A DNA stretch of 64,000 bases from Candidatus Bathyarchaeota archaeon. Its GTDB lineage: Archaea > Thermoproteota > Bathyarchaeia > TCS64. Location: the NCBI GenBank assembly GCA_026014815.1, contig JAOZHP010000041.1, forward strand, positions 1-64,000, read 5' to 3'. Under the pieces are notes generated by a model. That model did not search any database and was not told where the DNA came from. It saw nothing but the letters and a program-made list of their open reading frames with translations. Made by a program: the position numbers and the translations under genes. Below are positions 1 through 64,000 of this stretch, in pieces; positions within the stretch are counted from its first letter, which is position 1, and each line of letters begins with the position of its first letter.

Positions 1-53
1 AGGAAAAAGGCTGTGACACTTTGTCATTATTCTACAATCTATTCAAGTCAGGA

Positions 54-240
54 ATGAAAATGACTGGAAGCCACGATTTCAGGATATCCGCTGAAATGAC
101 CAGCTACAAGGTGCTTGCGGTGGTGGTCTGAAACGTTTAAGCACACTTTCGGATGGCTGCTGGTGATCACGACAGTCGCCATCGCCGTCTACACAATCTA
201 CCTGAGCATACGCCTGAAACCTAAAACAGAGAAGGAATGA
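54..240 (+). pseudogene. possible frameshifted small membrane protein
   Basis: From ATG at 54 one frame reads MKMTGSHDFRIS and on to VLAVVV before a TGA near 130. Another frame then continues with a hydrophobic stretch GWLLVITTVAIAVYTIYLSI and a charged tail ending at TGA 238-240. Together they resemble a short single-pass membrane protein interrupted by one frameshift. I recognise no family. It could equally be two unrelated fragments at the edge of the window. Confidence 0.2.
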
Positions 241-254
241 GATGTTCAGAAAAG

Positions 255-303
255 CCACGGCACGGAGCCGTGGAGGCGAGAGCTGCCTTGCCCCTGGACG
301 GGG
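255..303. other. two adjacent hairpins, function unknown
   Basis: CCACGGC (255-261) pairs perfectly with GCCGTGG (267-273) around the loop ACGGA. Shortly downstream CCCC (291-294) can pair with GGGG (300-303). No T-run follows, so this is not an obvious terminator. It may be a structured RNA or part of a lost mobile element. Nothing else recognisable lies between 241 and 425. Confidence 0.3.
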
Positions 304-440
304 GAGTAAAGAGCCGACAATCACAAAGGAGATGATGAAAACTGGTTGAGAAAATTGAGGAAGGGCTGGACCACCCTGAAGGCTGCCCTCGTCGTCGACG
401 TGAAAAGCCTAGAGGGTATGAAGTGGGGAGGTGAGACACG

Positions 441-647
441 GTGAAGAGAATAATTATCACAGGTTGGAGGACTCTGCTGAGATGCAATGAGTGCGGAAAC
501 GAGCATGAATCCGGAGCTTATGGAATGTGGAGTATAGATTCCTCCACACCATCACCATGCCAAGTCTGTAAGAAGTCCACTAATCATACAGTGGTAGGCA
601 TGATAGCCGATGTCACTGATTATGATGAGTACAAAGCAGAGGTGTAA
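441..647 (+). CDS. small CxxC...CxxC zinc-ribbon-like protein
   Basis: 68 residues starting at GTG 441, with a near-ideal Shine-Dalgarno GGAGGTGA at 427-434. The sequence holds two CxxC pairs (CNEC near residue 15 and CQVC near residue 40) about 25 residues apart, as in a small rubredoxin- or zinc-ribbon-like fold. Its 3' end carries the ribosome-binding site of the next gene and stops a few bases before that gene's likely GTG start, so the two are probably co-transcribed. The function is unknown; a metal-binding accessory role is only a guess. Confidence 0.55.
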   Translation: MKRIIITGWRTLLRCNECGNEHESGAYGMWSIDSSTPSPCQVCKKSTNHTVVGMIADVTDYDEYKAEV

Positions 648-651
648 GATA

Positions 652-1557
652 GTGTCACCTCGAAAGCTTCACGTTGCCGCCGCGCAGATCGGTCCCATAT
701 ACGAGAACGAGCCCCGGGAGAAAGTGGTGGAACGCCTCATAGACCTTATGGAGGAAGCCGCTAGGAGGAAAGCCCAGCTCGTCTGTTATCCGGAGTGCGC
801 TTTATCCACCTTCTTCCCGCGGATGCTACTGACGGAGGAAGAGCTTCTAAAATACTTCGAGAGGTCCATGCCAAGCCCCACCACGCAGCCCCTCTTTGAC
901 AGGGCCAAAGACCTAGGCATAGGATTCTACCTGGGGTACGCTGAGTTCAGCGAAGACGGCAGGTACAACACCTCTATACTCGTTGACCCTGAAGGCCATA
1001 TCATAGGGAAGTACAAGAAGGCTCACATCCCGGGGACCGCGGAGCCTGTGCCTGGTCAAAGGTTCCAGCATCTGGAGAGGAGATACTTCAAGGAGGGAGA
1101 CACAGGGTTCAAGGTGTGGGACGCTTTCGGCTGCAGAATCGGCATGGCCATCTGCAACGACAGACGGTGGCCCGAGACCTGGCGGTGCATGGGGATTCAG
1201 GGAGTGGAACTGGTCATAGTCGGCTGGAACACGCCCTTGACCCACTACAGGAAGGCGAAGTCGTACAGCAGGCTGGCGGAGTTCCACAACAAGCTGTCAA
1301 TGCAGGCCGGGTGCTACCAGAATGGCACATGGGCGGTGGGTGTCGCTCACTGCGGAGAGGAGGAGCCAGGCTACGTGCTCATGGGTCAGAGCATGATCGT
1401 CTCGCCGCTTGGCGAGGTCATCGCCATGTCCTACGCCAACGAGGACGACCTCATAGACTCCGTGATAGACCTGGAACTCTGTAGGGAAATCAAGGAAGGG
1501 GTATTCAACCTTGAGCTATACCGTCGCCCTGAACTATACAAATTGATAGTAAAGTGA
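652..1557 (+). CDS. carbon-nitrogen hydrolase, N-carbamoyl-D-amino-acid hydrolase-like
   Basis: Nitrilase-superfamily enzyme with the Glu-Lys-Cys triad visible: Glu48 in VCYPECA, a Lys near 123 in GKYKKAHIPG, and the nucleophile Cys near 170 in GMAICNDRRWPETWR. The CNDRRWPE context is characteristic of D-carbamoylases (N-carbamoyl-D-amino acid to D-amino acid plus CO2 and NH3), so that activity or a close amidase is likely. I prefer GTG 652, because AGAGGTG at 638-644 is well spaced from it and the conserved fold begins at residue 5. The frame is open back to ATG 610, which would add 14 residues overlapping the previous gene. Cytosolic; fits the hydantoin and D-amino-acid theme of the window. 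Confidence 0.8.
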   Translation: MSPRKLHVAAAQIGPIYENEPREKVVERLIDLMEEAARRKAQLVCYPECALSTFFPRMLLTEEELLKYFERSMPSPTTQPLFDRAKDLGIGFYLGYAEFSEDGRYNTSILVDPEGHIIGKYKKAHIPGTAEPVPGQRFQHLERRYFKEGDTGFKVWDAFGCRIGMAICNDRRWPETWRCMGIQGVELVIVGWNTPLTHYRKAKSYSRLAEFHNKLSMQAGCYQNGTWAVGVAHCGEEEPGYVLMGQSMIVSPLGEVIAMSYANEDDLIDSVIDLELCREIKEGVFNLELYRRPELYKLIVK

Positions 1558-1561
1558 AGTC

Positions 1562-1852
1562 ATGGGCACTTTAAGTTTAGGCAACGCCGTGTACAGCAAA
1601 AAAGACGAAGACTTCTGCGAGCAGCGTAGCAGGGAGAACCTCGTAGAGACATATCGGGAAGAGCTCCACAAGGTCATCGAAGGCCATAACTGCGTAGATT
1701 TTTTGCCCCACCGCGTAAGGCGGCGGATGAGGAAGGAGGGCATACTCAAGAAGTTCGGAAGCAAGTACATCGTCACTCAGCTGGGCAGGGAGATACTAAA
1801 CGAAGAGGCGAGCAACCGGCTCGTCCAATCACGCGGTGGTGGGGAGGGCTAG
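1562..1852 (+). CDS. small basic protein, possible winged-helix
   Basis: 96 residues. The C-terminal half (CVDFLPHRVRRRMRKEGIL then KKFGSKYIVTQLGREIL) has the helix, basic turn, strand and Leu pattern of a winged helix followed by a closing helix, so DNA binding is possible. The gene begins 4 bases after the nitrilase stop and may be co-transcribed with it. The last codons, rich in glycine, run into an imperfect repeat of the sequence found beyond the adenosine deaminase gene. No firm family assignment. Confidence 0.45.
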   Translation: MGTLSLGNAVYSKKDEDFCEQRSRENLVETYREELHKVIEGHNCVDFLPHRVRRRMRKEGILKKFGSKYIVTQLGREILNEEASNRLVQSRGGGEG

Positions 1853-1900
1853 AGGCCTAATGGAGCCTTCGGATTCTGGATATCGGGGTAATCGTTGCAG
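1843..1900. repeat. imperfect direct repeat A: remnant of an adenosine-deaminase gene 3' end
   Basis: This stretch matches 2662-2718 at roughly 80 percent by eye (shared blocks ggctag, taatggag, cttcggat, taatcgtt). The second copy is the stop codon, last codons and downstream flank of the deaminase gene on the minus strand. Copy A therefore looks like a stranded 3' end of a related gene. The two copies flank the TBP gene. Confidence 0.6.
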
Positions 1901-2014
1901 GGAGAGAAACGTTCATAGCCCGGCCAGGTGGGTTCTTCTACTCCCGGGGATTAACCACCCTTGTTCTAGGGCCGGCAACACTCCCCACCCCACATCAAAA
2001 CCCGGTATGTAAAA

Positions 2015-2617
2015 ATGAAGATAAGGGCTAACAAGTACAACGTTGTGATCCAGAACGTCGTGGCTACGGCGTCCCTAGGAACCAAGATAGATCTAATAGC
2101 AATAATGAAGTTCTTCGGGAACATCGAGTACAGGTACAAGAAGTTTCCCGGCCGAATCTTCAGGACCGCCGAGTATAGACCAAATAAGTTTCCCGGCCTA
2201 GTCTTTCGGCTGAAAAGACCGAAGACAGCCACACTGATATTCTCCACGGGGAAGATGGTGTGCACGGGTGCCAAGTCGGCGAAGCTGGCTAGGAGAGCAG
2301 TGAGGAAGGTGGTGAAGGAGCTAAAGAAGGCGGGCTTCATAATACCGGGAAATACAGACATAGTCATCCAGAACATGGTGGCCTCCGCGCATCTAGGCGG
2401 TGGCGCTGACCTGGAGGCGGCGGCTGATATATTGGACGTGATGTATGAGCCTGAGCAGTTCCCGGGCGCCGTCTACAGGATGGATGAGCCTAAGGTTGTC
2501 ATACTGATATTCTCCTCGGGAAGTCTCGTTATAACTGGTGCGAAGAGTGAGGAACAGGTCCACGAGGCCGCAGAGAAAATTCATGGAATACTATTGGAAG
2601 ACGGGTTAATCTATTAG
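2015..2617 (+). CDS. tbp: TATA-box-binding protein with duplicated stirrup segment in repeat 1
   Basis: General transcription factor of archaea: the saddle-shaped protein binds the TATA box and recruits TFB and RNA polymerase. Two imperfect direct repeats are evident. Repeat 1 runs from about residue 8, with TATLIFSTGKMVCTGAKS; repeat 2 begins IVIQNMVASAHLGG, followed by PEQFPGAVYRMDEPK and LIFSSGSLVITGAKS. Repeat 1 carries an extra 15 residues: EYRYKKFPGRIFR (38-50) is followed by EYRPNKFPGLVFR (53-65). This doubles the FPG element that bears an intercalating Phe in known TBPs. At 200 residues it is longer than the usual 180-190. It starts at ATG 2015 with no clear Shine-Dalgarno. It may be an active paralogue with altered specificity or a diverging copy. 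Confidence 0.93.
   Translation: MKIRANKYNVVIQNVVATASLGTKIDLIAIMKFFGNIEYRYKKFPGRIFRTAEYRPNKFPGLVFRLKRPKTATLIFSTGKMVCTGAKSAKLARRAVRKVVKELKKAGFIIPGNTDIVIQNMVASAHLGGGADLEAAADILDVMYEPEQFPGAVYRMDEPKVVILIFSSGSLVITGAKSEEQVHEAAEKIHGILLEDGLIY
2126..2209 (+). repeat. 45-base tandem duplication inside tbp
   Basis: Units 2126-2164 and 2171-2209 encode EYRxxKFPGxxFR twice. They agree at 29 of 39 bases, including a 13-base perfect core aagtttcccggcc. The period of 45 bases keeps the frame. The divergence between copies, mostly at variable residues, suggests the duplication is not brand-new and has been kept in frame. Confidence 0.8.
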
Positions 2618-2661
2618 TATATTCACACGTAAGGCTTAAGGTGTGATGCTCACCATGGTTT

Positions 2662-2718
2662 GGGGGGAAGGCTAGGGATCTAATGGAGTCTTCGGATCCT
2701 TGATACCGCGTAATCGTT
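2662..2718. repeat. imperfect direct repeat B: 3' end of the adenosine deaminase gene
   Basis: Partner of the copy at 1843-1900. It comprises the deaminase stop codon region and last codons (NDYAVSRIRRLH on the minus strand) plus about 20 bases beyond the stop. Together the two copies bracket tbp in direct orientation. Confidence 0.6.
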
Positions 2719-3735
2719 CAGTGCTTTGATGTACCTGTCTTTTGATTCCTGTGGCAGCCAGCTTCCCTCAAAGGCGTTCCTCATGAAGCTTAATAGGTCC
2801 TCCTTGGTGTAGCCGCTCCCCTCGACCGCTCCTATCAGGGTCTGGTTCATGTAGCCTGAGGTGAACTCCGCGGGGTCGTCGGTGTTCAGGGTCACCTTTA
2901 GCCCCATGTCGTACATCTTCCTGATCCTCTCAAGGTCGCGTGGCTCAGGGTATGGGCTCCTCCATGTGGGGCAGGCTGTCAGTGTGATGTCCCTCTTGAT
3001 CAGCTCTTTAACCAGCTCCGGGTCCTCTATGCTGTTGACGCCGTGGTCTATCCGGTCTGTTTTGAGCAGGTCGATGCACTCCCATATGTGCTCCACTGAG
3101 TCTTCTTGGTCAACGTCGCAGTGTGCGGTGACCCTGTAACCTTGCTTCCTCGCCTTCATGTAGACCTCTGTGTACTTGCTGGGCGGGTTGTCCTTCTCAT
3201 ATGAGTCAAGCCCGAGCCCCGTGATCAGGTGCCTGTAGGGGTATGCCTGCTCCATCATCTCCCATGCGCTCTCTACGGTGCGCTCCCTGTTGATGCACAT
3301 TATGAGGTTCGCCTCGACGCCAAAGTCCTTGTATCCGTCCTTTCTGCCCTCGTCGATGCCTTGTATCATGTCATAGAATGAGATGCCCCGCTCGGTGTGG
3401 AACTGGGGGTCAAACTTGATCTCCACGTAGACCACGTTGTTCTCCCTGCATGTGCGGAGGAACTCGTATGTGACCTCGTAAAAGTCCTCCCTTGTCTTGA
3501 TGACGCTGACGAACAGGTAGTGGAGGTCGAGGAAGCTCACCAGACCGACTGTCCTGTTATTGAGGGCGTTCTCAACGTCCTTGACGGTCTTAAATGGATA
3601 ATCTAGACCATTTCTTGCTGCGAGTTTCAGTACGGTCTCGGGGCCAAGCGTGCCCTCAAGGTGTACGTGTAACTCGGCTTTAGGTAATCCCTCGATGAAA
3701 TCACGCATATCGTCTGAAATTATGGTCATTTCCAT
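2680..3735 (-). CDS. add: adenosine/adenine deaminase family protein
   Basis: 351 residues, normal length for metal-dependent purine deaminases. Seen: the N-terminal metal motif HVHLEG (PKAELHVHLEGTLG), the metal His in RVTAHCDV, the His in DRIDHGVNSIED, and the metal Asp pair in VTLNTDDPAEF. The usual HAGE, whose Glu is the proton donor, is replaced by HCDVDQED, so either a nearby Glu takes over or the substrate differs. The likely reaction is hydrolytic deamination of adenosine, adenine or a modified purine in the cytosol. ATG 3735 is followed by a second in-frame ATG two codons later. The promoter and start region is duplicated at 6932-7058 and the 3' end at 1843-1900. Confidence 0.82.
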   Translation of the reverse strand: MEMTIISDDMRDFIEGLPKAELHVHLEGTLGPETVLKLAARNGLDYPFKTVKDVENALNNRTVGLVSFLDLHYLFVSVIKTREDFYEVTYEFLRTCRENNVVYVEIKFDPQFHTERGISFYDMIQGIDEGRKDGYKDFGVEANLIMCINRERTVESAWEMMEQAYPYRHLITGLGLDSYEKDNPPSKYTEVYMKARKQGYRVTAHCDVDQEDSVEHIWECIDLLKTDRIDHGVNSIEDPELVKELIKRDITLTACPTWRSPYPEPRDLERIRKMYDMGLKVTLNTDDPAEFTSGYMNQTLIGAVEGSGYTKEDLLSFMRNAFEGSWLPQESKDRYIKALNDYAVSRIRRLH

Positions 3736-3850
3736 GAATGACCCTGCAACTCAATATTTGAGGACTTTGATTGTCCTTGGTTTTCAGCCAACGGGCTCAA
3801 GATTTCGTTGAGGCTTGCCTTACAACCCAGATCCGCTCACAGCCCTGCTT
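3724..3850. repeat. 127-bp direct repeat R1 (deaminase start and promoter region)
   Basis: 127 bases that match 6932-7058 at 119 positions by my count (about 94 percent), in the same orientation and without gaps. R1 includes the first codons of the deaminase gene on the minus strand and about 115 bases upstream, including an AT-rich TATA-like element near 3752-3765. Similarity stops sharply at 3850. Confidence 0.9.
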
Positions 3851-3908
3851 CGCGCACCAGCCCGTTGCTAAATTGCATCTATGAATCATTGTTCTTCACC
3901 ATCCAAAC

Positions 3909-4157
3909 GTGGCTATCGACATAGCTTTCGCGTGCGCCGCGTTCAAGAGTGAGGCCGTCGTCTTTGAGCGTGATCATTTGCTATTCGACAACATTGTGTG
4001 CAGAAGGATCAACGATCCAGCCATCTTTCTCAAGGAATTCGAGGTTTCCGGACAATACAAAACAACTGATTGGATGATTGATCAGGTGGTGGGCATACTA
4101 AAATATCTTGGTAGAAGGGGGGAGGCCAAGAGAGCGATGAAGCTGAAGCGGGGATGA
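3909..4157 (+). pseudogene. fragment resembling the C-terminal half of a PIN-domain protein
   Basis: An open frame from GTG 3909 reads AIDIAFACAAFKSEAVVFER then DHLLFDNI, matching the D..IA..A......V..RD..F pattern of the C-terminal half of PIN ribonucleases. The N-terminal acidic residues are absent and the upstream 60 bases do not supply them. It sits between repeat R1 and the first tRNA-Gln copy, in a patchwork of duplicated and broken sequence. Most likely a toxin remnant. An intact short protein is possible but less likely. Confidence 0.35.
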
Positions 4158-4194
4158 GCTTAGTGCTGAGTATCTGGTGATGAGGACTAGGAAA

Positions 4195-4270
4195 TGGTAG
4201 CCCGGGTGAGATTCGAACTCGCGTCGGAGGGTCCAAAGCCCTCTATCCTTGTCCGCTAGATGCCCGGGCT
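4195..4270 (-). tRNA. tRNA-Gln(UUG), copy 1, degenerate
   Basis: Acceptor AGCCCGG pairs with CCGGGCT, then discriminator A and encoded CCA (4195-4197). The anticodon stem GAGGG/CCCTC encloses loop CTTTGGA, giving anticodon TTG (Gln). Compared with the second copy at 6677-6752 it has GC instead of TT after the acceptor stem (so no U8), a C-A mismatch in the T stem (GCGAG against CTCAC), a weaker D stem, and no TATA box at the right distance upstream. It is probably a decaying or attachment-site copy. Confidence 0.7.
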
Positions 4271-4306
4271 CCAAGGCTATACACGCGCGCGAGGGAGAGG
4301 GCTGGG

Positions 4307-4525
4307 GTGGAGGCGGATCTGTACGAGACCTTTGGGCCGTTGATTGACGTGAGGGAGGGCTCTAGGATAGGGTTTCTGGTTTGGAGGATCGCCGGGTCGG
4401 TGATGTTGGGGCTGTCCGGGGTGCTGGGGCTCGACAAGGGGGGAGGAACGATCTTAGGGACTGGGGTGGGATACGGGATTTTGCGCACAGGTTCGCCGAG
4501 TCCCTGCGCGAATAGCTCAGAGTGA
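4307..4525 (+). CDS. uncharacterised short hydrophobic ORF next to tRNA-Gln
   Basis: 72 residues from GTG, GC-rich unlike the islet that follows. A hydrophobic glycine-rich middle (FLVWRIAGSVMLGLSGVLG) could be one membrane segment. There is no recognisable domain and no clear ribosome-binding site. It may be the truncated start of a gene cut by whatever inserted downstream, because composition changes abruptly to AT-rich at about 4530. It could also be a chance frame. Confidence 0.25.
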   Translation: MEADLYETFGPLIDVREGSRIGFLVWRIAGSVMLGLSGVLGLDKGGGTILGTGVGYGILRTGSPSPCANSSE

Positions 4526-4605
4526 AACCAAATCTTCCGCCGAAGGATCTTTCTTCATCTCGTTAATCATTCCTAAAACTTTTACTAGTGTAATGAACTT
4601 GATTA

Positions 4606-5346
4606 ATGGTCGTGAATTTATTGGGGGAAGTTGGTGTAGCAAGACTTCTTTCAATGTTTCAAGGATATCCTTGGCTTGTAATTAAAATTGGAATATTAGA
4701 AAAAGTGTTATCTGATGAAGATTATTTTAAAATAGGCGACAATTATGAACGCGAAAATAGATTATTAAAAGAAATGATTAAATTAGAGATTATGGTCACC
4801 ACTGTTCATTTTGCTGAAGTATTTGCAGCTAATTTGTTGTCTTTAAGTAGATATGAAAAAACATATCATAAAAAACTATTAGAATATAATACCGGAGAAA
4901 TTAAGGATTTTTATGACAGCATTAATGTGAAGTCTAATGATTATGTAGCAAAATTATTGTGTTATCCTGATTTAGATCAATTAGACAGCGTAATGTTAAA
5001 CGAAGTGGTTGAATCGTGTAACTTAGTAAAAAATTTTCTAACAGAAATAGGTAAATATTATTTGGATAATTTACAAATATATAATTCTTATAAACATGGA
5101 TTTAGAATAGGAATTGCTGAAGGTTCGAATGAAAATGGCACTAATCCAAGAATGCAATTAATTTATCCAATGAGCACAAAAAATTTAGCGGAAGTCACAA
5201 TCAGATTAGGATTAGAAATAAAGAAAGAATCAAGTTATTGTTTTAAAATGTACGATATTTTAAATAATGTTGTAAAGACATTTTCTCAAAGATTCTTAGA
5301 TGAAAAATCAGAGTTTAATGTAACGGTATGGCGTTTAAGAGAATAA
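4606..5346 (+). CDS. hypothetical islet protein, possibly HEPN-like
   Basis: 246 residues, mostly helical by composition, with very AT-rich codon use (AAT, ATA, TTA) unlike its neighbours, which suggests transfer. Near residue 165 the motif IYNSYKHGFRIG resembles the NxxKHG signature of some HEPN-like helical-bundle proteins found in defence loci. The catalytic RxxxxH of classical HEPN RNases is not evident. It faces the AlbA_2 gene across about 120 bases (convergent), and both lie between the two tRNA-Gln copies. The function is unknown; a defence role is inferred from neighbourhood only. Confidence 0.6.
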   Translation: MVVNLLGEVGVARLLSMFQGYPWLVIKIGILEKVLSDEDYFKIGDNYERENRLLKEMIKLEIMVTTVHFAEVFAANLLSLSRYEKTYHKKLLEYNTGEIKDFYDSINVKSNDYVAKLLCYPDLDQLDSVMLNEVVESCNLVKNFLTEIGKYYLDNLQIYNSYKHGFRIGIAEGSNENGTNPRMQLIYPMSTKNLAEVTIRLGLEIKKESSYCFKMYDILNNVVKTFSQRFLDEKSEFNVTVWRLRE

Positions 5347-5469
5347 ACTTGGCATATTGTAGCCAAATAACTACGCGAGTACTTGAAATCTAAAGGGAAT
5401 CGAGTTCTCTTCGAAGCGTCCACAATTCTCCTTGAGAAAAATGTATTGGCCTTATCCTTTCGTTAAAAA

Positions 5470-6639
5470 TCAATGACCAACCCATTTTCCTTCTTCATCG
5501 TAATTCATACATCTAGGCCATCCTGCTGCATTCCACACTGTTTCAAAAATTAGTTTTAAATATTCTACAGGGTTAGCATCATAGCTTTCTAACATTATTT
5601 CAGGTATTATGAGATTATCTCTGTCTATCGGAGATACCTTTCTAGATACGAATCTAAATCGATCAACCACCAGCTCAAATCCGTTAACCCCAAGAAAACT
5701 AATCATAATTAGAATTGGTGGCTCAACCCTCATCTTTTCTTGAAATGTGAGAAAAGAGGGTATTGCTTTTAGTAATTCTCTTTCATAAGCCACACTGGGT
5801 ATTGCACCATCACTAAGAAGAAGAGTTTCAACTGCTTCAAAAATTCCATTTCTATAAACTTGGAGATATGTGCGTACGGTATTAGAATTACGGGACTGGG
5901 AATAGGTTAGGAACCCATCGAAATTATATCTTCCACTACAACCTGAGGCGTACATTGGCATTGGGTACGATTTAGCAATTGGAGTGAGATCATATGATAT
6001 GGGTGAGCTAAAGGCACTAAGAGGTACTAAATGTAATACGATTTTTGGTACATCTCCAACACGAATAGGAGTTTCACCAGCTAAAACCTTACTAAGACGT
6101 TCCAACCGAAACGCCCTAATTTGTTCAGGAATAGTTTGTGAAAAGTTAAATAAATTTCTAATTTCTGAAACGTCAAGTTGATATTTACCCGCAGAGTTTC
6201 TTGAATAAAATCTTGAAAGATTATCGAATGTCACCATATGAGGCGACATCCAACTTTTTGGGATTCTTATTATGATAACCACGTTCGGTATCTGTAGTGA
6301 TACACTAATCGTCTTTATCCCAGGAATTCTTGGCTCAATGCCTGATTGTAACATACTTTCAAGACGTAAAATTTCAGCATCAACATCAGCAACATGCAAA
6401 CCAGAGATATCTATGGGAACTCCCTTTTTTGTTTCAATTCCATAAAGTATGTCGCCTCCAACAGCATTCGCAAAAGATGAAATATCCGATAAAAATTCTC
6501 TCTTTTGTGCATTTGAGTATCCAGGCAAGATTTTTTTATATTCAATTTTCTTATTTTCTCTAACTTGATTAGTGACTAATTGTTGAAGATCAGTTTCAAC
6601 AATTTTATCTAATGTTTTAACACCTAGCGACATATCCAT
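5470..6639 (-). CDS. Schlafen AlbA_2 domain protein
   Basis: 389 residues. Residues about 25-165 match the Schlafen AlbA_2 domain (PF04326): E..KIEYKK, then SDISSFANAVGGDILYGIE, then later IIIRIPKSW and FYSRNSAGKYQLDVSEIR. This domain is divergent-AlbA nucleic-acid binding and, in some relatives, nucleolytic. The C-terminal 220 residues are unassigned. The usual ATP-dependent or winged-helix extensions are not obvious. AT-rich codon use and location between two tRNA-Gln copies point to a horizontally acquired defence or regulatory gene. Confidence 0.75.
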   Translation of the reverse strand: MDMSLGVKTLDKIVETDLQQLVTNQVRENKKIEYKKILPGYSNAQKREFLSDISSFANAVGGDILYGIETKKGVPIDISGLHVADVDAEILRLESMLQSGIEPRIPGIKTISVSLQIPNVVIIIRIPKSWMSPHMVTFDNLSRFYSRNSAGKYQLDVSEIRNLFNFSQTIPEQIRAFRLERLSKVLAGETPIRVGDVPKIVLHLVPLSAFSSPISYDLTPIAKSYPMPMYASGCSGRYNFDGFLTYSQSRNSNTVRTYLQVYRNGIFEAVETLLLSDGAIPSVAYERELLKAIPSFLTFQEKMRVEPPILIMISFLGVNGFELVVDRFRFVSRKVSPIDRDNLIIPEIMLESYDANPVEYLKLIFETVWNAAGWPRCMNYDEEGKWVGH

Positions 6640-6676
6640 ATAAAAAACGTTAAGGTATAATTAAAACTTCTAGGAT

Positions 6677-6752
6677 TGGTAGCCCGGGCGAGATTCGAAC
6701 TCGCGTCGGAGGGTCCAAAACCCTCTATTCTTGTCCGCTAGACAACCGGGCT
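6677..6752 (-). tRNA. tRNA-Gln(UUG), copy 2, intact
   Basis: Perfect 7-bp acceptor (AGCCCGG/CCGGGCT), D loop AGCGGACA, anticodon stem GAGGG/CCCTC with loop TTTTGGA (anticodon TTG), T stem GCGAG/CTCGC around TTCGAAT, discriminator A and encoded CCA (6677-6679). No intron. A TATA-like element lies 25-35 bases upstream. This is the copy likely to be functional. Confidence 0.92.
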
Positions 6753-6775
6753 CCAGAAACCATACAGGCCACGTC

Positions 6776-6789
6776 TCGATATAAATACA
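6776..6789 (-). promoter_or_regulatory. TATA box of tRNA-Gln copy 2
   Basis: On the minus strand the sequence reads GTGTATTTATATCG, centred about 30 bases before the tRNA 5' end at 6752, as expected of an archaeal tRNA promoter. Copy 1 lacks an equivalent. Confidence 0.6.
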
Positions 6790-6892
6790 CCCGATACGAC
6801 CATTCATCGATTGTGGATTCCTCTCAACCGATGTTAGCATACGCGGTAGAGCCAACGCGAACAATCCTAGTCAGGTTGTCCGGGTTGAGGTC

Positions 6893-7058
6893 CTGGAAGA
6901 GCGTCCACCCGATATCCCTCGATAAAATCACGGTCATTTCCATGAATGACCCCTCAACTCAATATATGAGAACTTTGATTATCCTTGGTTTTCAGCCAAC
7001 GGGCTCAAGGGTTCGTTGAGGGTTGCCTTACAACCCAGATCCGCTCACAGCCCTGCTT
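6893..7058. repeat. 127-bp direct repeat R2 plus stranded 5' end of a deaminase paralogue
   Basis: 6932-7058 matches R1 (3724-3850) at about 94 percent. Reading on the minus strand past the duplicated ATG (6947), the first 12 bases match the deaminase gene. After a gap of about 19 bases, the text GTGATTTTATCGAGGGAT matches deaminase codons for RDFIEG with one substitution. The fragment then diverges. R2 is thus a promoter and 5' remnant of a second deaminase gene. The rest of 6753-7317 shows no other gene. Confidence 0.75.
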
Positions 7059-7317
7059 TAAACACGCCTCACCTATCAGGAAACCACCCTCAAGAACACC
7101 TTAAACCCCGCCTCAAAGCCCCAAGATCCACGTATCTCACCATTATCCATTACCAGATCCACGGCTTACGCTGTTAGCCCACCCCACGCCTGCCCAACTG
7201 AACCAAGAGGGATAGGTCAAAGCAGCAAGCCACATGAGCCTGAGACAAATACGCGTACAATTCAGAGCTATCTAAGAAACATTAGAAGATGGGTAAAGAC
7301 AATTTATCTTTAAAAAA

Positions 7318-8112
7318 TCATGGCTGTTTCCAGTCCAGCGCATCGAACTGGCACGCCTCGATACAAGCCCCACAGGCAAAACAATCTGTGTGAACACGGT
7401 TACCATCATAGAAGTCTTTCATCGCTCCACTCGGACAAGCCCTTACACAAGCCTGACAGTCCTTACACGCCTCCCGATCCACCGTCGGCTTCAATAAACT
7501 GAACTGCTCGGCAGCCCACCCAGCCAACCCGAACGGACAGACAAACCTGCACCAAGGACGATAAAACACCAAACTGGACCCCACCACAGCAAGCAACACC
7601 ACACCACTCACCAGCGACAGCTGCAGCTGAAACACCCCAAATGGATTAAGCACACCCAACAAGTTCACGCCCCAAACCACAGCACCAATCACCAGCAACA
7701 CCAAGAACATAGCCCTCGTCACCAAACTCACCCTCAGGCTCACGTTACGCTTAGGCACCGGAGCCCTATAGAGCAAATCCTGCAGTAGCCCTAATTGACA
7801 CCCCCAGCCACATATTGACCTGTTGCTCACAACAGTCGCCCCAAGCATCAACCCAACCAGCACAACAGATAATGTCAACGGCACCGCTACAGGCATCCCA
7901 GTCACCCCCAATAACAGGTTACCAATCGAGGTCATGGGGTTCGGGTTCAACGGGCTAAGCCAACCATAAAGGAACCCAAACACCAATACTCCCGCCACCA
8001 GAAACATGGTCCGTGTACGCCCATCCATCCGTTTCCTCCTCAGCAGCATCGTTGCAGCGGTTATGGTTACGACCCATAGCGCCAGTTTTGAGAGTATAAT
8101 CGGGTTAATCAT
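7318..8112 (-). CDS. NapH/MauN-type membrane ferredoxin
   Basis: 264 residues with about five membrane segments, the cysteine motifs CGWGCQLG (near 100) and CRFVCPFG (near 190) typical of the NapH/CcoG family, then two [4Fe-4S] ferredoxin motifs, CKDCQACVRACP and CFACGACIEAC, at the C terminus. Such proteins pass electrons between the quinol pool or other membrane donors and soluble or extracellular partners. No nap, mau or nos genes are adjacent, so the partner is unknown. It could feed the cytochrome encoded at 51.7 kb, which is speculation. Divergent from the ribbon-helix-helix gene at 8190. Confidence 0.85.
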   Translation of the reverse strand: MINPIILSKLALWVVTITAATMLLRRKRMDGRTRTMFLVAGVLVFGFLYGWLSPLNPNPMTSIGNLLLGVTGMPVAVPLTLSVVLVGLMLGATVVSNRSICGWGCQLGLLQDLLYRAPVPKRNVSLRVSLVTRAMFLVLLVIGAVVWGVNLLGVLNPFGVFQLQLSLVSGVVLLAVVGSSLVFYRPWCRFVCPFGLAGWAAEQFSLLKPTVDREACKDCQACVRACPSGAMKDFYDGNRVHTDCFACGACIEACQFDALDWKQP

Positions 8113-8158
8113 ACAACATCACATATATGTCAAATTGTCATACATAGTCTCTGGAACC

Positions 8159-8189
8159 CTTAATATAAACGTATGCCAAACAAGCATAC
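8159..8189 (+). promoter_or_regulatory. promoter and palindromic operator of the RHH gene
   Basis: TATA-like cttaatataaac at 8159-8170 is followed directly by GTATGC-N7-GCATAC at 8171-8189, ending one base before the ATG at 8190. The spacing predicts a leaderless transcript whose start overlaps the palindrome. A repressor bound there would block initiation, so autoregulation by the encoded RHH protein is likely. Confidence 0.65.
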
Positions 8190-8633
8190 ATGAAACTCCT
8201 GACCATACGCATAGAAACAATACTAAAACAAGTAATACAACAATACACAGACACAGCAAATACCAACCTAAGCCAAACCATCCGAAACTTCATAGACCTA
8301 GGCATAGGCTACGCCCAAGAAAACCCAGTCACCATACAAGGACCCCTCGGGATCACCAGACCCCTCAGCAAACTCGCGTATGGAGACACCCAAACACGAC
8401 TAAGCGTACGGGTAGAAGAAGAACAAATCACCCAAGCCACCCGGCTATTCAACGAGAACGAGACCACAGCCATCCGAGAGGCCATCCGACTCGGATTCAT
8501 AATGCACAACGCAGACAAAGTAAAATTCACAGACAACAAAACCTCAACCACCCCCCTCGCACCCTTTAAGAAAACCAGCTTCAAAAACCAGAAAGCAAAC
8601 CTAGCCCAACAACAACTAACCCGTAAACAATAA
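8190..8633 (+). CDS. tandem ribbon-helix-helix DNA-binding protein
   Basis: 147 residues. The N-terminal segment (LLTIRIETILKQVIQQY then SQTIRNFIDLGIG) and a second one (TRLSVRVEEEQITQATRLF then TTAIREAIRLGF) both have the strand-helix-helix pattern of MetJ/Arc folds, so one polypeptide may form the intertwined pair normally made by a dimer. The Lys/Gln-rich C-terminal tail is unstructured. A perfect inverted repeat sits immediately upstream, and the divergent ferredoxin gene is a plausible target as well. Confidence 0.65.
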   Translation: MKLLTIRIETILKQVIQQYTDTANTNLSQTIRNFIDLGIGYAQENPVTIQGPLGITRPLSKLAYGDTQTRLSVRVEEEQITQATRLFNENETTAIREAIRLGFIMHNADKVKFTDNKTSTTPLAPFKKTSFKNQKANLAQQQLTRKQ

Positions 8634-8936
8634 CATCCAGACGGTAAAACTCACGCGCAGCGAAAATGAAACCACTGATATCATGTGTAAGGGAAAAATA
8701 GCGAGCTACTTCGCATAATTTTCTTCAACATTCACCTGGTTCAGGTCAAACCCCTCGTACAATTTAAACTCTAGTCGGGTTCGAACCCTACAGCCAGTTG
8801 TATATCTTCGCGCATGAAAACAGATGGTTCTTGATAATCGACCGCGTGCAGTCAAATAGCACGTACACATGCACTCGGTGTCCTACATTATCTTTTTATG
8901 GTATTTTATTATAAAAATGATTAAGGATGGATTGAA
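8634..8936. other. 303-bp intergenic region without recognisable gene
   Basis: A palindromic gggttcgaaccc near 8777-8788 looks like a tRNA T arm, but no acceptor, D or anticodon arms fit on either strand. An AT-rich stretch near 8890-8915 (ctttttatggtattttattata) may hold the promoter of the downstream gene. Confidence 0.4.
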
Positions 8937-10040
8937 TTGGTTAAGAGAGCAACGATTCTAGGCTGTGGAAGTGGAGGTATGACCATGGCTGTGGACCTAG
9001 GATTAAAAGGGTTCAAGATTAATATTTTCGATTTCCCAGATTACAGCAAAAACCTGAAACTAGTAGAGGAAAAAGGATCAATAGAAGCCTATGGCAACCT
9101 AGAGGGAAAAGTTGAGCCAGATGTAATAACCACTGATATGAATGAAGCGGTACAGGACTCGGATGCAATTTTCGCTACCATTAGAGCTTATGGCGCAGAG
9201 AGATTTATCCTGGAAGCCGCGAAACACATGGAGCCAGGACAGATAATCATGAACTGGTCGTCCTACCTTGCAGCACTAAGAACATACAAAGAGTTCAATA
9301 AAATCGCGCCAAAAGAAACCATACTCGGAGAAGGAGCTATACTTCCATATTTTGTAAAACCCACGGCACCAGGGGTTATGAACGTGTTTGGAGTAAAAGC
9401 TCACCTCTGGGCTGCAGCTATGCCTGGCAATAAAACACCTGAACTGATCAAGGTTGTAAAGGAGTTCTTCCCCAACTGCGAGGCAGCGCCGAATGTTCTT
9501 TACACCAGCCTTACTAACCCTAATCTTCAAGTTCATGTCCCTCCAGTATTATTAAACACTGGTTTCTGGGAGAAAAATGAAGGAGACCTCGAGTTCTATG
9601 GTACCCTTATGACACCGAAAGTTGCCCATGTGATGGATCTCGTAGACAAGGAAAGAATCGCAGTGGGAAAAAAACTTGGCTTAGAGCTAATCCCTAAACC
9701 CGAGGTGCTCAAAATGGAGTATGGACAATATGGAGTAAAAGGAGAGACTATGTATGAGGTATACAGTACATTCGCTAGTCATAGAAGCTGGAGACCAGGA
9801 TTAAGCCTAGATGACTTCGCAGCAAAAACAGCTTTCGGAGAGGACCTTCTATATGGCTACGTCTTCATATCGAGCCTTGGAGACCAGTTCGGAATACCAA
9901 CTCCCGCCATCGACACAATGACAAATTTAGCAGAACTGGTACTTCAGAGAGACTTCTGGAAAGAAGGAGTCTCTGTTAAAAGCCTCGGCTTTGAAGGAAT
10001 GACTCCGGAACAGATAATGGATTATGTTATGAAGGGATAG
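8937..10040 (+). CDS. NAD(P)-binding octopine/nopaline dehydrogenase family protein
   Basis: 367 residues. Rossmann motif GCGSGGMTMAVDLGLKG at about 9-25, an acidic residue after the second strand (FDFPDY), and a C-terminal opine-dehydrogenase-like helical domain with the conserved NPNLQVHVPPVLLNTG segment (around 200) and the catalytic-region His in ASHRSW. These enzymes reduce imines formed between an amino acid and a 2-oxo acid, or run in reverse on opines. The start is TTG 8937, with GGATGG about 7 bases upstream. It stands just before the hydantoinase pair in the same direction but 240 bases away, so the pathway link is inferred. Confidence 0.75.
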   Translation: MVKRATILGCGSGGMTMAVDLGLKGFKINIFDFPDYSKNLKLVEEKGSIEAYGNLEGKVEPDVITTDMNEAVQDSDAIFATIRAYGAERFILEAAKHMEPGQIIMNWSSYLAALRTYKEFNKIAPKETILGEGAILPYFVKPTAPGVMNVFGVKAHLWAAAMPGNKTPELIKVVKEFFPNCEAAPNVLYTSLTNPNLQVHVPPVLLNTGFWEKNEGDLEFYGTLMTPKVAHVMDLVDKERIAVGKKLGLELIPKPEVLKMEYGQYGVKGETMYEVYSTFASHRSWRPGLSLDDFAAKTAFGEDLLYGYVFISSLGDQFGIPTPAIDTMTNLAELVLQRDFWKEGVSVKSLGFEGMTPEQIMDYVMKG

Positions 10041-10245
10041 ATCCCTAAAAATGTAAGTTCGCAGGGATTTCTCCCATATAGTAACGATCTATCTATTGTG
10101 TGCGGAGTTGGGTAAGGGTGAACGCGCGTGTTATTTATGAGCTAGTTCGTGTATGAAGATTCTTCTATGCGCGCTTATCCACAGTTCTTTATACACTTCA
10201 TATAATTAGTTTCCAAGAATTCAATCAAAAAATGCGCACGCGCAG

Positions 10246-10257
10246 TTAAATAATATT
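10246..10257 (+). promoter_or_regulatory. TATA box upstream of hyuA
   Basis: ttaaataatatt centred about 31 bases before the ATG at 10283 predicts a very short or absent leader. No Shine-Dalgarno is seen in front of hyuA. Confidence 0.5.
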
Positions 10258-10282
10258 TCTGTAAATATCAATAACAAGCACA

Positions 10283-12373
10283 ATGACATCCCAGGGACTA
10301 CACCTAGGAGTCGATATTGGCGGAACCTTCACAGACTTCATGCTCTTCGACCCTTCTACGAAAAGAATGCGTTTCATGAAAATTCTCACCACACCAGAAG
10401 ACTATTCCAAGGGTGTCATGGAGGGCATACAAAAAATTACAGATTCTGAGGGCGTATTGACATGTAACATCTATTCAGTGATACATGGCAACACAATTGG
10501 AATCAACACTATTATAGAGCGGAAAGGCGCCAAAACTGGGTTAATCACTACAAGTGGATTCGAGGACGTCCTGCTTATCGGAAGACAGACAAGACCAAGG
10601 ATCTACGACTGGCGAATAGGGCGACCCACTCCACTCGTTCCAGGAAACCTTAGAAAAGGATTACTTGAAAGGATCAACCATCACGGAGAAGTTATTAAAC
10701 CCCTAAACTCTGAGGAAGTCCTTGATATAATCAAACATTTCCAGATAAACCAAGTGGAATCATACGCCGTTTGTCTACTCCACAGCTACGCAAACTCAAA
10801 TCACGAATCAATCATCAAGAAGATTATCGAGCAGGAAGTACCCAATTCATATGTCTCTGTCTCATCTGAGCTACTACCTGAATTCAGAGAGTTCGAGAGA
10901 ATGAGTACAACAGTCATTAACTCGTATATTGGTCCAGTCATTTCAAAATATCTTGATTCAATGGAATCAGATTTGAAAGAGAAGGGTGTTAACCAACTTC
11001 TAATCATGGAGGCTGACGGCAGCTTGAATTCAATAAGTGATGCGGTCAAAAGAGCTGTTAGCACTATTGAATCAGGTCCTGCAGGAGGAGTACTCGCTGC
11101 TGCCTACATTGGTCAACTTATTGGGAGAGGAAACGTGGTCTCCTTCGACATGGGAGGTACAACCGCGAAGTGTAGTATCATAATCAACTCGCAACCTCTA
11201 ATCACTACAATGTATGAAGTCTCTCCCCTTGAACAGGGAGAGAGATTAGTACGAGGTACAGGATACCCCATAAAAACTCCGGTAATTGACCTCGTGGAGG
11301 TAGGTGCAGGCGGTGGAAGCATCGCTTGGATAGATGCTGGAGGAGCATTAAGAGTGGGACCTCACAGTGCAGGAGCTAATCCAGGTCCTGCATGTTATGG
11401 TAGAGGAGGAAACAAGGTAACGATCACAGACGCTAACCTCATTCTTGGCAGAATTGATCCCAATTATTTCTTAGGGGGTGAGATGCAGCTCGACTTGGCT
11501 GCTTCAAATAGAGTTTTGGATAATTTTGTGGATGAGCTTGGGATAAGTAAATTGGAAGCAGCGGAGGGAATCCTGAGTGTCGCAAACTCGATTATGGCCC
11601 GAGGAGTGAAATACGTCACCACTGAGGTAGGGATCGATGTTCAAGATTTTTCTCTTATAGCTTTTGGAGGGGCAGCTCCTGTCCAAGTTGTAGACTTGGC
11701 AGAGATTGTGGGCGTGAAAGAGATCATCATTCCACCCTCGCCAGGGGTATTCTCTGCTTTCGGTTTCTTAGTAGCTGATTTAGCTCATAACTATGTTAAA
11801 ACCAGTTACTCGTTATGTTCTGAAACTAGCTGGGATGAAGTGGAAAAAATCTTCTCAATGTTAGAGGAACGTGGAAACACGCAGCTTGAGAGAGATAATA
11901 TTCCAATTAAGGATATGAGACTGATAAAGTCCATGGATATGCGTTATATTGGTCAAAGTCATGAACTCAACGTAACTGTAACGGACATCGAGGACCTTGA
12001 GAAGACTGTTAACAGATTCCATGGAGTTCATGAAAGGTATTACGGTTACTCAATGCCAAAGGAAGAGGTTACTATTGTCAACTACAGGCTTGTTGCCATG
12101 GGTGTTAGATCAAAGCCGGAGATAAAGTCGATTGACAAACTCAGTGATGACACGTCTCTAGCCCATAAGGGTGAGAGACGCGTTCACTTCAAGGAGGAGG
12201 GCTGGGTAAGATGCAGTGTCTATGATAGAGAGCTTTTACAGCCTGGCAACTTAGTTCGTGGTCCTTGTGTTGTTGAGGAGTGGGATACTACTACTATTGT
12301 GAACAAGGGATACAGTGGAAGCATTGACAATTATAGTAACATTCTTCTGACCAAGAGAGGAGATCAGCGATGA
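10283..12373 (+). CDS. hyuA: hydantoinase/oxoprolinase subunit A
   Basis: 696 residues. The N-terminal actin-like phosphate motif GVDIGGTFTDFMLFD, the second motif SFDMGGTTAKCSI (around 290) and the adenosine motif VGAGGGSIAWID (around 345) identify an ATP-dependent N-methylhydantoinase/5-oxoprolinase A subunit. Family members open hydantoin, oxoproline or related lactam rings with ATP, or carboxylate ketones such as acetone or acetophenone. The substrate cannot be read from sequence. The gene overlaps hyuB by 4 bases (ATGA), so the two are translationally coupled subunits of one complex. Confidence 0.9.
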   Translation: MTSQGLHLGVDIGGTFTDFMLFDPSTKRMRFMKILTTPEDYSKGVMEGIQKITDSEGVLTCNIYSVIHGNTIGINTIIERKGAKTGLITTSGFEDVLLIGRQTRPRIYDWRIGRPTPLVPGNLRKGLLERINHHGEVIKPLNSEEVLDIIKHFQINQVESYAVCLLHSYANSNHESIIKKIIEQEVPNSYVSVSSELLPEFREFERMSTTVINSYIGPVISKYLDSMESDLKEKGVNQLLIMEADGSLNSISDAVKRAVSTIESGPAGGVLAAAYIGQLIGRGNVVSFDMGGTTAKCSIIINSQPLITTMYEVSPLEQGERLVRGTGYPIKTPVIDLVEVGAGGGSIAWIDAGGALRVGPHSAGANPGPACYGRGGNKVTITDANLILGRIDPNYFLGGEMQLDLAASNRVLDNFVDELGISKLEAAEGILSVANSIMARGVKYVTTEVGIDVQDFSLIAFGGAAPVQVVDLAEIVGVKEIIIPPSPGVFSAFGFLVADLAHNYVKTSYSLCSETSWDEVEKIFSMLEERGNTQLERDNIPIKDMRLIKSMDMRYIGQSHELNVTVTDIEDLEKTVNRFHGVHERYYGYSMPKEEVTIVNYRLVAMGVRSKPEIKSIDKLSDDTSLAHKGERRVHFKEEGWVRCSVYDRELLQPGNLVRGPCVVEEWDTTTIVNKGYSGSIDNYSNILLTKRGDQR

Positions 12374-14049
12374 GCATCGACATCACGAATCTGGAGGTAA
12401 TTAAGAACGCTTTCTTCTCCATCGCTGAGGAGATGGGAGCCGTTCTTATTCGTGCAGCATACTCAACGAATATCAAAGATAGAAGGGACTGCTCATGCGC
12501 CATCTATACAAAGTCTGGTGATCTCGCAGCTCAAGCAGAACATATTCCGCTACATCTCGGTATAATGCCTTCAGCGGTGAAGGCTATCCTCAGATACTGT
12601 GAGAAGGAATCCATAGAACTTAATCCCGGAGATGCGTTGCTGTGTAATGATCCATTCATCACTGGGTCACATACTTGGGACTTGATGGTTGTTTCGCCTG
12701 TGTTCTTTGAGGGTGAAATCGTTGCAATTGTAGGGAATCTAGCTCATCATGCGGATATTGGGGAGCATAAGAGTCATGTGGCTAGTGAGGCGCTTGATGA
12801 GGGGATTCGGGTTCCCCCTGTGAAACTTGTTAAAAGCGGCGTTTTGGACAATGAGATCCTTAGTCTTGTGAAGAGTAATGTAAGAGTAGAGGAGATTGGT
12901 CACGATTTGAGGGCTCAAATTGGCTCCAATGTGAGGGGGATGATGAGACTTGAGGAGATGGCCACCAAGGAGGGTGTAACGAAATTCGAGAGATATATGG
13001 ATGCCCTGATTAATTACAGTGATAGGAGACTCAGAAATGCAATCTCCCAACTCCCTGAGGGCAAGTCTTCCTTTGAAGACTTCATCGAAGGAGACGGTAT
13101 ATCAGATGAGCTGGTTAAAATCAAAGTCACGGTTTCAGTAGAAAATTCCGAAATAACAATGGACTTCACTGGGACCGATACGAGGACGGTAGGGCCAATT
13201 AACTCGCCTTTACCTATAACTCTTGCATGCGCGGGTTACACTGTGAAGGCACTTCTTGACCCAGATGTGCCCAGTAATGAAGGTGTATTTCGTCCTTTAC
13301 ATACAATAGCCCCTAAGAACTCATTGGTCAACGCCTGTTATCCTGCGGCGGTAGCTTACGCTAATTCGGTGACTTGCATGAGAATCGTCGATGTCATAAT
13401 GGGTGCTTTCGCAAAGATTACTCCCGATAAGATCTGTGCAGCTTCAACGGGAACGATGAATGCTTTGAATATTAAAGGAGTTAACCCTTTGACCAACAAG
13501 TTCTACGGGTACATTGAGACATATGCTGGAGGATGGGGGGCATCAAGAAACATGGATGGCTTAGACGCGACCCACACACATATGACCAACACAATGAATG
13601 CCCCAGTAGAAGCTATCGAGATTGCTTACCCCCTCCTAGTGCATAAATATGCTATAATTAGAGATAGCGAGGGAGCTGGAAAAAGACGCGGAGGAGTGGG
13701 GATCACACGAGAGATTGAAGCATTAGGACACACAGCCACTCTTGGCGGAAGAGGAGACAGAATGAAGATCAAACCATGGGGCATACAAGGAGGAAGGGAA
13801 GGAAGAGGATCAAAATACTATAAAAAACTGAATGATGGCAGCACGGTAATTCTTCCATCAAAGTTTCAGGGCATCCAACTAAAACCTGGGGAACGTATTG
13901 TAATCGAAACAGCTGGAGGAGGTGGCTGGGGGCCTCCTGAAGAAAGAGACCCCGAGCGTGTCTTAGAAGATATAACAAACGGCTTCATCTCAATAGGAAA
14001 AGCTCAAGCAGTGTACAATGTTTCAATCTATGAGAAAACCCTTCATTGA
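12370..14049 (+). CDS. hyuB: hydantoinase/oxoprolinase subunit B
   Basis: 559 residues, normal length. Conserved B-subunit blocks: the N-terminal segment through AAYSTNIKDRRDCSCAIY, then DPFITGSHTWDLMVVSPVF, GNLAHHADIG, and the C-terminal glycine-rich RGGVGITREIEALGHTATL and GGGGWGPPEERDPE. It forms the catalytic complex with HyuA. ATG 12370 overlaps the hyuA stop. No third (gamma) subunit as in acetone carboxylase follows, which favours a hydantoinase or oxoprolinase over a carboxylase. Confidence 0.9.
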   Translation: MSIDITNLEVIKNAFFSIAEEMGAVLIRAAYSTNIKDRRDCSCAIYTKSGDLAAQAEHIPLHLGIMPSAVKAILRYCEKESIELNPGDALLCNDPFITGSHTWDLMVVSPVFFEGEIVAIVGNLAHHADIGEHKSHVASEALDEGIRVPPVKLVKSGVLDNEILSLVKSNVRVEEIGHDLRAQIGSNVRGMMRLEEMATKEGVTKFERYMDALINYSDRRLRNAISQLPEGKSSFEDFIEGDGISDELVKIKVTVSVENSEITMDFTGTDTRTVGPINSPLPITLACAGYTVKALLDPDVPSNEGVFRPLHTIAPKNSLVNACYPAAVAYANSVTCMRIVDVIMGAFAKITPDKICAASTGTMNALNIKGVNPLTNKFYGYIETYAGGWGASRNMDGLDATHTHMTNTMNAPVEAIEIAYPLLVHKYAIIRDSEGAGKRRGGVGITREIEALGHTATLGGRGDRMKIKPWGIQGGREGRGSKYYKKLNDGSTVILPSKFQGIQLKPGERIVIETAGGGGWGPPEERDPERVLEDITNGFISIGKAQAVYNVSIYEKTLH

Positions 14050-14139
14050 ACACAGTAATGAATATAATCAGAATAAATTTTAGGCTCATACCTTAGTGTT
14101 CTATGTAGAACACCTATATTATTGCGATTGTGTACAGGA

Positions 14140-14364
14140 ATGATGGGCTTAGTGATTTTTGCTGCCCTTTTCTCTTACTATGAATCAATTATATATGGTA
14201 GTTATGAAAACATCCCTGATACTTCATTTGTATATTAGTTACTCACTATTATTTTACCAAGTGTTTTGATGTATTTCAATAGAAAGAATAATAGTTACGA
14301 AAAAAAGATGATAATATATGAAAAGGAATTAGAAAACATCAAAAAAAGTGAAAAAACATACTAA
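14140..14364 (+). pseudogene. small two-TM protein with in-frame TAG
   Basis: From ATG 14140 the frame reads MMGLVIFAALFSYYESIIYG and continues to a TAG at 14236-14238. In the same frame it then goes on as LLTIILPSVLMYFNRKNNSY into a Lys/Glu-rich tail, stopping at TAA 14364. The whole makes a sensible two-helix membrane protein of 74 residues. Many genes here end in TAG (tbp, copA, the 8937 gene), so general recoding is unlikely; nonsense mutation or sequence error fits better. No family recognised. The rest of 14050-14379 is AT-rich and otherwise empty. Confidence 0.35.
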
Positions 14365-14379
14365 TCATTATAAACACCG

Positions 14380-14868
14380 ATGTTTCATCCTTTTTATATG
14401 AGTCTTGGGCAAAGACCCCCTCTTCAAGTAATAGACAGCACACTTTTGACCTGGCTACTTGAAGGAGATGTCTCGATCCAGTATCAGGTCCACCGTGATC
14501 TGCTTAACACCGATAAACCAATGCTAAGAAACCGAATAGCAACGGAGGGATGGGGAGCAAAGTTTCTATCTTATCAAGGAGAAAATGGTTATTGGGGGCG
14601 AGGGTTTTACCAGCCCAAATGGACATCCACCCACTATACTTTACTAGACCTGAAAAACCTAGCAATCCAACCCAAAAACATGGAAATCAGACAACTACTA
14701 AAACAAATTCTCCAAGAGTTAAAGGAATCTGATGGAGGGATAAACCCGGGCAAGACCATCAAGAATAGTGATGTCTGTATAAACGGTATGTTTCTGAATT
14801 ATGCCTGTTACTTTGGGGCACCACAAGATCAACTTGAGTCAATAGTCGATTTTATAATCTCTGAATAA
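14380..14868 (+). CDS. alpha-alpha toroid (prenyltransferase/squalene-cyclase-like) protein, N-terminal half
   Basis: 162 residues, ending at a TAA whose next codon, in the same frame, is ATG 14869 of the following entry. Conserved segments LEGDVSIQYQVHRDLL, EGWGAKFLSYQGENGYWGRG, FYQPKWTSTHYTLLDLKNL and CINGMFLNYACYFG belong to a conserved helical-repeat family often annotated as prenyltransferase or terpene-cyclase-like, of unknown reaction. Relatives as I recall them read through this point with a Gln (SQQMPDGGFNC-like), so the TAA is best explained as CAA changed to TAA. Only with the second half does it reach family length (about 325). Confidence 0.6.
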   Translation: MFHPFYMSLGQRPPLQVIDSTLLTWLLEGDVSIQYQVHRDLLNTDKPMLRNRIATEGWGAKFLSYQGENGYWGRGFYQPKWTSTHYTLLDLKNLAIQPKNMEIRQLLKQILQELKESDGGINPGKTIKNSDVCINGMFLNYACYFGAPQDQLESIVDFIISE

Positions 14869-15357
14869 ATGGGTGACGGAGGTTTTAACTGCAACTCGAA
14901 CCGTGGAGGAGCAGTTCATAGCTCACTCCACTCTACTATTTCAGTACTGGAAGGATTCCTTGAATACACCCGAAATGGTTACAATTACAGGCTAGACGAG
15001 ATTACTCGAATCATGCCCGAGGCAAATGAGTTCATTCTACAACACAGGCTGTATCGTTCGGACCACACCAACGAGATCATCGATAAAAGAATGCTTATGC
15101 TATCCTATCCTTCAAGGTGGCGATATGATATCTTACGAGCACTCGATTATTTCAGGTCCGCATGGTTAACGTTTGATCCTAGAATGCAAGACGCGATAGA
15201 AGTTTTACTTCATAAGAGAAGAAAAGATGGCACATGGCCACTTCAAGCAAAACATCCTGGACAAACTTATTTTGATATGGAAAAACCTAGAATATCTAGT
15301 CGATGGAACACTTTAAGGGCGTTAAGAGTTCTAAAACAGTTCAACTCTTTAAATTAA
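14869..15357 (+). CDS. alpha-alpha toroid protein, C-terminal half
   Basis: 162 residues continuing the previous gene in the same frame: MGDGGFNCNSNRGGAVHSSL, SVLEGFLEY, RWRYDILRALDYFR, KRRKDGTWPLQA and SRWNTLRALRVLKQF are the C-terminal hallmarks of the family. No ribosome-binding site precedes ATG 14869 (the upstream bases are coding), so independent translation is doubtful. Either a pseudogene pair or a single gene with a sequencing error at 14866-14868. Confidence 0.6.
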   Translation: MGDGGFNCNSNRGGAVHSSLHSTISVLEGFLEYTRNGYNYRLDEITRIMPEANEFILQHRLYRSDHTNEIIDKRMLMLSYPSRWRYDILRALDYFRSAWLTFDPRMQDAIEVLLHKRRKDGTWPLQAKHPGQTYFDMEKPRISSRWNTLRALRVLKQFNSLN

Positions 15358-16006
15358 CATTTACACGCGCGGGAGTGAGTTAAGCACTCGTTTTCAGAGC
15401 ATGATATGTGATTTGGAGATAGATTTAGAGCAGTCTTAAACTCAGGGAATACATGACGCAGGAAGTCGTTGAGAAACAAGATTGTAATCATGTATCAAGC
15501 TACACAAGCCGTAGACAAGGACTCGTTCAGCTGAGGCATTGGATGTCATAAACGGCATTATACAAGACGATTAACAAGACAAGCTATCTGTCATATGTAT
15601 GATTAGACTAGCCAGTGTTTTGGTAAAATCTTTCCTATAACATTACAGATTATCTAGATTTATGAAGAAAACTTTGAGTTCGACACATCCAAAACGGGGT
15701 TAGATGCCTCGTATAAAGATTACCAAGTTATTGCGTAGAGGACCATCCGGGATTATCCTGAGGGTGCTTTATTACCTCCAGAAACTCTAGGAACCGTATG
15801 AGATCTCGTACAAGGAGGCCGTGCTATGAGCCCACGAATCTTTAGCCATACGTATTCACCGAAGAGATGTACGAGGCTAGGAGAAGGTATCAAGAAAATC
15901 TCAAGGAGAAGGATGAAATCTGGAAAAAGGAATGTCCCACGTCAGCATTAACTTCCGTCCTAGGAAATTGTTTATAGCTAAGCGAGTGGATGATGCTTTG
16001 ATTTAG
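15358..16006 (+). pseudogene. gene-poor region with broken coding remnants
   Basis: No long frame is open. Short stretches look coded, for example FTEEMYEARRRYQENLKEKD near 15855-15915 and MSHVSINFRPRKLFIAKRVD at about 15930-16003 in another frame, each cut by stops. This suggests a decayed gene. No family is recognisable. It adjoins the broken toroid gene and the frameshifted creatininase, so the whole 14.1-17.1 kb segment appears degraded. Confidence 0.3.
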
Positions 16007-16165
16007 ATGAATGAGAGCAGTACAATTAAAATGACAGCTTATTTAGTCAGCAAAGATCGTGGTAATAGCTGGGAAATTATAAGAGTACATTCCCTAGGTG
16101 GAACAGCAAGAGTGAAACCTTCAGACTTTGAAGGTACTAAATTAATCACTTTAGATGAGTATTAA
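16007..16165 (+). CDS. 52-residue hypothetical protein
   Basis: ATG 16007 follows directly on an in-frame TAG. The product starts MNESSTIKMTAYLVSKDRGN and continues with GTARVKPSDFEGTKLITLDEY, a plausible small beta-rich domain. There is no Shine-Dalgarno. It may be the live end of the decayed sequence upstream or a chance frame. Confidence 0.25.
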   Translation: MNESSTIKMTAYLVSKDRGNSWEIIRVHSLGGTARVKPSDFEGTKLITLDEY

Positions 16166-16323
16166 ATCATACATCCCCATCTTCTGGATATATTAACGTA
16201 ACATCTGGTAGGGAACTACAAGATAAAACACACCGAGAAACCCTGAGGTTTTCCCCCAATACCTTATAGTTTCCTACGATGCCACATGACCTAATCAAAG
16301 TTATGCGGGAGAAAATATGGGGT

Positions 16324-16818
16324 TTATAGAGCGTCGTATTGTTTGAGCAGTATCAACAAGTTGTTGGACCAGTTCTCCAGAATCTTCTCACCAGTCTCAG
16401 CTGCAGATTGAGAAGGATCACCCATATATCCATCACATATATCCTCCACGTTATATGTCCCCATAGTACTCAAGCCACTGATCTTGGGTCCATCAGGAGT
16501 CGTCCATGAGAAATCGGGGAAATCCACCCTCCACTTTGTAGGCTCTTGGGGGACCTTGTCCATTCTCACTTCGTCGCCCAGCGCCATCAGGATGCTGGTC
16601 TCTGTCTCCCCGGCGTGGCCACTCCCCTGACGACCTGATTTGAGGTACTCCTCCCAGTCATCATCCTTGTTCTTCGTCCAGACCGTGTTAAAGAGCAAGA
16701 TCTTGGCGTCAGTGCTATCATAGATCTTTCTAGCAGCCATATTGGTCCACATCATGTTCCCCCCGTGACTGCTTATTATGAGAATCTTTTTAAAGCCTTG
16801 ACTGGCTAACCGACGCAT
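16324..16818 (-). pseudogene. creatininase family amidohydrolase, C-terminal part (frameshifted)
   Basis: Contains the metal and catalytic motifs ISSHGGNMMWTNMAARK and GHAGETETSILM (canonical HAGExETS) and the C-terminal GYMGDPSQSAAETGEKI. It lies in a different frame from the N-terminal part (16806-17138). One missing base around 16806-16820 would rejoin them as MKEIC..LASQGFKKILIIS. Together they give about 270 residues, close to the intact paralogue at 57529-58347. Family members hydrolyse cyclic amides such as creatinine or related C-N bonds. Confidence 0.75.
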
Positions 16819-17138
16819 ATCTCTTTCATCACTGTGACCAATGTCTCAGGCTGTAACGCTATGGAGCCATGGTAATTCATGTGATGCAATGACTGACCGA
16901 ATGGGATAGAAGGCGCTAAAAGCACACGTTTGCCTGTCTCCTTATAGAACTTTGCTGCTGCCCTTCGGGATACTTCGAACCCGATGATTGTATCTGACTT
17001 AATGGGAAGGTGAGGTCCATGCTGCTCCATCGAGCCTACGTGAACTATAACGATGCCTGTCTCATTCATTGCTTCCCTCACTTCAGGTGAGGTCATGTCG
17101 GCAATGAGAAACATTTTATCCAACGCATTACCTGTCAA
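16806..17138 (-). pseudogene. creatininase family amidohydrolase, N-terminal part (frameshifted)
   Basis: 110 residues with the N-terminal family signature GIVIVHVGSMEQHGPHLPIK followed by SDTIIG (metal-binding Glu and His in SMEQHGPHLP) and APSIPFGQSLHHMNYHGSIA. It then runs into TAG just after MKEIC, where the frame shifts to the next part. It starts at ATG 17138. Decay or a one-base assembly error. Confidence 0.75.
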
Positions 17139-17221
17139 ATAATTTACCTAGAATGGTTTCGCCGTAACAATATTTAACTTTGACATAAAAAACAAAAAAT
17201 AAATGAAAAAGAAGGGAGAAG

Positions 17222-19009
17222 CTATTTTCTGCGGAGAACCCTTCCCGGAGTACTTGGCTTGATCTTGCCTTTCTCAACAGCGACTATGCCATTCACGAGA
17301 ACATACTCAATACCTTCAGGCTTTCTCCTCGGATGCAATGGATCACCTGTTACTTTCAGCTTATCAAGATCTATAAGGACTATGTCTGCGTACCCTCCAT
17401 CGGTCAACACTCCTCGTCCTTCAATGTTGTGCCTTCTGGCTGCTTGAACAGAAGTCTTGATGACTGCCTCCTCCAAAGTGAAAACAGGGTCACGTTTAAC
17501 ATATCTGATATAAAACTCTGGTAACGCGCTGTACGTGCTCATCCAGTACACGTACCAAGGCGCGACATCAGAGACCCATTTATAGTCATCAGCCAACGTA
17601 TCGAGACCCACAGCGCTCGCGGGATGCTCAAAAAATACTTTATGATACAAGGCGTTAGGGTCACCACCGAAGGCTAGACCACATTTGGCTCTTGGGTCCT
17701 CCACTATGAGGTCAAGCCATGTATCGAAGCCATCTGCTTCCCGTTTCATGGATATCTCTGCAATTGTCTTTCCGTTGTTCTCAGGATCTTTGTGCTCAAG
17801 CACTGTGATGTTATTTGCCCAATTAGGGTTCGTGTTGGGGTTGTAAGAGACCCGGATAAACCATTTTCCTCTCATAATAGCATCCTTAAGCTCCTCCCTA
17901 CAGTCAGGCACGCTGAGCCACTCCGCGAATTTTTCCAATGAGGTTTGCTCACGAAGCCAGGGTAGGAACTGCGAGGACAAGTACTCCCATCGGCTGAATG
18001 GTTTGGGGCTACTCTGAGGTATTACGTCGAAGCTAATGTCGAGTCCCTCCTTTAGAGCCTCGTTTATGACATCTATGGTCGCCTTCCTATTCGCCTCCTC
18101 CAGTACAGCCGGGGCATTCTCAGGTGAGAGATACCACCCTGTATAGAGGTGGGCGATGTTCATCTTGACGCCTGTTTCCCGGCATAAATCGATGACCTCT
18201 TTAATTGCCTTGATCTTGTCAGGGAGCTTGTGCCCAGCCTTAATGTCCCTTCTGCGTCCAGTTCTCCTGCTATGGGGAACGAAGATGCCATCGTACTCCT
18301 TCATGATTGATGTATGCTCCACCAGCTCCGCTCGATCAGCAAAGACATCTGGATCATAATCAAGCCCAACGCTCATTCCAAAGCACCCATCTTTCATGGC
18401 TTGATGGATGTGTTCAGCCATCTCGTCTCTCTCAGACTTGCTGGCAGCGCGTTCATAGTCTTTACCAAGAACGAGGCTTCTCACATTTCTATGCCCCAGC
18501 AAAGGCGCATAGTTGCTTGATATTCCCTTTTCCTCGACAGTTTTAAAGAACTCCCCCATTGTGCGCCATGTGAGCCTGTACCCAACGCGTTTTTCCAGCA
18601 TATCGCTTACTTGTCCACGTGGGAACATGTCGCTCTTGGGATAATACTTGAAAGGTGTTAAGTCACGCATGTACTCGCTGCCGAAGCTGATACCATCTAG
18701 ATGAATTAGGTCGCCAATGGGTGCAGGCGAGGACCCGCAATGTCCACCTATAAATGTGGTGATTCCCTGCAGCAGATAGCTCTCGCAACCAGGGAACTGT
18801 AAAAGCCACAGGTCGTGATGGCTGTGGCTATCGATGAACCCTGGTAACGCCACCAAGCCTTTGGCGTCTATCGTCTTCTCGGCATCCGCTTTGAAATCGC
18901 CTAAGGCTGTGATCTTATCTCCTTTTACTCCAATAGAGCCCATGTATGCTAGCTTGCCCGTACCTTCAACAATTTTAACATTTGTAATTTGTAAATCCAA
19001 ATCAATCAT
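17222..19009 (-). CDS. N-acyl-D-amino-acid deacylase family amidohydrolase
   Basis: 595 residues. N-terminal LQITNVKIVEGTGKLAYMGS gives the small beta sandwich, then the metal motif PGFIDSHSHHDLW (HxH), GGHCGSSPAP (the GNCG-like metal Cys loop of D-aminoacylases), NIAHLYTGWY and GFGGDP-like LAFGGDPNAL, and the C-terminal AARRHNIEGRGVLTDGGYAD then IVLIDLDKL. It removes acyl groups from N-acyl-D-amino acids or related dipeptides. The adjacent creatininase fragments point the same way, and tldD/tldE are divergent across 90 bases. Confidence 0.85.
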   Translation of the reverse strand: MIDLDLQITNVKIVEGTGKLAYMGSIGVKGDKITALGDFKADAEKTIDAKGLVALPGFIDSHSHHDLWLLQFPGCESYLLQGITTFIGGHCGSSPAPIGDLIHLDGISFGSEYMRDLTPFKYYPKSDMFPRGQVSDMLEKRVGYRLTWRTMGEFFKTVEEKGISSNYAPLLGHRNVRSLVLGKDYERAASKSERDEMAEHIHQAMKDGCFGMSVGLDYDPDVFADRAELVEHTSIMKEYDGIFVPHSRRTGRRRDIKAGHKLPDKIKAIKEVIDLCRETGVKMNIAHLYTGWYLSPENAPAVLEEANRKATIDVINEALKEGLDISFDVIPQSSPKPFSRWEYLSSQFLPWLREQTSLEKFAEWLSVPDCREELKDAIMRGKWFIRVSYNPNTNPNWANNITVLEHKDPENNGKTIAEISMKREADGFDTWLDLIVEDPRAKCGLAFGGDPNALYHKVFFEHPASAVGLDTLADDYKWVSDVAPWYVYWMSTYSALPEFYIRYVKRDPVFTLEEAVIKTSVQAARRHNIEGRGVLTDGGYADIVLIDLDKLKVTGDPLHPRRKPEGIEYVLVNGIVAVEKGKIKPSTPGRVLRRK

Positions 19010-19065
19010 AGTAAAGTATCTAAATTACCCTAAACGTATAAGATTGTGCATCTGAGACATGTTTA

Positions 19066-19077
19066 CTTTATATAATC
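19066..19077 (+). promoter_or_regulatory. TATA box of the tldD-tldE operon
   Basis: ctttatataatc centred about 28 bases before GTG 19099 (an ATG lies at 19105), predicting a leaderless or near-leaderless message. Confidence 0.55.
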
Positions 19078-19098
19078 AGTTTTCAACAATACGTCTTT

Positions 19099-20514
19099 GT
19101 GTATATGATGAAAGATATAATGGAATACTGTCTGGATTACGCGCAGATACTTGGAGCCAGCTACGTCGATGTACGTGGCGAGCATTACTATAATGAATTT
19201 ATCAGCGTCGTTAACGCAGGCGTTGACAAGTCTTTCACCGTCCGCAAGAACGGTGTAGGTGTTAGGGCCCTTGTGGATGGCGCTTGGGGTTTTTCATCAC
19301 TCAATCATCCTACAAAGGAATCAGTCAAAACTACCGTCGAGAACGCTGTCTCACAGGCCAAAATGATAAGCAGAAGCATTAAAGAGCCGGTCACGTTGGC
19401 GCCCGTCAAAGTCTATAAAGACAAAGTCGCTACACCTCGGAAACTTGATGTCGAGGACGTGGCGTTCGATGATAAGATCAAGAACACACTCGAGTGGGAG
19501 CAGGGGTTCAAAGTATCTGATGAGGTCAAGGAGACCATGCTCAACTACACAGCGATTAAGTTTGATAGAACATTCATGAGTAGCGAGGGCGCTGACATCG
19601 AATTTAACAACAGTGTTCTCTGGCTCGAGATGAAGACCAGCGCCACTCGGGGTGGAAAGAGAGGGGCTTTCGCCCTTTATCATGGTGGCTCAGGTGGATA
19701 TGATTTCCTAACAGAAGGTGACCCATCAGAGTTAACTATGGATGTTGGTAACAAGGCAGTCTCCCTCATCGACGCTGAGTATGCTCCTTCAATGAAGGAC
19801 ACCACTCTCGTATTCGATCCTTACTATCAAGCAATTCTCACCCACGAGATCACTGGTCACCCCAGCGAGGCTGACAGGGTGCTGGGCAGGGAGGCAGCAT
19901 CCGCTGGCAGCGCTTGGTGGGCTGGCAAGATAGGTGAACATATCGGATCGGAGTACCTCAATATATACGATGACCCTACTTTACCTGGGACATGTGGCTA
20001 TTTCCCCTACGACGATGAGGGAGTGAAAGCCAAGACCAAGGTATTGGCTAAGGAGGGCATTCTCATCGACCATATGCATAGCAGAGAGACGGCGTCAATC
20101 TTCAACGTGGAACCAAATGCAGGGATGAGGGCAATGACCTTCGAGTATGTGCCCCTCATCAGAATGAGCAACACGTTCATCGGTGGAGGTGACTGGAAGC
20201 CAGAGGAGATCATCGAGGATACCAAGAAAGGAGTCTATGTCTCAACTCGGAAGGATAACTCCATCGACGACATGCGATACAACTGGACTATCTCGGCTCA
20301 GGAGGGCTGGATGATCGAGGACGGCGAGCTAACTACTCATCTCAAGGACGTGACAGTCAACGGTATAGCGCCCAAGCTTTTCACAAGCATTGACGCCGTG
20401 GGGAATGATCTAAGTATCAAGCCCCTCATAGGCTGTGGTAAGGGTATGCAGATGCTATACACTGGAAACGGTGGGCCCACAATGAGGGGTGTAGCGGATA
20501 TAGTGGGAGGTTAA
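19099..20514 (+). CDS. tldD: TldD/PmbA family metalloprotease, TldD type
   Basis: 471 residues. The zinc-site motif HEITGHPSEADRVLG (HExxxH, around residue 250) and the downstream Cys in TLPGTCGYFPYDDEGV-like context mark the catalytic TldD subunit. With TldE it forms a heterodimeric protease that cuts unfolded or modified peptides. Three possible starts (GTG 19099, ATG 19105, ATG 19108) lie within 10 bases of the predicted transcription start. tldE follows after 4 bases, and the pair fits the peptide-degradation theme. Confidence 0.9.
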   Translation: MYMMKDIMEYCLDYAQILGASYVDVRGEHYYNEFISVVNAGVDKSFTVRKNGVGVRALVDGAWGFSSLNHPTKESVKTTVENAVSQAKMISRSIKEPVTLAPVKVYKDKVATPRKLDVEDVAFDDKIKNTLEWEQGFKVSDEVKETMLNYTAIKFDRTFMSSEGADIEFNNSVLWLEMKTSATRGGKRGAFALYHGGSGGYDFLTEGDPSELTMDVGNKAVSLIDAEYAPSMKDTTLVFDPYYQAILTHEITGHPSEADRVLGREAASAGSAWWAGKIGEHIGSEYLNIYDDPTLPGTCGYFPYDDEGVKAKTKVLAKEGILIDHMHSRETASIFNVEPNAGMRAMTFEYVPLIRMSNTFIGGGDWKPEEIIEDTKKGVYVSTRKDNSIDDMRYNWTISAQEGWMIEDGELTTHLKDVTVNGIAPKLFTSIDAVGNDLSIKPLIGCGKGMQMLYTGNGGPTMRGVADIVGG

Positions 20515-20518
20515 AAAG

Positions 20519-21904
20519 GTGAACACAATGAGAAACATGATCGATAAAGTCCTCAGCAAAGGTGAGAGGCTCGGTATGGATGACATCGAGGTATATTGTG
20601 CTAAAAACTTGACAACCAAGATTAGGATAGGAAGCAACGCCGTGACCTCGGCTTTCACCATCGTGGACGAGGGCATCGGTGTAAGAGTGATCAAGGACGG
20701 TGGGTTGGGGTTCGCAGCTGTCTCACTCACCTCGGAAGATGAGCTCGATAAGGTTTTAGACGACGCTGTAACTGCAGCCAAGGCAAGGAAACTTGGGTTC
20801 AGCTACGAGTTTCCTTCACTCGAGAAATCAACCGAGGTACTAGGAACATACGACAGTAAGCTAGTATCGCTCCCAGAGGAGGATAAGGTGGGTTTGGCGA
20901 ATAGAATGCTTGAGTCCTCTATCGCTTTTGACCCGCGGGTAGTTGACAATGCGGGAGATGTGACCTTTATCGAATATGAGACAGTTATTGCCAACGCCAG
21001 CGGCCAGCAGGTCTCAGATCGTGGAACAAAACTATCGGCAGCTTTGACAGCGACAGCCAAAGCAGATGGAGTTACAGGAGAGGATGCCGGGAGGCGTCAG
21101 TGTCGTTCACTCAACGGGTTCAACCCAGAGGCGGTTGGGAGGGAAGCAGCTGAATCAGCCGTAGAGCGGTTAAAGGCCAGAAAACTTGAGGCTGGCACAT
21201 ATGATTTGATAGTTGATCCCCCGACTGTAACAGAAATGTTTTACTGGCTCTTACGTTACGCCAACCCCGCATACGCAGACACCTACTATCCTACGTTAAA
21301 GAATAAGGTTGGAACCAAGATACTTAACGAGACAGTAACAATATACGATGACCCTACTTACCCTGGTGGCTATGATTCTGCCTCAATCGACGATGAAGGC
21401 GTCAAGGCGTCTAGAACAACCATATTCGAGAATGGGATCTTTAAAAATATGATCTATGACTCAGTCTCGGCTGCACGCAAGTGCGTCAACGGGACAGGAA
21501 ACGCCTTGAGGACTGGTCTATGGTTCGTCATCAACTTCTCATTATTCCCGGGGAAGAACTACAACTATGAGCCTTATCCTGAATTCAGCAACATGGTCAT
21601 GAAGCTGGGTGACTGGAGCAGGGATGAGATCATTGAGGACACCAAGAAAGGAGTCATCTCTCAGTGTTTCCACTACTCGAGGGTATCCCAGCACATCAGA
21701 GGAGACTTTACATCAATCCTTGGCAGGTGGAAGCTTTACACCGTTGAAAACGGAGAGGTTACTGGGACTACAGTAAAGTGCAGGCTTAATGATAATATCT
21801 TCAGGATGTTCCAAGGAGTAGACGCTGTCGGTAATAACCCTCTTGTTGATTTTGGTGTGACCCCAACTGTGCGGGTGAAAGACGCGAACATAACCGCGTT
21901 CTAA
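20519..21904 (+). CDS. tldE: TldD/PmbA family protein, TldE (PmbA) type
   Basis: Partner of TldD. It has the family N-terminal GIGVRVIKDGGLGFAAVS and C-terminal GDWSRDEIIEDTKKG and DAVGNNPLVDFG blocks but no HExxxH, as expected of the non-catalytic subunit. The frame opens at GTG 20519. However, AAGGTG there looks like the ribosome-binding site of ATG 20528, which I prefer. Co-transcribed with tldD. Confidence 0.88.
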   Translation: MNTMRNMIDKVLSKGERLGMDDIEVYCAKNLTTKIRIGSNAVTSAFTIVDEGIGVRVIKDGGLGFAAVSLTSEDELDKVLDDAVTAAKARKLGFSYEFPSLEKSTEVLGTYDSKLVSLPEEDKVGLANRMLESSIAFDPRVVDNAGDVTFIEYETVIANASGQQVSDRGTKLSAALTATAKADGVTGEDAGRRQCRSLNGFNPEAVGREAAESAVERLKARKLEAGTYDLIVDPPTVTEMFYWLLRYANPAYADTYYPTLKNKVGTKILNETVTIYDDPTYPGGYDSASIDDEGVKASRTTIFENGIFKNMIYDSVSAARKCVNGTGNALRTGLWFVINFSLFPGKNYNYEPYPEFSNMVMKLGDWSRDEIIEDTKKGVISQCFHYSRVSQHIRGDFTSILGRWKLYTVENGEVTGTTVKCRLNDNIFRMFQGVDAVGNNPLVDFGVTPTVRVKDANITAF

Positions 21905-21907
21905 ACC

Positions 21908-23065
21908 TTAACTTCTTTTTCTCCAGTACTGTACAACCTTGTAGAGTGTAAAGATGACCCAATAAACCATGGTGTATAGACATAGTAGCATCTCGAACTC
22001 GAATATCCAGAGCGGGCTCTGACCCCTGAAAACTATCTTGTTGACATATACAACGTTATAGATTATTCTGAATAGCTCGTAACCAGTGTAGATGCTTCCC
22101 ATGATGGCAGTCAAGTGTAGAACTGCGCTTAGGGTTTTGAATCGATCATCCTTCTCGATGGTTGCGTCTACCTTGTGAGGTGGCTCCTTAAGGGCCGTCA
22201 TCAGCGACATCAATATGGGGGTCACCGTCAGAATGAAGGCGAGACCGAACCATGATGGTAGCTCACGCTTAGTGATCTCCACGGCTCTCTCACCGGGCTC
22301 AGTCTTATAGATCATACTTGTGCTGTAATCCAGAGACCAGAGGCTTCCATTGTCCCAAGCGAGGTCGCTGGGATAGTAACCAGAGCTGTAATAATATGAA
22401 ATAACCGAACCGTTCAATGGGTTCAGTTTGAACACATAGGAGGCGCTGATATCCGCGACCCATATGTTTTCACCATCCCAAGCAACTCCTGAGGGGTTAT
22501 ACCCTGGTGAAGGCATGCTGAACTGTCTAACAACAGCGCCACTCACAGGGTCAAGGTAGAATACCGCATGTGCATCAAAGTCGCAGAGTACAAGGTTCTT
22601 GCCGTCCCACGCGAGTCCAGTAGGGGAAATGCCGGGTACTTTAACTCTTGAGACAATCTCATTGGTTTCAGTGTCAATCCGGTAGATGTACCGGGTATCG
22701 AAATCTGTGACCCATAGATATTCTCCATCCCATGTCATCCCCCACGGATCATCTATATCCAGATCAAGGCTTCTGAGGGGCATACCAGTCGAAGACTCGA
22801 TCATAAGGACTGCACCTTCGTTAGCCGAGGAAACCCAAAGAGATGCGCCGTCAATGGCTAACCCAGTGGGCTTGCTAACCGGTGATGTATACTGTGTCGT
22901 GACAGGCATGACGAGATGGGACATCTCCCTGCTGGTCTCAAAATCCCCGTACTCGAAGGCAAGATAGACTCCAATATAGATCAGGATAACCACTAGCAGG
23001 ATCAGACTCCTTCTCCTGAAGGCTCCCCACCCGTGGAAAAACCAGCGCATCACTAAATCCAACAC
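21908..23065 (-). CDS. membrane-anchored beta-propeller protein (last gene of dpp operon)
   Basis: 385 residues: one N-terminal membrane segment (RSLILLVVILIYIGVYLAF), then about five repeats of the kind GLAWDGKNLVLCDFD / GVAWDGENIWVADIS / DLAWDNGSLWSLDYS, typical of NHL/YVTN-like propellers, then three C-terminal membrane segments. GTG 23065 overlaps the dppC TAG by one base (TAGTG), so it is coupled to the transporter. An extracytoplasmic sensor or docking role for the Dpp system is inference. I know of no standard Dpp component of this type. Confidence 0.75.
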   Translation of the reverse strand: MLDLVMRWFFHGWGAFRRRSLILLVVILIYIGVYLAFEYGDFETSREMSHLVMPVTTQYTSPVSKPTGLAIDGASLWVSSANEGAVLMIESSTGMPLRSLDLDIDDPWGMTWDGEYLWVTDFDTRYIYRIDTETNEIVSRVKVPGISPTGLAWDGKNLVLCDFDAHAVFYLDPVSGAVVRQFSMPSPGYNPSGVAWDGENIWVADISASYVFKLNPLNGSVISYYYSSGYYPSDLAWDNGSLWSLDYSTSMIYKTEPGERAVEITKRELPSWFGLAFILTVTPILMSLMTALKEPPHKVDATIEKDDRFKTLSAVLHLTAIMGSIYTGYELFRIIYNVVYVNKIVFRGQSPLWIFEFEMLLCLYTMVYWVIFTLYKVVQYWRKRS

Positions 23066-23934
23066 TACATTCTTACATCTAAAGCATCACGTAGACCATC
23101 GCCGAGCAGGTTGAAGCCAAGAGTCGTAAACAGTATTGCTATACCGGGAAAAGTGGCGATCCACCAAGCCCTCCTGATGACAAGATGCCCTCTACTAAGC
23201 ATAGTACCCCATGTAATAGCCGTGGGGTCGCCGAGACCGAGGAAACTGAGGCTAGACTCCGTTATTATGGCTCCGGCCAGCCTGAGTGTCATCATGACGG
23301 TTATGGGTGCCATGATGTTAGGCAGGATCTCCCTGAAGAGTATGTCGAAGCTGCTCGCGCCCATGGAATTTGCTGCCTCTATGTAGTTTCGCTCCTTGAT
23401 GGATAGAACTTCGCTACGTACAACTCTGGCCATCTGAGGCCAGCTGATGAGCCCAATGGTCACCATTATAATGGGCAACCCTCTCACCTTGAAGATCGAA
23501 ACCATAACAATGAGTAGGAATAAGCTAGGCACAGTCATCACGATCTCAGTGATTCTCATCAATATGTTATCGATGGGTCCACCGGCGTAACCCGAGATAG
23601 CGCCTACTGTGATCCCTATCACTGTGAGTATGAGCACTGAAACGCATCCAACTTGCAGGCTCGACCTTGACCCATAGATTATCCTGCTTAACATGTCTCT
23701 ACCCAACTCATCTGTGCCAAGCAGATGGTCTGAGTTCGGTGGCATATAGACATCGCCATAGTTCATCTTTTTCGGGTCGTATGGCGAAATGAAGGGAGCG
23801 AAAATTGCTGTAAATATTATGATTAATACAATTGACGCCCCGAATATTACTGTGGGGTTTCTTTTGAATCTCTTCCACGCTTTCATCGTGAAGCTAACGC
23901 CTTTCCTCGGTGCTACAGTGGTTTTTTCAGTCAA
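23065..23934 (-). CDS. dppC: dipeptide/oligopeptide ABC transporter permease DppC
   Basis: 289 residues with an N-terminal cytosolic segment, the N-terminal OppC-type YDPKKMNYGDVYMPPNSDHL then LGTDELGRDMLSRI signature, about six membrane segments, and the EAA coupling loop NYIEAANSMGASSFDILFRE then ILPNIMAPI that docks onto the ATPases. It follows dppB by 12 bases. Confidence 0.93.
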   Translation of the reverse strand: MTEKTTVAPRKGVSFTMKAWKRFKRNPTVIFGASIVLIIIFTAIFAPFISPYDPKKMNYGDVYMPPNSDHLLGTDELGRDMLSRIIYGSRSSLQVGCVSVLILTVIGITVGAISGYAGGPIDNILMRITEIVMTVPSLFLLIVMVSIFKVRGLPIIMVTIGLISWPQMARVVRSEVLSIKERNYIEAANSMGASSFDILFREILPNIMAPITVMMTLRLAGAIITESSLSFLGLGDPTAITWGTMLSRGHLVIRRAWWIATFPGIAILFTTLGFNLLGDGLRDALDVRM

Positions 23935-23946
23935 GCTTCATATCTC

Positions 23947-24927
23947 CTATTCGAACCTGATCCTCGGATCGAGGAACCCATAAGTCAGGTCGGTGATTAG
24001 ATTGGTCACCACAACCATCAAGGCCACCATCATAGTGACAGCCATGATAGCCGGGTAGTCTCGGTTGAAGGTACTCTGTACTACAAATCGACCCATACCA
24101 GGCCAAGCGAAGACTGTCTCTGTGACTGTCGCCCCAGCGAGCAGGAATCCCATTGACATTCCAACTACGGTAACGACTGGTAGTAACGCGTTTCTCAACG
24201 CGTGTTTGTAGACTACTATGTTCTCCTTGAGCCCCTTGGCTCTGGCGGTCGTTATATAGTCTTGATTCAACACTTCTAGCATGCTTGAACGTACGAGCCG
24301 CGTTATGAGTGCGGCGCTCGATAATCCCAGAACTGTCACAGGTAGGATCATGTGCATGAACTCATCCAAAATCGCCGCCATTGAATAATCATAAACAGCG
24401 CCTATAGTTCTAGCGCCGAACACTGGTAAGAGATCTAATTTCACCGAGAAAAGGAACATCAACATGAGTCCCGTCCAGAATGATGGCATTGAGACCCCAA
24501 AAAGTGAAGCAAAACGAGCTGTATTATCGATGAGAGTATCCTGTTTCACGGCAGAGATTATACCTAAGGGCACAGCGATTAACACAGCAAGTATCTGGGC
24601 ACTGAACATGAGCTTGAGTGTGTTACCAGCATAGATCTGTAACAAGTCTATTATCGGGACCTCTTTAATGTATGATGTTCCTAGGTCACCTGTAATTATG
24701 TTCTTCAGCCAGATGAGATACTGTTCCCAGATGGGTTTGTCAAGCCCGAGTCTTTTCTCCATCTCAAGAAGATACTCGGGTGAGATGTCTCCTCGCAATG
24801 CGAGGCTAAATTTCAGTGGCCCTCCTGGGGCTAGATGAATTATCGTGAATGTTAGGATAGATATTCCAATTAACGTTGGGATTGAACTTATGACTCTTCG
24901 AATAATATAATTTCTTAAACCGCCCAT
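23947..24927 (-). CDS. dppB: dipeptide/oligopeptide ABC transporter permease DppB
   Basis: 326 residues, six membrane segments. Family hallmarks: N-terminal IIRRVISSIPTLIGISILTF, the periplasm-facing LGLDKPIWEQYLIWLKN, FGVSMPSFWTGLMLMFLFSV, and the EAA loop DYITTARAKGLKENIVVYKH. Forms the channel with DppC. It lies about 85 bases after the binding-protein gene, whose C-terminal region ends just before a T-rich stretch, so partial termination may raise binding-protein levels. Confidence 0.93.
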   Translation of the reverse strand: MGGLRNYIIRRVISSIPTLIGISILTFTIIHLAPGGPLKFSLALRGDISPEYLLEMEKRLGLDKPIWEQYLIWLKNIITGDLGTSYIKEVPIIDLLQIYAGNTLKLMFSAQILAVLIAVPLGIISAVKQDTLIDNTARFASLFGVSMPSFWTGLMLMFLFSVKLDLLPVFGARTIGAVYDYSMAAILDEFMHMILPVTVLGLSSAALITRLVRSSMLEVLNQDYITTARAKGLKENIVVYKHALRNALLPVVTVVGMSMGFLLAGATVTETVFAWPGMGRFVVQSTFNRDYPAIMAVTMMVALMVVVTNLITDLTYGFLDPRIRFE

Positions 24928-25011
24928 TTAGATCAACTTACTCAAAGAAGTAATATAATAATTTAACTTTTACTTGATAGAAAGATAAAAAAAGTTGGGT
25001 ATTTAGATGTT

Positions 25012-26751
25012 TTAAGGTTTTTTCAGGAATGATATAGCTAAAGCACCTATTATCAGACCAATAACTGCTCCGCCTACGGCGGGAAGCAAGTTACTAGACA
25101 CAGGTATCGTCGGCTCTGGCTCAAGATACTCGTATTTGAATCCAGCTAGTTCCATGTAGGCTTTCGCCTGCTCAAGGTCATACGATGGCACGTTGGCAGT
25201 CGAGTCGTATGCCCAAGTCAGCGGGTGAATGAAGCTTGTACACTCATCACCAAGACCGGCGAGAGTGTTTGCCACGATATCCGCTCTGGGAATCGTAGCA
25301 GAGATAGCTTTACGCACATACTTGTTACCTAGCATCGGGTGGTTCAGGTTGAACATCAGGTGGACTGCTCCAGGGTTGATACGAAGCACATACTTCAAGT
25401 CCTCGTTTGCTTCGATCTGAGGCACCTCGTTTCCGAGAGAGTAGTATGTATCCAGCACATGGACATCTCCTTTCTCAAGTGCCGCCATAGCCGTCGCTGC
25501 GTCAGGGATGTTGACGAAGTACAAGGTATCTAGAGGAGCCCTACCACGGTAATACTCAGTGTTCACCTCTAGTTTCACATATTCCTCGGGCTGCCACTCA
25601 ACCATCTTGAATGGTCCAGTTCCTATACATAGCTGTGTGTTCAATGGGTGTGACTTCCAGTCCATGTGTGGTACATCAGCCATGATGTGGTCTGGCCAGA
25701 TCTCTTGTGTGAATATCTTGGACCATGCAGCTGCAGAGGGGATCTTCAATATTACCTCAAAGGTCTTATCATCGATCGCTCTGTAGCTATCCACAAGTTC
25801 ATCGAAGTCATAGTATGAGGACATTGCTGTATCGATGTCCATAATGGCATCGAAGGTCGTTATGATGTCCTGTGTAGTAAATGGTTCATTATCATGCCAG
25901 AGAACTCCGTCATGTAGAGTGAATGTCCAGACTAGACCATCATCCGAAACTGTCCAAGACTCAGCTAACTCTCCAACAGGGTTGAAGTTACTATCGCTGT
26001 CCATCAAAGCCTCCCAGACTGTATGGCCTACGGCTCTTAGAGTTGTTCCAGCACCCGCGAATGTTGGATTCAGACTTGGTAGGCTACCTGGCTGAGCATA
26101 TTGAACGGTTCCTCCCTCCTGATCGCTTAAGCTCCAGGTGTAAGCACCTAGACCATAACATCCCAAAACAGTGTCGAAGCCCTCCACGTCAGATCTCATG
26201 ACCCAAGGGTCCTTTAGATATGCTATAGTTGCTGAGGGAACTTCTTCAGCGAGAATGTGCAATGCATCACTATATAGAGTTTTTCTATCTTCCATATCAG
26301 ATAGCACTGCCGCCTCGTCAAGAATAGCGTCGAACTGTCCATTGTAGAATGCACCCTTGTTCCATCCTGGGTGCTGGTTCTTAGAGTGGAACAGCGTTCC
26401 CATGTTGTCAGGGTCTAGCTCACCTGAGTCACCGAACTGAACCAGCCAAGTGTCGAAGCCATCATCAACCGCTAAGGCTTGATCTGAGCCGGCTTTGTTC
26501 AGCCGATCCATGAAAACACCGAAGCCTACTTGCTCTATGCTGGCTTTTATTCCAATCTGTCCCAGTTCGTTCTGTATCATTTCCGCCATCATACGGTGAG
26601 ACTCAAATCCCGAGATGACTAGAATAGAGAATTCAAAGAAATATTTCTCATCCTCAGCCCCAGCGATAGGTACCGCCAGCATGCTTGTTAGTATTATCGA
26701 GATCATTAGTATAGTTATCAATGTTAGTTTTTTTTGTGACATAATTATCAC
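25012..26751 (-). CDS. circularly permuted SBP_bac_5 (DppA/OppA-type) peptide-binding protein
   Basis: 579 residues: signal/anchor (about 6-30), then the segment that is normally C-terminal in DppA (SHRMMAEMIQNELGQIGIKA, then DDGFDTWLVQFGDSGELDPD, then RKTLYSDALHILAEEVPSAT, about 50-200). From about 212 comes the normal N terminus (GGTVQYAQPGSLPSLNP, ELAESWTVSDDGLVWTFTLH, CIGTGPFKMVEW, then DLEQAKAYMELAGF near 540). The order of the two parts is swapped relative to E. coli DppA; the joint falls where DppA reads KALLKEAG..FSIDL. A C-terminal membrane helix (LLPAVGGAVIGLIIGALAIS) follows, so the protein may be held at both ends. GTG 26751 or ATG 26742 may be the start. First gene of the minus-strand operon. 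Confidence 0.9.
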   Translation of the reverse strand: MIIMSQKKLTLITILMISIILTSMLAVPIAGAEDEKYFFEFSILVISGFESHRMMAEMIQNELGQIGIKASIEQVGFGVFMDRLNKAGSDQALAVDDGFDTWLVQFGDSGELDPDNMGTLFHSKNQHPGWNKGAFYNGQFDAILDEAAVLSDMEDRKTLYSDALHILAEEVPSATIAYLKDPWVMRSDVEGFDTVLGCYGLGAYTWSLSDQEGGTVQYAQPGSLPSLNPTFAGAGTTLRAVGHTVWEALMDSDSNFNPVGELAESWTVSDDGLVWTFTLHDGVLWHDNEPFTTQDIITTFDAIMDIDTAMSSYYDFDELVDSYRAIDDKTFEVILKIPSAAAWSKIFTQEIWPDHIMADVPHMDWKSHPLNTQLCIGTGPFKMVEWQPEEYVKLEVNTEYYRGRAPLDTLYFVNIPDAATAMAALEKGDVHVLDTYYSLGNEVPQIEANEDLKYVLRINPGAVHLMFNLNHPMLGNKYVRKAISATIPRADIVANTLAGLGDECTSFIHPLTWAYDSTANVPSYDLEQAKAYMELAGFKYEYLEPEPTIPVSSNLLPAVGGAVIGLIIGALAISFLKKP

Positions 26752-26773
26752 TATATTGTTATCATCTGATTTA

Positions 26774-26824
26774 GTATATATTAATTAGCATTTGATTTTA
26801 GAATGATCGTTCTTTATTTAAATA
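26774..26824. promoter_or_regulatory. divergent promoters of the dpp locus
   Basis: On the minus strand taattaatatatac (26774-26787) lies about 28 bases before the binding-protein start. On the plus strand tttatttaaata (26813-26824) lies about 40 bases before ATG 26859 of dppD. The two TATA boxes are only about 38 bases apart, so one regulator could control both transcripts. Confidence 0.5.
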
Positions 26825-26858
26825 GGTACAAGGAGTATATTCATCTCGTACTAACATA

Positions 26859-27867
26859 ATGAGCGTGACTAAAGATATCTGATACCTTAGTTAATATCAA
26901 GGGACTTAAAACATACTTCAACACAGAGGAGGGCGTAGTTCAGGCAGTAGATGACATCAACCTCGAAATCAAGAAAGGAGAGGTTCTTGGGCTGGTTGGT
27001 GAATCTGGTTGCGGAAAAAGCACCGTTGCGCTCTCACTCCTGAGGCTCATTCGAAACCCCGGTGAGATTGCCGGGGGGGAAATACTCTTCGATGGAACAG
27101 ACATCCTGACACTAAACGATGATGAGATCAGGAAAATCCGGGGCGCGAAGATAGCCATGATTTTTCAGGACCCAATGTCCTCTTTGAACCCAGTCTTTTC
27201 TATCGGGTTCCAGATAGAAGAGGCGGTTCTTCTTCATCAAAAGATCAAGGACGATGAGAAAGCTATGGCGAAAGTTATTGATATTCTAGGCAAAGTTAGG
27301 ATACCGGATCCAACTAAAAGACTTGATCACTTCCCACATGAATACAGCGGCGGCATGAGGCAAAGGGTAATGATTGCCATGGCGCTCTCATGTAACCCAC
27401 GGTTGCTTATTGCGGATGAACCTACGACCTCACTTGATGTTACGATCCAAGCACAAATATTGGACCTAATGAAGGATCTACAGGAGGAAACTGGCAGTTC
27501 AATCCTCTTGATCACGCATGACCTCGGTATAGTAGCTGAGATGTCAGATAGAGTAGCTGTTATGTATGCAGGTAAGATCGTGGAGTGTGCTGAGGTAACG
27601 ACTGTGTTCAAGAAACCCGTGCACCCTTACACCAAGCTGCTAATCGGGGCTGTGCCTCGATTGGACATCAAACAAGACTCGCTTGAAACCATTCCAGGGG
27701 AAGTCCCATCTCTAATCAATCTAGCTGATCAATGCCGTTTCGCCCCAAGGTGTAGCTACGCAGATAAGATATGTCACACGATGGATCCACCCGAAGTTGA
27801 GGTAGACTCTGGGCACGTGGTTCAGTGTCATTTCGCTGAAAAATTCAGGAGGGAGCTTGATGCCTGA
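26859..27867 (+). CDS. dppD: dipeptide ABC transporter ATPase DppD, with N-terminal frameshift
   Basis: From 26869 one frame encodes a complete ATPase: [20 protein letters not shown], Walker [11 protein letters not shown]-loop [12 protein letters not shown], signature [15 protein letters not shown], Walker [13 protein letters not shown], and the C-terminal Cys-rich [14 protein letters not shown] seen in Dpp/Opp ATPases. That frame has no ATG, GTG or TTG before 27157, inside the Q-loop. ATG 26859 starts MSVTKDI in another frame and meets TGA after seven codons. Skipping the T of ATC-TGA-T would join MSVTKDI to DTLVNIKG, the expected N terminus. Either +1 frameshifting on the stop codon or an extra base in the assembly. 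Confidence 0.85.
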
Positions 27868-28849
27868 AATAATATTGAAGATAGAGAATCTAAAAAAATA
27901 CTTCCCACTCCGTGGAGGTATATTCTCCAAACAGATTGCCTCAGTTCGAGCAGTAGATGATGTTTCATTCGACGTCAAGGAGGGAGAAACATTCGGGTTA
28001 GTAGGGGAGAGTGGATGTGGTAAAACCACTCTAGGTCGCTGTGTCCTGTTGCTAACCCAGCCTACAGACGGTAAGATCTTTTTTGAGGGTAGAGATCTCA
28101 TAAAGATGAAGAAAAAGGAACTCAGGACGCTCAGGCAGAGGACATCAATGATCTTCCAAGATCCCTACTCTTCGCTGAACCCGAGGATGACAGTTGGAGA
28201 TATAATCGGGAAGCCCCTTGAGATTCATAAGCTCGCAAAGGGGGAGGAGAAAACACGTAAGGTCATCGAACTCATGAAAATGGTCGGGCTCTCTGAGGAG
28301 CATATCTACAGATATCCCCACGAGTTCAGTGGGGGTCAAAAGCAGCGCATTGGTATCGCCAGAGCGCTAGCAGTGAACCCTAAACTTATTGTGGCTGACG
28401 AGGCGGTCGCTGCTCTCGATGTATCAGTTCGTGCGGGAATTCTTAATCTGATGAAGGAATTGCAAAAGGAGCTAGGGCTCACTTATATCTTCATCTCACA
28501 TGACCTCAGCGTAGTCAAACATATCTGTGACAAGGTGGCTGTTATGTATCTCGGCGAGATAGTCGAGATAGCTGAATCAGAGGAGATCTTTAATCACCCG
28601 CTTCACCCATACACGAAAGCGTTGATCTCTGCGATCCCCATTCCTGACCCCACGGTGAAGAAGAAGCGGATAATACTGGAAGGAGACCCTGGTACACCCA
28701 TCGATCCACCGCCAGGGTGTAGATTCCATGAGAGGTGCAGCTTTGCGAATGAGCGATGCAAGACCGAGAAACCACCCCTCCAAGAGATGAAGACTGGTCA
28801 TTGGGTAGCATGTCACGAACTGCGACATAGCAGCATCATAGACCAATAA
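27860..28849 (+). CDS. dppF: dipeptide ABC transporter ATPase DppF
   Basis: 329 residues from ATG 27860, which has GGAGG about 7 bases upstream (27848-27853); a TTG three bases earlier is less likely. N-terminal [20 protein letters not shown], Walker [10 protein letters not shown], signature [15 protein letters not shown], Walker [13 protein letters not shown] (Ala replaces the usual Pro), and the C-terminal oligopeptide domain [14 protein letters not shown]. Overlaps dppD by 8 bases, so the two ATPases are co-translated and should form the DppDF heterodimer. Confidence 0.93.
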
Positions 28850-28858
28850 AAACTATCA

Positions 28859-29098
28859 CTATTTTCTTAACCATTTTACCACAGTCTGAACGCCTGCGGA
28901 GACTACGAGTAACAGAATACTTGACACCGTAGCGTTGATAGCATCAGAGTATGCGCCACAATCAATGAACCGTAGCACATCTACCAGAGTTGAGTACCCT
29001 AAAATAACGATGAGAGTGAGACCTATTGGTAGGCTGAGAACCGCAAACGCGATCAACATCAACGCCAGTATCTTTTCTCTGTCACTCAAACAATTCAC
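28859..29098 (-). CDS. small two-TM membrane protein
   Basis: 79 residues from GTG 29098 with membrane segments at about 10-35 (ILALMLIAFAVLSLPIGLTL) and 55-75 (ATVSSILLLVVSAGVQTVV) and a basic C terminus (KWLRK). Convergent with dppF. No family recognised. Confidence 0.5.
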   Translation of the reverse strand: MNCLSDREKILALMLIAFAVLSLPIGLTLIVILGYSTLVDVLRFIDCGAYSDAINATVSSILLLVVSAGVQTVVKWLRK

Positions 29099-29169
29099 CT
29101 ATTGGAGGTTAAGGAAAAGATGACTGGGAGTTAAATAAACGTTGATCAAAAAGAAAATTAGGAAGGCGT

Positions 29170-29670
29170 TTAAGCCTCATATTCGACCTTACCGTCGATG
29201 ATGACTGTCTCGGTCTTGATCATGATGTCCAAGGGGTCACAGTCAAGGATACGGATATCAGCGTCTTTACCAACCTCAAGGCTACCCACTCTATCATCAA
29301 CCCCCAGTATCTCCGCTGGGGTAATAGTGATAGCCTTGATTGCATCATCCTTCGGTACACCCTGCTTTACAGTCAAGGCAGCGCAGATGGGAAGGAATGA
29401 GATAGACTGCCCAAGGGCGTCTGTCTGGATCGCGAACTTGACACAAGCCTCGAATAGAGCCTTGGGGGTGTCGAAGCTTAGCTCCCTCATCTCCCACTTG
29501 ACCTTGCCCATGAGGCTAGGCCCCCAGATGGCAGGGACTCCCTTCTCGGCTATCCACTTTGCTTTCCTGTGACCCTCCGTGGCGTGCTCCCAGGTCACCT
29601 TGACTCCAAACTCCTCTGCTACCCTGATCGCTATCGCGATATCGTCTGCCCTGTGACTGTGAACCTTCAA
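29170..29670 (-). pseudogene. amidohydrolase (imidazolonepropionase-like), C-terminal fragment
   Basis: 166 residues beginning in the middle of the barrel: KVHSHRADDIAIAIRVAEEF, TWEHATEGHR, then GVPAIWGPSL and the C-terminal ITPAEILGVDDRVGSLEVGK. The first 200 or so residues, including the N-terminal HxH metal site, are missing. The gene is joined upstream to an unrelated membrane-protein remnant. Almost certainly non-functional; the parent family acts on cyclic amides or acyl-amino compounds. Confidence 0.7.
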
Positions 29671-29900
29671 GGGTATCAGTCACCATCAGACTTCCCCCAA
29701 TGAAGGCTACACCGACTACCGCGAAGAATAACTACGCCCTTGCATCGTGATGGTACTCGATATTCAGCACCGCTACGTGTAGAACTCCGATTAATGTGAA
29801 TGTAGCTGTTCCGGTGGGTAATCCAACGATCTGCATCATCCTCGCCTCGATCACGATCAATGCTATTGTGAGAAATAGATTCCCTTGCTACGAATCCAAT
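29671..29900 (-). pseudogene. membrane-protein remnant with in-frame TAG
   Basis: On the minus strand one frame reads NLFLTIALIVIEARMMQIVG, LPTGTATFTLIGVLHVAVLN, IEYHHDARA, a TAG at 29732-29734, then LFFAVVGVAFIGGSLMVTD. The hydrophobic pattern suggests several membrane helices of a lost gene, now fused to the broken amidohydrolase. No family recognised. Confidence 0.35.
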
Positions 29901-29941
29901 ACACCTAAAAAAAAAGGAAAACCGAGGCAGGACTAATGCTT

Positions 29942-30607
29942 TTATTTCTGAGCTATCTGATTCTTCAATCCAGTCTCGATCTGTGTGACGCTGAAAATTC
30001 GTACTACCGCTGAGGCCACGTCGTCAGCAAAGATCTCAAGAAGTCTTAGGTCTTTCTCTGAGAAGGCGTATGTCTCCTCGCTCTCGATGTCAATAACTCC
30101 TATTGTTTTTCCTTCTATGATTAAGGGGATGCCTAGCATCGATCTGAATGGTTTAGGGTTTTGGTTAACGGTGGGCTGAATAAAGTCAGGGTCTTTGTAA
30201 GTATCTTTTACTAGCTGGCTTTCTCCTGTGTTAACTGCTCGCACTCCCACACCTGGACCGTTCAGGGGCATTGGATTCGGGGGCATCAGTGGTCCTTCGC
30301 CCCAGTTATACATATACTCTAAATACTTCCCGTTCACAAAAGCAAGAGCTCCTCTTTTGAACCCTATCACTCCTCTTAATACTTGGAACAGATTATCTGC
30401 AACATCATCTAAGGATATCGCCTGAGCGAGTCTGGTACTGTGAACGTGAAGAGCCCCGATGCACTTGTCTCGATGACGAAGCTCTCTCTCCATCAACACG
30501 GAGTCACTAATATCATGAGAGGCATGGACAACCTCGACTATCCTCCCAGAGCTGTCCTTGATTGGGCTTGCATACTTCGACCCAGAAAGGTTTGTTAGAT
30601 GAATCAT
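29942..30607 (-). pseudogene. sensor protein, end of PAS plus GAF domain (frameshifted C-terminal part)
   Basis: 221 residues. The start (ASPIKDSSGRIVEVVHASHD) is the closing strand of a PAS domain. Residues about 50-205 form a GAF domain (LFQVLRGVIGFKRGALAFVN, GIPLIIEGKTIGVIDIESEE). No histidine-kinase domain follows. It continues the gene at 30513-31289 in another frame; the break is near 30575-30600. Whole-gene length would be about 440 residues. Confidence 0.7.
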
Positions 30608-31289
30608 AATGGGTGTGTATCTTCTTTACCGAATCCCCTGTCTCAAGCAACTCAAATATCGGGCATGAACAGTCCTCGTCTTCACAAGGTTTTTCCTTGC
30701 CATGAGTCACGCTGTAACAATGTTTGCCGATTAGCTCGTTTTCCTTCAGATTAAATCGCTGTAATGACGTTCTGTTCGCTGCTTTGATCTCAAAGGTAAA
30801 TGGATCAATGAGAAAAACTTCATCCAAAAGAGCATCAAATAAGGTCTTATAGAGATACGCGTTTTTCTCGACGCTGTTTATAGCCCATTTTCTCTCAACG
30901 GCTGACCTGATTCTTTTCGCTAACACTTGGAAATGGCTCGCTGAAACTTCTTTTCTTACGTAATCATTCACGCCTACCTTGAATGCTTCCTCGGCGACCT
31001 CCTCGCTTCCCTGCCCTGTGTACAGTATGAAAGGGATATCCGATTTTTCTCGAATCCTCTTTGCTAACTCGATTCCATTGAGTTTTGGCATTACGAAATC
31101 TGATACGATGCAGTCAAAGTTTCCCGTTCTTAGCCGCGTCTCAACTTCAAGTGGATCCTGTATGGTTTCAACATGCATACCTGAATCAATTTTTTCTAGA
31201 ACCCTCTTGGCGAACAAGAGAGTATCTGCATCGTCATCTATGTGTAAAATTCGTATCTGTTGCTCTGAGTACATGTGATGAGTGGCCAC
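30513..31289 (-). pseudogene. response-regulator receiver plus PAS (frameshifted N-terminal part)
   Basis: Receiver domain at about 12-130: RILHIDDDADTLLFAKRVLE, phospho-acceptor Asp in CIVSDFVMPKLNG, Thr in LYTGQGSEEV, Lys in DYVRKE. A PAS domain (TLFDALLDEVFLIDPFTFEI with CEDEDCSCP inside) starts at about 150 and is cut by a frameshift before its last strand. The receiver closely resembles that of the kinase at 36266 (GVxDYVRKE, QVLAKRIRS), so they are paralogues. Either recent decay or an indel error. Confidence 0.75.
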
Positions 31290-31473
31290 GCCCCCTCACC
31301 ACATCATTTAGCTATTTATATAAAATTTACCTTAACTATAATCTAATTTTATTACTTTTAATTATATAAAAAAGTTATTCGATGCGATGGCGAGTAAAGA
31401 TTAATCAGAATATCTGACGCATCGAAGATCAGCCTAAAAAAGAGACACGCATAGACTAACACGTGTTCAATAG

Positions 31474-31872
31474 ATGGAGAAGAAAATAGGGTTAATCACC
31501 ATACTTACAAACGACATAGCACCAATGAGACACTTTTACAGCAAGGTCCTTGGATTCAACATCATTGAGGACCTGGGCAACTATGTTGAGTTCAAGAATG
31601 AAGGCGTGCGGTTCGCAATCTGCACCAGAGAAGTAATGCATGAACACACGAGTCATCATAGCTACACTGAGACGCGTTCAGGGCAATCCTTCGAGCTTGC
31701 TTTCCCCGTAGGTTCGCCTCACGAAGTAGACCGGGCTTACAGCTTGGTTGTGGAGATGGGCGCAACACCAATCAAGGCTCCCGAGATGATGCCTTGGGGA
31801 AGGAAGACCGCGTTCATAGCTGACCCTGAAGGAAACATACATGAGATCTACTCTGAGAAAATAGAGAACTAG
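31474..31872 (+). CDS. VOC (glyoxalase/dioxygenase-like) family protein
   Basis: 132 residues with the paired beta-alpha-beta-beta-beta layout: ITILTNDIAPMRHFYSKVLG then FNIIEDLGNYVEFKN in the first half, and ELAFPVGSPHEVDRAYSLVV then FIADPEGNIHEIYSE in the second. Candidate metal ligands include His near the first strand and Glu in HEIYSE. The reaction (isomerase, lyase, resistance or dioxygenase) cannot be told from sequence. Isolated gene. Confidence 0.8.
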   Translation: MEKKIGLITILTNDIAPMRHFYSKVLGFNIIEDLGNYVEFKNEGVRFAICTREVMHEHTSHHSYTETRSGQSFELAFPVGSPHEVDRAYSLVVEMGATPIKAPEMMPWGRKTAFIADPEGNIHEIYSEKIEN

Positions 31873-32033
31873 ATAGGTGAAGACTTCCTCAGCGGGCTCC
31901 AAAAAAGTTTCTTCACAGGAAGCATTCTGTTTAATATCTCCTATACGGGATTTGAGTTTTCCTAGACTAGAGGACTCCGAGTTTCTTAGAGCAATCTAGA
32001 TGAATCAATTCAGTATTGACTTGTGTCTCGATG

Positions 32034-32345
32034 CTAGGGGAAAAGTTGTTTTTCCAGTTTCCTTTTCTCTTCGCTCAGCTTATCAATTCGTGTCGAGTAT
32101 TTCTCCAGCTTAACCTTGTATCTGGAGATAACGTCCTTCATGCCTTCACTGTTTCTCCTTACCTCGATAACGGTGTTCATGTCCTCTGGAGATCCAATGC
32201 TGACCTGTCGGCTACCCGTGCTCGTGGACTGTAAAATATTTAAATTTTTCTTCATCTGACGATACTTTTTATCAGACTGAATATGATTGAGTTTTCCCTC
32301 GATCTCAAGTATCTTTAACAGAATGGATTTACGACTAGAACTCAC
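32034..32345 (-). CDS. coiled-coil hypothetical protein
   Basis: 103 residues, charged and helical: KILEIEGKLNHIQSDKKYRQ at the start and KLEKYSTRIDKLSEEKRKLE at the end show heptad-like spacing. No enzymatic motif. Isolated. Regions on both sides (31873-32033 and 32346-32484) hold nothing recognisable. Confidence 0.45.
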   Translation of the reverse strand: MSSSRKSILLKILEIEGKLNHIQSDKKYRQMKKNLNILQSTSTGSRQVSIGSPEDMNTVIEVRRNSEGMKDVISRYKVKLEKYSTRIDKLSEEKRKLEKQLFP

Positions 32346-32484
32346 ATAATACCATACGTTTCCCCTACTAATATAGTCGATTGGTACTAACTATTCCCTT
32401 AAAGGAATATTTCATAGGTGCATTGCCCTTATTTTCTGGCTCTTCACGTTTTTATTGTCACTCACCCAGTAATCTCTGTTCGAT

Positions 32485-32610
32485 TTGCCTGAGTTCGATA
32501 TCGTAATCAAGAACGCCAAGATCGTGGATGGCCTCAAGAAGACGCACGTGAGGTCCCTCGGCGTCAAAGGCAGCCGCATCCTGACCCGTGAACAAACTAC
32601 ATTAAGAGTA
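32485..32610 (+). pseudogene. N-terminal scrap of a D-aminoacylase-like gene
   Basis: From TTG 32485 the frame reads LPEFDIVIKNAKIVDG then VRSLGVKGSRIL. This matches the first 30 residues of N-acyl-D-amino-acid deacylases (FDxVIKNAxIVDG...GVKGxRI) before running into unrelated sequence that overlaps the peptidase gene on the other strand. Compare the intact relative at 17222-19009. A leftover of a deleted gene. Confidence 0.5.
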
Positions 32611-33361
32611 AGAATATCCAGAGAAGGACATCGCCAAACATCACGGACATGACGTAGCCTATAGTCATTACCACAAGGTAGGGCAGGGTTGACGAGACCC
32701 ATGTCCGCTTAACTCCTCTACTTTTCAACGTGTTGAACGACTTTATGGCCTCATCGTCGTCCCAAATATCAGGTCTCAACGATACAGTGCCATCCACCGG
32801 GTTCTCCAAAGGGTACTCAAAAGGCGGGCCCTTGACGTCATCTAGGTTGACGTTTGCCGCTGTGAACGCTAACCCTATTTTTCTTAATAGGGAAGCATCG
32901 CGTTGTCTCTCAAATATATCTGCGCCCCCTGTCTTGGTCCTGATATTCCTAAATAACGTGATGAAGGGGGAGACTATCCCTGCTATGGCTATGTTGGAGA
33001 GAAGGGTGAACGCGAAGAAGGGTGGCGTCCAGCCCCAGTTCATTGCTAGGTACACCGGTGCTTTTGGATGAATGAAGGCAAGGGCTATGAATGCGAGTAG
33101 GTCGGCTCCACCGAAGAGCTTGAAGAACCCAAGTATCAATCCAAGGATCACCATGAACCCGACTGAGTAGATTAACTGCCGTAAACTTAGTGTGCCGAGA
33201 AACATCTCGTAGACGTCGAATATCAAGCCGGTAGCTGCTGGTATTATCCAGGCTAGGTCATGTATCTTTCTGGTTTTGAGGTCCTTGTAGGACCCATACG
33301 TCAGCATCAGTAGCGCCAGTGCTGTTCGTAGAAAATCCAGGTAGAGGAGGTGTAGGTTCAC
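32597..33361 (-). CDS. A24 family prepilin peptidase (FlaK/PibD type)
   Basis: 254 residues, about six membrane segments. The two catalytic aspartates are visible in YGSYKDLKTRKI (around 26) and FGGADLLAFIAL (the GxGD-like GGAD, around 85). Such aspartic proteases cut class III signal peptides of archaellins and pilins at the inner face of the membrane. An insertion of about 70 residues between later helices (IFERQRDASLLRK to DIWDDDEAIKSFNTLK) is cytosolic. No pilin gene is adjacent. Confidence 0.82.
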   Translation of the reverse strand: MNLHLLYLDFLRTALALLMLTYGSYKDLKTRKIHDLAWIIPAATGLIFDVYEMFLGTLSLRQLIYSVGFMVILGLILGFFKLFGGADLLAFIALAFIHPKAPVYLAMNWGWTPPFFAFTLLSNIAIAGIVSPFITLFRNIRTKTGGADIFERQRDASLLRKIGLAFTAANVNLDDVKGPPFEYPLENPVDGTVSLRPDIWDDDEAIKSFNTLKSRGVKRTWVSSTLPYLVVMTIGYVMSVMFGDVLLWIFLLLM

Positions 33362-33459
33362 ACCGTGAAAATGGTTTTGCTGTTTTTAACTTTTCATTAT
33401 CACTGTTTCATGTCTCGATGACCATATATGGGTCCCTTACGGTCTATCAGTGAAGTTCT

Positions 33460-33948
33460 ATGCAGTATCATATGAGGCGAAGCGACAAGGAGTTCAAGGA
33501 ACCCGGGCTCATCAAGAAGGTGCTCAAGGAAACCGAGTACGTCACCTTAGCCATGGTGAAGGACGGAGAGCCCTATCTGGTAAGCCTGAGTCATGGTTAT
33601 GACGAGGAGAATGACTGCATCTATGTGCACAGCGCAGGTGACGGTAAGAAGCTGGACTACCTCAGGGCAAACCCAAACGTCTGGGGACAGGCAATAATGG
33701 ATCACGGCTACCATAAGGAAGAGTGTAGCCATTTGTACGCCACGGTGATGTTCAAGGGCAAGGTGAAATGGGTTGAGGACGTGGAGGAGAAGCGTCACGC
33801 ATTCAAGGTGATGATGATGCAACTTGAACCAGAGAACAAGCCTCTCCAAGAAAGGCTGTTAAAATCCGATGGCATTCCCACCACGGTTGTCGCGAGGATC
33901 GAGTTCGAGTACCTCTCTGGGAAGAAGACGCCTGAGATCAATCTCTAA
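33460..33948 (+). CDS. pyridoxamine 5'-phosphate oxidase-like flavin-binding protein
   Basis: 162 residues, split-barrel fold: RRSDKEFKEPGLIKKVLKET, YVTLAMVKDGEPYLVSLSHG, IYVHSAGDGKKLDYLRANPN, LYATVMFKGKVKWVEDVEEK. It resembles the NimA/general stress group that binds FMN or F420 and reduces or shields small molecules. Single gene; substrate unknown. Confidence 0.8.
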   Translation: MQYHMRRSDKEFKEPGLIKKVLKETEYVTLAMVKDGEPYLVSLSHGYDEENDCIYVHSAGDGKKLDYLRANPNVWGQAIMDHGYHKEECSHLYATVMFKGKVKWVEDVEEKRHAFKVMMMQLEPENKPLQERLLKSDGIPTTVVARIEFEYLSGKKTPEINL

Positions 33949-34051
33949 CCCCTTCTTCTCTGGATTTAATTCGGTAGCAATTCTGAACAACTCTTAATAA
34001 ATGAAAAACAGGGGATAATATCTAACAGGACCGAGAACAAGAGGAACAGCG

Positions 34052-34534
34052 ATGCTTTACTGTGAACGATGCGGAGCCGAGGTCGAGGAAGACGCAGTCT
34101 ACTGCCCCAAATGCGGCCACCTAGTGGGTGAGCAGGGCGAGGGGTACATCGAGCTAGCCACATGGATGCAGCGGTTCATCGCCCTCGTCATCGACGGCAT
34201 AATTCTGGGGATAATCTATAACTTCCTGAACATCCCCGGGTTCAGCGTCTTAAGGGGAGTAAACCTCCATTTCGGCGTCCAGAACGTGTTCCAGTTCCTC
34301 TACTTCATGTTCATGGACCATTACTACGGTCAGACCATCGGGAAGAAAGTCATGAACCTGAGGATTACCAAGGACGGTGGTGCTCCTCTTGAGCTCATGG
34401 ACGCGGGCATCGAGGCGTTTGGCAAGGTATTCCTGCTTCCCCTCGACTTCCTCATAGGGTACTTTATGTACCGTGAGAAGAACCAGCGACTCTTCAACTA
34501 CCTCTCTGACACCGTCGTAATAAGGGAAGAATAA
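34052..34534 (+). CDS. zinc-ribbon plus RDD-family membrane protein
   Basis: 160 residues. N-terminal zinc ribbon with CERCGAEVEEDAVYCPKCGH (4-22), then an RDD domain starting WMQRFIALVIDGIILGIIYN, with MNLRITKDGGAPLEL and two or three membrane segments. RDD proteins have been linked to ion transport or membrane assembly; the role here is unknown. The ribbon faces the cytosol. Confidence 0.78.
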   Translation: MLYCERCGAEVEEDAVYCPKCGHLVGEQGEGYIELATWMQRFIALVIDGIILGIIYNFLNIPGFSVLRGVNLHFGVQNVFQFLYFMFMDHYYGQTIGKKVMNLRITKDGGAPLELMDAGIEAFGKVFLLPLDFLIGYFMYREKNQRLFNYLSDTVVIREE

Positions 34535-34591
34535 GCTACAGGTTGTATCTCCACTCAACGAGTTTGTCTACTTTTTTTTCATATAGTTCCC

Positions 34592-35854
34592 CTAAGGAGT
34601 GAAGGCTTTGGGATGCTTGGTGTGCCACTGTGTACCTCCTTGGTACGCCACTGCTGCAGAGATTATGAGGTTCTCATCGTAAGCCCTGCCCATGAACTGG
34701 ATACTGGTTGGCAGTCCTTCCTCGTTGAAGCCGTTGGGAACCGAGATACTGGGTAACCCAGCCCCATTGCCTATCGCACCCATGATGTCCTTGGAGGTGC
34801 CTGAGCTTATCTTCCTGAACTCCATGTCTATCGGTGGAGCAACTCTGGTCCTGCCCGGCGCAACGATGGCGTCATATGGCTCCATTGCTTTATCCGCTTT
34901 CTTCGCCATCACTGCTCTTAGCCTCAGCGCCTTCAGGTAGTCCTTGGCGAGAATGATGGTTCTCGCGTATGGACCATAGTGATCCTCGGGAGCTGTCAGC
35001 CCTCTAGCGGTTCCAGCCTCGGTGAACTCATCGAAAGCACTAGCCGCCTCAGCGTTCAGTATGGCTCTCGTTATTGCCTCGTATGGGTATTCAGGGTACT
35101 CCATCTCCTCGACGGTGCCGATGTTCTCCAGCTCCTTGAGTGACTCGTTGAAGTTCTCGGTGACGGCTTCCTGGGCGTTATTTGTTGTTCCCTTGAGTAC
35201 TCCGAACCTGAACTCCCGTGTCTCGGCTTCATACTTGTAGAGTTTCCTTGTTGTTGTCTGGTCTTTCTTGTCGTATCCAGCCATTGCTTCTAGAACTAGG
35301 CCGCAGTCGTCTGCTGTCAGGCAGAGTGGTCCAAGCTTGTCGAGGGTCCAGCTTAACGCCATTGCTCCGTGTCTGCTCACCCTGCCATAGGTTGGTCTGA
35401 GTCCCGCTACGCCGCAGTTGCCTGCTGGGCTTAGTATGCTGCCCCATGTCTCGCTGCCGATAGTGAAAGGGACGAGTCCCGCGGCTACCGCTGATCCTGA
35501 GCCGCTGCTGCTTCCGCCTGCCCAGTGACCGAGGCTCCAAGGGGTTGAGCAGGGGCCTGTGAAGCTGGCGTTAGGCTGCCTATAACCCATCCCACCTGCT
35601 AACTCTATCATGGCTAGCTTTGCGCCGAGGACTGATCCTGCTTTTCCCAGCTTCTTCACTACTGTGGCGTCGTGGTCGAACACCTGATCTTTGAAGGGGG
35701 CTGCGCCCCAGGAGGCTGGGATGCCCTTTGTGGCGAGGAGGTCCTTGCCTCCATACGGGATGCCGTGGAGGGGACCAAGGTACTTTCCAGCCTTGATGGC
35801 TTTCTCAGCTTTTTTCGCCTCCTTTAACGCTCTCTCACGTGTCACAGTGACCAC
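34592..35854 (-). CDS. amidase signature family hydrolase, main part (5' end in another frame)
   Basis: 420 residues from GTG 35854. Ser-cisSer-Lys triad: Lys in HGIPYGGKDLLA, Ser pair in GGSSSGSGSAVAAGLVPFTI then GSETWGSI. It hydrolyses a carboxamide. Conserved sequence continues upstream of the start in the same frame (TPVFTSIRELSEKIKNREVS then PVELTETFLARLEEHGPTLN) but no start codon exists there. The preceding small ORF (35977-36183) is the N-terminal domain of the same protein. Adding one G to the G6 run at 35988-35993 fuses them, as in full-length relatives. Confidence 0.85.
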   Translation of the reverse strand: MVTVTRERALKEAKKAEKAIKAGKYLGPLHGIPYGGKDLLATKGIPASWGAAPFKDQVFDHDATVVKKLGKAGSVLGAKLAMIELAGGMGYRQPNASFTGPCSTPWSLGHWAGGSSSGSGSAVAAGLVPFTIGSETWGSILSPAGNCGVAGLRPTYGRVSRHGAMALSWTLDKLGPLCLTADDCGLVLEAMAGYDKKDQTTTRKLYKYEAETREFRFGVLKGTTNNAQEAVTENFNESLKELENIGTVEEMEYPEYPYEAITRAILNAEAASAFDEFTEAGTARGLTAPEDHYGPYARTIILAKDYLKALRLRAVMAKKADKAMEPYDAIVAPGRTRVAPPIDMEFRKISSGTSKDIMGAIGNGAGLPSISVPNGFNEEGLPTSIQFMGRAYDENLIISAAVAYQGGTQWHTKHPKAFTP

Positions 35855-35976
35855 GGCGTTTAGGGTAGGGCCATGCTCCTCCAGCCTAGCTAGGAAGGTC
35901 TCGGTTAACTCGACTGGGGATACCTCCCTGTTCTTGATTTTCTCTGATAACTCCCTGATGGAGGTGAATACTGGTG

Positions 35977-36183
35977 TTACTCCTCGTCCCCCCTGTATGG
36001 CTTGAATATGGAGAAGGGCTCGTCGCCGTTCTCCAGTTTTACCTTTCTTAGCTCCATGGAGGCCTCGACGATGCGTTCGACGCCTTTCTTTACCTCTTCT
36101 AGCTCCTCCTCTGTGAGCTTGTCGCCGTACTTCTGCTCCACAAGCTTGAACAGCGTCTCGGCTTCTGTGTTAGAATCCTTCAT
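35977..36183 (-). CDS. N-terminal (GatC-like) domain of the amidase, separated by a frameshift
   Basis: 68 residues: EQKYGDKLTEEELEEVKKGV and ENGDEPFSIFKPYRGDEE. This helical domain with the NGDEP..FxPY ending precedes the catalytic domain in one family of long amidases. It stops at TAA 35977, right after a run of six G (plus-strand C6 at 35988-35993). Either a homopolymer error, a natural frameshift signal, or a true split into a GatC-like subunit. Confidence 0.65.
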   Translation of the reverse strand: MKDSNTEAETLFKLVEQKYGDKLTEEELEEVKKGVERIVEASMELRKVKLENGDEPFSIFKPYRGDEE

Positions 36184-36265
36184 GAAGTAGAAATGGCGTC
36201 TTGGGCATTAAGATTTTCATGAGCTTCATGGATGAACCCTCTATAATTCTCAAATAATCAGTGTC

Positions 36266-38242
36266 TTGGATTCAATTAGTTTGACAGCAGTCGATGAACA
36301 CAGCAGGGTTAGGGTACTCCATATCGACGATGAGGAGGAGCAGTTAATATTCGCCAAGCTTTTCCTAGAGGAAGCTGACCCTGGGTTCGAGATCGTTTCA
36401 GTCGCAACGCCACGTGAGTTATTCGATGAGCTAGACGCATCGGTGGACTGTGTTGTAGCGGATTATATCATGCCTGAGATGGACGGCGTCGAGCTCTGCT
36501 GGAGGGTTAAACAGAAAGCCTCTGTTCCAGTCATCATCTATACGGGTCGTGGTAGCGAGGTCGTCGCTGAGGCAGCGTTCAAGTCGGGCGTAGACGACTA
36601 TGTTCGTAAAGAGATTGACCCGATTCACTATCAGGTTCTTGCGAAGAGAATCAGAAGCCACTCTGAGACATACAAGCGTCTTCGTGAACAGACCACGTAT
36701 CAGGAGCGTCTTGAGAACCTGCGAAGCAACCTGCATATCCTCACTGAGGCGAGGAACATCAAGGATGTAGCGGACACGACCTTCCATCTGCTTGAATGGG
36801 TCTTCGGGTACCGTGACGGGTCTTTCTGGGTGTTTAAGGACCTGATGCCTGTGCTGGTTCATTCTTATGGCTCAGATATTCAAGGATTCACATTCCAAGA
36901 CATTGACACTGGGGTCATCCAGGAGGTGCAAGACGATGAAAATCTGAGAGTGGTAGTGCCGTTGAGGGATAACGAGCTTGTGGGGGCTTTCGTCATCGAC
37001 AACCCTGATAACTACTCTACGTATGATACCAGACTGCTGGAGTTTCTGGGTCTCCTTGTAGCTCAGTCGATCCATCGTATCGATCAGATGGAGCAGATTC
37101 AGGCCTCCGAGGAGCAGTTCAGGAGCATCGTCGAGAACGTGCAAGATGTCATCGTGTTGACGAGACCTGAGGGAGTCATCAGTTACATCAGTCCAAGCTG
37201 CCTCGATATCTTCGGGTATAACCCTGATACATTGGTCTCGAAGCAGTGGTCTGATCTTGTGCACGATGATGATCTACCGAAGCTGGAGGAGTTCTATAAC
37301 AGGGCCCAGTCAGGTGAGAGAGGCAGTATAAACGAATACAGGATCTTGACCAATCTGGGTGACATTCGGTGGGTGCAGCATAGCTGGACTCCCCTCATGA
37401 GCGGCGGCGAGGTGAAACTTGTCGTCAACGCTGTGAATGACATCACGTGGAGGAAGAACACAGAGACCGCCCTGCAGACGAGTCTTGAGGAGCTAGAGCA
37501 GACAAACAGGGACCTGAACGACTTCACTCACATCGTGAGCCATGACCTGAAGGCTCCTCTCATGACCATCGAAAGCTTCAGCAGCTTCCTCCTAGAGGAC
37601 TATGGTAAGGCTCTCGACGAGACAGGTAGAGACTTCCTCAACAAGGTGATCGAGGGGTCTGACCGTATGGTGGACCTCATAGATAACCTCCTGACGCTTT
37701 CTAGGATAGGCCGAAAGTTCACTGATTATAACGAGGTTGACCTAAACCAGCTGGTTAAGACGGTGCTGGAGGACCTTCAGGGGTTAATCAACGAGACTGG
37801 CGCAGTGGTAAGCGTCGGCTCTCTTCCATCAATAATTGGGCAAGAAGTGTGGCTCAACCAGTTGTTCCTTAACCTCATCGGTAACGGTATCAAGTTTAAT
37901 GAGTCGAAGCCTCCACGTGTCGAGGTAGGGTACACTGAACTCGATGAGATGCATCATTTCACTGTCAAGGACAACGGTATAGGTATCCCTGAGGATCAGA
38001 CACATCTTCTTTTCAGGGTCTTCCAGAGGCTGGCTACCGAGAAACCGTACCCGGGCACCGGTGCGGGACTCAGTATCTGTAAGAAGATCGTAGAGTCCAT
38101 GGGAGGAAATATTGGTGTAGAGAGTACAAAGGGCTTCGGAACCACCTTCTACTTCACGATACCGAAAGATCTACCGGTTTCCCGGCTGGTGACCAATGTT
38201 CCCGAGGAGCTCACAGCGGAGAAGCTCAGCGAGTTCCTGTGA
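36266..38242 (+). CDS. receiver-GAF-PAS-histidine kinase
   Basis: 658 residues from TTG 36266. Receiver domain (about 14-135): VLHIDDEEEQ, Asp in CVVADYIMPEMDG, YTGRGSEVV, DYVRKE. GAF-like region (150-270), PAS (about 278-395, SEEQFRSIVENVQDVIVLTR), HisKA with the phospho-His in DFTHIVSHDLKAPLMTIESF, and HATPase with NLIGNGIKF, VKDNGIGIP and GTGAGLSICKKIV. Cytosolic (no membrane segment), so it senses an internal signal or works with a membrane partner. The next gene is a receiver protein and a likely phosphotransfer partner. Confidence 0.9.
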   Translation: MDSISLTAVDEHSRVRVLHIDDEEEQLIFAKLFLEEADPGFEIVSVATPRELFDELDASVDCVVADYIMPEMDGVELCWRVKQKASVPVIIYTGRGSEVVAEAAFKSGVDDYVRKEIDPIHYQVLAKRIRSHSETYKRLREQTTYQERLENLRSNLHILTEARNIKDVADTTFHLLEWVFGYRDGSFWVFKDLMPVLVHSYGSDIQGFTFQDIDTGVIQEVQDDENLRVVVPLRDNELVGAFVIDNPDNYSTYDTRLLEFLGLLVAQSIHRIDQMEQIQASEEQFRSIVENVQDVIVLTRPEGVISYISPSCLDIFGYNPDTLVSKQWSDLVHDDDLPKLEEFYNRAQSGERGSINEYRILTNLGDIRWVQHSWTPLMSGGEVKLVVNAVNDITWRKNTETALQTSLEELEQTNRDLNDFTHIVSHDLKAPLMTIESFSSFLLEDYGKALDETGRDFLNKVIEGSDRMVDLIDNLLTLSRIGRKFTDYNEVDLNQLVKTVLEDLQGLINETGAVVSVGSLPSIIGQEVWLNQLFLNLIGNGIKFNESKPPRVEVGYTELDEMHHFTVKDNGIGIPEDQTHLLFRVFQRLATEKPYPGTGAGLSICKKIVESMGGNIGVESTKGFGTTFYFTIPKDLPVSRLVTNVPEELTAEKLSEFL

Positions 38243-38351
38243 TTATGTAGGGGTAATGCGGAACGGTGTTACGTATCCGGGGCTGATAATGCTTTTTATT
38301 CGAAACTACTGCATCCAACCAATTATGAACCGATGCGGAGGGCACCACTAG

Positions 38352-39398
38352 GTGAGTGATAGAATTTACAGAGTGCTTTTGGTAGAGGATAACCCGAATC
38401 ACTACCAGATACTGCAGAGGTTCATCGATAAATCAGGGTTACCAATCCAAGTTGACCACGTGTTGACGGCTCAGGAGTGCTTCAACATCTTCCTCAAGAA
38501 GAACTATGACCTGCTGATGCTGGATCATAACCTGGAGAACTATACGGGAACCGAGATCCTTCGTAAGCTCAAGGAGTTCAACATCCTTGTTCCCATCATC
38601 ATGGTGACTCAGCAGAAGGATCCTCAGGTGGCTATAGACGCCATGAAGCTTGGCGCCGTGGATTTTATCATCAAGAACAAGGAGAACTTCAAGAGTCTCC
38701 CCGAGAAGATAAAGTCCTATGTGGAGGAGTTTGAATACAAGCTGGCCAATGATCAGGTGTTCAAGGTTCAGCGTCGTAGCATCCTGAAGAGCCCTGATGT
38801 CAGGGAGCTGATGAAGCTCATTATGACGGGGGAGGGCAACGCGTTGCGGCCTAAGGCTGCTACGGTTCATAGCTATGAGCCTGACCACACTGAGCTCTTG
38901 GATATGACTCAAGAGAACTTGGACCGGTTGATGCAGCTTCTCACCATCAACAAGGTGTTGATCAAGAAGCCTATCGGTGTCAAGGTGAGTTGCCCGCGGT
39001 GTGAGGCAGATGACGTTACTACGGTGCCTTCATGCCCCTCGTGTGGCGGTAAGTTGTTTGTGAAAAACACCAGTACATCTGTGGATGAGGTAAAGTCTTT
39101 CAAGTGTCTCGACGGGTGTAACAAGACATTCGATGAGGTCAAAGTCACTTACAAGTGTAACAAGTGTACCAAGGTGTTTGATCAGAAGGAGTCACGGTAC
39201 AAGCATACCTTCGAGTTCAGTATTAACACGCGTATCTTGGGTGAGCTGCGTGACGAGATGGATACTCATGAAGAGTTGGCGCAGTGGGAGCTTCAAAGCC
39301 AGCAGGTGTCAGAGCAACTTGTGGCTACGAAAGAGATACATAAAGAGATAAAATCCCAGTTGAAGGATCTTATCAAGTCTCAGATGAAAAATAGGTAG
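38352..39398 (+). CDS. response regulator with C-terminal zinc-ribbon module
   Basis: 348 residues from GTG. Receiver domain 5-125 (VLLVEDNPNHYQILQRFIDK, Asp in LLMLDHNLENYTG, VTQQKD, Lys in DFIIKNKEN). The middle helical part holds DMTQENLDRLMQLL. Then three Cys pairs follow (CPRC, CPSC, CLDGC) and CNKC (about 215-275), and a coiled C terminus. No known DNA-binding output domain is present; the zinc ribbons may contact nucleic acid or RNA polymerase. Lies 110 bases after the kinase gene. Confidence 0.82.
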   Translation: MSDRIYRVLLVEDNPNHYQILQRFIDKSGLPIQVDHVLTAQECFNIFLKKNYDLLMLDHNLENYTGTEILRKLKEFNILVPIIMVTQQKDPQVAIDAMKLGAVDFIIKNKENFKSLPEKIKSYVEEFEYKLANDQVFKVQRRSILKSPDVRELMKLIMTGEGNALRPKAATVHSYEPDHTELLDMTQENLDRLMQLLTINKVLIKKPIGVKVSCPRCEADDVTTVPSCPSCGGKLFVKNTSTSVDEVKSFKCLDGCNKTFDEVKVTYKCNKCTKVFDQKESRYKHTFEFSINTRILGELRDEMDTHEELAQWELQSQQVSEQLVATKEIHKEIKSQLKDLIKSQMKNR

Positions 39399-39614
39399 CT
39401 AGGCTTCAGCCTCGTAGAGCCCTGTGGCATTCACTGCCTCGGCGAGGGTGTTTTTGTCCACCGTGGCGCCTTCCTTCAGGGTGACGTATGCTTTGCCTGC
39501 CTTGTGGTCTGCCTTGGAGCCAGCGACGCCTTCCACTTTCTCGAGTGCCTTCTTTACCCGCATCTCGCAGTGGCCACAGGTCATTCCTTTTACTTTGATC
39601 TCTAGCTCTGTCAT
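39399..39614 (-). CDS. copZ: heavy-metal-associated domain copper chaperone
   Basis: 71 residues, single HMA domain with KGMTCGHCEMRVKKALEKVE (metal Cys pair at about 12 and 15). Cytosolic Cu(I) carrier that delivers to CopA. Divergent from copA across 86 bases. The copZ TATA-like element (taaatttaatta on the minus strand, 39644-39655) and a 5-bp inverted repeat TACCG-N11-CGGTA (39625-39645) lie in between. Confidence 0.88.
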   Translation of the reverse strand: MTELEIKVKGMTCGHCEMRVKKALEKVEGVAGSKADHKAGKAYVTLKEGATVDKNTLAEAVNATGLYEAEA

Positions 39615-39624
39615 TATATTCGGG

Positions 39625-39684
39625 TACCGGTGATGAACCGCGGTAATTAAATTTAGAGTTTCAGGTGTAGTTTTTAAACCGCCA
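39625..39684. promoter_or_regulatory. copZ/copA divergent promoter with candidate metal-regulator site
   Basis: Inverted repeat TACCG (39625-39629) and CGGTA (39641-39645) precedes copZ. A TATA-like gtttttaaacc (about 39670-39681) lies about 26 bases before the copA GTG at 39701, suggesting leaderless copA. A copper-responsive repressor could bind between them; the evidence is the repeat alone. Confidence 0.35.
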
Positions 39685-39700
39685 TATCTGAGCGTTCAAC

Positions 39701-42199
39701 GTGAAAGAATCCCATACAGAGACACAGTCAAACGAGAACACTGACATCAAGACCATGATTATCCCTGTGAAGGGAATGACCTGCGCCACATGTGCACAGG
39801 TTATCACCAAGTCTCTCTATATGCGTGACGGCGTCTCCAAGGCAGACGTGAACTATGCTACGGAGAAGGCTATCGTGGAGTATGATCCATCGAAGGTCAG
39901 TCTGGATGAGATAGGTGACGCCATACGTGAGGTAGCGTATGAGCCGGTTATGCCCAGCGAGACGGAGACTCGCAGAGAGATCAATCTCAGGATAGTGGGC
40001 ATGACGTGCGCTGCTTGCGTAGCTGCAGTGGAGAAGGTGTTGAAACGATTGGACGGCGTTTACGACGCCGTCGTGAACCTCGCTACCGAGAAGGCTTTCG
40101 TCACATATAACCCCCAAAAGGTTAGCATTGTCGATCTTCGGCAGGCGGTGCGTGATCAGGGTTACGATGTCTCTGATGAGGAAGAGGTGGATGTTTATCA
40201 GCAGGAGCTGGAGAAGGCGAAGCGTCGCATGCTGCTTAGCTGGGCGTTCACTGGACCTATCGTTCTTTGGATGATACCTCACATGTTGTATGGGATCGCG
40301 TGGCCGAGTCACTTCATCTTCAATCTAGGTATGACGGTGTTGTCTGCGCCTGTGATCTTCTGGGTAGGGTGGCCCACGATTAGGTCGGCTTACGCCGCTG
40401 TGACTCATGGTTCGGCTAACATGGATTTGTTGATCGCGATGGGTACCATCATCGCGTGGCTTACTGGTCCAGCTAGCTTCGTGTCTCCTCTCTTTAACTA
40501 CGCTGGGAGCAGCACAATGATACTGAGCTTCCATCTTACAGGGAAGTATTATGAGGCTCTCGCTAAGGGGCAGAGCAGTCAGGCCATCAGGAAGCTGCTG
40601 AAGATGGAAGCCAAGTCAGCTTCTATTCTGGTGGACGGCGAGGAACAGGAGATCCCCATCGAGCAGGTTAAGGTCGGTGACGTGATGGTGGTGCGTCCCG
40701 GGGAGAAGATGCCCACAGATGGCGTCGTGGTGTTCGGGGAAAGCAGCGTGGATGAGTCTATGGCCACCGGTGAGTCGATGCCTGTCTCTAAGGCGGTTGG
40801 CGCCGAGATTATCGGTGCCACTGTGAACCAGGAGGGGCTGCTCCACGTTGAGGCTACAAGGATCGGTAAGGATACTTTCCTTGCTCAGATAATCAAGATG
40901 GTTGAGGAGGCGCAGGGGACCAAGGTGCCGATCCAAAAGTTCGCTGATGACGTGATCGCTATCTTTGTGCCTATTGTTATCGGTGTGGCGTTCCTGACTC
41001 TGGTGGCTTGGGTGGTTCTTCCGGGTCCCTTTAACAACGTGTTAGCTTGGGGTGACAGGTTTATCCCTTGGATCGATGTGAGCCTGCCGCAGGTGATGCT
41101 TGCTATCTCGGCTATGATCTCGGTGCTGGTGATAGCGTGTCCGTGTAGCCTCGGTTTAGCTACGCCCACGGCGCTGATGGTGGGTACGGGTATGGGTGCA
41201 AGCAACGGGATTCTCATCAGGCGAGGTGAGGCCATCCAGACGATGAAGGAGGTCAAGGCCGTCATCCTAGATAAGACAGGCACCATCACCAAGGGACAGC
41301 CCGAGGTCACAGACATTAAAGCGACAGGTGATCTATCTGAGGATCAGGTGTTGATGTTCGCTGCCAGCCTTGAGCAAGGGTCAGAACATCCGTTAGCTAG
41401 GGCAATCATCAAGAAAGCTAACGAGATGGGGCTTGAGTTATCACAGCCCGAGGGCTTCCAAGCGCTGAAAGGTCAGGGAGTTAAGGGTACCATCGGAGAA
41501 AAGGCTGTAAAGGTGGGTAAGCCTAGCCTCATTAACAAAGGGTTCGATGAGGCGGTTGAGGCCGAGTTCAGCATGCTTCAGTCTGAGGCCAAGACGGTGA
41601 TGGCTGTCGGTGTTGATGATGATATCGTTGGCATCATCGCGGTCGCCGATACGTTGAAGGAGGATTCCGTTGACGCCATCAGGGAGCTGGAGTCGATGGG
41701 CCTCAAGACCATCATGCTTACAGGCGACAACAGGCAGACAGCGGACGCCATCGCTGCTCAGGTGGGTATCAGTGAGGTCTACGCTGAGGTGATGCCTGAC
41801 CAGAAGGTGGAGGTGGTGATGGATGCGCAGGAGAAATATGGTATGGTGGCGATGGTGGGTGACGGTATCAACGATGCGCCTGCGTTGGCGCAGGCTAACG
41901 TGGGTGTAGCTATCGGCACGGGCACTGATATCGCGATTGAGAGCGGTGACATTATCCTCATAAGGGGTGACCTGACGGGGCTGGTGACCGCGATTAACCT
42001 GAGTAACGCCACGTTTGAAAAGATCCGTCAGAACCTGTTCTGGGCGTTCTTCTATAACGTGGTCAGTATTCCGTTGGCGGTGATGGGTTTCATGCATCCG
42101 GTGGTCGCTGAGTCTGCGATGGCTTTGAGCAGCATCACCGTTGTGGCTAACGCGAACCTGCTGAGGGGCAGGAAGATCAAGCCAGGGTACGCCGAGTAG
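39701..42199 (+). CDS. copA: copper-exporting P1B-type ATPase
   Basis: 832 residues. Two N-terminal HMA domains ([10 protein letters not shown] at about 27 and [10 protein letters not shown] at about 96), eight membrane segments, actuator motif TGESMPVSK, metal-binding CPC in [20 protein letters not shown], phosphorylation motif [18 protein letters not shown] (HP motif), [20 protein letters not shown]. Exports Cu(I) with ATP. GTG start. Chaperone gene divergent. Confidence 0.95.
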
Positions 42200-42247
42200 T
42201 CTCTTTGGGATTTTGTTTTTAAACAATGATCAAAGAGTCTGTATGAG

Positions 42248-42901
42248 ATGTTCGACAACAAGACGGCTTCGATTTCATTGGTTGTGGGGTTGCTCATAGG
42301 GTCTTCCGGGATGTACGCCGTGAGTCTCGGTAATGATAAATCTGATTTGGTTGCTGAGCTATCGGAGGAGAACCTTGGCTTAGAGAACGTAGTCCAAGAG
42401 TTGAGTGCTCAAGTCTCGTCTTTGGAGGAGATGGTTTCTGTGTACGAGGAGGCTGTCTCGGGGTTGGAGGCGAGGGTGTGTACGCTTGAGGCGGAGGCTA
42501 GGCTTTCCTATGCGCGTGTAGTGGAGGCGAAGAAGGTTATCGTGTATCTCTCGGACGGTTACATGAATTATAGCTACGTGGTGGAGTATCGTTTCCCTAA
42601 CCGGACTGAGGCGGTTTTCTCTGTCAGGAGTTTCCCTGAGCTGGAGGTCATCGAGTCTCAGTCATTGTGGCTTGAGGGCCAGAGCACTATAGGTGTGAGT
42701 TTCACGGTTCCTCTTCCAGACGAAATGGGGAAGTGGTCTATAGCTCCGTCGGTCTGCTACGTGGTTGATGGCGAGGAGGTCTACTCTGAGGATTTGTGGT
42801 ACCAGCAGGTTTACGTTGATGTCATTGAGGGTGTGGAGGATCACAGGATAGGGACTTGCGGTGACACGTCATCGGCGTGCCATTCCTCTGTCACAGGGTA
42901 G
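42248..42901 (+). CDS. membrane-anchored coiled-coil extracellular protein
   Basis: 217 residues: one N-terminal membrane segment (ISLVVGLLIGSSGMYAVSLG), a coiled coil at about 35-90 (LSEENLGLENVVQELSAQVS), then a beta-rich extracytoplasmic domain (VIVYLSDGYMNYSYVVEYRF) and a Cys-containing tail. No CXXCH haem motif. Follows copA by 50 bases in the same direction and could be co-transcribed. Function unknown. Confidence 0.65.
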   Translation: MFDNKTASISLVVGLLIGSSGMYAVSLGNDKSDLVAELSEENLGLENVVQELSAQVSSLEEMVSVYEEAVSGLEARVCTLEAEARLSYARVVEAKKVIVYLSDGYMNYSYVVEYRFPNRTEAVFSVRSFPELEVIESQSLWLEGQSTIGVSFTVPLPDEMGKWSIAPSVCYVVDGEEVYSEDLWYQQVYVDVIEGVEDHRIGTCGDTSSACHSSVTG

Positions 42902-42928
42902 CACGTTATGGATTTGCCCCTTCTCGTT

Positions 42929-43348
42929 TTATGTTATGCGTTCAACATCTGGTAATTTATCAAAGTCTCTGTCGAAGCTGATTATCTGGGTTATCTGATT
43001 TTCCTGCATTGTGAGGTACGCTATGGTATCGTTGAAGCCTAATGTGAGTGCTTGAGCTAGGATGGCTGCGGCTTTTACGTGGGTCCCTGTTACAGGGTGG
43101 ATTGTTAAATATTGTAAGTTGGTGATTGATTGGATAACTGTGATCGCGGTTTCATGGGTTGTATTTGCTTCCATGATGTTGGCGATCTCTGAGATGTGAA
43201 CCGTCGATGTTGCTACCAGTTCTCCTTTTTCGACTCTTTTGAGTGTCTCTCTGGCCTTCTGTTTGATTTTTTTCTCGCGTGGCTCTAGTTTTCTTGTTGG
43301 CTTGAGGATGGCGTGGAGGAAGACGTTGCTGTCAATAAAACTTGTTAT
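42929..43348 (-). CDS. PIN-domain (VapC-like) toxin with apparent ATA start
   Basis: Read from ATA 43348 the product is 139 residues, normal for VapC. The four acidic PIN positions are present: Asp in SFIDSNVFLHAIL, Glu in VHISEIANIME, Asp in LGFNDTIAYL, Asp in IISFDRDFDKL. It would act as a Mg-dependent RNase held by the AbrB-type antitoxin. No ATG, GTG or TTG lies between the antitoxin's last codons and the conserved first strand. ATA 43346-43348 overlaps the antitoxin TAA (ATAA), as ATG overlaps do in coupled pairs. The first ATG (43174) would delete half the domain. Confidence 0.75.
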   Translation of the reverse strand: MTSFIDSNVFLHAILKPTRKLEPREKKIKQKARETLKRVEKGELVATSTVHISEIANIMEANTTHETAITVIQSITNLQYLTIHPVTGTHVKAAAILAQALTLGFNDTIAYLTMQENQITQIISFDRDFDKLPDVERIT

Positions 43349-43590
43349 GGGGCTTCACCTGTGAGGAGTTCTTTTTTTACTTTTTTCCAGTCGCTTAGGT
43401 CTGATTGAATATTAACTGGTATCGAGTCGAAGAGTTCTGATATTTGCTTTGTATTCACTGGGACTATTATGATCTCATTTCCTTTTTGGGTGACTGTTAC
43501 TTTTCCGTTGGATGTTAGATGCTTCTTTCTCCATTCAGCGGGCAGACTAACTCTCCCTTGGGTATCGACTGTTCTCTCCTCCACAATCAT
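43345..43590 (-). CDS. AbrB/MazE-family antitoxin
   Basis: 81 residues. The swapped-hairpin AbrB domain is at 1-50 (VEERTVDTQGRVSLPAEWRK, VTVTQKGNEIIIVPV) and the C-terminal tail would wrap the toxin. Partner of the overlapping PIN gene. A palindrome beside its TATA box suggests autoregulation. Confidence 0.8.
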   Translation of the reverse strand: MIVEERTVDTQGRVSLPAEWRKKHLTSNGKVTVTQKGNEIIIVPVNTKQISELFDSIPVNIQSDLSDWKKVKKELLTGEAP

Positions 43591-43622
43591 GGTGTTTCCC
43601 CATTATTCATCTGCTTCCCCAC

Positions 43623-43660
43623 AAATATAAACAATCCCCACTCTTTTGTAATAAGTGGGG
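43623..43660 (-). promoter_or_regulatory. promoter and operator of the antitoxin-toxin pair
   Basis: Inverted repeat CCCCACT (43636-43642) and AGTGGGG (43654-43660), spacer 11 bases, directly upstream of a TATA-like TTGTTTATATTT read on the minus strand (43621-43632). Further CCCC/GGGG blocks nearby (ccccac at 43617-43622, ggggaataagggg at 43657-43670) may be half-sites. Fits binding of the AbrB dimer. Confidence 0.55.
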
Positions 43661-43688
43661 GAATAAGGGGACGGCGTATTTGACACGT

Positions 43689-43916
43689 TTAGCAATGGGC
43701 CGTATCCAGAGAGGTAGATTGAGCATTAATGCCTAGGTTGCAGTCCATCATGCATGCGCCGCAGTGCCAGCACTTGTCCGGGTATGCTACGTGTGGCTTG
43801 CCTTCGCCTTCCCTCAGGACGTCACCTGGACATATCTCGACGCACTTGAAGCACACGGTGCATTTCTCGTTAAAGACAGGCGGTATCAGGACGCCTCCTT
43901 TGGCGGGTACTTTACC
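43689..43916 (-). pseudogene. ferredoxin remnant (AprB-like, two [4Fe-4S])
   Basis: The minus strand reads IPPVFNEKCTVCFKCVEICP followed by GDVLREGEGKPHVAYPDKCW then HCGACMMDCN. This is the N-terminal two-cluster domain of adenylylsulfate-reductase beta-like ferredoxins. No start codon is available, and the text runs into unrelated residues after the last Cys (TAA at 43689). It directly follows the FAD-protein fragment. Confidence 0.55.
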
Positions 43917-44042
43917 TTAATCGATGTGGCTCTTCTCCATTATCGCCACCTTTGCGCTGTGGTCGCTGGCGTTTATGGCCGTCATACAGCCGCTGAGGCC
44001 TCTGCCGATTATGAGTACATCGGTTTTGATTGTTTTTGTCAT
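43917..44042 (-). pseudogene. FAD-dependent oxidoreductase N-terminal fragment (AprA-like)
   Basis: 41 residues from ATG 44042: KTDVLIIGRGLSGCMTAINA then KVAIMEKSHID and TAA. It matches the Rossmann dinucleotide motif of fumarate-reductase/AprA-type flavoproteins but with GRGLSG instead of GGGxAG, and the remaining 500 or more residues are absent. With the adjoining ferredoxin remnant it suggests a deleted aprAB-like or heterodisulfide-linked locus. Confidence 0.55.
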
Positions 44043-44185
44043 GATAACCACTGATAATGCTACGCTTACGCCTCATCAAAGGAATAAAAGGGAAATGGGT
44101 ATGTGGGGTTGCCCATGCACTTTTCAATACAACTACTATTTTATAGTGATATAGCAAAAAATTTGAAGAATAGGAGAACACATAG

Positions 44186-47035
44186 ATGCAATTTTCCGAT
44201 AAAAAAATTAGACAAACGATATATGGGTTCTATTTAGCTCTCACAATTGCACTCCTTATTGGAGCAGTTACATCGAGTAGAAAACATCAGGTTAATCTCC
44301 TATTCATTTTCATCTTTGTTTCTGCTGTCGGATTCCTAATTGCGAGAAAATTCATTAGCCTTGATGATTTTAGAGACGATCTGCCTCCGATATTGAATAA
44401 ACGAAAGAGACTGGAACGCAAAATAATTCGATTAACAGAGAAAAGAGAAAGTTTACTTTTTACAATTGAAGAAAAATCTAAAAAACTAGAAAAAATTCAA
44501 AATCTTGTCTCATCAAAGTTTGAGAAAAAGAAAGAACATATCATTCAATCAGTTATCGAATTTGATAATCTGATGAATCAGGATGATTATTTCTCAAAAT
44601 ACGATTATCAAAAATGGCTAGAAAAATGGGGTAATCTAGAGGAGATTGCCAGATTATTTTTCTCACTCAGAGACATCGAGATTAGTTTTAAGAGCCACAT
44701 GTCTCGATTATTTGATGCTTTCAGTTATGGTTTCACACTAAGAGAAAATAAAAATGAAGAATATATTCAAAAAGAAATTTTGGAGTATCAAGATTTTTTC
44801 AATTCTGTAGAAAAATATGGTTTCACTCAAAAACAATTAGAAGCCATTATCATAAATGAGTACAGAAATCTTGTTGTTGCTGGTGCTGGAACAGGAAAAA
44901 CCAGTACAATTATCGGTAAAACTGGATATCTTCTTAGAAAAGGAAAAGTAGCCTCTGATGAAATTTTACTTCTATCTTTTGGTCGTGACCCAAAAAAAGA
45001 GATGACCAAACGCATACAAGATCGATTCAGATTGTCCCTTGACGTAAACACTTTTCATGGTCAAGGTATGAAAATTATCGCTGAAGCACATGAAAAGAAA
45101 CCAAACATATCCGAACTTTCAACAGACCAGATAAAACTCCAAAATTTCATTGGTAAAATACTGAACGATAAACTGCAGGATACCAATTTTGTCAGGAATC
45201 TGAACAAGTTCTTTCTAAACCAAATTGAGTACAAAAGTCTCTGGGAATTCAAAACATTAGACGAATATCACTCACATCTACGAAAAAACAACATACGCAG
45301 TCTAAAAGGGGATCTAGTAAAAAGTTATGAAGAACTCGAAATCGCCAACTACCTTTACATAAACGGAGTGAACTATGAGTACGAACCCAAATACGAATAC
45401 GAGACAACCAGTAAACTCTACGGTCAATACACGCCCGACTTTTTCATACCTGATTATGATATCTACATCGAACACTTCGGAATAGACCGCAACAACAACA
45501 CGGCATCATGTGTACCCAAGGAAAGATACCTCAAAGAAATGGAATGGAAAAGAAAAACCCATAACGCTTATGCAACCAAACTTATCGAAACGTACAGCTA
45601 CGAACGCATGGAAAACAAACTTCTGGAGAACCTCGAATCAAAACTAAAATCGGAAAAAGTATCCTTCAATCCTATTCAAGACCAACAAATATTCAATCAA
45701 CTAAACGCACTCGGGTATGTACAACCCATAACAGGCTTAATTGCTACCTTCATCAACTTATTCAAATCAAGCAACAAAGATATTCAAAACCTAAAATATG
45801 CCGCTGAGGAAGCAGTGAATTCTGAAAGATGTAAAGCCTTCATAGAGATATTTGAGCCAATTATTCAAGAATACGAAGTGTATCTAACCACAAACAACGA
45901 AATCGATTTCAACGACATGATCAACAAAGCCACAGAATACATCCAAGCTGGAAAAGTGAAAACAAATTACCAATACATCCTAGTAGACGAGTTCCAAGAC
46001 ATATCTCAGAGCCGAAGCAGACTGCTAAAAGCACTATTAGACCAAAACCCAAAATGCAAGCTTTTTTGCGTTGGAGACGACTGGCAAAGCATCTATAGAT
46101 TCGCAGGTAGCGACCTCAATATCATGACCAACTTCGAGAAATACTACGGCACAACAGAAATCATGTTTCTAGATGAAACATTTCGGTTCAATAATCAAAT
46201 CTGTGACTTCTCAACCAAATTCATACTCAAGAACCCAAAGCAGATAATAAAGCAACTCAAAACCCATGAAAAAGTTGAGGATCCATCGGTGACAGTCATT
46301 CACACCGAGGATTCACTTTACGAGCTACGGAGTATACTTAACAATCTAGACGAAACCGGTGGAACGGTTTTCATTCTCGGCAGATACAGGAATCAAAAAC
46401 CAAATATTGAGCTAAAATATCCCAATCTCACAATCAAATTCCTCACAGGTCATAGCTCAAAAGGCACACAAGCCGACTATGTAATAATAATTGGATTAAA
46501 GTCAGGAAAAATGGGGTTCCCATGTGAAATCACAGACGATCCAATACTGAATCTAGTTTTATCCAAAGAAGACACATATCCACATTCAGAAGAACGAAGA
46601 CTCTTCTACGTCGCTGTAACCCGTGCGAAAAAACATGTGTACCTTATTGCCGATCAATTACGTCCCTCGGTATTCATCAAAGAGATCACTTCAGAAGATT
46701 ACGCCGTCAACCACGATGAAAATGAGACAGAGTATTATGGGAATTGCCCCAGATGTGATGGAAGTATTCGATTCTTAAAGGGAAATTACGGAGATTTCTA
46801 CTCCTGCTGTAACTATCCTTATTGCTCTTATCGCCCGCCAAGATGCCCAAAGTGTAAAACAGGGTATTTACGAAATCATGGTAACCAATACGAGTGTAAT
46901 AAATGCAACCATAAAACAACACCTTGTCCAGAATGTGAAGAAGGAATTCAGGTGCTCAGAGATGGAATGTATGGAAGTTTCTTCGGATGTAGCAATTATC
47001 CTGAGTGTACCTACACGAGAAACATACGGTACTAA
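44186..47035 (+). CDS. membrane-anchored UvrD/Rep-type helicase with inserted nuclease-like domain and C-terminal topoisomerase zinc fingers
   Basis: 949 residues. Two N-terminal membrane helices (about 10-55) and a long coiled coil (70-120). SF1 motifs: Walker A VVAGAGTGKTSTI (near 230), DEFQDIS (Walker B), GDDWQSIYRFAG, VAVTRAKKHVYL (motif VI). Between motifs Ia and II lies an insertion (about 385-480): EELEIANYLYINGVNYEYEP then TPDFFIPDYDIYIEHFG, which has the E...PDF...E spacing of PD-(D/E)XK nucleases. The C terminus has three C4 units of topoisomerase type (CPRC..CCNYPYC, CPKC..CNKC, CPEC..CSNYPEC). SD TAGGAGA and TATA at 44137-44146. Composition is more AT-rich than its neighbours. Possible DNA-defence or repair enzyme. 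Confidence 0.85.
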   Translation: MQFSDKKIRQTIYGFYLALTIALLIGAVTSSRKHQVNLLFIFIFVSAVGFLIARKFISLDDFRDDLPPILNKRKRLERKIIRLTEKRESLLFTIEEKSKKLEKIQNLVSSKFEKKKEHIIQSVIEFDNLMNQDDYFSKYDYQKWLEKWGNLEEIARLFFSLRDIEISFKSHMSRLFDAFSYGFTLRENKNEEYIQKEILEYQDFFNSVEKYGFTQKQLEAIIINEYRNLVVAGAGTGKTSTIIGKTGYLLRKGKVASDEILLLSFGRDPKKEMTKRIQDRFRLSLDVNTFHGQGMKIIAEAHEKKPNISELSTDQIKLQNFIGKILNDKLQDTNFVRNLNKFFLNQIEYKSLWEFKTLDEYHSHLRKNNIRSLKGDLVKSYEELEIANYLYINGVNYEYEPKYEYETTSKLYGQYTPDFFIPDYDIYIEHFGIDRNNNTASCVPKERYLKEMEWKRKTHNAYATKLIETYSYERMENKLLENLESKLKSEKVSFNPIQDQQIFNQLNALGYVQPITGLIATFINLFKSSNKDIQNLKYAAEEAVNSERCKAFIEIFEPIIQEYEVYLTTNNEIDFNDMINKATEYIQAGKVKTNYQYILVDEFQDISQSRSRLLKALLDQNPKCKLFCVGDDWQSIYRFAGSDLNIMTNFEKYYGTTEIMFLDETFRFNNQICDFSTKFILKNPKQIIKQLKTHEKVEDPSVTVIHTEDSLYELRSILNNLDETGGTVFILGRYRNQKPNIELKYPNLTIKFLTGHSSKGTQADYVIIIGLKSGKMGFPCEITDDPILNLVLSKEDTYPHSEERRLFYVAVTRAKKHVYLIADQLRPSVFIKEITSEDYAVNHDENETEYYGNCPRCDGSIRFLKGNYGDFYSCCNYPYCSYRPPRCPKCKTGYLRNHGNQYECNKCNHKTTPCPECEEGIQVLRDGMYGSFFGCSNYPECTYTRNIRY

Positions 47036-47179
47036 TCTTTTACATCTCTTCATAGATGCATATCCATGAAAAATGGTACCATTATGAAACTCCATTAACT
47101 GGGAAAAATCTTGATTCACTCTTCTCTCTGAACCTTTAACCTGAGTCTGAGTTATCAAGAAGGCTTTCTAGGGTTTCAT

Positions 47180-47344
47180 ATGGGAAGGAAGAAACAGGTG
47201 ATTGATCCTTACCTTAAGATGACGACTCTGGATAGATGGTGCGAAGTAAAAGAGAATCCACTGGTGAAGAATACCAGCTTCGATGAGGCAGTCAGAAAGA
47301 TAAGAGAACGAATCGGGCAGACAGAAGGAGTGAACCTTGAATGA
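47180..47344 (+). CDS. 54-residue hypothetical protein
   Basis: ATG 47180, sequence GRKKQVIDPYLKMTTLDRWC then EVKENPLVKNTSFDEAVRKI, a small basic protein without recognised domain. No clear ribosome-binding site. Could be a genuine small gene after the helicase; 47036-47179 is otherwise empty. Confidence 0.3.
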   Translation: MGRKKQVIDPYLKMTTLDRWCEVKENPLVKNTSFDEAVRKIRERIGQTEGVNLE

Positions 47345-47357
47345 AATATTTCATACT

Positions 47358-47944
47358 TCACTCAGATGATGTGTTTCTGGATTTGAACAGCGGGATTAGT
47401 TCTCTTTTTGCCCTGTTATAAGCCCAGTTCAGGGTTACTACTGTTACAATGCTGATTATGGCTGAGACTCCAAGTAGTACAGTAATGGTTTCTGTTGTAA
47501 GTTTTGGTACAAATAGCTTCCATGTGTAAGGGTTCCATTGGTTATCATAGTCTGTTATCGTTGCTTGCCTAAGGTAACCATCGCCAGATTGACGTTAAGG
47601 AAATGTGTACTATTATAATCCACATAAACGAGGCAGATGTACCTACCATATGGACCTGTACCATACACATCATCAACATCGATATAGACGGTCTCCCCAT
47701 CAATCATTTGAGTTAGGGCGTATGTAGCTTCGGAGCCTCCATACTCGTAGGTCTCAGGACAGGATACGTCAGCAAGTCGAATCGCAGGACTGTTAGGTAT
47801 CTCAAAAGTGTCACCGTCCCTGATATAGGAAGGCTGAGAGACGATCTCATACTCGATTCTAACCGATGGATACACCTGAACATATATCTCGGCAGTAAAG
47901 AGCAGAAACAATAGAATCAGGACGCCAAACCTAGTTTTGCTCAT
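47358..47944 (-). pseudogene. membrane-anchored staphylococcal-nuclease-like protein, frameshifted
   Basis: ATG 47944 gives an N-terminal membrane helix (FGVLILLFLLFTAEIYVQVY), then an SNase-like domain: IRDGDTFEIPNSPAIRLADV then SCPE, YALTQMIDGETVYIDVDDVY, GPYGRYICLVYVDY, NLAMVTLG. The frame then ends at TAA 47555. One missing base near 47565-47575 would continue it as ATITDYDNQWNPYTWKLFVP and a C-terminal helix TITVLLGVSAIISIVTVV with basic tail to TGA 47358. A longer frame reaches back to 48022, but 47944 better fits a signal anchor. Calcium-dependent nuclease activity outside the cell is likely if intact. Confidence 0.65.
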
Positions 47945-48175
47945 TAGATCAAAACCAGATGAACTTAATAATAACACTAACCATCGAAAGAAAGAATTGA
48001 CAAATATAGGGTTCGAACTCAATCCTAGGCTGCAATGTATGGGGTATTTGATCTGAACCCCGTGAAGTGAGGATATAATTTTGGATTATATGTTGGATTA
48101 TCAATTTAGTGGATCGAAATATCTCATACTGGTTGCATCATGCACTCAATGTAGTGCTGTTCTTACTATCACTGA

Positions 48176-49210
48176 TTACTCGAACAGCAGTTTTCCATCC
48201 TCTACGTACTTTTTATCATCAACGTAGAGGGTCGGTGTGAATGAGACCACGTCGATGTGTAGCTTTGCCACTATGCTTGTTTCACCTTCCTCTAATATGC
48301 GTCCCCCAGAGTCTCCTAGAGCGGTGTGTATTGTTCCCTCAGATTGCTTGATCTCATGGAAGGGTGGGACCGTCATGACGAGGTTGGGTGCCCCGAGGCT
48401 TGTCAGTCCCTTTCTCGTGTAAGGATTCATCCCGATAGCAAGCTCCGCAAACTTGTACATGTTGGGGTCATCAAGAGTTTTCAATGCCTTCCAGAACATC
48501 TTTCCGTTCTCCCCCTCGGCTTTCACGAGAACACCATCCTTGAAGGTGAACCGCGCCTTCTCCCCCGGCATAACCTCGCTAAGAGTGCCTATCCAGTCAA
48601 CGTTCTGGACACCATTAACATCGCTGAAATCCCCGACAGACATTGTCTCGTTCTGGGTCCAGCTTGCTTTCCCTGTGCCCGGTCCCCATCCCTCAAACCT
48701 TTTCGTGGTTCCAGTCAGCTCCTCGCTGTCTGTGATTAGCCTGAATTCTTTGCCTTTATGCTTGTTGAGCATTTTCGCCCATCTCTGAGCCTTCTCCGCC
48801 ATGGCCACCCGGTCGATATCCCTGATGTGCCATGTTGCCTCCTTGGTTGACTGCTGCCACCCGAAGAGGAACTGCGCCCCAGCGGCGCGAGCATCCCTGA
48901 TCTCTTGGAGAAACGCTGGGTCCCAGTCCGCGAACCAGTAGATGTAGTCGGTTGCCTTGAGCGCCGTTGCCAGTGTTCTGGGGAGCTTCACTCCTCTCCC
49001 GAGGCTCCATAATCCCACTGCCTCCGAGGGCGTGTTCACCACCAGCACGTGCGGGATAGCGTCTATGGCTTTAAGATGGGTCACGAGGGCGCTGTATCTG
49101 GTTGTATCGGTGTCTGGGCTAACGCAGATGAGCACCTCGTCTCCGGCTTTCACGTTCTTAAACTCGATCGACCATTTGGCGAGTTCACTGAACATTGTCT
49201 CTCTTAGCAT
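48176..49210 (-). CDS. aminopeptidase T-like (M29-related) protein
   Basis: 344 residues: GDEVLICVSPDTDTTRYSAL at the N terminus, ELAIGMNPYTRKGL (around 260), IHTALGDSGGRILEEGETS and AKLHIDVVSFTPTLYVDDK at the C terminus carry the Glu and His residues that bind metals in the M29 and 2,5-dihydroxypyridine-dioxygenase (NicX) superfamily. Leucyl aminopeptidase-type activity is the default call, but ring cleavage cannot be excluded. Sits 60 bases after the lyase gene in the same direction. Confidence 0.72.
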   Translation of the reverse strand: MLRETMFSELAKWSIEFKNVKAGDEVLICVSPDTDTTRYSALVTHLKAIDAIPHVLVVNTPSEAVGLWSLGRGVKLPRTLATALKATDYIYWFADWDPAFLQEIRDARAAGAQFLFGWQQSTKEATWHIRDIDRVAMAEKAQRWAKMLNKHKGKEFRLITDSEELTGTTKRFEGWGPGTGKASWTQNETMSVGDFSDVNGVQNVDWIGTLSEVMPGEKARFTFKDGVLVKAEGENGKMFWKALKTLDDPNMYKFAELAIGMNPYTRKGLTSLGAPNLVMTVPPFHEIKQSEGTIHTALGDSGGRILEEGETSIVAKLHIDVVSFTPTLYVDDKKYVEDGKLLFE

Positions 49211-49271
49211 TCACATCAAATTACAATGAGTTAGGGATAGGAAAAGATTTTGTAAAGAATCGCGGATAATC

Positions 49272-50795
49272 CTAGCATCCTATCAGGGCATCGATGGCTT
49301 TTTCGAGTTTCTCCTCTGCCTCCTTCAACCCCTTGAGCATGGCATTGACTTTTTCCCTGTTTTTCTCTAAGAGTTTGCGGCTTCTCTGAATCTCCTCTTT
49401 TACTCTTACCGGCGCTGGTCCACCTATCAGGGTTCTACGTGTAACCATTTCTCTTGGATCCATAGCCTCCTGTATCAACTCATCTGATAGGCCAAGGGGG
49501 TTCCCATAATCCGGGTACTCCACGGCTGCTCTATCTAGAAACTCTGATGTGACGTCCTTGGGTGTCTTTTTCTCGTCTATCGCTAATCTAACGAGAGTGG
49601 AGACTATCTGATGAGCTGTCCTCCATGGTAACCCTTTTTCCCGCATTATGGCGGCGGCTAGGTCAGATGCCCCGCTCCAGAACTCCCCCGCAAGCTCTAG
49701 ATTCCTCTCCTCGTTTACCCTCACGGTCTCGAAGAAGCCCGGTATCATCCTGAGCCCGTTGATTATATCTGTCCAAGATTCTTGCATGCCCTCCTCGTTT
49801 CTCGCCTCCAGTAGCCGGGCTTTGACGTTGACCGTGATATCAGACATCCATCTGAGGGCCATCGGATTCTTTTTCTGAGGCATGATGCTGCTTGTGCCAC
49901 AGTACCTGTCAGCTGGCTCTATCAAGTTGAACTCATGTGTGCTGTAGATCAATAAATCGAAGAACAGTCCACTGATAATGTTGCTCAAGGTTAACAGGAC
50001 CGCGTAGGAGTCCAACGCGTATCCCTCATGCTTCTCGGCGTCAAAACAGTTCCTGTAAAGATCGGTGAATCCCTGTAACTCCATGGTTCTCGTGCGGCTG
50101 AAGTTGGGTACATCTGTCCCGGTTCCAATCGCTGAGCCAGCCGGGCTTATCTGCATGAGTCCATAGGCTGCCTCCAGTTTGGTAAACTCCCTCTCCAGCT
50201 GGTTCACATAACCCATGAGGCAGTATCCCCAAGTCATCACCTGAGCGTGCTGTAGAAGATTGATGGACCCGTAGACCGTTAGCCCAGCCGAGTACATGGG
50301 AGTGATGGTATCGACGTGTTTCTCCGAGAAGATTATCATGGCGTTGATAGAGTTTAACAGAGCCTTCATGGCCTCAAGGATATAGTTTCTCTGTACGATA
50401 TGCATCGAGGTTGTCCTCAGGTCCCCGGTGCTCCTGCCTACGTGAATCCTTCCCCCGACGCCCCATCCAAGCTCCATGATGAGGTAGGCCTCACCCGAGT
50501 GGTCCTCACCTCCCACCCTGGTTCTCGCCGCCTCTACGCCTTCAAGCTCCATCCGTCTGAATGCCTTCAGAATCTCGACACCGTCCTCCTTCGGGATTAT
50601 GCCCTGCTCAGTTAGCATCACGACATGGGCTTTATCGAACATATGATATGCTAGGGACGGGGATTTTCCATCCCATCCGTTTAACGCTGCCTCGTACTCG
50701 GGGGCCATTCCCTCCATTAAACGGCCGATGCCTGGTCTTTTGGCGAACCAGAGATGTCCTCGATACTTGTAATCATCAGATGATTTTCCTGACAA
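49272..50795 (-). CDS. argininosuccinate-lyase-like superfamily protein
   Basis: 507 residues. Fumarase/ASL superfamily signature GTSSIMPQKKNPMALRW (around 315) and the N-terminal ASL layout with GGEDHSGEAYLIMELGWGVG and GGRIHVGRSTGDLRTT. In true argininosuccinate lyases the latter reads HTGRSRNDQ; here RSTGDL replaces it, so the substrate is probably a different amino-acid adduct. The C terminus has a coiled-coil helix (EEIQRSRKLLEKNREKVNAM). With the M29-like gene downstream it could belong to amino-acid-derivative breakdown; no arginine-synthesis genes are nearby. Confidence 0.75.
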   Translation of the reverse strand: MSGKSSDDYKYRGHLWFAKRPGIGRLMEGMAPEYEAALNGWDGKSPSLAYHMFDKAHVVMLTEQGIIPKEDGVEILKAFRRMELEGVEAARTRVGGEDHSGEAYLIMELGWGVGGRIHVGRSTGDLRTTSMHIVQRNYILEAMKALLNSINAMIIFSEKHVDTITPMYSAGLTVYGSINLLQHAQVMTWGYCLMGYVNQLEREFTKLEAAYGLMQISPAGSAIGTGTDVPNFSRTRTMELQGFTDLYRNCFDAEKHEGYALDSYAVLLTLSNIISGLFFDLLIYSTHEFNLIEPADRYCGTSSIMPQKKNPMALRWMSDITVNVKARLLEARNEEGMQESWTDIINGLRMIPGFFETVRVNEERNLELAGEFWSGASDLAAAIMREKGLPWRTAHQIVSTLVRLAIDEKKTPKDVTSEFLDRAAVEYPDYGNPLGLSDELIQEAMDPREMVTRRTLIGGPAPVRVKEEIQRSRKLLEKNREKVNAMLKGLKEAEEKLEKAIDALIGC

Positions 50796-51616
50796 AATAA
50801 CTCATCCTCTGACAAGAAGTCGTTTTACTTCTATTTAATATTCAAATAGGTTCGCTTGTTTCCTTTGTGAGTATAAAATGTAGATTAGGGCTGTCTGTAA
50901 ATATGATTGAGCTACGGTGAATTATGGATAAATATTCGATAGAAAAAGAGGATTGAATCATACCATTTTTCTTCCACTAGAATTGGGTTTGGATTCTCTT
51001 TTTGTATGCACAGCTCTTTTAGGTCTGTGGAGAGTTTTTCTAGAAAAATGGATTCTTGGGGATTACGACCTATTAATCAGGGATTAGCGGGAATCAGAAT
51101 CATCATTTTTCGCCTCATGGGGTATAATGACCCAATCCTATACCCTCATAGTGTTTATAGAGATTTTTTACTCAGGTTCATGCATTTAAGCTAATTATTA
51201 GTGATTCTTAGTTAATATTCATCGGATGAGTAATCTTAAACGTTCTCGGTAACCTATAGCATCACTAACCGGATTCACGAGAATTTGTCTTTAAAATACA
51301 AACTTGGCTTTGATGCTTTTACCAACAAGTATTGGCTTTCGCCCCCGCGCATTAAATGACGGAAAACCGTACTTTTGGAAAATAATGAATCTTAGAATGA
51401 GTTTATGTTTGTTTTTAGTTCAAGAAATACTTACTATTATTCCGAGTCGTGGATTCATGAAACGACAACATTTACTAGTATTCTTTCGCTGAAAAAACAA
51501 GAAACACTGTCTTTTTCTGCGAATTACGCAACTGGTAATAATGCTGTCAATTCATTTCTTTTTGTAATGTTTTTAATTGTATTATTTACAAATTGTTAAC
51601 ATAAAGTGAAAAAAAT
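50796..51616. other. 820-bp AT-rich intergenic region
   Basis: Several short open frames on the plus strand have no ribosome-binding sites, domain features or coding-like codon pattern. The region separates the divergent lyase and cytochrome genes. I see no tRNA, repeat array or IS signature. Confidence 0.4.
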
Positions 51617-51628
51617 CTTATATATTTA
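51617..51628 (+). promoter_or_regulatory. TATA box of the decaheme cytochrome gene
   Basis: cttatatattta centred 32 bases before ATG 51654 predicts a leader of only a few bases. The gene is therefore a stand-alone transcription unit, closed by a strong hairpin at 54020. Confidence 0.6.
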
Positions 51629-51653
51629 ATCGAAATTTATCACCCAGATTACA

Positions 51654-54011
51654 ATGAGTGAAAAGAACACACTTTACTTAGCTATTATAGCAATAGTTAT
51701 CTCAGTACTAGCAATTGGATTAACGTACACTTCTGAAGCCCCGGCAGGACTAACAGGTCCTGAAGGACCACAAGGCGTAACTGGGCCAGCCGGTCCCGCG
51801 GGTCCTGCTGGACCACCAGGAGCCTCGGTTACACTTGCTGCTGAACCAGAGTCTTGTGCAACTTGCCATGAAGGAGCTGGCGCCGAACATCAGGCGTCCT
51901 ATGACGAATTGAATCAGGACTCCATTACCGTTACAGATATGGCTTACGAGTATACTGCTCCGAATACACACACCGTAACCTTCACAATGCTCAAAGACGG
52001 TGAACCTTTTGATCCCGCCGACGCAGACAGAGTGCGGATGTACTATGTCCCGTGGACAGGCACGGCTTTCCAGTATGAGCCTGCCGCTTCAAGACTGGCC
52101 CTGACTGGGACCATGACATTTGATAGCGTTACAGGTGGAGTCACGAGTACACTGACCGATGACGACCCCAGGTATGCAAGCAGTTTCGACGATATGGATG
52201 GCGCCATCATGCTGTATGGCTATGATGGGGGTGTCGCTAGAATGCCTAATTCTCGCGTCCAGCAAGCCAAATATCCAATTGGAGGCCTGCTTGAGACTGG
52301 AGACGGCATTGATGACGTTTCTGCGGCCAACGTTGAAGGCTGCGAGAGATGCCACTCGGTGCCATACCTAAAGCACGGCTACTACATTACCCAGTTTAAC
52401 GATGATCCCACAACCGATTTCATCCTCTGCAAAGCCTGCCACATGGAGAACACCGACGGCGGCCACTACGAATGGCAGCTTTTGGTCGATGATCCTGTAA
52501 AGGCTGTTGAATGGCTGGAATCGGACGAGGACACGTCCATATTCACAGTTGAGCAGCTAGCCCAGTTAGAATACGCACCTACGCTGATGAACGACGTGCA
52601 CATGTCGCACGCCATGGAGTTCCCATACCCGCAGTCCATGTCAAACTGTATTGTCTGTCACGAGGACAAACTCGATGTCATATTGACGGAAGACAACTTC
52701 AACATGGAGACCTGCAAGAGCTGTCACGCCGTGACCGGCTCCGAGGAATATGGGACCGACGAGTTCGCACTGACAAACCTACTGCCCTCACCAATTCATG
52801 ACGCAATGGATCTAGAAACAACTGATTGCTCAGGCTGCCACAGTGATGGAAGCGCTATGGGTGACTTCGAAGATATCCACCCAGGCTACGACACTCTGAT
52901 CTATGCCTCTTTAGACCTGAAATACTCAGATGCCATCGTCATCACGATTGATGACGCATCTGTGGCCAACGACCTAGTCACAGTCCAGTTCAGCGCGACC
53001 GAGGTCACTGACCTCGCAGGGTTCGATGTCGAGGACATTGTGCCCACCGTGATGGTCGGAATGTATGGCTGGGACACGAAGGACTTCATCATCGGCCCAC
53101 ATGAGAGACTTGTAGACGACAATAACGACGGTGAGATCTCTAGGAGCAGCGGCGATAATAGAGCACTGGAATACGAGGCAGGTGATGAAGATCACCCGCG
53201 TGGTACGACGGTGTTGGCCGCAGGCGGCAGCTGGGAAGTCGTCCTAGACATGTCGACCTGGGGTGACCTGATCGACGACGGTACTGTAAGTAGATTGGAG
53301 ATTGCCGTAATGCCGGAACTGGAAGATGCTGATGGGGATGTCATTACACTCGATGCCCCCTCCAGAACCTTCGACCTTGCTACAGACGATTTCGATGATG
53401 ACTACTACAGCCCCATTGTGGACATTGAAGGATGTTACAACTGCCACGATGCGATTGGAGAACCCTACCACGGAGGTGATAGAGCCGGGAGTATCGTTGT
53501 CTGCAGGCTGTGTCACATCACGAAGGCTGATGGTTCTCATATAGAGATGCAGTCGAGGTCGCTAGACTCCTACGTCCATGCGATTCACTCAATGCAGCCG
53601 TTCGACATCGGCGACATTGATTTCACCGACGCTGTAGAAGAATTGCACTATGAGCATCACATCGGGTTCCCGTATCCCACACATGGAATTACAAACTGTG
53701 AGTCATGCCACGTTGAAGGTACATATGAGGTGCCCGATCAGACAAAGTCGCTACCTGGGCTGATATCAGCGTCTGATTCACTTGAAGGCTGGGACAGAGA
53801 CATCGAAGAAGTGCCAGAATATGCCACTGGTCCTGCTGCAAGAGCATGTGGTGGATGCCACAGAGCTGAGCTGATAAACGAGGATGATGCCAGTGGGCTT
53901 GCATCCTTCTACCAGCATATGAAGGCAGGCGGTTATCTTATCGAGGTAGTGGACGACGAGATCGCCACTATCATGGAAGTGATCGACGAAATCATGGCCT
54001 ACTTCAAGTAA
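51654..54011 (+). CDS. OmcA/MtrC-like decaheme c-type cytochrome with collagen-like linker
   Basis: 785 residues. N-terminal signal/anchor (TLYLAIIAIVISVLAIGLTY), nine Gly-X-Y triplets at about 32-58, then ten CXXCH haem sites: CATCH, CERCH, CKACH, CIVCH, CKSCH in the first half, CSGCH, CYNCH, CRLCH, CESCH, CGGCH in the second. They are grouped five or six plus four around beta-rich domains (IVITIDDASVANDLVTVQFS and similar), as in bacterial outer-surface OmcA/MtrC. Acidic overall, and no C-terminal anchor. A role in extracellular electron transfer is inferred. No cytochrome maturation genes or porin-partner genes are in the window. Confidence 0.92.
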   Translation: MSEKNTLYLAIIAIVISVLAIGLTYTSEAPAGLTGPEGPQGVTGPAGPAGPAGPPGASVTLAAEPESCATCHEGAGAEHQASYDELNQDSITVTDMAYEYTAPNTHTVTFTMLKDGEPFDPADADRVRMYYVPWTGTAFQYEPAASRLALTGTMTFDSVTGGVTSTLTDDDPRYASSFDDMDGAIMLYGYDGGVARMPNSRVQQAKYPIGGLLETGDGIDDVSAANVEGCERCHSVPYLKHGYYITQFNDDPTTDFILCKACHMENTDGGHYEWQLLVDDPVKAVEWLESDEDTSIFTVEQLAQLEYAPTLMNDVHMSHAMEFPYPQSMSNCIVCHEDKLDVILTEDNFNMETCKSCHAVTGSEEYGTDEFALTNLLPSPIHDAMDLETTDCSGCHSDGSAMGDFEDIHPGYDTLIYASLDLKYSDAIVITIDDASVANDLVTVQFSATEVTDLAGFDVEDIVPTVMVGMYGWDTKDFIIGPHERLVDDNNDGEISRSSGDNRALEYEAGDEDHPRGTTVLAAGGSWEVVLDMSTWGDLIDDGTVSRLEIAVMPELEDADGDVITLDAPSRTFDLATDDFDDDYYSPIVDIEGCYNCHDAIGEPYHGGDRAGSIVVCRLCHITKADGSHIEMQSRSLDSYVHAIHSMQPFDIGDIDFTDAVEELHYEHHIGFPYPTHGITNCESCHVEGTYEVPDQTKSLPGLISASDSLEGWDRDIEEVPEYATGPAARACGGCHRAELINEDDASGLASFYQHMKAGGYLIEVVDDEIATIMEVIDEIMAYFK

Positions 54012-54019
54012 GGAACAAT

Positions 54020-54053
54020 GCGAGCGGAAACCCCGCTCGCGAACCCTTTTTTT
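54020..54053 (+). terminator. hairpin terminator after the cytochrome gene
   Basis: Perfect 8-bp stem GCGAGCGG (54020-54027) and CCGCTCGC (54033-54040), loop AAACC, followed by a run of seven T at 54047-54053, starting 9 bases after the stop codon. Confidence 0.8.
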
Positions 54054-54431
54054 AAGCATCTCTCTCGTTCTGCGCGCGTGCAATAGTTTTATGTTTATCC
54101 AAAGTTTTTTTAATTATGGTTTCTTGTCCGTTGATCATTGTTTCAATCGTGATATCACTCAAGGAACCTTTTTCTCACTAAATATTGAGACATTTACTGA
54201 ATCTTTCGGATGAAAAATCTTCTTCCAGAAGAAATACCTGAGCGCGCTATTCTCCTGTAATTTCTGTTATTACACACACGTACGATCACATGGTATCCTG
54301 CCTCTAAAGAACTCCATAATCAAAAAAACGATAACGAAAACCAAAAATAACAAAGCCTTATAGAGTCCGAGGGCGGCTGTGCCCTATACGACAAAGAGGA
54401 ATGGGTAAAGTAGCTAGTCTCCGACTCGTAG
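54054..54431. other. 378-bp intergenic region between convergent genes
   Basis: No supported gene. On the minus strand a short hydrophobic frame (LYKALLFLVFVIVFLIMEFF, ending near 54284) without an ATG start lies downstream of the DUF3604 gene. It may be a tiny membrane peptide or a lost C-terminal anchor. Confidence 0.35.
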
Positions 54432-56642
54432 CTACCAGTTGATGAAGATGGGGCTGGTCCAAGCCATCGTCCCATCGGCCTGCACGATTCTGACCCAGTA
54501 GGCGTTCAACCCATTCATTGTGGAGTTAGCCTTGTAAGAGAACTCCAGTGTATCAGGCAACTCATCCCTGATGGTGGAGACCTTCACCCTCTGATTCAAC
54601 CCACCCGCCTCAATCACCTTTGCCTCATATTGGATGTCCTTGGGCTTGAAGGTGAACGTGGTTGGACCTGTATCGAAGGTAACCTCTGTTTCATCGTTAC
54701 CCTCCAGCCTCAGCAGCACTCCATCAGGGTCTCCCCCAGTGGTGGACCTCCATCTGAGCTCCGAGTCCGAGACCTTTTCCACTCCCTGGTACGGGTAATC
54801 GAAGGCAAACTCAGTGTGATCGGTGATTCTGCCGTTCTTTACTTTCAAACCGCCGTCCCATGTCACTACCTTGGGCCTGCTCCGGACCCTCGCGCCGCTC
54901 CACTCGATCTTGATGAGCTTCTCGGAGTCGTCCTTGGGCTCCGCGAATGGATGCCTGTAGATGAGTTCATCCCAGTTATAGATCTCGACCTCGTGAAGGG
55001 GAGCCGTGCCGACGATCTTCACTTTGATCTCTGGAGTCTTATCCGTCGAGTATTCCTCTCCCATGAGGTGCCCATCGGACATCACATGAACGATGATGCG
55101 TTCGCCAGTGGTGCCATATGTTCTTCTAGCCCAGAACGCCTCCCATAACCCCTCCCGAGTTAACTCCTTGGCGTAGACCCCGGTGTACCCACCCCTAGTA
55201 GTCATTCCTCCGGAAGGATATGTAAGCCCAGGCCTGGACGAATGATCATCGCTTGCAGCGATGAACCCTACCTTCATCCGTCTCCTCATGGCCTCCAGCA
55301 GGAACCACTCGAAGGTGCCGTGGTTGCTGTGCACCTCGATGACAGGGATAAACTCAGGATCATAGAAATCAAGGTTAGCGTGACGACCGCCAACGTGAGG
55401 AATAGCCAAGACATCTTTCCTTCCCCTGAATGTTTCCCACAGCTCACTGATGGGGTACCTGTCTGTATCCTCATCCACCTTGTCCTCGATGAGCCAGTGA
55501 TCACTCCTGTAAAGCTGCTCGTCATCCCCGAGGAAGTAGATGTTATGGTCTCCTCCACCAGGAGTTAGTCCAGACCACTCGTACCCGAGGAACGTAACGA
55601 ATTTTCCCGGATCATGGTACCGTCTTATCTGTTCCTTCACGTGTTCCCAGAGGGGGATGGTTATCTGGAAATCGTTTCCCTGCCACGCGGTAAAATCCAG
55701 CGCCGCTACATCCCTGACGAAAGAGAGGTACTCGGGCACAGAGCCTGTGCCCACTGTCTCCTTGGTCTGCCCGTGAGCGTCTCCCCAGTACAGCTTCAAC
55801 TCTGGCTCCCTCTCCAGAACCTGAATCGGGTTGGAGACTGCATGCAACCCATCATCATCCCTGACGGTGATACGCTGCAAACCAGGCTTTTTCAACGTAA
55901 CGTTGGGGAACCTGTGTGCGCCAGCGTCTTTCCCAATGAATTCGTATGACTCGGGTAGTCCTGCGTTGGAATCCTTGGTCTCGAAAGATACCTTCCCTCC
56001 ATACGAGTCTGAGCGGTTCCCGTAAATATCCAGGGCTCTGACCGTGACGTCGAAGGGAGACCCCGCGACTACATGAGATGGACCAACCACCTGAATCTGG
56101 CTAACCATTTCACCGATAATAGTGATGCTAGGTGAACCCTCAACCGGCTTGTATAAGCCTGTGCCGAAGGGATCAACGAATACCTTGAAGAGGTACTCTG
56201 CCTCCCGTGAGGTCTTCAATTGAATTCCGGGGCTACCCCGGCTAGTATCACCGAAGGTGAAAACTAGTTGGTCTCCCTCGTAGAGGGAGCCGTCCTTGAC
56301 GTCAACCTGGAATGCTGACCAGAATGGGCGAATGTGACTGGCTCTCAATGTGCTCCTTGCTGAGCCAAACAGCTCGATTTCCTTGCTCAATGTTCGTGTA
56401 ATGGGGATAGAGTCCGCGATGAGTCTAACATCACGACTACAGGTGACAGTGGTGTACCCGGGAGCCTTCGGGTCATCGACTTGTGGTCTCATACCGCCTC
56501 GTCTGGCGACACGTATGCTACCTCCATCATCGATGCCGTACTTACCTACGGTGTAAACGATCTTGAAGGTTCCATAACTGCCGACGATATAAGAGCCGCC
56601 AGGCCCTTCCGCTGAGCCTAACCAAGAATTATCAGTGCGCAT
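54432..56642 (-). CDS. DUF3604 (PHP-like) family protein
   Basis: 736 residues. The N-terminal third is a beta-rich region with Ig-like segments (IQVVGPSHVVAGSPFDVTVR). The DUF3604 core starts at about 295 with LYWGDAHGQTKETVGTG, then GYEWSGLTPGGGDHNIYF, VLAIPHVGGRHANLDFYDPE, VIEVHSNHGTFEWFLLEAMR and GFIAASDDHSSRPGL. These His and Asp residues match a PHP-type metal hydrolase site. Family members are poorly characterised. No signal peptide is evident, so location is uncertain. Isolated gene, ending TAG at 54432. Confidence 0.82.
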   Translation of the reverse strand: MRTDNSWLGSAEGPGGSYIVGSYGTFKIVYTVGKYGIDDGGSIRVARRGGMRPQVDDPKAPGYTTVTCSRDVRLIADSIPITRTLSKEIELFGSARSTLRASHIRPFWSAFQVDVKDGSLYEGDQLVFTFGDTSRGSPGIQLKTSREAEYLFKVFVDPFGTGLYKPVEGSPSITIIGEMVSQIQVVGPSHVVAGSPFDVTVRALDIYGNRSDSYGGKVSFETKDSNAGLPESYEFIGKDAGAHRFPNVTLKKPGLQRITVRDDDGLHAVSNPIQVLEREPELKLYWGDAHGQTKETVGTGSVPEYLSFVRDVAALDFTAWQGNDFQITIPLWEHVKEQIRRYHDPGKFVTFLGYEWSGLTPGGGDHNIYFLGDDEQLYRSDHWLIEDKVDEDTDRYPISELWETFRGRKDVLAIPHVGGRHANLDFYDPEFIPVIEVHSNHGTFEWFLLEAMRRRMKVGFIAASDDHSSRPGLTYPSGGMTTRGGYTGVYAKELTREGLWEAFWARRTYGTTGERIIVHVMSDGHLMGEEYSTDKTPEIKVKIVGTAPLHEVEIYNWDELIYRHPFAEPKDDSEKLIKIEWSGARVRSRPKVVTWDGGLKVKNGRITDHTEFAFDYPYQGVEKVSDSELRWRSTTGGDPDGVLLRLEGNDETEVTFDTGPTTFTFKPKDIQYEAKVIEAGGLNQRVKVSTIRDELPDTLEFSYKANSTMNGLNAYWVRIVQADGTMAWTSPIFINW

Positions 56643-56735
56643 ACACCTAAGTAAATGCTGAATATAATAAAATCACGCAAACGAGTTTCTTACCTCTCCT
56701 AATAAAGAGATGAGATTAGATTAGCACCTGACCTG

Positions 56736-57521
56736 TTATCTAACCTCGTCTAGTGCCTTCACCATAGAGCTTGTGATCGAGTAGAGCAACGAGACATCGC
56801 CTCCGGCAACCAGCACCCGTGCGCCGTCATCGACTGCCTTCTTCACAGACTCACTGAACGGCGGGTACAGGAACCTGGCGAGGGGCACATTATACTTCTC
56901 ACAAAGCTCCTGTGTGTGCTTGATTGCCCGCTGAGTTTCAGGGTTCTGAACCGTGTTGTATCCGGCTTTCATCGAGTAGTCTCTGCCGCCGAAGAAAGCA
57001 AAATCCACCCCCTCCACTTGAACGATCTTCTCGATGTTCTCCACAGCGGTCTTGCTCTCCACGAGGGGAATCACCATTATGTTCTCGTTTGCCTTCTCCC
57101 AGTAGTCACCTGTGAAACCCGCGGAGTACTTTGCGGCGCGTGTCAGGTAACACGCCCCCCTGTTACCCGCAGGTGGATACCTGCAGTCCTTAACTATCTC
57201 CTCCACCTCCTCGGCGGTCTCCACCATGGGGACAACCACACCCATGGCGCCGAGGTCAAGCACCTTCTGGGTCATGATCCTTGAACGCTCAGGAATCCTC
57301 ACGAGAGGCACCACACCCGCCGACTCGGCGGCCCGGATCAGGTGCCCAAACTTCTGTGTGTCAACGGTGCCTGTGGGGCCATGCTCCGTATCGATAATAA
57401 CAAAGTCAAGCCCCGCGTGGTCAAGTATCTCCATGACCACAGGGCTCGAAGAGAACAGGAAGGTACCCACAATGACCTTGCCGTCACTGAGCTTCTGTTT
57501 CAAAGGGTTAGGCTTCAACAA
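56736..57521 (-). CDS. HpcH/HpaI-type aldolase/citrate lyase family protein
   Basis: 261 residues: IVGTFLFSSSPVVMEILDHA, DFVIIDTEHGPTGT (metal/base region), PLVRIPERS (Arg), LGAMGVVVPMVETAEEVEEI, PPAGNRGACY and VIPLVESKTAVENIEKIVQV (metal Glu). Class II aldolases of this family cleave 2-keto-3-deoxy sugars or 4-hydroxy-2-oxo acids to pyruvate and an aldehyde. Begins 8 bases after the creatininase-family gene stop, so the two form an operon. Confidence 0.88.
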   Translation of the reverse strand: MLKPNPLKQKLSDGKVIVGTFLFSSSPVVMEILDHAGLDFVIIDTEHGPTGTVDTQKFGHLIRAAESAGVVPLVRIPERSRIMTQKVLDLGAMGVVVPMVETAEEVEEIVKDCRYPPAGNRGACYLTRAAKYSAGFTGDYWEKANENIMVIPLVESKTAVENIEKIVQVEGVDFAFFGGRDYSMKAGYNTVQNPETQRAIKHTQELCEKYNVPLARFLYPPFSESVKKAVDDGARVLVAGGDVSLLYSITSSMVKALDEVR

Positions 57522-57528
57522 TTTTCAC

Positions 57529-58347
57529 CTACAGTAGCTCAGCCTTGGTTACTTGGCAGAGCCAGTCGATGATAACCTTGTACACCTTCTCCCCTGTCTC
57601 TGCGGTCGCTATCGATGGGTCACCCATGACTCCGAAGGCAGTCATCTCCTTCATGCCCCACCCGCTACGTGCGATGGTCACGGAGCCAGTGTACGGCTTC
57701 TTCGCGTATGGATCCAACTCCTCCGGTACATAGAATGGCTCACCCCTGTTCTTGGATACCAGCTTGGGAGTCGAATACACCATCCTAGCGGTCTCACCCT
57801 CCCCTGAGTGATGCTCATGCCTCGGTCTTGAAGATGTTAACACCTCCGGGTACTTGGCGCCCATCACTGGAAGCCAGTCAGGCACAATGATCTTCGAGTC
57901 CTTCATGATGAGTGCCAGCTCGTTCGCCACTAACCTGAGTGTAGGCAGGTTACCGCCGTGCCCCAGCAACAACATGAACTTCCTGAAACCATGCAGATGA
58001 AGACTCCTGCAGACATCAGTGATTACCCGCATCAACGTCTCGCTGCTCACCGTGATAGTACCAGGAAACTTGAGGTGTGCGTGACTCACCCCAAAAGGAA
58101 TCGTCGGTGCCGCGCAGATCGTCAAACCCTCGTCCGCGAGTTGCTTGATCACCATCTTGGCCATGTCCGTGGCCTGCATGGTGTCAGAGCCTAACGGCAG
58201 ATGGGTGCCATGCTGCTCCACTGAGCCCACAGGCACGATGACTACATCGGTCTTCGCCAATGCCTCCTCTACCTCGGGCCAACTCATCTCAAAGAGAGTT
58301 TTGGGGCCCTTAACCTCGTATAACGTGTCTTCTAACAACGTGCTCAC
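57529..58347 (-). CDS. creatininase family amidohydrolase (intact paralogue)
   Basis: 272 residues: VIVPVGSVEQHGTHLPLGSD, PTIPFGVSHAHLKFPGTITV, FMLLLGHGGNLPTLRLVANE and RHEHHSGEGETARM (equivalent to HAGExETS), with the C-terminal GVMGDPSIATAETGEKV. All metal ligands appear present. Substrate unknown; family includes creatininase, formamide hydrolases of riboflavin/F420 synthesis and others. First gene of the minus operon with the aldolase. Compare the frameshifted copy at 16324-17138. Confidence 0.87.
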   Translation of the reverse strand: MSTLLEDTLYEVKGPKTLFEMSWPEVEEALAKTDVVIVPVGSVEQHGTHLPLGSDTMQATDMAKMVIKQLADEGLTICAAPTIPFGVSHAHLKFPGTITVSSETLMRVITDVCRSLHLHGFRKFMLLLGHGGNLPTLRLVANELALIMKDSKIIVPDWLPVMGAKYPEVLTSSRPRHEHHSGEGETARMVYSTPKLVSKNRGEPFYVPEELDPYAKKPYTGSVTIARSGWGMKEMTAFGVMGDPSIATAETGEKVYKVIIDWLCQVTKAELL

Positions 58348-58427
58348 GTGGTCTACGTTCGTGAATCCGTATTTCTATTTATTCAGTCCTTCAATCATTT
58401 TTTATTCCAAGGCTCGCAGATAGCCCC

Positions 58428-59483
58428 ATGACCTTCAAAATACATGGAAAAAAGGTTCCACGGGGGAGCCGGGACTATTTCAGCATCAAAGTCGCCCCAA
58501 TGCTCAACGGCAGCGACCTATCAATCCCCGTACACGTAGTGCACGGAGAGAAGGAAGGACCCGTAATGGGCTTATTCGCCAACATTCATGGCTCAGAGTA
58601 CTACCAGAATAGAGTCCTACGAAGACTCGTAGAGGACATAGAACCATCTGAATTGAAGGGCACCATTGTGGCGGTGCCTGTCGCTAACCCTTACGCCTTC
58701 CAGCACATGTCTAGGCAGACCCCGAATCCACCGGAGGAAACCGTGGATTTTGCCAACATGAACAGGGTTTTCCCCGGGAAACGGAATACTCCCCTCTTCG
58801 GCAGCATGGTGAGCACCGATATCAGCCTCACCATGAGGATGGCTGCTCTGCTCTCCGATGAGGTGATACCGCTGTGCACCCACATCATGGATTATCACGG
58901 CCAGATGAGGGGAATGGCTCTCAAGAAGATGCTCTTCAATCTGGACGAGAAATCCAAGGTGATGGCTAAAGTGTTCGGCCTCGGAGTACTGCATGATCCA
59001 CCTGGCAGCATAAGCGCCGGCTCCTTCATGCCTATGACTAGATACGCTGGGAAGCTGGGGATACCATCCATCGTACCAGAGATCGGGGGCGGAGGCCACG
59101 GTGAGCCTTTCGAGAAGGAATGCGAGAACATGGCCGTCAAAGGCAGCATCAACGTCATGAAGCACCTAGATATGCTGGAAGGTGAGCCTGATGTACCCGA
59201 GAAACAGTTCTACTTCGTGAAAGCACCTCACGTGAGGTCAACGGTGGGAGGATACTTCGTAACCGACATGGTAGCCGGTGACGTTGGGGTAGGCAAGGAG
59301 CCCCGCGAGGTAACTGAAGGCGAGGTCCTGGGCACGGTCAACAGCCCCTACTCCTTCAAGGAGCTTGAGCAGATCAAGGCGCCATGCGACGGACTCATCT
59401 ACGCTTGCAGAGTCTCGGGACTCGTGGAGGCTCAGAGCGAGGTCCTCGCCGTAGCCGACTACGACGGGTCCAAGTGGATCTAG
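58428..59483 (+). CDS. succinylglutamate desuccinylase/aspartoacylase family protein
   Basis: 351 residues: zinc motif GLFANIHGSEYYQNRVLRRL (HxxE), a middle segment with FANMNRVFPGK (Arg/Asn substrate loop), THIMDYHGQMRG (third zinc His), PSIVPEIGGGGHGEPFEKEC (catalytic Glu), and a C-terminal barrel-hybrid domain GGYFVTDMVAGDVGVGKEPR. Removes acyl groups from N-acyl amino acids or related amides. Starts 80 bases from the divergent creatininase operon, so may share regulation. Confidence 0.87.
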   Translation: MTFKIHGKKVPRGSRDYFSIKVAPMLNGSDLSIPVHVVHGEKEGPVMGLFANIHGSEYYQNRVLRRLVEDIEPSELKGTIVAVPVANPYAFQHMSRQTPNPPEETVDFANMNRVFPGKRNTPLFGSMVSTDISLTMRMAALLSDEVIPLCTHIMDYHGQMRGMALKKMLFNLDEKSKVMAKVFGLGVLHDPPGSISAGSFMPMTRYAGKLGIPSIVPEIGGGGHGEPFEKECENMAVKGSINVMKHLDMLEGEPDVPEKQFYFVKAPHVRSTVGGYFVTDMVAGDVGVGKEPREVTEGEVLGTVNSPYSFKELEQIKAPCDGLIYACRVSGLVEAQSEVLAVADYDGSKWI

Positions 59484-59521
59484 CCCAACTCTTTTAACAC
59501 CCCATCCACTTTTTCAGTGAA

Positions 59522-60265
59522 ATGAACCACATCAAGGGCGTGTTCTTCGACCTCCACGGCACCCTTCTACTCTCAGACGACGTGGACAAGGCGTGGGACG
59601 AGTGGTCACAAGCATTTCACGAAGCCATGAAAAACAGAGGAGCACAGCTGGACCTTATAGAGTTCAGGAAGGTTCTCAGCCAACTCTTTGACAGCCCTGA
59701 ACCAGAGTACAGTGCCCCCGGTTTATCCCTCTTCGAGAGACGAGTGATGCAGCTATGCGGTAACCTAGGGTTACCCATGCCTCGGGACGAATTACGTCCC
59801 TTCGTGGACAGAATAATACGTGTATGGCACCGTGACATGTACCTGGACCCAGAGACCGAGGAAGTGTTGAGCGCAATAAAGAAACAATACAAAGTAGGGC
59901 TCATCACCAACTGGGAGCACACCCCCAGAATCACAGAGCTACTTGAAGAGCTAAAGATGGGTCACCTCTTCGACACCGTGGTCGTATCAGATGATGTAGG
60001 TGTAGCTAAGCCTCTGCCTGAGATCTTTGATGTGGCTTTCAGGCAGACAGGCATCCTCTCCTCTGAGGCGGTGTATGTCGGTGACATGGATGTCGATGTT
60101 CAAGGCTCAATCAACGCGGGGGTTCACCCCGTCTTAATCCAGAGACCCGAGGACAACGGCAGATGGGGCCAGTACACCAGCGAAAACCACAGTGACTACG
60201 ACCCCGAGAAAGTCACATACATCTCAGCCCTTAACGAGCTTTTAACCATCTTTGGGCTCAAGTAA
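59522..60265 (+). CDS. HAD-superfamily hydrolase
   Basis: 247 residues. Motif I reads FFDLHGTLL, with His where the second Asp of DxDGT usually stands. Motif II is VGLITNWEHTPRI, motif III VAKPLPEIFDVAF, motif IV YVGDMDVDVQGSINAG. Alpha-helical cap of about 80 residues after motif I. Phosphatase or phosphonatase-type activity expected; the motif I change is known in some subgroups and may alter activity. Lies 38 bases after the aspartoacylase-like gene. Confidence 0.83.
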   Translation: MNHIKGVFFDLHGTLLLSDDVDKAWDEWSQAFHEAMKNRGAQLDLIEFRKVLSQLFDSPEPEYSAPGLSLFERRVMQLCGNLGLPMPRDELRPFVDRIIRVWHRDMYLDPETEEVLSAIKKQYKVGLITNWEHTPRITELLEELKMGHLFDTVVVSDDVGVAKPLPEIFDVAFRQTGILSSEAVYVGDMDVDVQGSINAGVHPVLIQRPEDNGRWGQYTSENHSDYDPEKVTYISALNELLTIFGLK

Positions 60266-60302
60266 GAAACTTATTATCCCCTGATCTCCCTTCCTTCTTG
60301 AC

Positions 60303-61295
60303 TTGGCACCGGATAGACTCAGGGTAAGCGTAGGAACAGCGTCAGTGCTGGGGCTCCTCAAGTACAGGCTCGCAGTGCCACCCACCACAGCGTACATCAT
60401 GAGTTACACAGAGGGCAGCTGCACCGCTAACTGCGCCTTCTGTGCTCAGGCGCGGGATCACACCGCGGACAAGGAACACCTGAGCCGCGTTGTATGGCCG
60501 GACTTCACCCTTGAATCTGTGTTAGAAGGCTTCAGGAACCCAGCCATGAACGTGCTTGAACGCATCTGCGTCCAAGTTATCATCTACCCCGGATTCCTTC
60601 AGGACACATTGAGCCTAGTGAAGCTGTTCAGACGGGAGACAGAGCTACCCGTGTCCGTTGACATCTGCCCCGTGTCCCCCGAGGCACTACAGGAGCTGAA
60701 GGACGCAGGGGCTGACCGCATCGGGATACCCCTCGACGGCTCCACACCAGAGATATTCGACAAGGTGAAAGGCAAAGGCGTTAAAGCATCCTACCGATGG
60801 AAGAACCACTTCAAGGCACTACAAACAGCGGTGGAGATATTCGGTGAGACCCATGTTGGTAGCAACATCATCGTTGGACTTGGGGAGACTGAGCGTGATG
60901 TCGTCGAGCTGATTCAACGACTCCACAACCTGAAGATTATGCCGGTGTTGTTCGCGTTCACGCCACTGAAGGGCACACGGCTAGAGCATCTACCGCAGCC
61001 ACCGGTGGACAGCTACAGACGTCTCCAGGCTGCTCGTTACCTCATAGTTCACCGTAAGGCGCGGTTATCAGACATCCAGTTCAGTGATGAAGGCAGGATA
61101 ACCGGTTACGGTGACGTTGATCTAGCCGAGGCGTTGAGTGACGGGGAGGCATTCAGGACAACTGGGTGCCCAGGATGCAACAGGCCTTTCTACAATGAGC
61201 GACCCAGTGGCCCTTTCTATAATTACCCGAGGCCACTCAGCGGCGAAGAAGTAAAAACAGAGTTAAGATTAATCGGAGTTGAACAAGATGACTGA
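60303..61295 (+). CDS. BioB-like radical SAM protein, probable lipoyl synthase subunit (LipS type)
   Basis: 330 residues from TTG. Radical SAM cluster motif CTANCAFCAQ (around 40), then VVWPDFTLESVLEGFRN, SVDICPVSPEALQELKDAGA, GSNIIVGLGETERDVVELIQ, and a C-terminal CPGCNRPFYNERPSGPFYNY with extra cysteines that may bind a second cluster (sulfur donor). Biotin-synthase-like proteins next to lplA/lplB and paired with a second radical SAM gene match the two-component lipoyl synthase (LipS1/LipS2) shown in Thermococcus kodakarensis. Overlaps lplA by 8 bases. I do not assign which of the two it is. Confidence 0.8.
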   Translation: MAPDRLRVSVGTASVLGLLKYRLAVPPTTAYIMSYTEGSCTANCAFCAQARDHTADKEHLSRVVWPDFTLESVLEGFRNPAMNVLERICVQVIIYPGFLQDTLSLVKLFRRETELPVSVDICPVSPEALQELKDAGADRIGIPLDGSTPEIFDKVKGKGVKASYRWKNHFKALQTAVEIFGETHVGSNIIVGLGETERDVVELIQRLHNLKIMPVLFAFTPLKGTRLEHLPQPPVDSYRRLQAARYLIVHRKARLSDIQFSDEGRITGYGDVDLAEALSDGEAFRTTGCPGCNRPFYNERPSGPFYNYPRPLSGEEVKTELRLIGVEQDD

Positions 61296-62055
61296 GACTT
61301 GGAGACTCATAGACATGCGCATCGAGGACGCGCCCACACAGATGGCCATAGACGAGGCGATAGCCATGGCCCGCATCAAGGAAGGCACCCCCAACACCAT
61401 CAGGCTCTACAGGTGGAACCCAAGCGCGGTAAGCATCGGATACTTCCAGAGCATAACGAAAGAGGTGAACCTAGACGCCTGCAAGGAGTACGGAGTGGAC
61501 GTCATCAGGCGTATCACGGGCGGTGGAGCAGTCTACCATGACTACAACGGCGAGATCACCTACAGCCTCGTAGCCCCCACTAACCACCCAAAGATGCCGA
61601 GAGATATCTTAGCCAGCTATGAACTCATCTGTGGCGCCATAGTTAACGGTTTGAAGGAGCTGGGTGTGGAATCGGAGTTCAAGCCTGTTAATGATATTGT
61701 TGCCGGTGGTAAGAAGATCAGTGGTAACGCACAGACGCGGCGCCACGGCGTGATCCTACAGCATGGCACCATCCTCGTGGACAGTGATATCAGGCGAATG
61801 TTCCAAGTGCTCAGGGTCAGCGACGTCAAGATCAGTGACAAGCTCATCCAGGCAGTGGAGGAGCGTGTAACCAACCTCCGCAGATACTTGGAGAGAGACA
61901 TCAGCTTCGACGAGAGCAGAGAGGCTTTGATTCACGGGTTCGAGAACACCCTCGAAATCAAGCTAGAGGCAGGGGAGTTGACGAGCGGCGAGAAGAAACT
62001 TGTGAATGAACTCCATGAGAAGTACAGCAGCAAGGAGTGGGTGTTCCAGAGATGA
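61288..62055 (+). CDS. lplA: lipoate-protein ligase, catalytic subunit A
   Basis: 255 residues from ATG 61288, which overlaps the previous stop (a TTG at 61279 is possible). Motifs: RLYRWNPSAVSIGYFQSITK, RRITGGGAVYHDYNGEITYS (RRxxGGGxVxHD), PVNDIVAGGKKISGNAQTRR (lipoyl-AMP Lys). The C-terminal domain is lacking, as in archaeal bipartite ligases. Attaches lipoate, or octanoate in the LipS pathway, to carrier proteins such as GcvH or E2. Confidence 0.92.
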   Translation: MTETWRLIDMRIEDAPTQMAIDEAIAMARIKEGTPNTIRLYRWNPSAVSIGYFQSITKEVNLDACKEYGVDVIRRITGGGAVYHDYNGEITYSLVAPTNHPKMPRDILASYELICGAIVNGLKELGVESEFKPVNDIVAGGKKISGNAQTRRHGVILQHGTILVDSDIRRMFQVLRVSDVKISDKLIQAVEERVTNLRRYLERDISFDESREALIHGFENTLEIKLEAGELTSGEKKLVNELHEKYSSKEWVFQR

Positions 62056-62324
62056 GGACAGCAGAGTACAAGGTTCCAGGCGGCAAACTGCTTACCGCTG
62101 AGGTGGAGGAAAAGAACGGCGTACTGGTTCACGTGAAGATAAGCGGTGACTTTTTTATGCATCCCGAGGCCGCGATAATTGACCTTGAGGCCGCTCTCTG
62201 TAACTCACCGACAGATGAGATTGAGGACAGAGTCGAGCGGTTCTTTTACGTGAATAAAGTCTCGCTTTTCGGTGTTTCTCCTGAGGACTTTGTTAAAGTA
62301 ATCAAATTAACTATTATACAATAA
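62052..62324 (+). CDS. lplB: lipoate-protein ligase, accessory subunit B
   Basis: 90 residues from ATG 62052, overlapping the lplA TGA (ATGA). AEYKVPGGKLLTAEVEEKNG and VKISGDFFMHPEAAIIDLEA match the C-terminal domain of bacterial LplA, encoded separately in Thermoplasma-type systems. The catalytic subunit needs it for adenylation. Third gene of a tightly overlapping operon. Confidence 0.88.
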   Translation: MRTAEYKVPGGKLLTAEVEEKNGVLVHVKISGDFFMHPEAAIIDLEAALCNSPTDEIEDRVERFFYVNKVSLFGVSPEDFVKVIKLTIIQ

Positions 62325-62434
62325 ATTTACCATTAAAAATTATAATATAATATATATTATAATATTTATAACCGTTTTCTATAATATTACTTTTTTTCTT
62401 ATACTTCAACAAGCTTGATGATATTTACACGAAT

Positions 62435-63325
62435 TCACTGGATAGGAGGCTTCCGAATCAGCCTATCCTCAAGGCTTCTAGGGGTGGCGCAGCAGCCGTC
62501 GATACGTTTAACCTTGTAGCCTTGTTTCTCTGCCCATCTCTCAGTAGATCTTGAGGCTAACGCGATTCTATCAACGCCTGCCTTGATTGCCTGTTGCTCT
62601 AGCTGAGTCTTGTATCCTCTGCTTCTCATGCAGCCGAGGGCGATGTCACTGCCTGGGCTCACCTTTTTCGCTTCCTTGATTAGAGCAACAATGTCATCGA
62701 TTGCAGGTGCGTTGACGTCCGCCATGGGTGTATCGGGTGTGGGTATCAGGCTGATGAACTCGATGACCTCTGGCTCGATGCTTGCGGCTACTTCAAGTGC
62801 CTTGTACTCGCCTCGTACTTCACCGTAGTGTAGTCCAACGCAGATGTGTGGGGCAACTTGGAGTACGCCTGCCTCCTTCAGGTTCCTGAGTGTCTCACCG
62901 TACTCCTCGACGGAAGCATCCAACCCGTACACCTGCTTCAATGTCTCACTGTCTCCGACGAGGTCCACTGACGCGATATCGATCCCTGTTGAAGCGATGT
63001 CCTCTGCGTCAGTCTTCGAAAGCATTCCGGTGTGGAGGTTCACTATGAGGTCTGTGTTGTCCTTGACCCATCTTAGAGTTGATATGAAGGGCTTCAAGGG
63101 TACCTGTCCCTCCTTGGTTGAGCCTCCGCTCACGAGTAACCCGACGCCTCCTCTCTGTTCAAGTTTGACGCAGAACTCTTTGAGCTTCTCGGGGTCGCTG
63201 ACGTCAGGCATGTGCTGCAGATAGTGACCCATACAGTGGTTGCATTTGAGGTCGCAGCTGGCTCCCGTTACGGATACACTAGGGAATTTTGGTACCGGGT
63301 AGTAGAATCGAAGCTCTCTCTGCAT
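62435..63325 (-). CDS. radical SAM protein, probable second lipoyl synthase subunit (LipS type)
   Basis: 296 residues: radical SAM motif CDLKCNHC preceded by SVSVTGASCD (around 20), LLVSGGSTKEGQVPLKPFIS, GLHYGEVRGEYKALEVAASI, FISLIPTPDTPMADVNAPAI and a C-terminal GCCATPRSLEDRL with extra cysteines that could hold the auxiliary cluster. Convergent with the lplB operon across an AT-rich 110-base gap. The pairing with the BioB-like gene suggests the LipS1/LipS2 lipoyl synthase. Confidence 0.78.
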   Translation of the reverse strand: MQRELRFYYPVPKFPSVSVTGASCDLKCNHCMGHYLQHMPDVSDPEKLKEFCVKLEQRGGVGLLVSGGSTKEGQVPLKPFISTLRWVKDNTDLIVNLHTGMLSKTDAEDIASTGIDIASVDLVGDSETLKQVYGLDASVEEYGETLRNLKEAGVLQVAPHICVGLHYGEVRGEYKALEVAASIEPEVIEFISLIPTPDTPMADVNAPAIDDIVALIKEAKKVSPGSDIALGCMRSRGYKTQLEQQAIKAGVDRIALASRSTERWAEKQGYKVKRIDGCCATPRSLEDRLIRKPPIQ

Positions 63326-63438
63326 CTCTTGGTCTCAGAACCCCATGTGAAGTGACCGATAAATAGTTTATCACAGCTGGATAGAATGTACTTTTTTATA
63401 CAAGTATAATAACTACGACGCGTTTTTGCTTTTGAATA

Positions 63439-63882
63439 ATGAGCATCCACGGATTGACTGTACAACAGGAACCCACGTTTCCAATGTGGCCAATGGATCA
63501 GATGCATATCCAATCTAACCAAACACTGTACCTCGTTATCATAGTGATTCTCCTAGCGGTGATCATAGTGCTTTACCTCCGGCAAACCCGGGTTAAGCCC
63601 CAGAGCATTAAGCAAGAGGTAGAGAAGGCTAGAGAGGAGGCAGATCACGTCGATGGACCGCTTGAAGTGGCGATGCGGCTCCTCGACGAGAACGAGAAAC
63701 TAGTAGTGGAGACGCTCGTAGCTGAGGGAGGAACCATGCTACAGAAGGATATCTCATACAAGCTTGACTTCACCCGCGTCAAAACACATAGAACGATTCA
63801 GAGCCTAGAGAAACGAGACATAGTGACCACAGTTGATCATTTTAACACGAAACAGGTTACCCTCGCTGACTGGCTGAAGTAA
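63439..63882 (+). CDS. membrane-anchored winged-helix regulator
   Basis: 147 residues: one membrane helix at about 30-47 (LYLVIIVILLAVIIVLYLRQ), a charged linker, then a MarR-like winged helix (LDENEKLVVETLVAEGGTML, KDISYKLDFTRVKTHRTIQS, LEKRDIVTTVDHFNTKQVTL). This topology, a membrane-held HTH facing the cytosol, is common in archaea. The target is unknown. TATA-like tttttatacaag at 63394-63405 lies about 40 bases upstream. Confidence 0.75.
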   Translation: MSIHGLTVQQEPTFPMWPMDQMHIQSNQTLYLVIIVILLAVIIVLYLRQTRVKPQSIKQEVEKAREEADHVDGPLEVAMRLLDENEKLVVETLVAEGGTMLQKDISYKLDFTRVKTHRTIQSLEKRDIVTTVDHFNTKQVTLADWLK

Positions 63883-64000
63883 GCCCCCGGTTTAGCTGGT
63901 GGTAGGTGTTTTCCAGTAAACTGCTTTTAATTCCATGAATTTCTCCGGTTGATACACATAAAGATCCGGTGTGTAACTAATGTATGAGTAGGGTTATTCC

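Follow-up and report, generated by a model that had tools for sequence, protein, structure and literature searches.

Few families of nutrient-binding proteins are as large as SBP_bac_5. The protein described here resembles the members of SBP_bac_5 cluster C (DppA, OppA, AppA, NikA and GsiB) in its homology over the whole domain, in the BPD_transp_1 permeases and oligo_HPY ATPases of its operon and in its predicted two-lobe fold, but differs from them in chain order: the termini of canonical members lie in lobe 1, whereas permutation places them in lobe 2 in type A proteins and at the hinge in type B proteins. A permuted binding protein is known from another cluster. TpMglB-2 (Tp0684) of Treponema is a naturally circularly permuted glucose-binding protein, present in many species, for which the class "Type Ic / Cluster Bc" was proposed; its ligand binding is kept, and a link to tethering was suggested (PMC4990184). 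Natural circular permutation in the binding protein of an ABC importer is common to both cases, but TpMglB-2 has the Type I/cluster B fold, a sugar ligand and a different cut site, and nothing places the present protein in cluster B, SBP_bac_5 being the sole Pfam family found in it. No permuted SBP_bac_5 protein is recorded in Pfam, NCBIfam or the PDB, searched by profile and by fold, or in the open-access literature that was searched; the statement of the original prediction that no example had been described in this family agrees with these searches.

Chain order and predicted fold of the window protein

The window is the whole stretch of DNA that was analyzed, 64,000 nucleotides of contig JAOZHP010000041.1 of a Candidatus Bathyarchaeota archaeon. 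It contains an unbroken frame of 579 codons (25012..26751, minus strand) with a GTG start and an in-frame ATG alternative at 26742. The predicted protein matches SBP_bac_5 (PF00496) with an E-value of 4.7e-73 and a total of 246.9 bits against a cut-off of 32.4, in two stretches: profile positions 278-365 are found at 26377-26658 (approximately residues 32-125, E 1e-6), upstream of profile positions 2-280, which correspond to residues 258-540. A canonical profile of 507 positions, built from 11 canonical relatives, is matched first at positions 342-490 (82 bits) and then at positions 7-337 (215 bits), with residue numbers that refer to a 590-codon frame and are 11 above the 579-residue numbering, and the PDB relatives 1xoc, 5u4o and 4oet each align to the protein in two swapped stretches. 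The original prediction had claimed a circular permutation with the new ends in the loop after the AKxLLxxAG helix, and had proposed alignment to PF00496 as a check; both parts of the profile are matched on one chain in reversed order, and the order and the cut point are as it described. Because the two matches, which cover the SBP_bac_5 profile, are reversed and not collinear, the protein was filed as a permuted variant homologous to SBP_bac_5 (type A) rather than as a canonical member.

From its N terminus, the chain consists of a hydrophobic stretch that is probably a cleaved signal peptide (residues 1-31, 26659..26751, ending ..ILTSMLAVPIAGA|ED, with a 19-residue hydropathy of 2.5 and an AF2 helix at residues 6-24 followed by low confidence); the equivalent of the canonical C-terminal third (profile 342-490, 26173..26649, from profile and structure-sequence matches); a linker between the native C and N termini (26119..26172), which is the gap between the two profile matches and has AF2 pLDDT below 50 at residues 200-210; the equivalent of the canonical N-terminal two thirds (profile 7-337, 25135..26118, from PF00496, PDB and canonical-profile matches); and a membrane helix, the predicted anchor (residues 555-576, 25024..25089, LLPAVGGAVIGLIIGALAISFL followed by KKP, hydropathy 2.4), all on the minus strand. 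A full-length collinear binding-protein domain preceded by an unrelated domain could be suspected from the weaker match of the N-terminal piece (82 versus 215 bits), but that piece has matches of its own to the C-terminal part of PF00496 and, taken alone, to that of DppA-like structures (4oet, E 4.5e-9; E. coli DppA, 1dpp, E 4.4e-6). No match to the C-terminal third was found after residue 540, and the N-terminal two thirds are followed by only 39 residues, approximately 22 of them in the membrane helix, so the C-terminal third is absent from its normal place. An unrelated N-terminal domain is thus hardly credible.

For an AF2 model, the window protein was aligned with eight permuted relatives and with N-terminal fragments of canonical proteins; the C-terminal fragments of the latter, which were misaligned, were left out. 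With this shallow alignment of nine permuted rows, the model has a pLDDT of 80 and a pTM of 0.77. The best 50 Foldseek matches to it are all substrate-binding proteins, and all of the SBP_bac_5 type, mostly aligned over 340-370 columns of proteins of approximately 500 residues, in one stretch only and with target TM of at most 0.57; Foldseek respects sequence order, and partial coverage is expected if the chain order differs. The model is consistent with the earlier proposal that the two-lobe fold survives, and the permuted chain is predicted to keep the usual two lobes. It would do so with the native termini, both in lobe 1, joined by the linker and with the new ends placed in the lobe 2 loop that follows the AKxLLxxAG helix. 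Taking order, homology, predicted fold and gene context together, there is little doubt that the gene product is the binding protein of a peptide ABC importer of the Dpp/Opp type, its chain circularly permuted and predicted to keep the two-lobe fold.

Distribution of the permuted orders

The same canonical profile was used to classify 202 distinct domains, of which 101 are canonical, 64 are type A, 33 are type B and four are cut-off or gapped; none of the 101 canonical proteins shows reversed order. Type B is cut at canonical position ~203, which, going by the DppA fold, should lie near the crossover from lobe 1 to lobe 2. It occurs in many SBP_bac_5 proteins of the window phylum (approximately 25 of 300 genomes), and its order is lobe 2 first, then the native C terminus, with the native N-terminal region last. 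No third cut site was found among the 202 domains, a set for which type A and type B sequences served as queries and in which other cut sites could therefore have been missed. On one contig (L049, G025:C45), a type B gene (3669, plus strand) and a type A gene (8160, minus strand) lie a few kilobases apart. Elsewhere (L047, G055:C28), an ORF of approximately 2000 residues starts with a canonical SBP_bac_5 domain and continues for approximately 1500 further residues.

Type A comprises the 64 distinct genes of the profile classification plus nine from Bacillota and Chloroflexota, and its junction is conserved at residue level among relatives. In related archaea, where the original prediction had proposed to search for the same order, it is found in Bathyarchaeota (type A profile matches at E ≤1e-80, nearly all long and collinear, in 37 of 257 genomes of Candidatus Bathyarchaeota), in about a dozen genomes of Methanomethylicota and in haloarchaea, with complete plasmids from Halobaculum, Halalkalicoccus, Natrialba and Haladaptatus; a sample of Thermoplasmatota genomes contained no type A match at 1e-85 in a search without a positive control. 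Bacterial complete plasmids that carry type A come from Salipiger, Neorhizobium, Nitratireductor, Ketogulonicigenium vulgare, Roseomonas and Maritalea, and the Nitratireductor protein as a query matches 43 plasmid records over at least 80% of its length. In genome samples, profile-verified type A order was found in nine of 240 alphaproteobacteria, six of 200 Bacillota and one of 201 Chloroflexota. The cultured Acidisphaera sp. L21 has two type A proteins (G507:C135 and G507:C112; L231 and L242), one from each main type A group. The original prediction missed the second permutation type, this wide distribution and the repeated origin discussed below.

The window assembly has 159 contigs and a frame near the gene looks damaged, as might be expected if misassembly or misbinning in one metagenome-assembled genome had joined two separate genes. 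However, the window genome has a second type A gene (P0002, L003) on another contig, followed by a permease, with identical order; the order is also present in two single-contig genomes (G010 and G402) and on the complete plasmids of cultured Nitratireductor, Ketogulonicigenium, Neorhizobium, Halalkalicoccus and Natrialba; and an accidental join does not fit with a junction conserved residue by residue. For the permuted family as a whole, misassembly is already refuted, and as an account of the window gene its probability is very low.

Origins of the permutations

Trees were computed from sequences rotated to canonical order, with AU tests on 52 rows. Under the models used, type A is polyphyletic: its members fall in separate places, forcing all of type A into one clade costs 62.6 log-likelihood units (p=0.0026), and forcing type A and type B together into one clade costs 51.4 units (p=0.007). 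The N-terminal piece, unbroken in type A and canonical proteins alike, was used for a further tree to exclude an effect of rotation, and with Bacillota added, the AU test on 49 rows again rejected a single type A clade (p=1.3e-6). One Bacillota protein from a complete ORF (L259) is placed among canonical proteins on a branch with a value of 98. The two groups also differ in a G-x-L-x-Y-P segment that follows the helix at the C terminus in 12 of 17 proteins of the haloarchaeal and alphaproteobacterial group and in none of 44 of the window group.

These results bear on the possibility that one permutation event accounts for all of the permuted proteins, with type B derived later from type A and the polyphyly an artefact of the trees. 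The branches are deep, many of them at 25-30% identity, and two type A members (P0002 and G301) are placed close to type B, as such a history would allow; against it are the three AU rejections, the position of the Bacillota protein among canonical proteins and the uneven occurrence of the G-x-L-x-Y-P segment, and a single event is rather unlikely. Since a single origin of type A is rejected by the trees, this loop was probably opened on two or three occasions. The sequences are best read as the product of two or three independent type A events and a single type B event, a reading to be taken with caution given the long branches and 25-30% identity. The probable route is tandem duplication of the binding-protein gene, after which the N-terminal part of the first copy and the C-terminal part of the last would have been lost, and it would have been taken independently two or three times; no intermediate with an N-C-N-C chain was found among the 202 classified domains. 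A broader interpretation is offered tentatively, at somewhat short of an even chance: SBP_bac_5 may have two natural permutation hot spots, the first opened independently at least three times (in Bathyarchaeia, Methanomethylicia and Acidisphaera; in haloarchaea, alphaproteobacteria and Bacillota; and in an isolated Bacillota lineage) and the second one or more times, and attachment may have shifted away from lobe 1, to lobe 2 or the hinge, altering docking to the permease.

Membrane attachment, transporter partners and ligand

A C-terminal membrane helix, often preceded by a long linker, is present in 44 of 45 type A and 28 of 33 type B proteins of Thermoproteota, and in none of the 15 bacterial and four haloarchaeal type A proteins. 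All four haloarchaeal proteins have a lipobox-like motif at the N terminus; the bacterial chains end at or shortly past the AG[YF] helix and have ordinary Sec or Tat-like signals and no anchor. The original prediction suggested that the binding protein might be clamped to the membrane at two points, and the hydrophobic stretches at both ends in Thermoproteota would suit an adaptation of this kind. However, the N-terminal stretch of the window protein (..LAVPIAGA|ED..) looks cleavable and, judged from its sequence, is best read as a signal peptide, which makes a two-point clamp unlikely, and since bacterial and haloarchaeal type A proteins do without the C-terminal helix, with only a lipobox-like motif in the latter, anchoring cannot account for the permutation in general. 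Clamping at two points as the adaptive basis of the permutation is improbable. Instead, we infer that the C-terminal anchor of the Thermoproteota proteins departs from lobe 2 in type A and from the hinge in type B, and not from lobe 1, which would shift the point of attachment accordingly.

The window holds partner genes of the Dpp/Opp type. The genes of the DppC-type permease (23065..23934; PF00528 and PF12911 OppC_N) and the DppB-type permease (23947..24927; PF00528 and PF19300) lie with the binding-protein gene on the minus strand, and the DppD-type ATPase (26890..27867; PF00005 and oligo_HPY for 27157-27864, the upstream part read from the frame) and the DppF-type ATPase (27857..28849; PF00005 and oligo_HPY) diverge on the plus strand. 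Each of the 22 permuted genes for which the context spans at least 7 kb has homologs of the window DppB, DppC, DppD or DppF next to it. The 5' end of dppD has no clear in-frame start: at 26858-26890 the conserved frame offers none of the usual start codons, and ATG AGC GTG ACT AAA stands just upstream in another frame, so that a small frame break, by assembly error or real mutation, is suspected; a frameshift at the G run near 27075 was considered and rejected, as the frame is intact there. A predicted beta-propeller-like protein with membrane helices (21908-23065) belongs to the same operon and overlaps the end of dppC. Further along the window, an amidohydrolase C-terminal half (Amidohydro_1, 29170-29670) without its N-terminal half is probably a gene remnant or a frame break, and two overlapping ORFs in different frames (29942-31289) can be read as one receiver-PAS-GAF protein broken within its PAS domain.

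Beside the transporter are a TldD/PmbA metallopeptidase pair (19099..21904, plus strand; PF01523, PF19290 and PF19289 in both ORFs) and an Amidohydro_3 hydrolase (17222..19009, minus strand; PF07969, 3.7e-16) that is probably D-aminoacylase-like, a homolog near the permuted gene of Haladaptatus being recorded as D-aminoacylase. Operons of permuted relatives contain M28, M20 and M81 peptidases, TldD-related genes, hydantoinases and a D-aminoacylase. With these peptidase-type neighbors and the transporter partners, the ligand is likely to be peptide-like, and the peptidases, hydantoinases and D-aminoacylase point toward unusual peptides. E. coli DppA grips its dipeptide at both ends, through R383 at the carboxylate and through D436 (PMC12136057). 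The window protein has Ile at the position of R383 and an apparently conserved Asp at that of D436, so the pair that marks DppA dipeptide-binding proteins is incomplete; the protein scores far below the cut-off of NF043070, and no NCBIfam model reaches its cut-off on it. Because R383 is not kept, the ligand may not be a plain dipeptide, and strict dipeptide specificity is not to be assumed. The permuted chain, with its two predicted lobes, would close on the peptide-like ligand and hand it to the neighboring DppBC permease, driven by DppDF.

Public records name the permuted proteins "ABC transporter substrate-binding protein", and under so plain an annotation their split profile matches are misread as partial domains. 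The rearranged subfamily spans archaea and several bacterial phyla. Repeated cuts at one loop amount to a natural experiment, informative about the ways in which permutations arise and about whether docking depends on where the protein is attached, and because related hosts hold both chain orders, with and without anchors, a direct test is possible.
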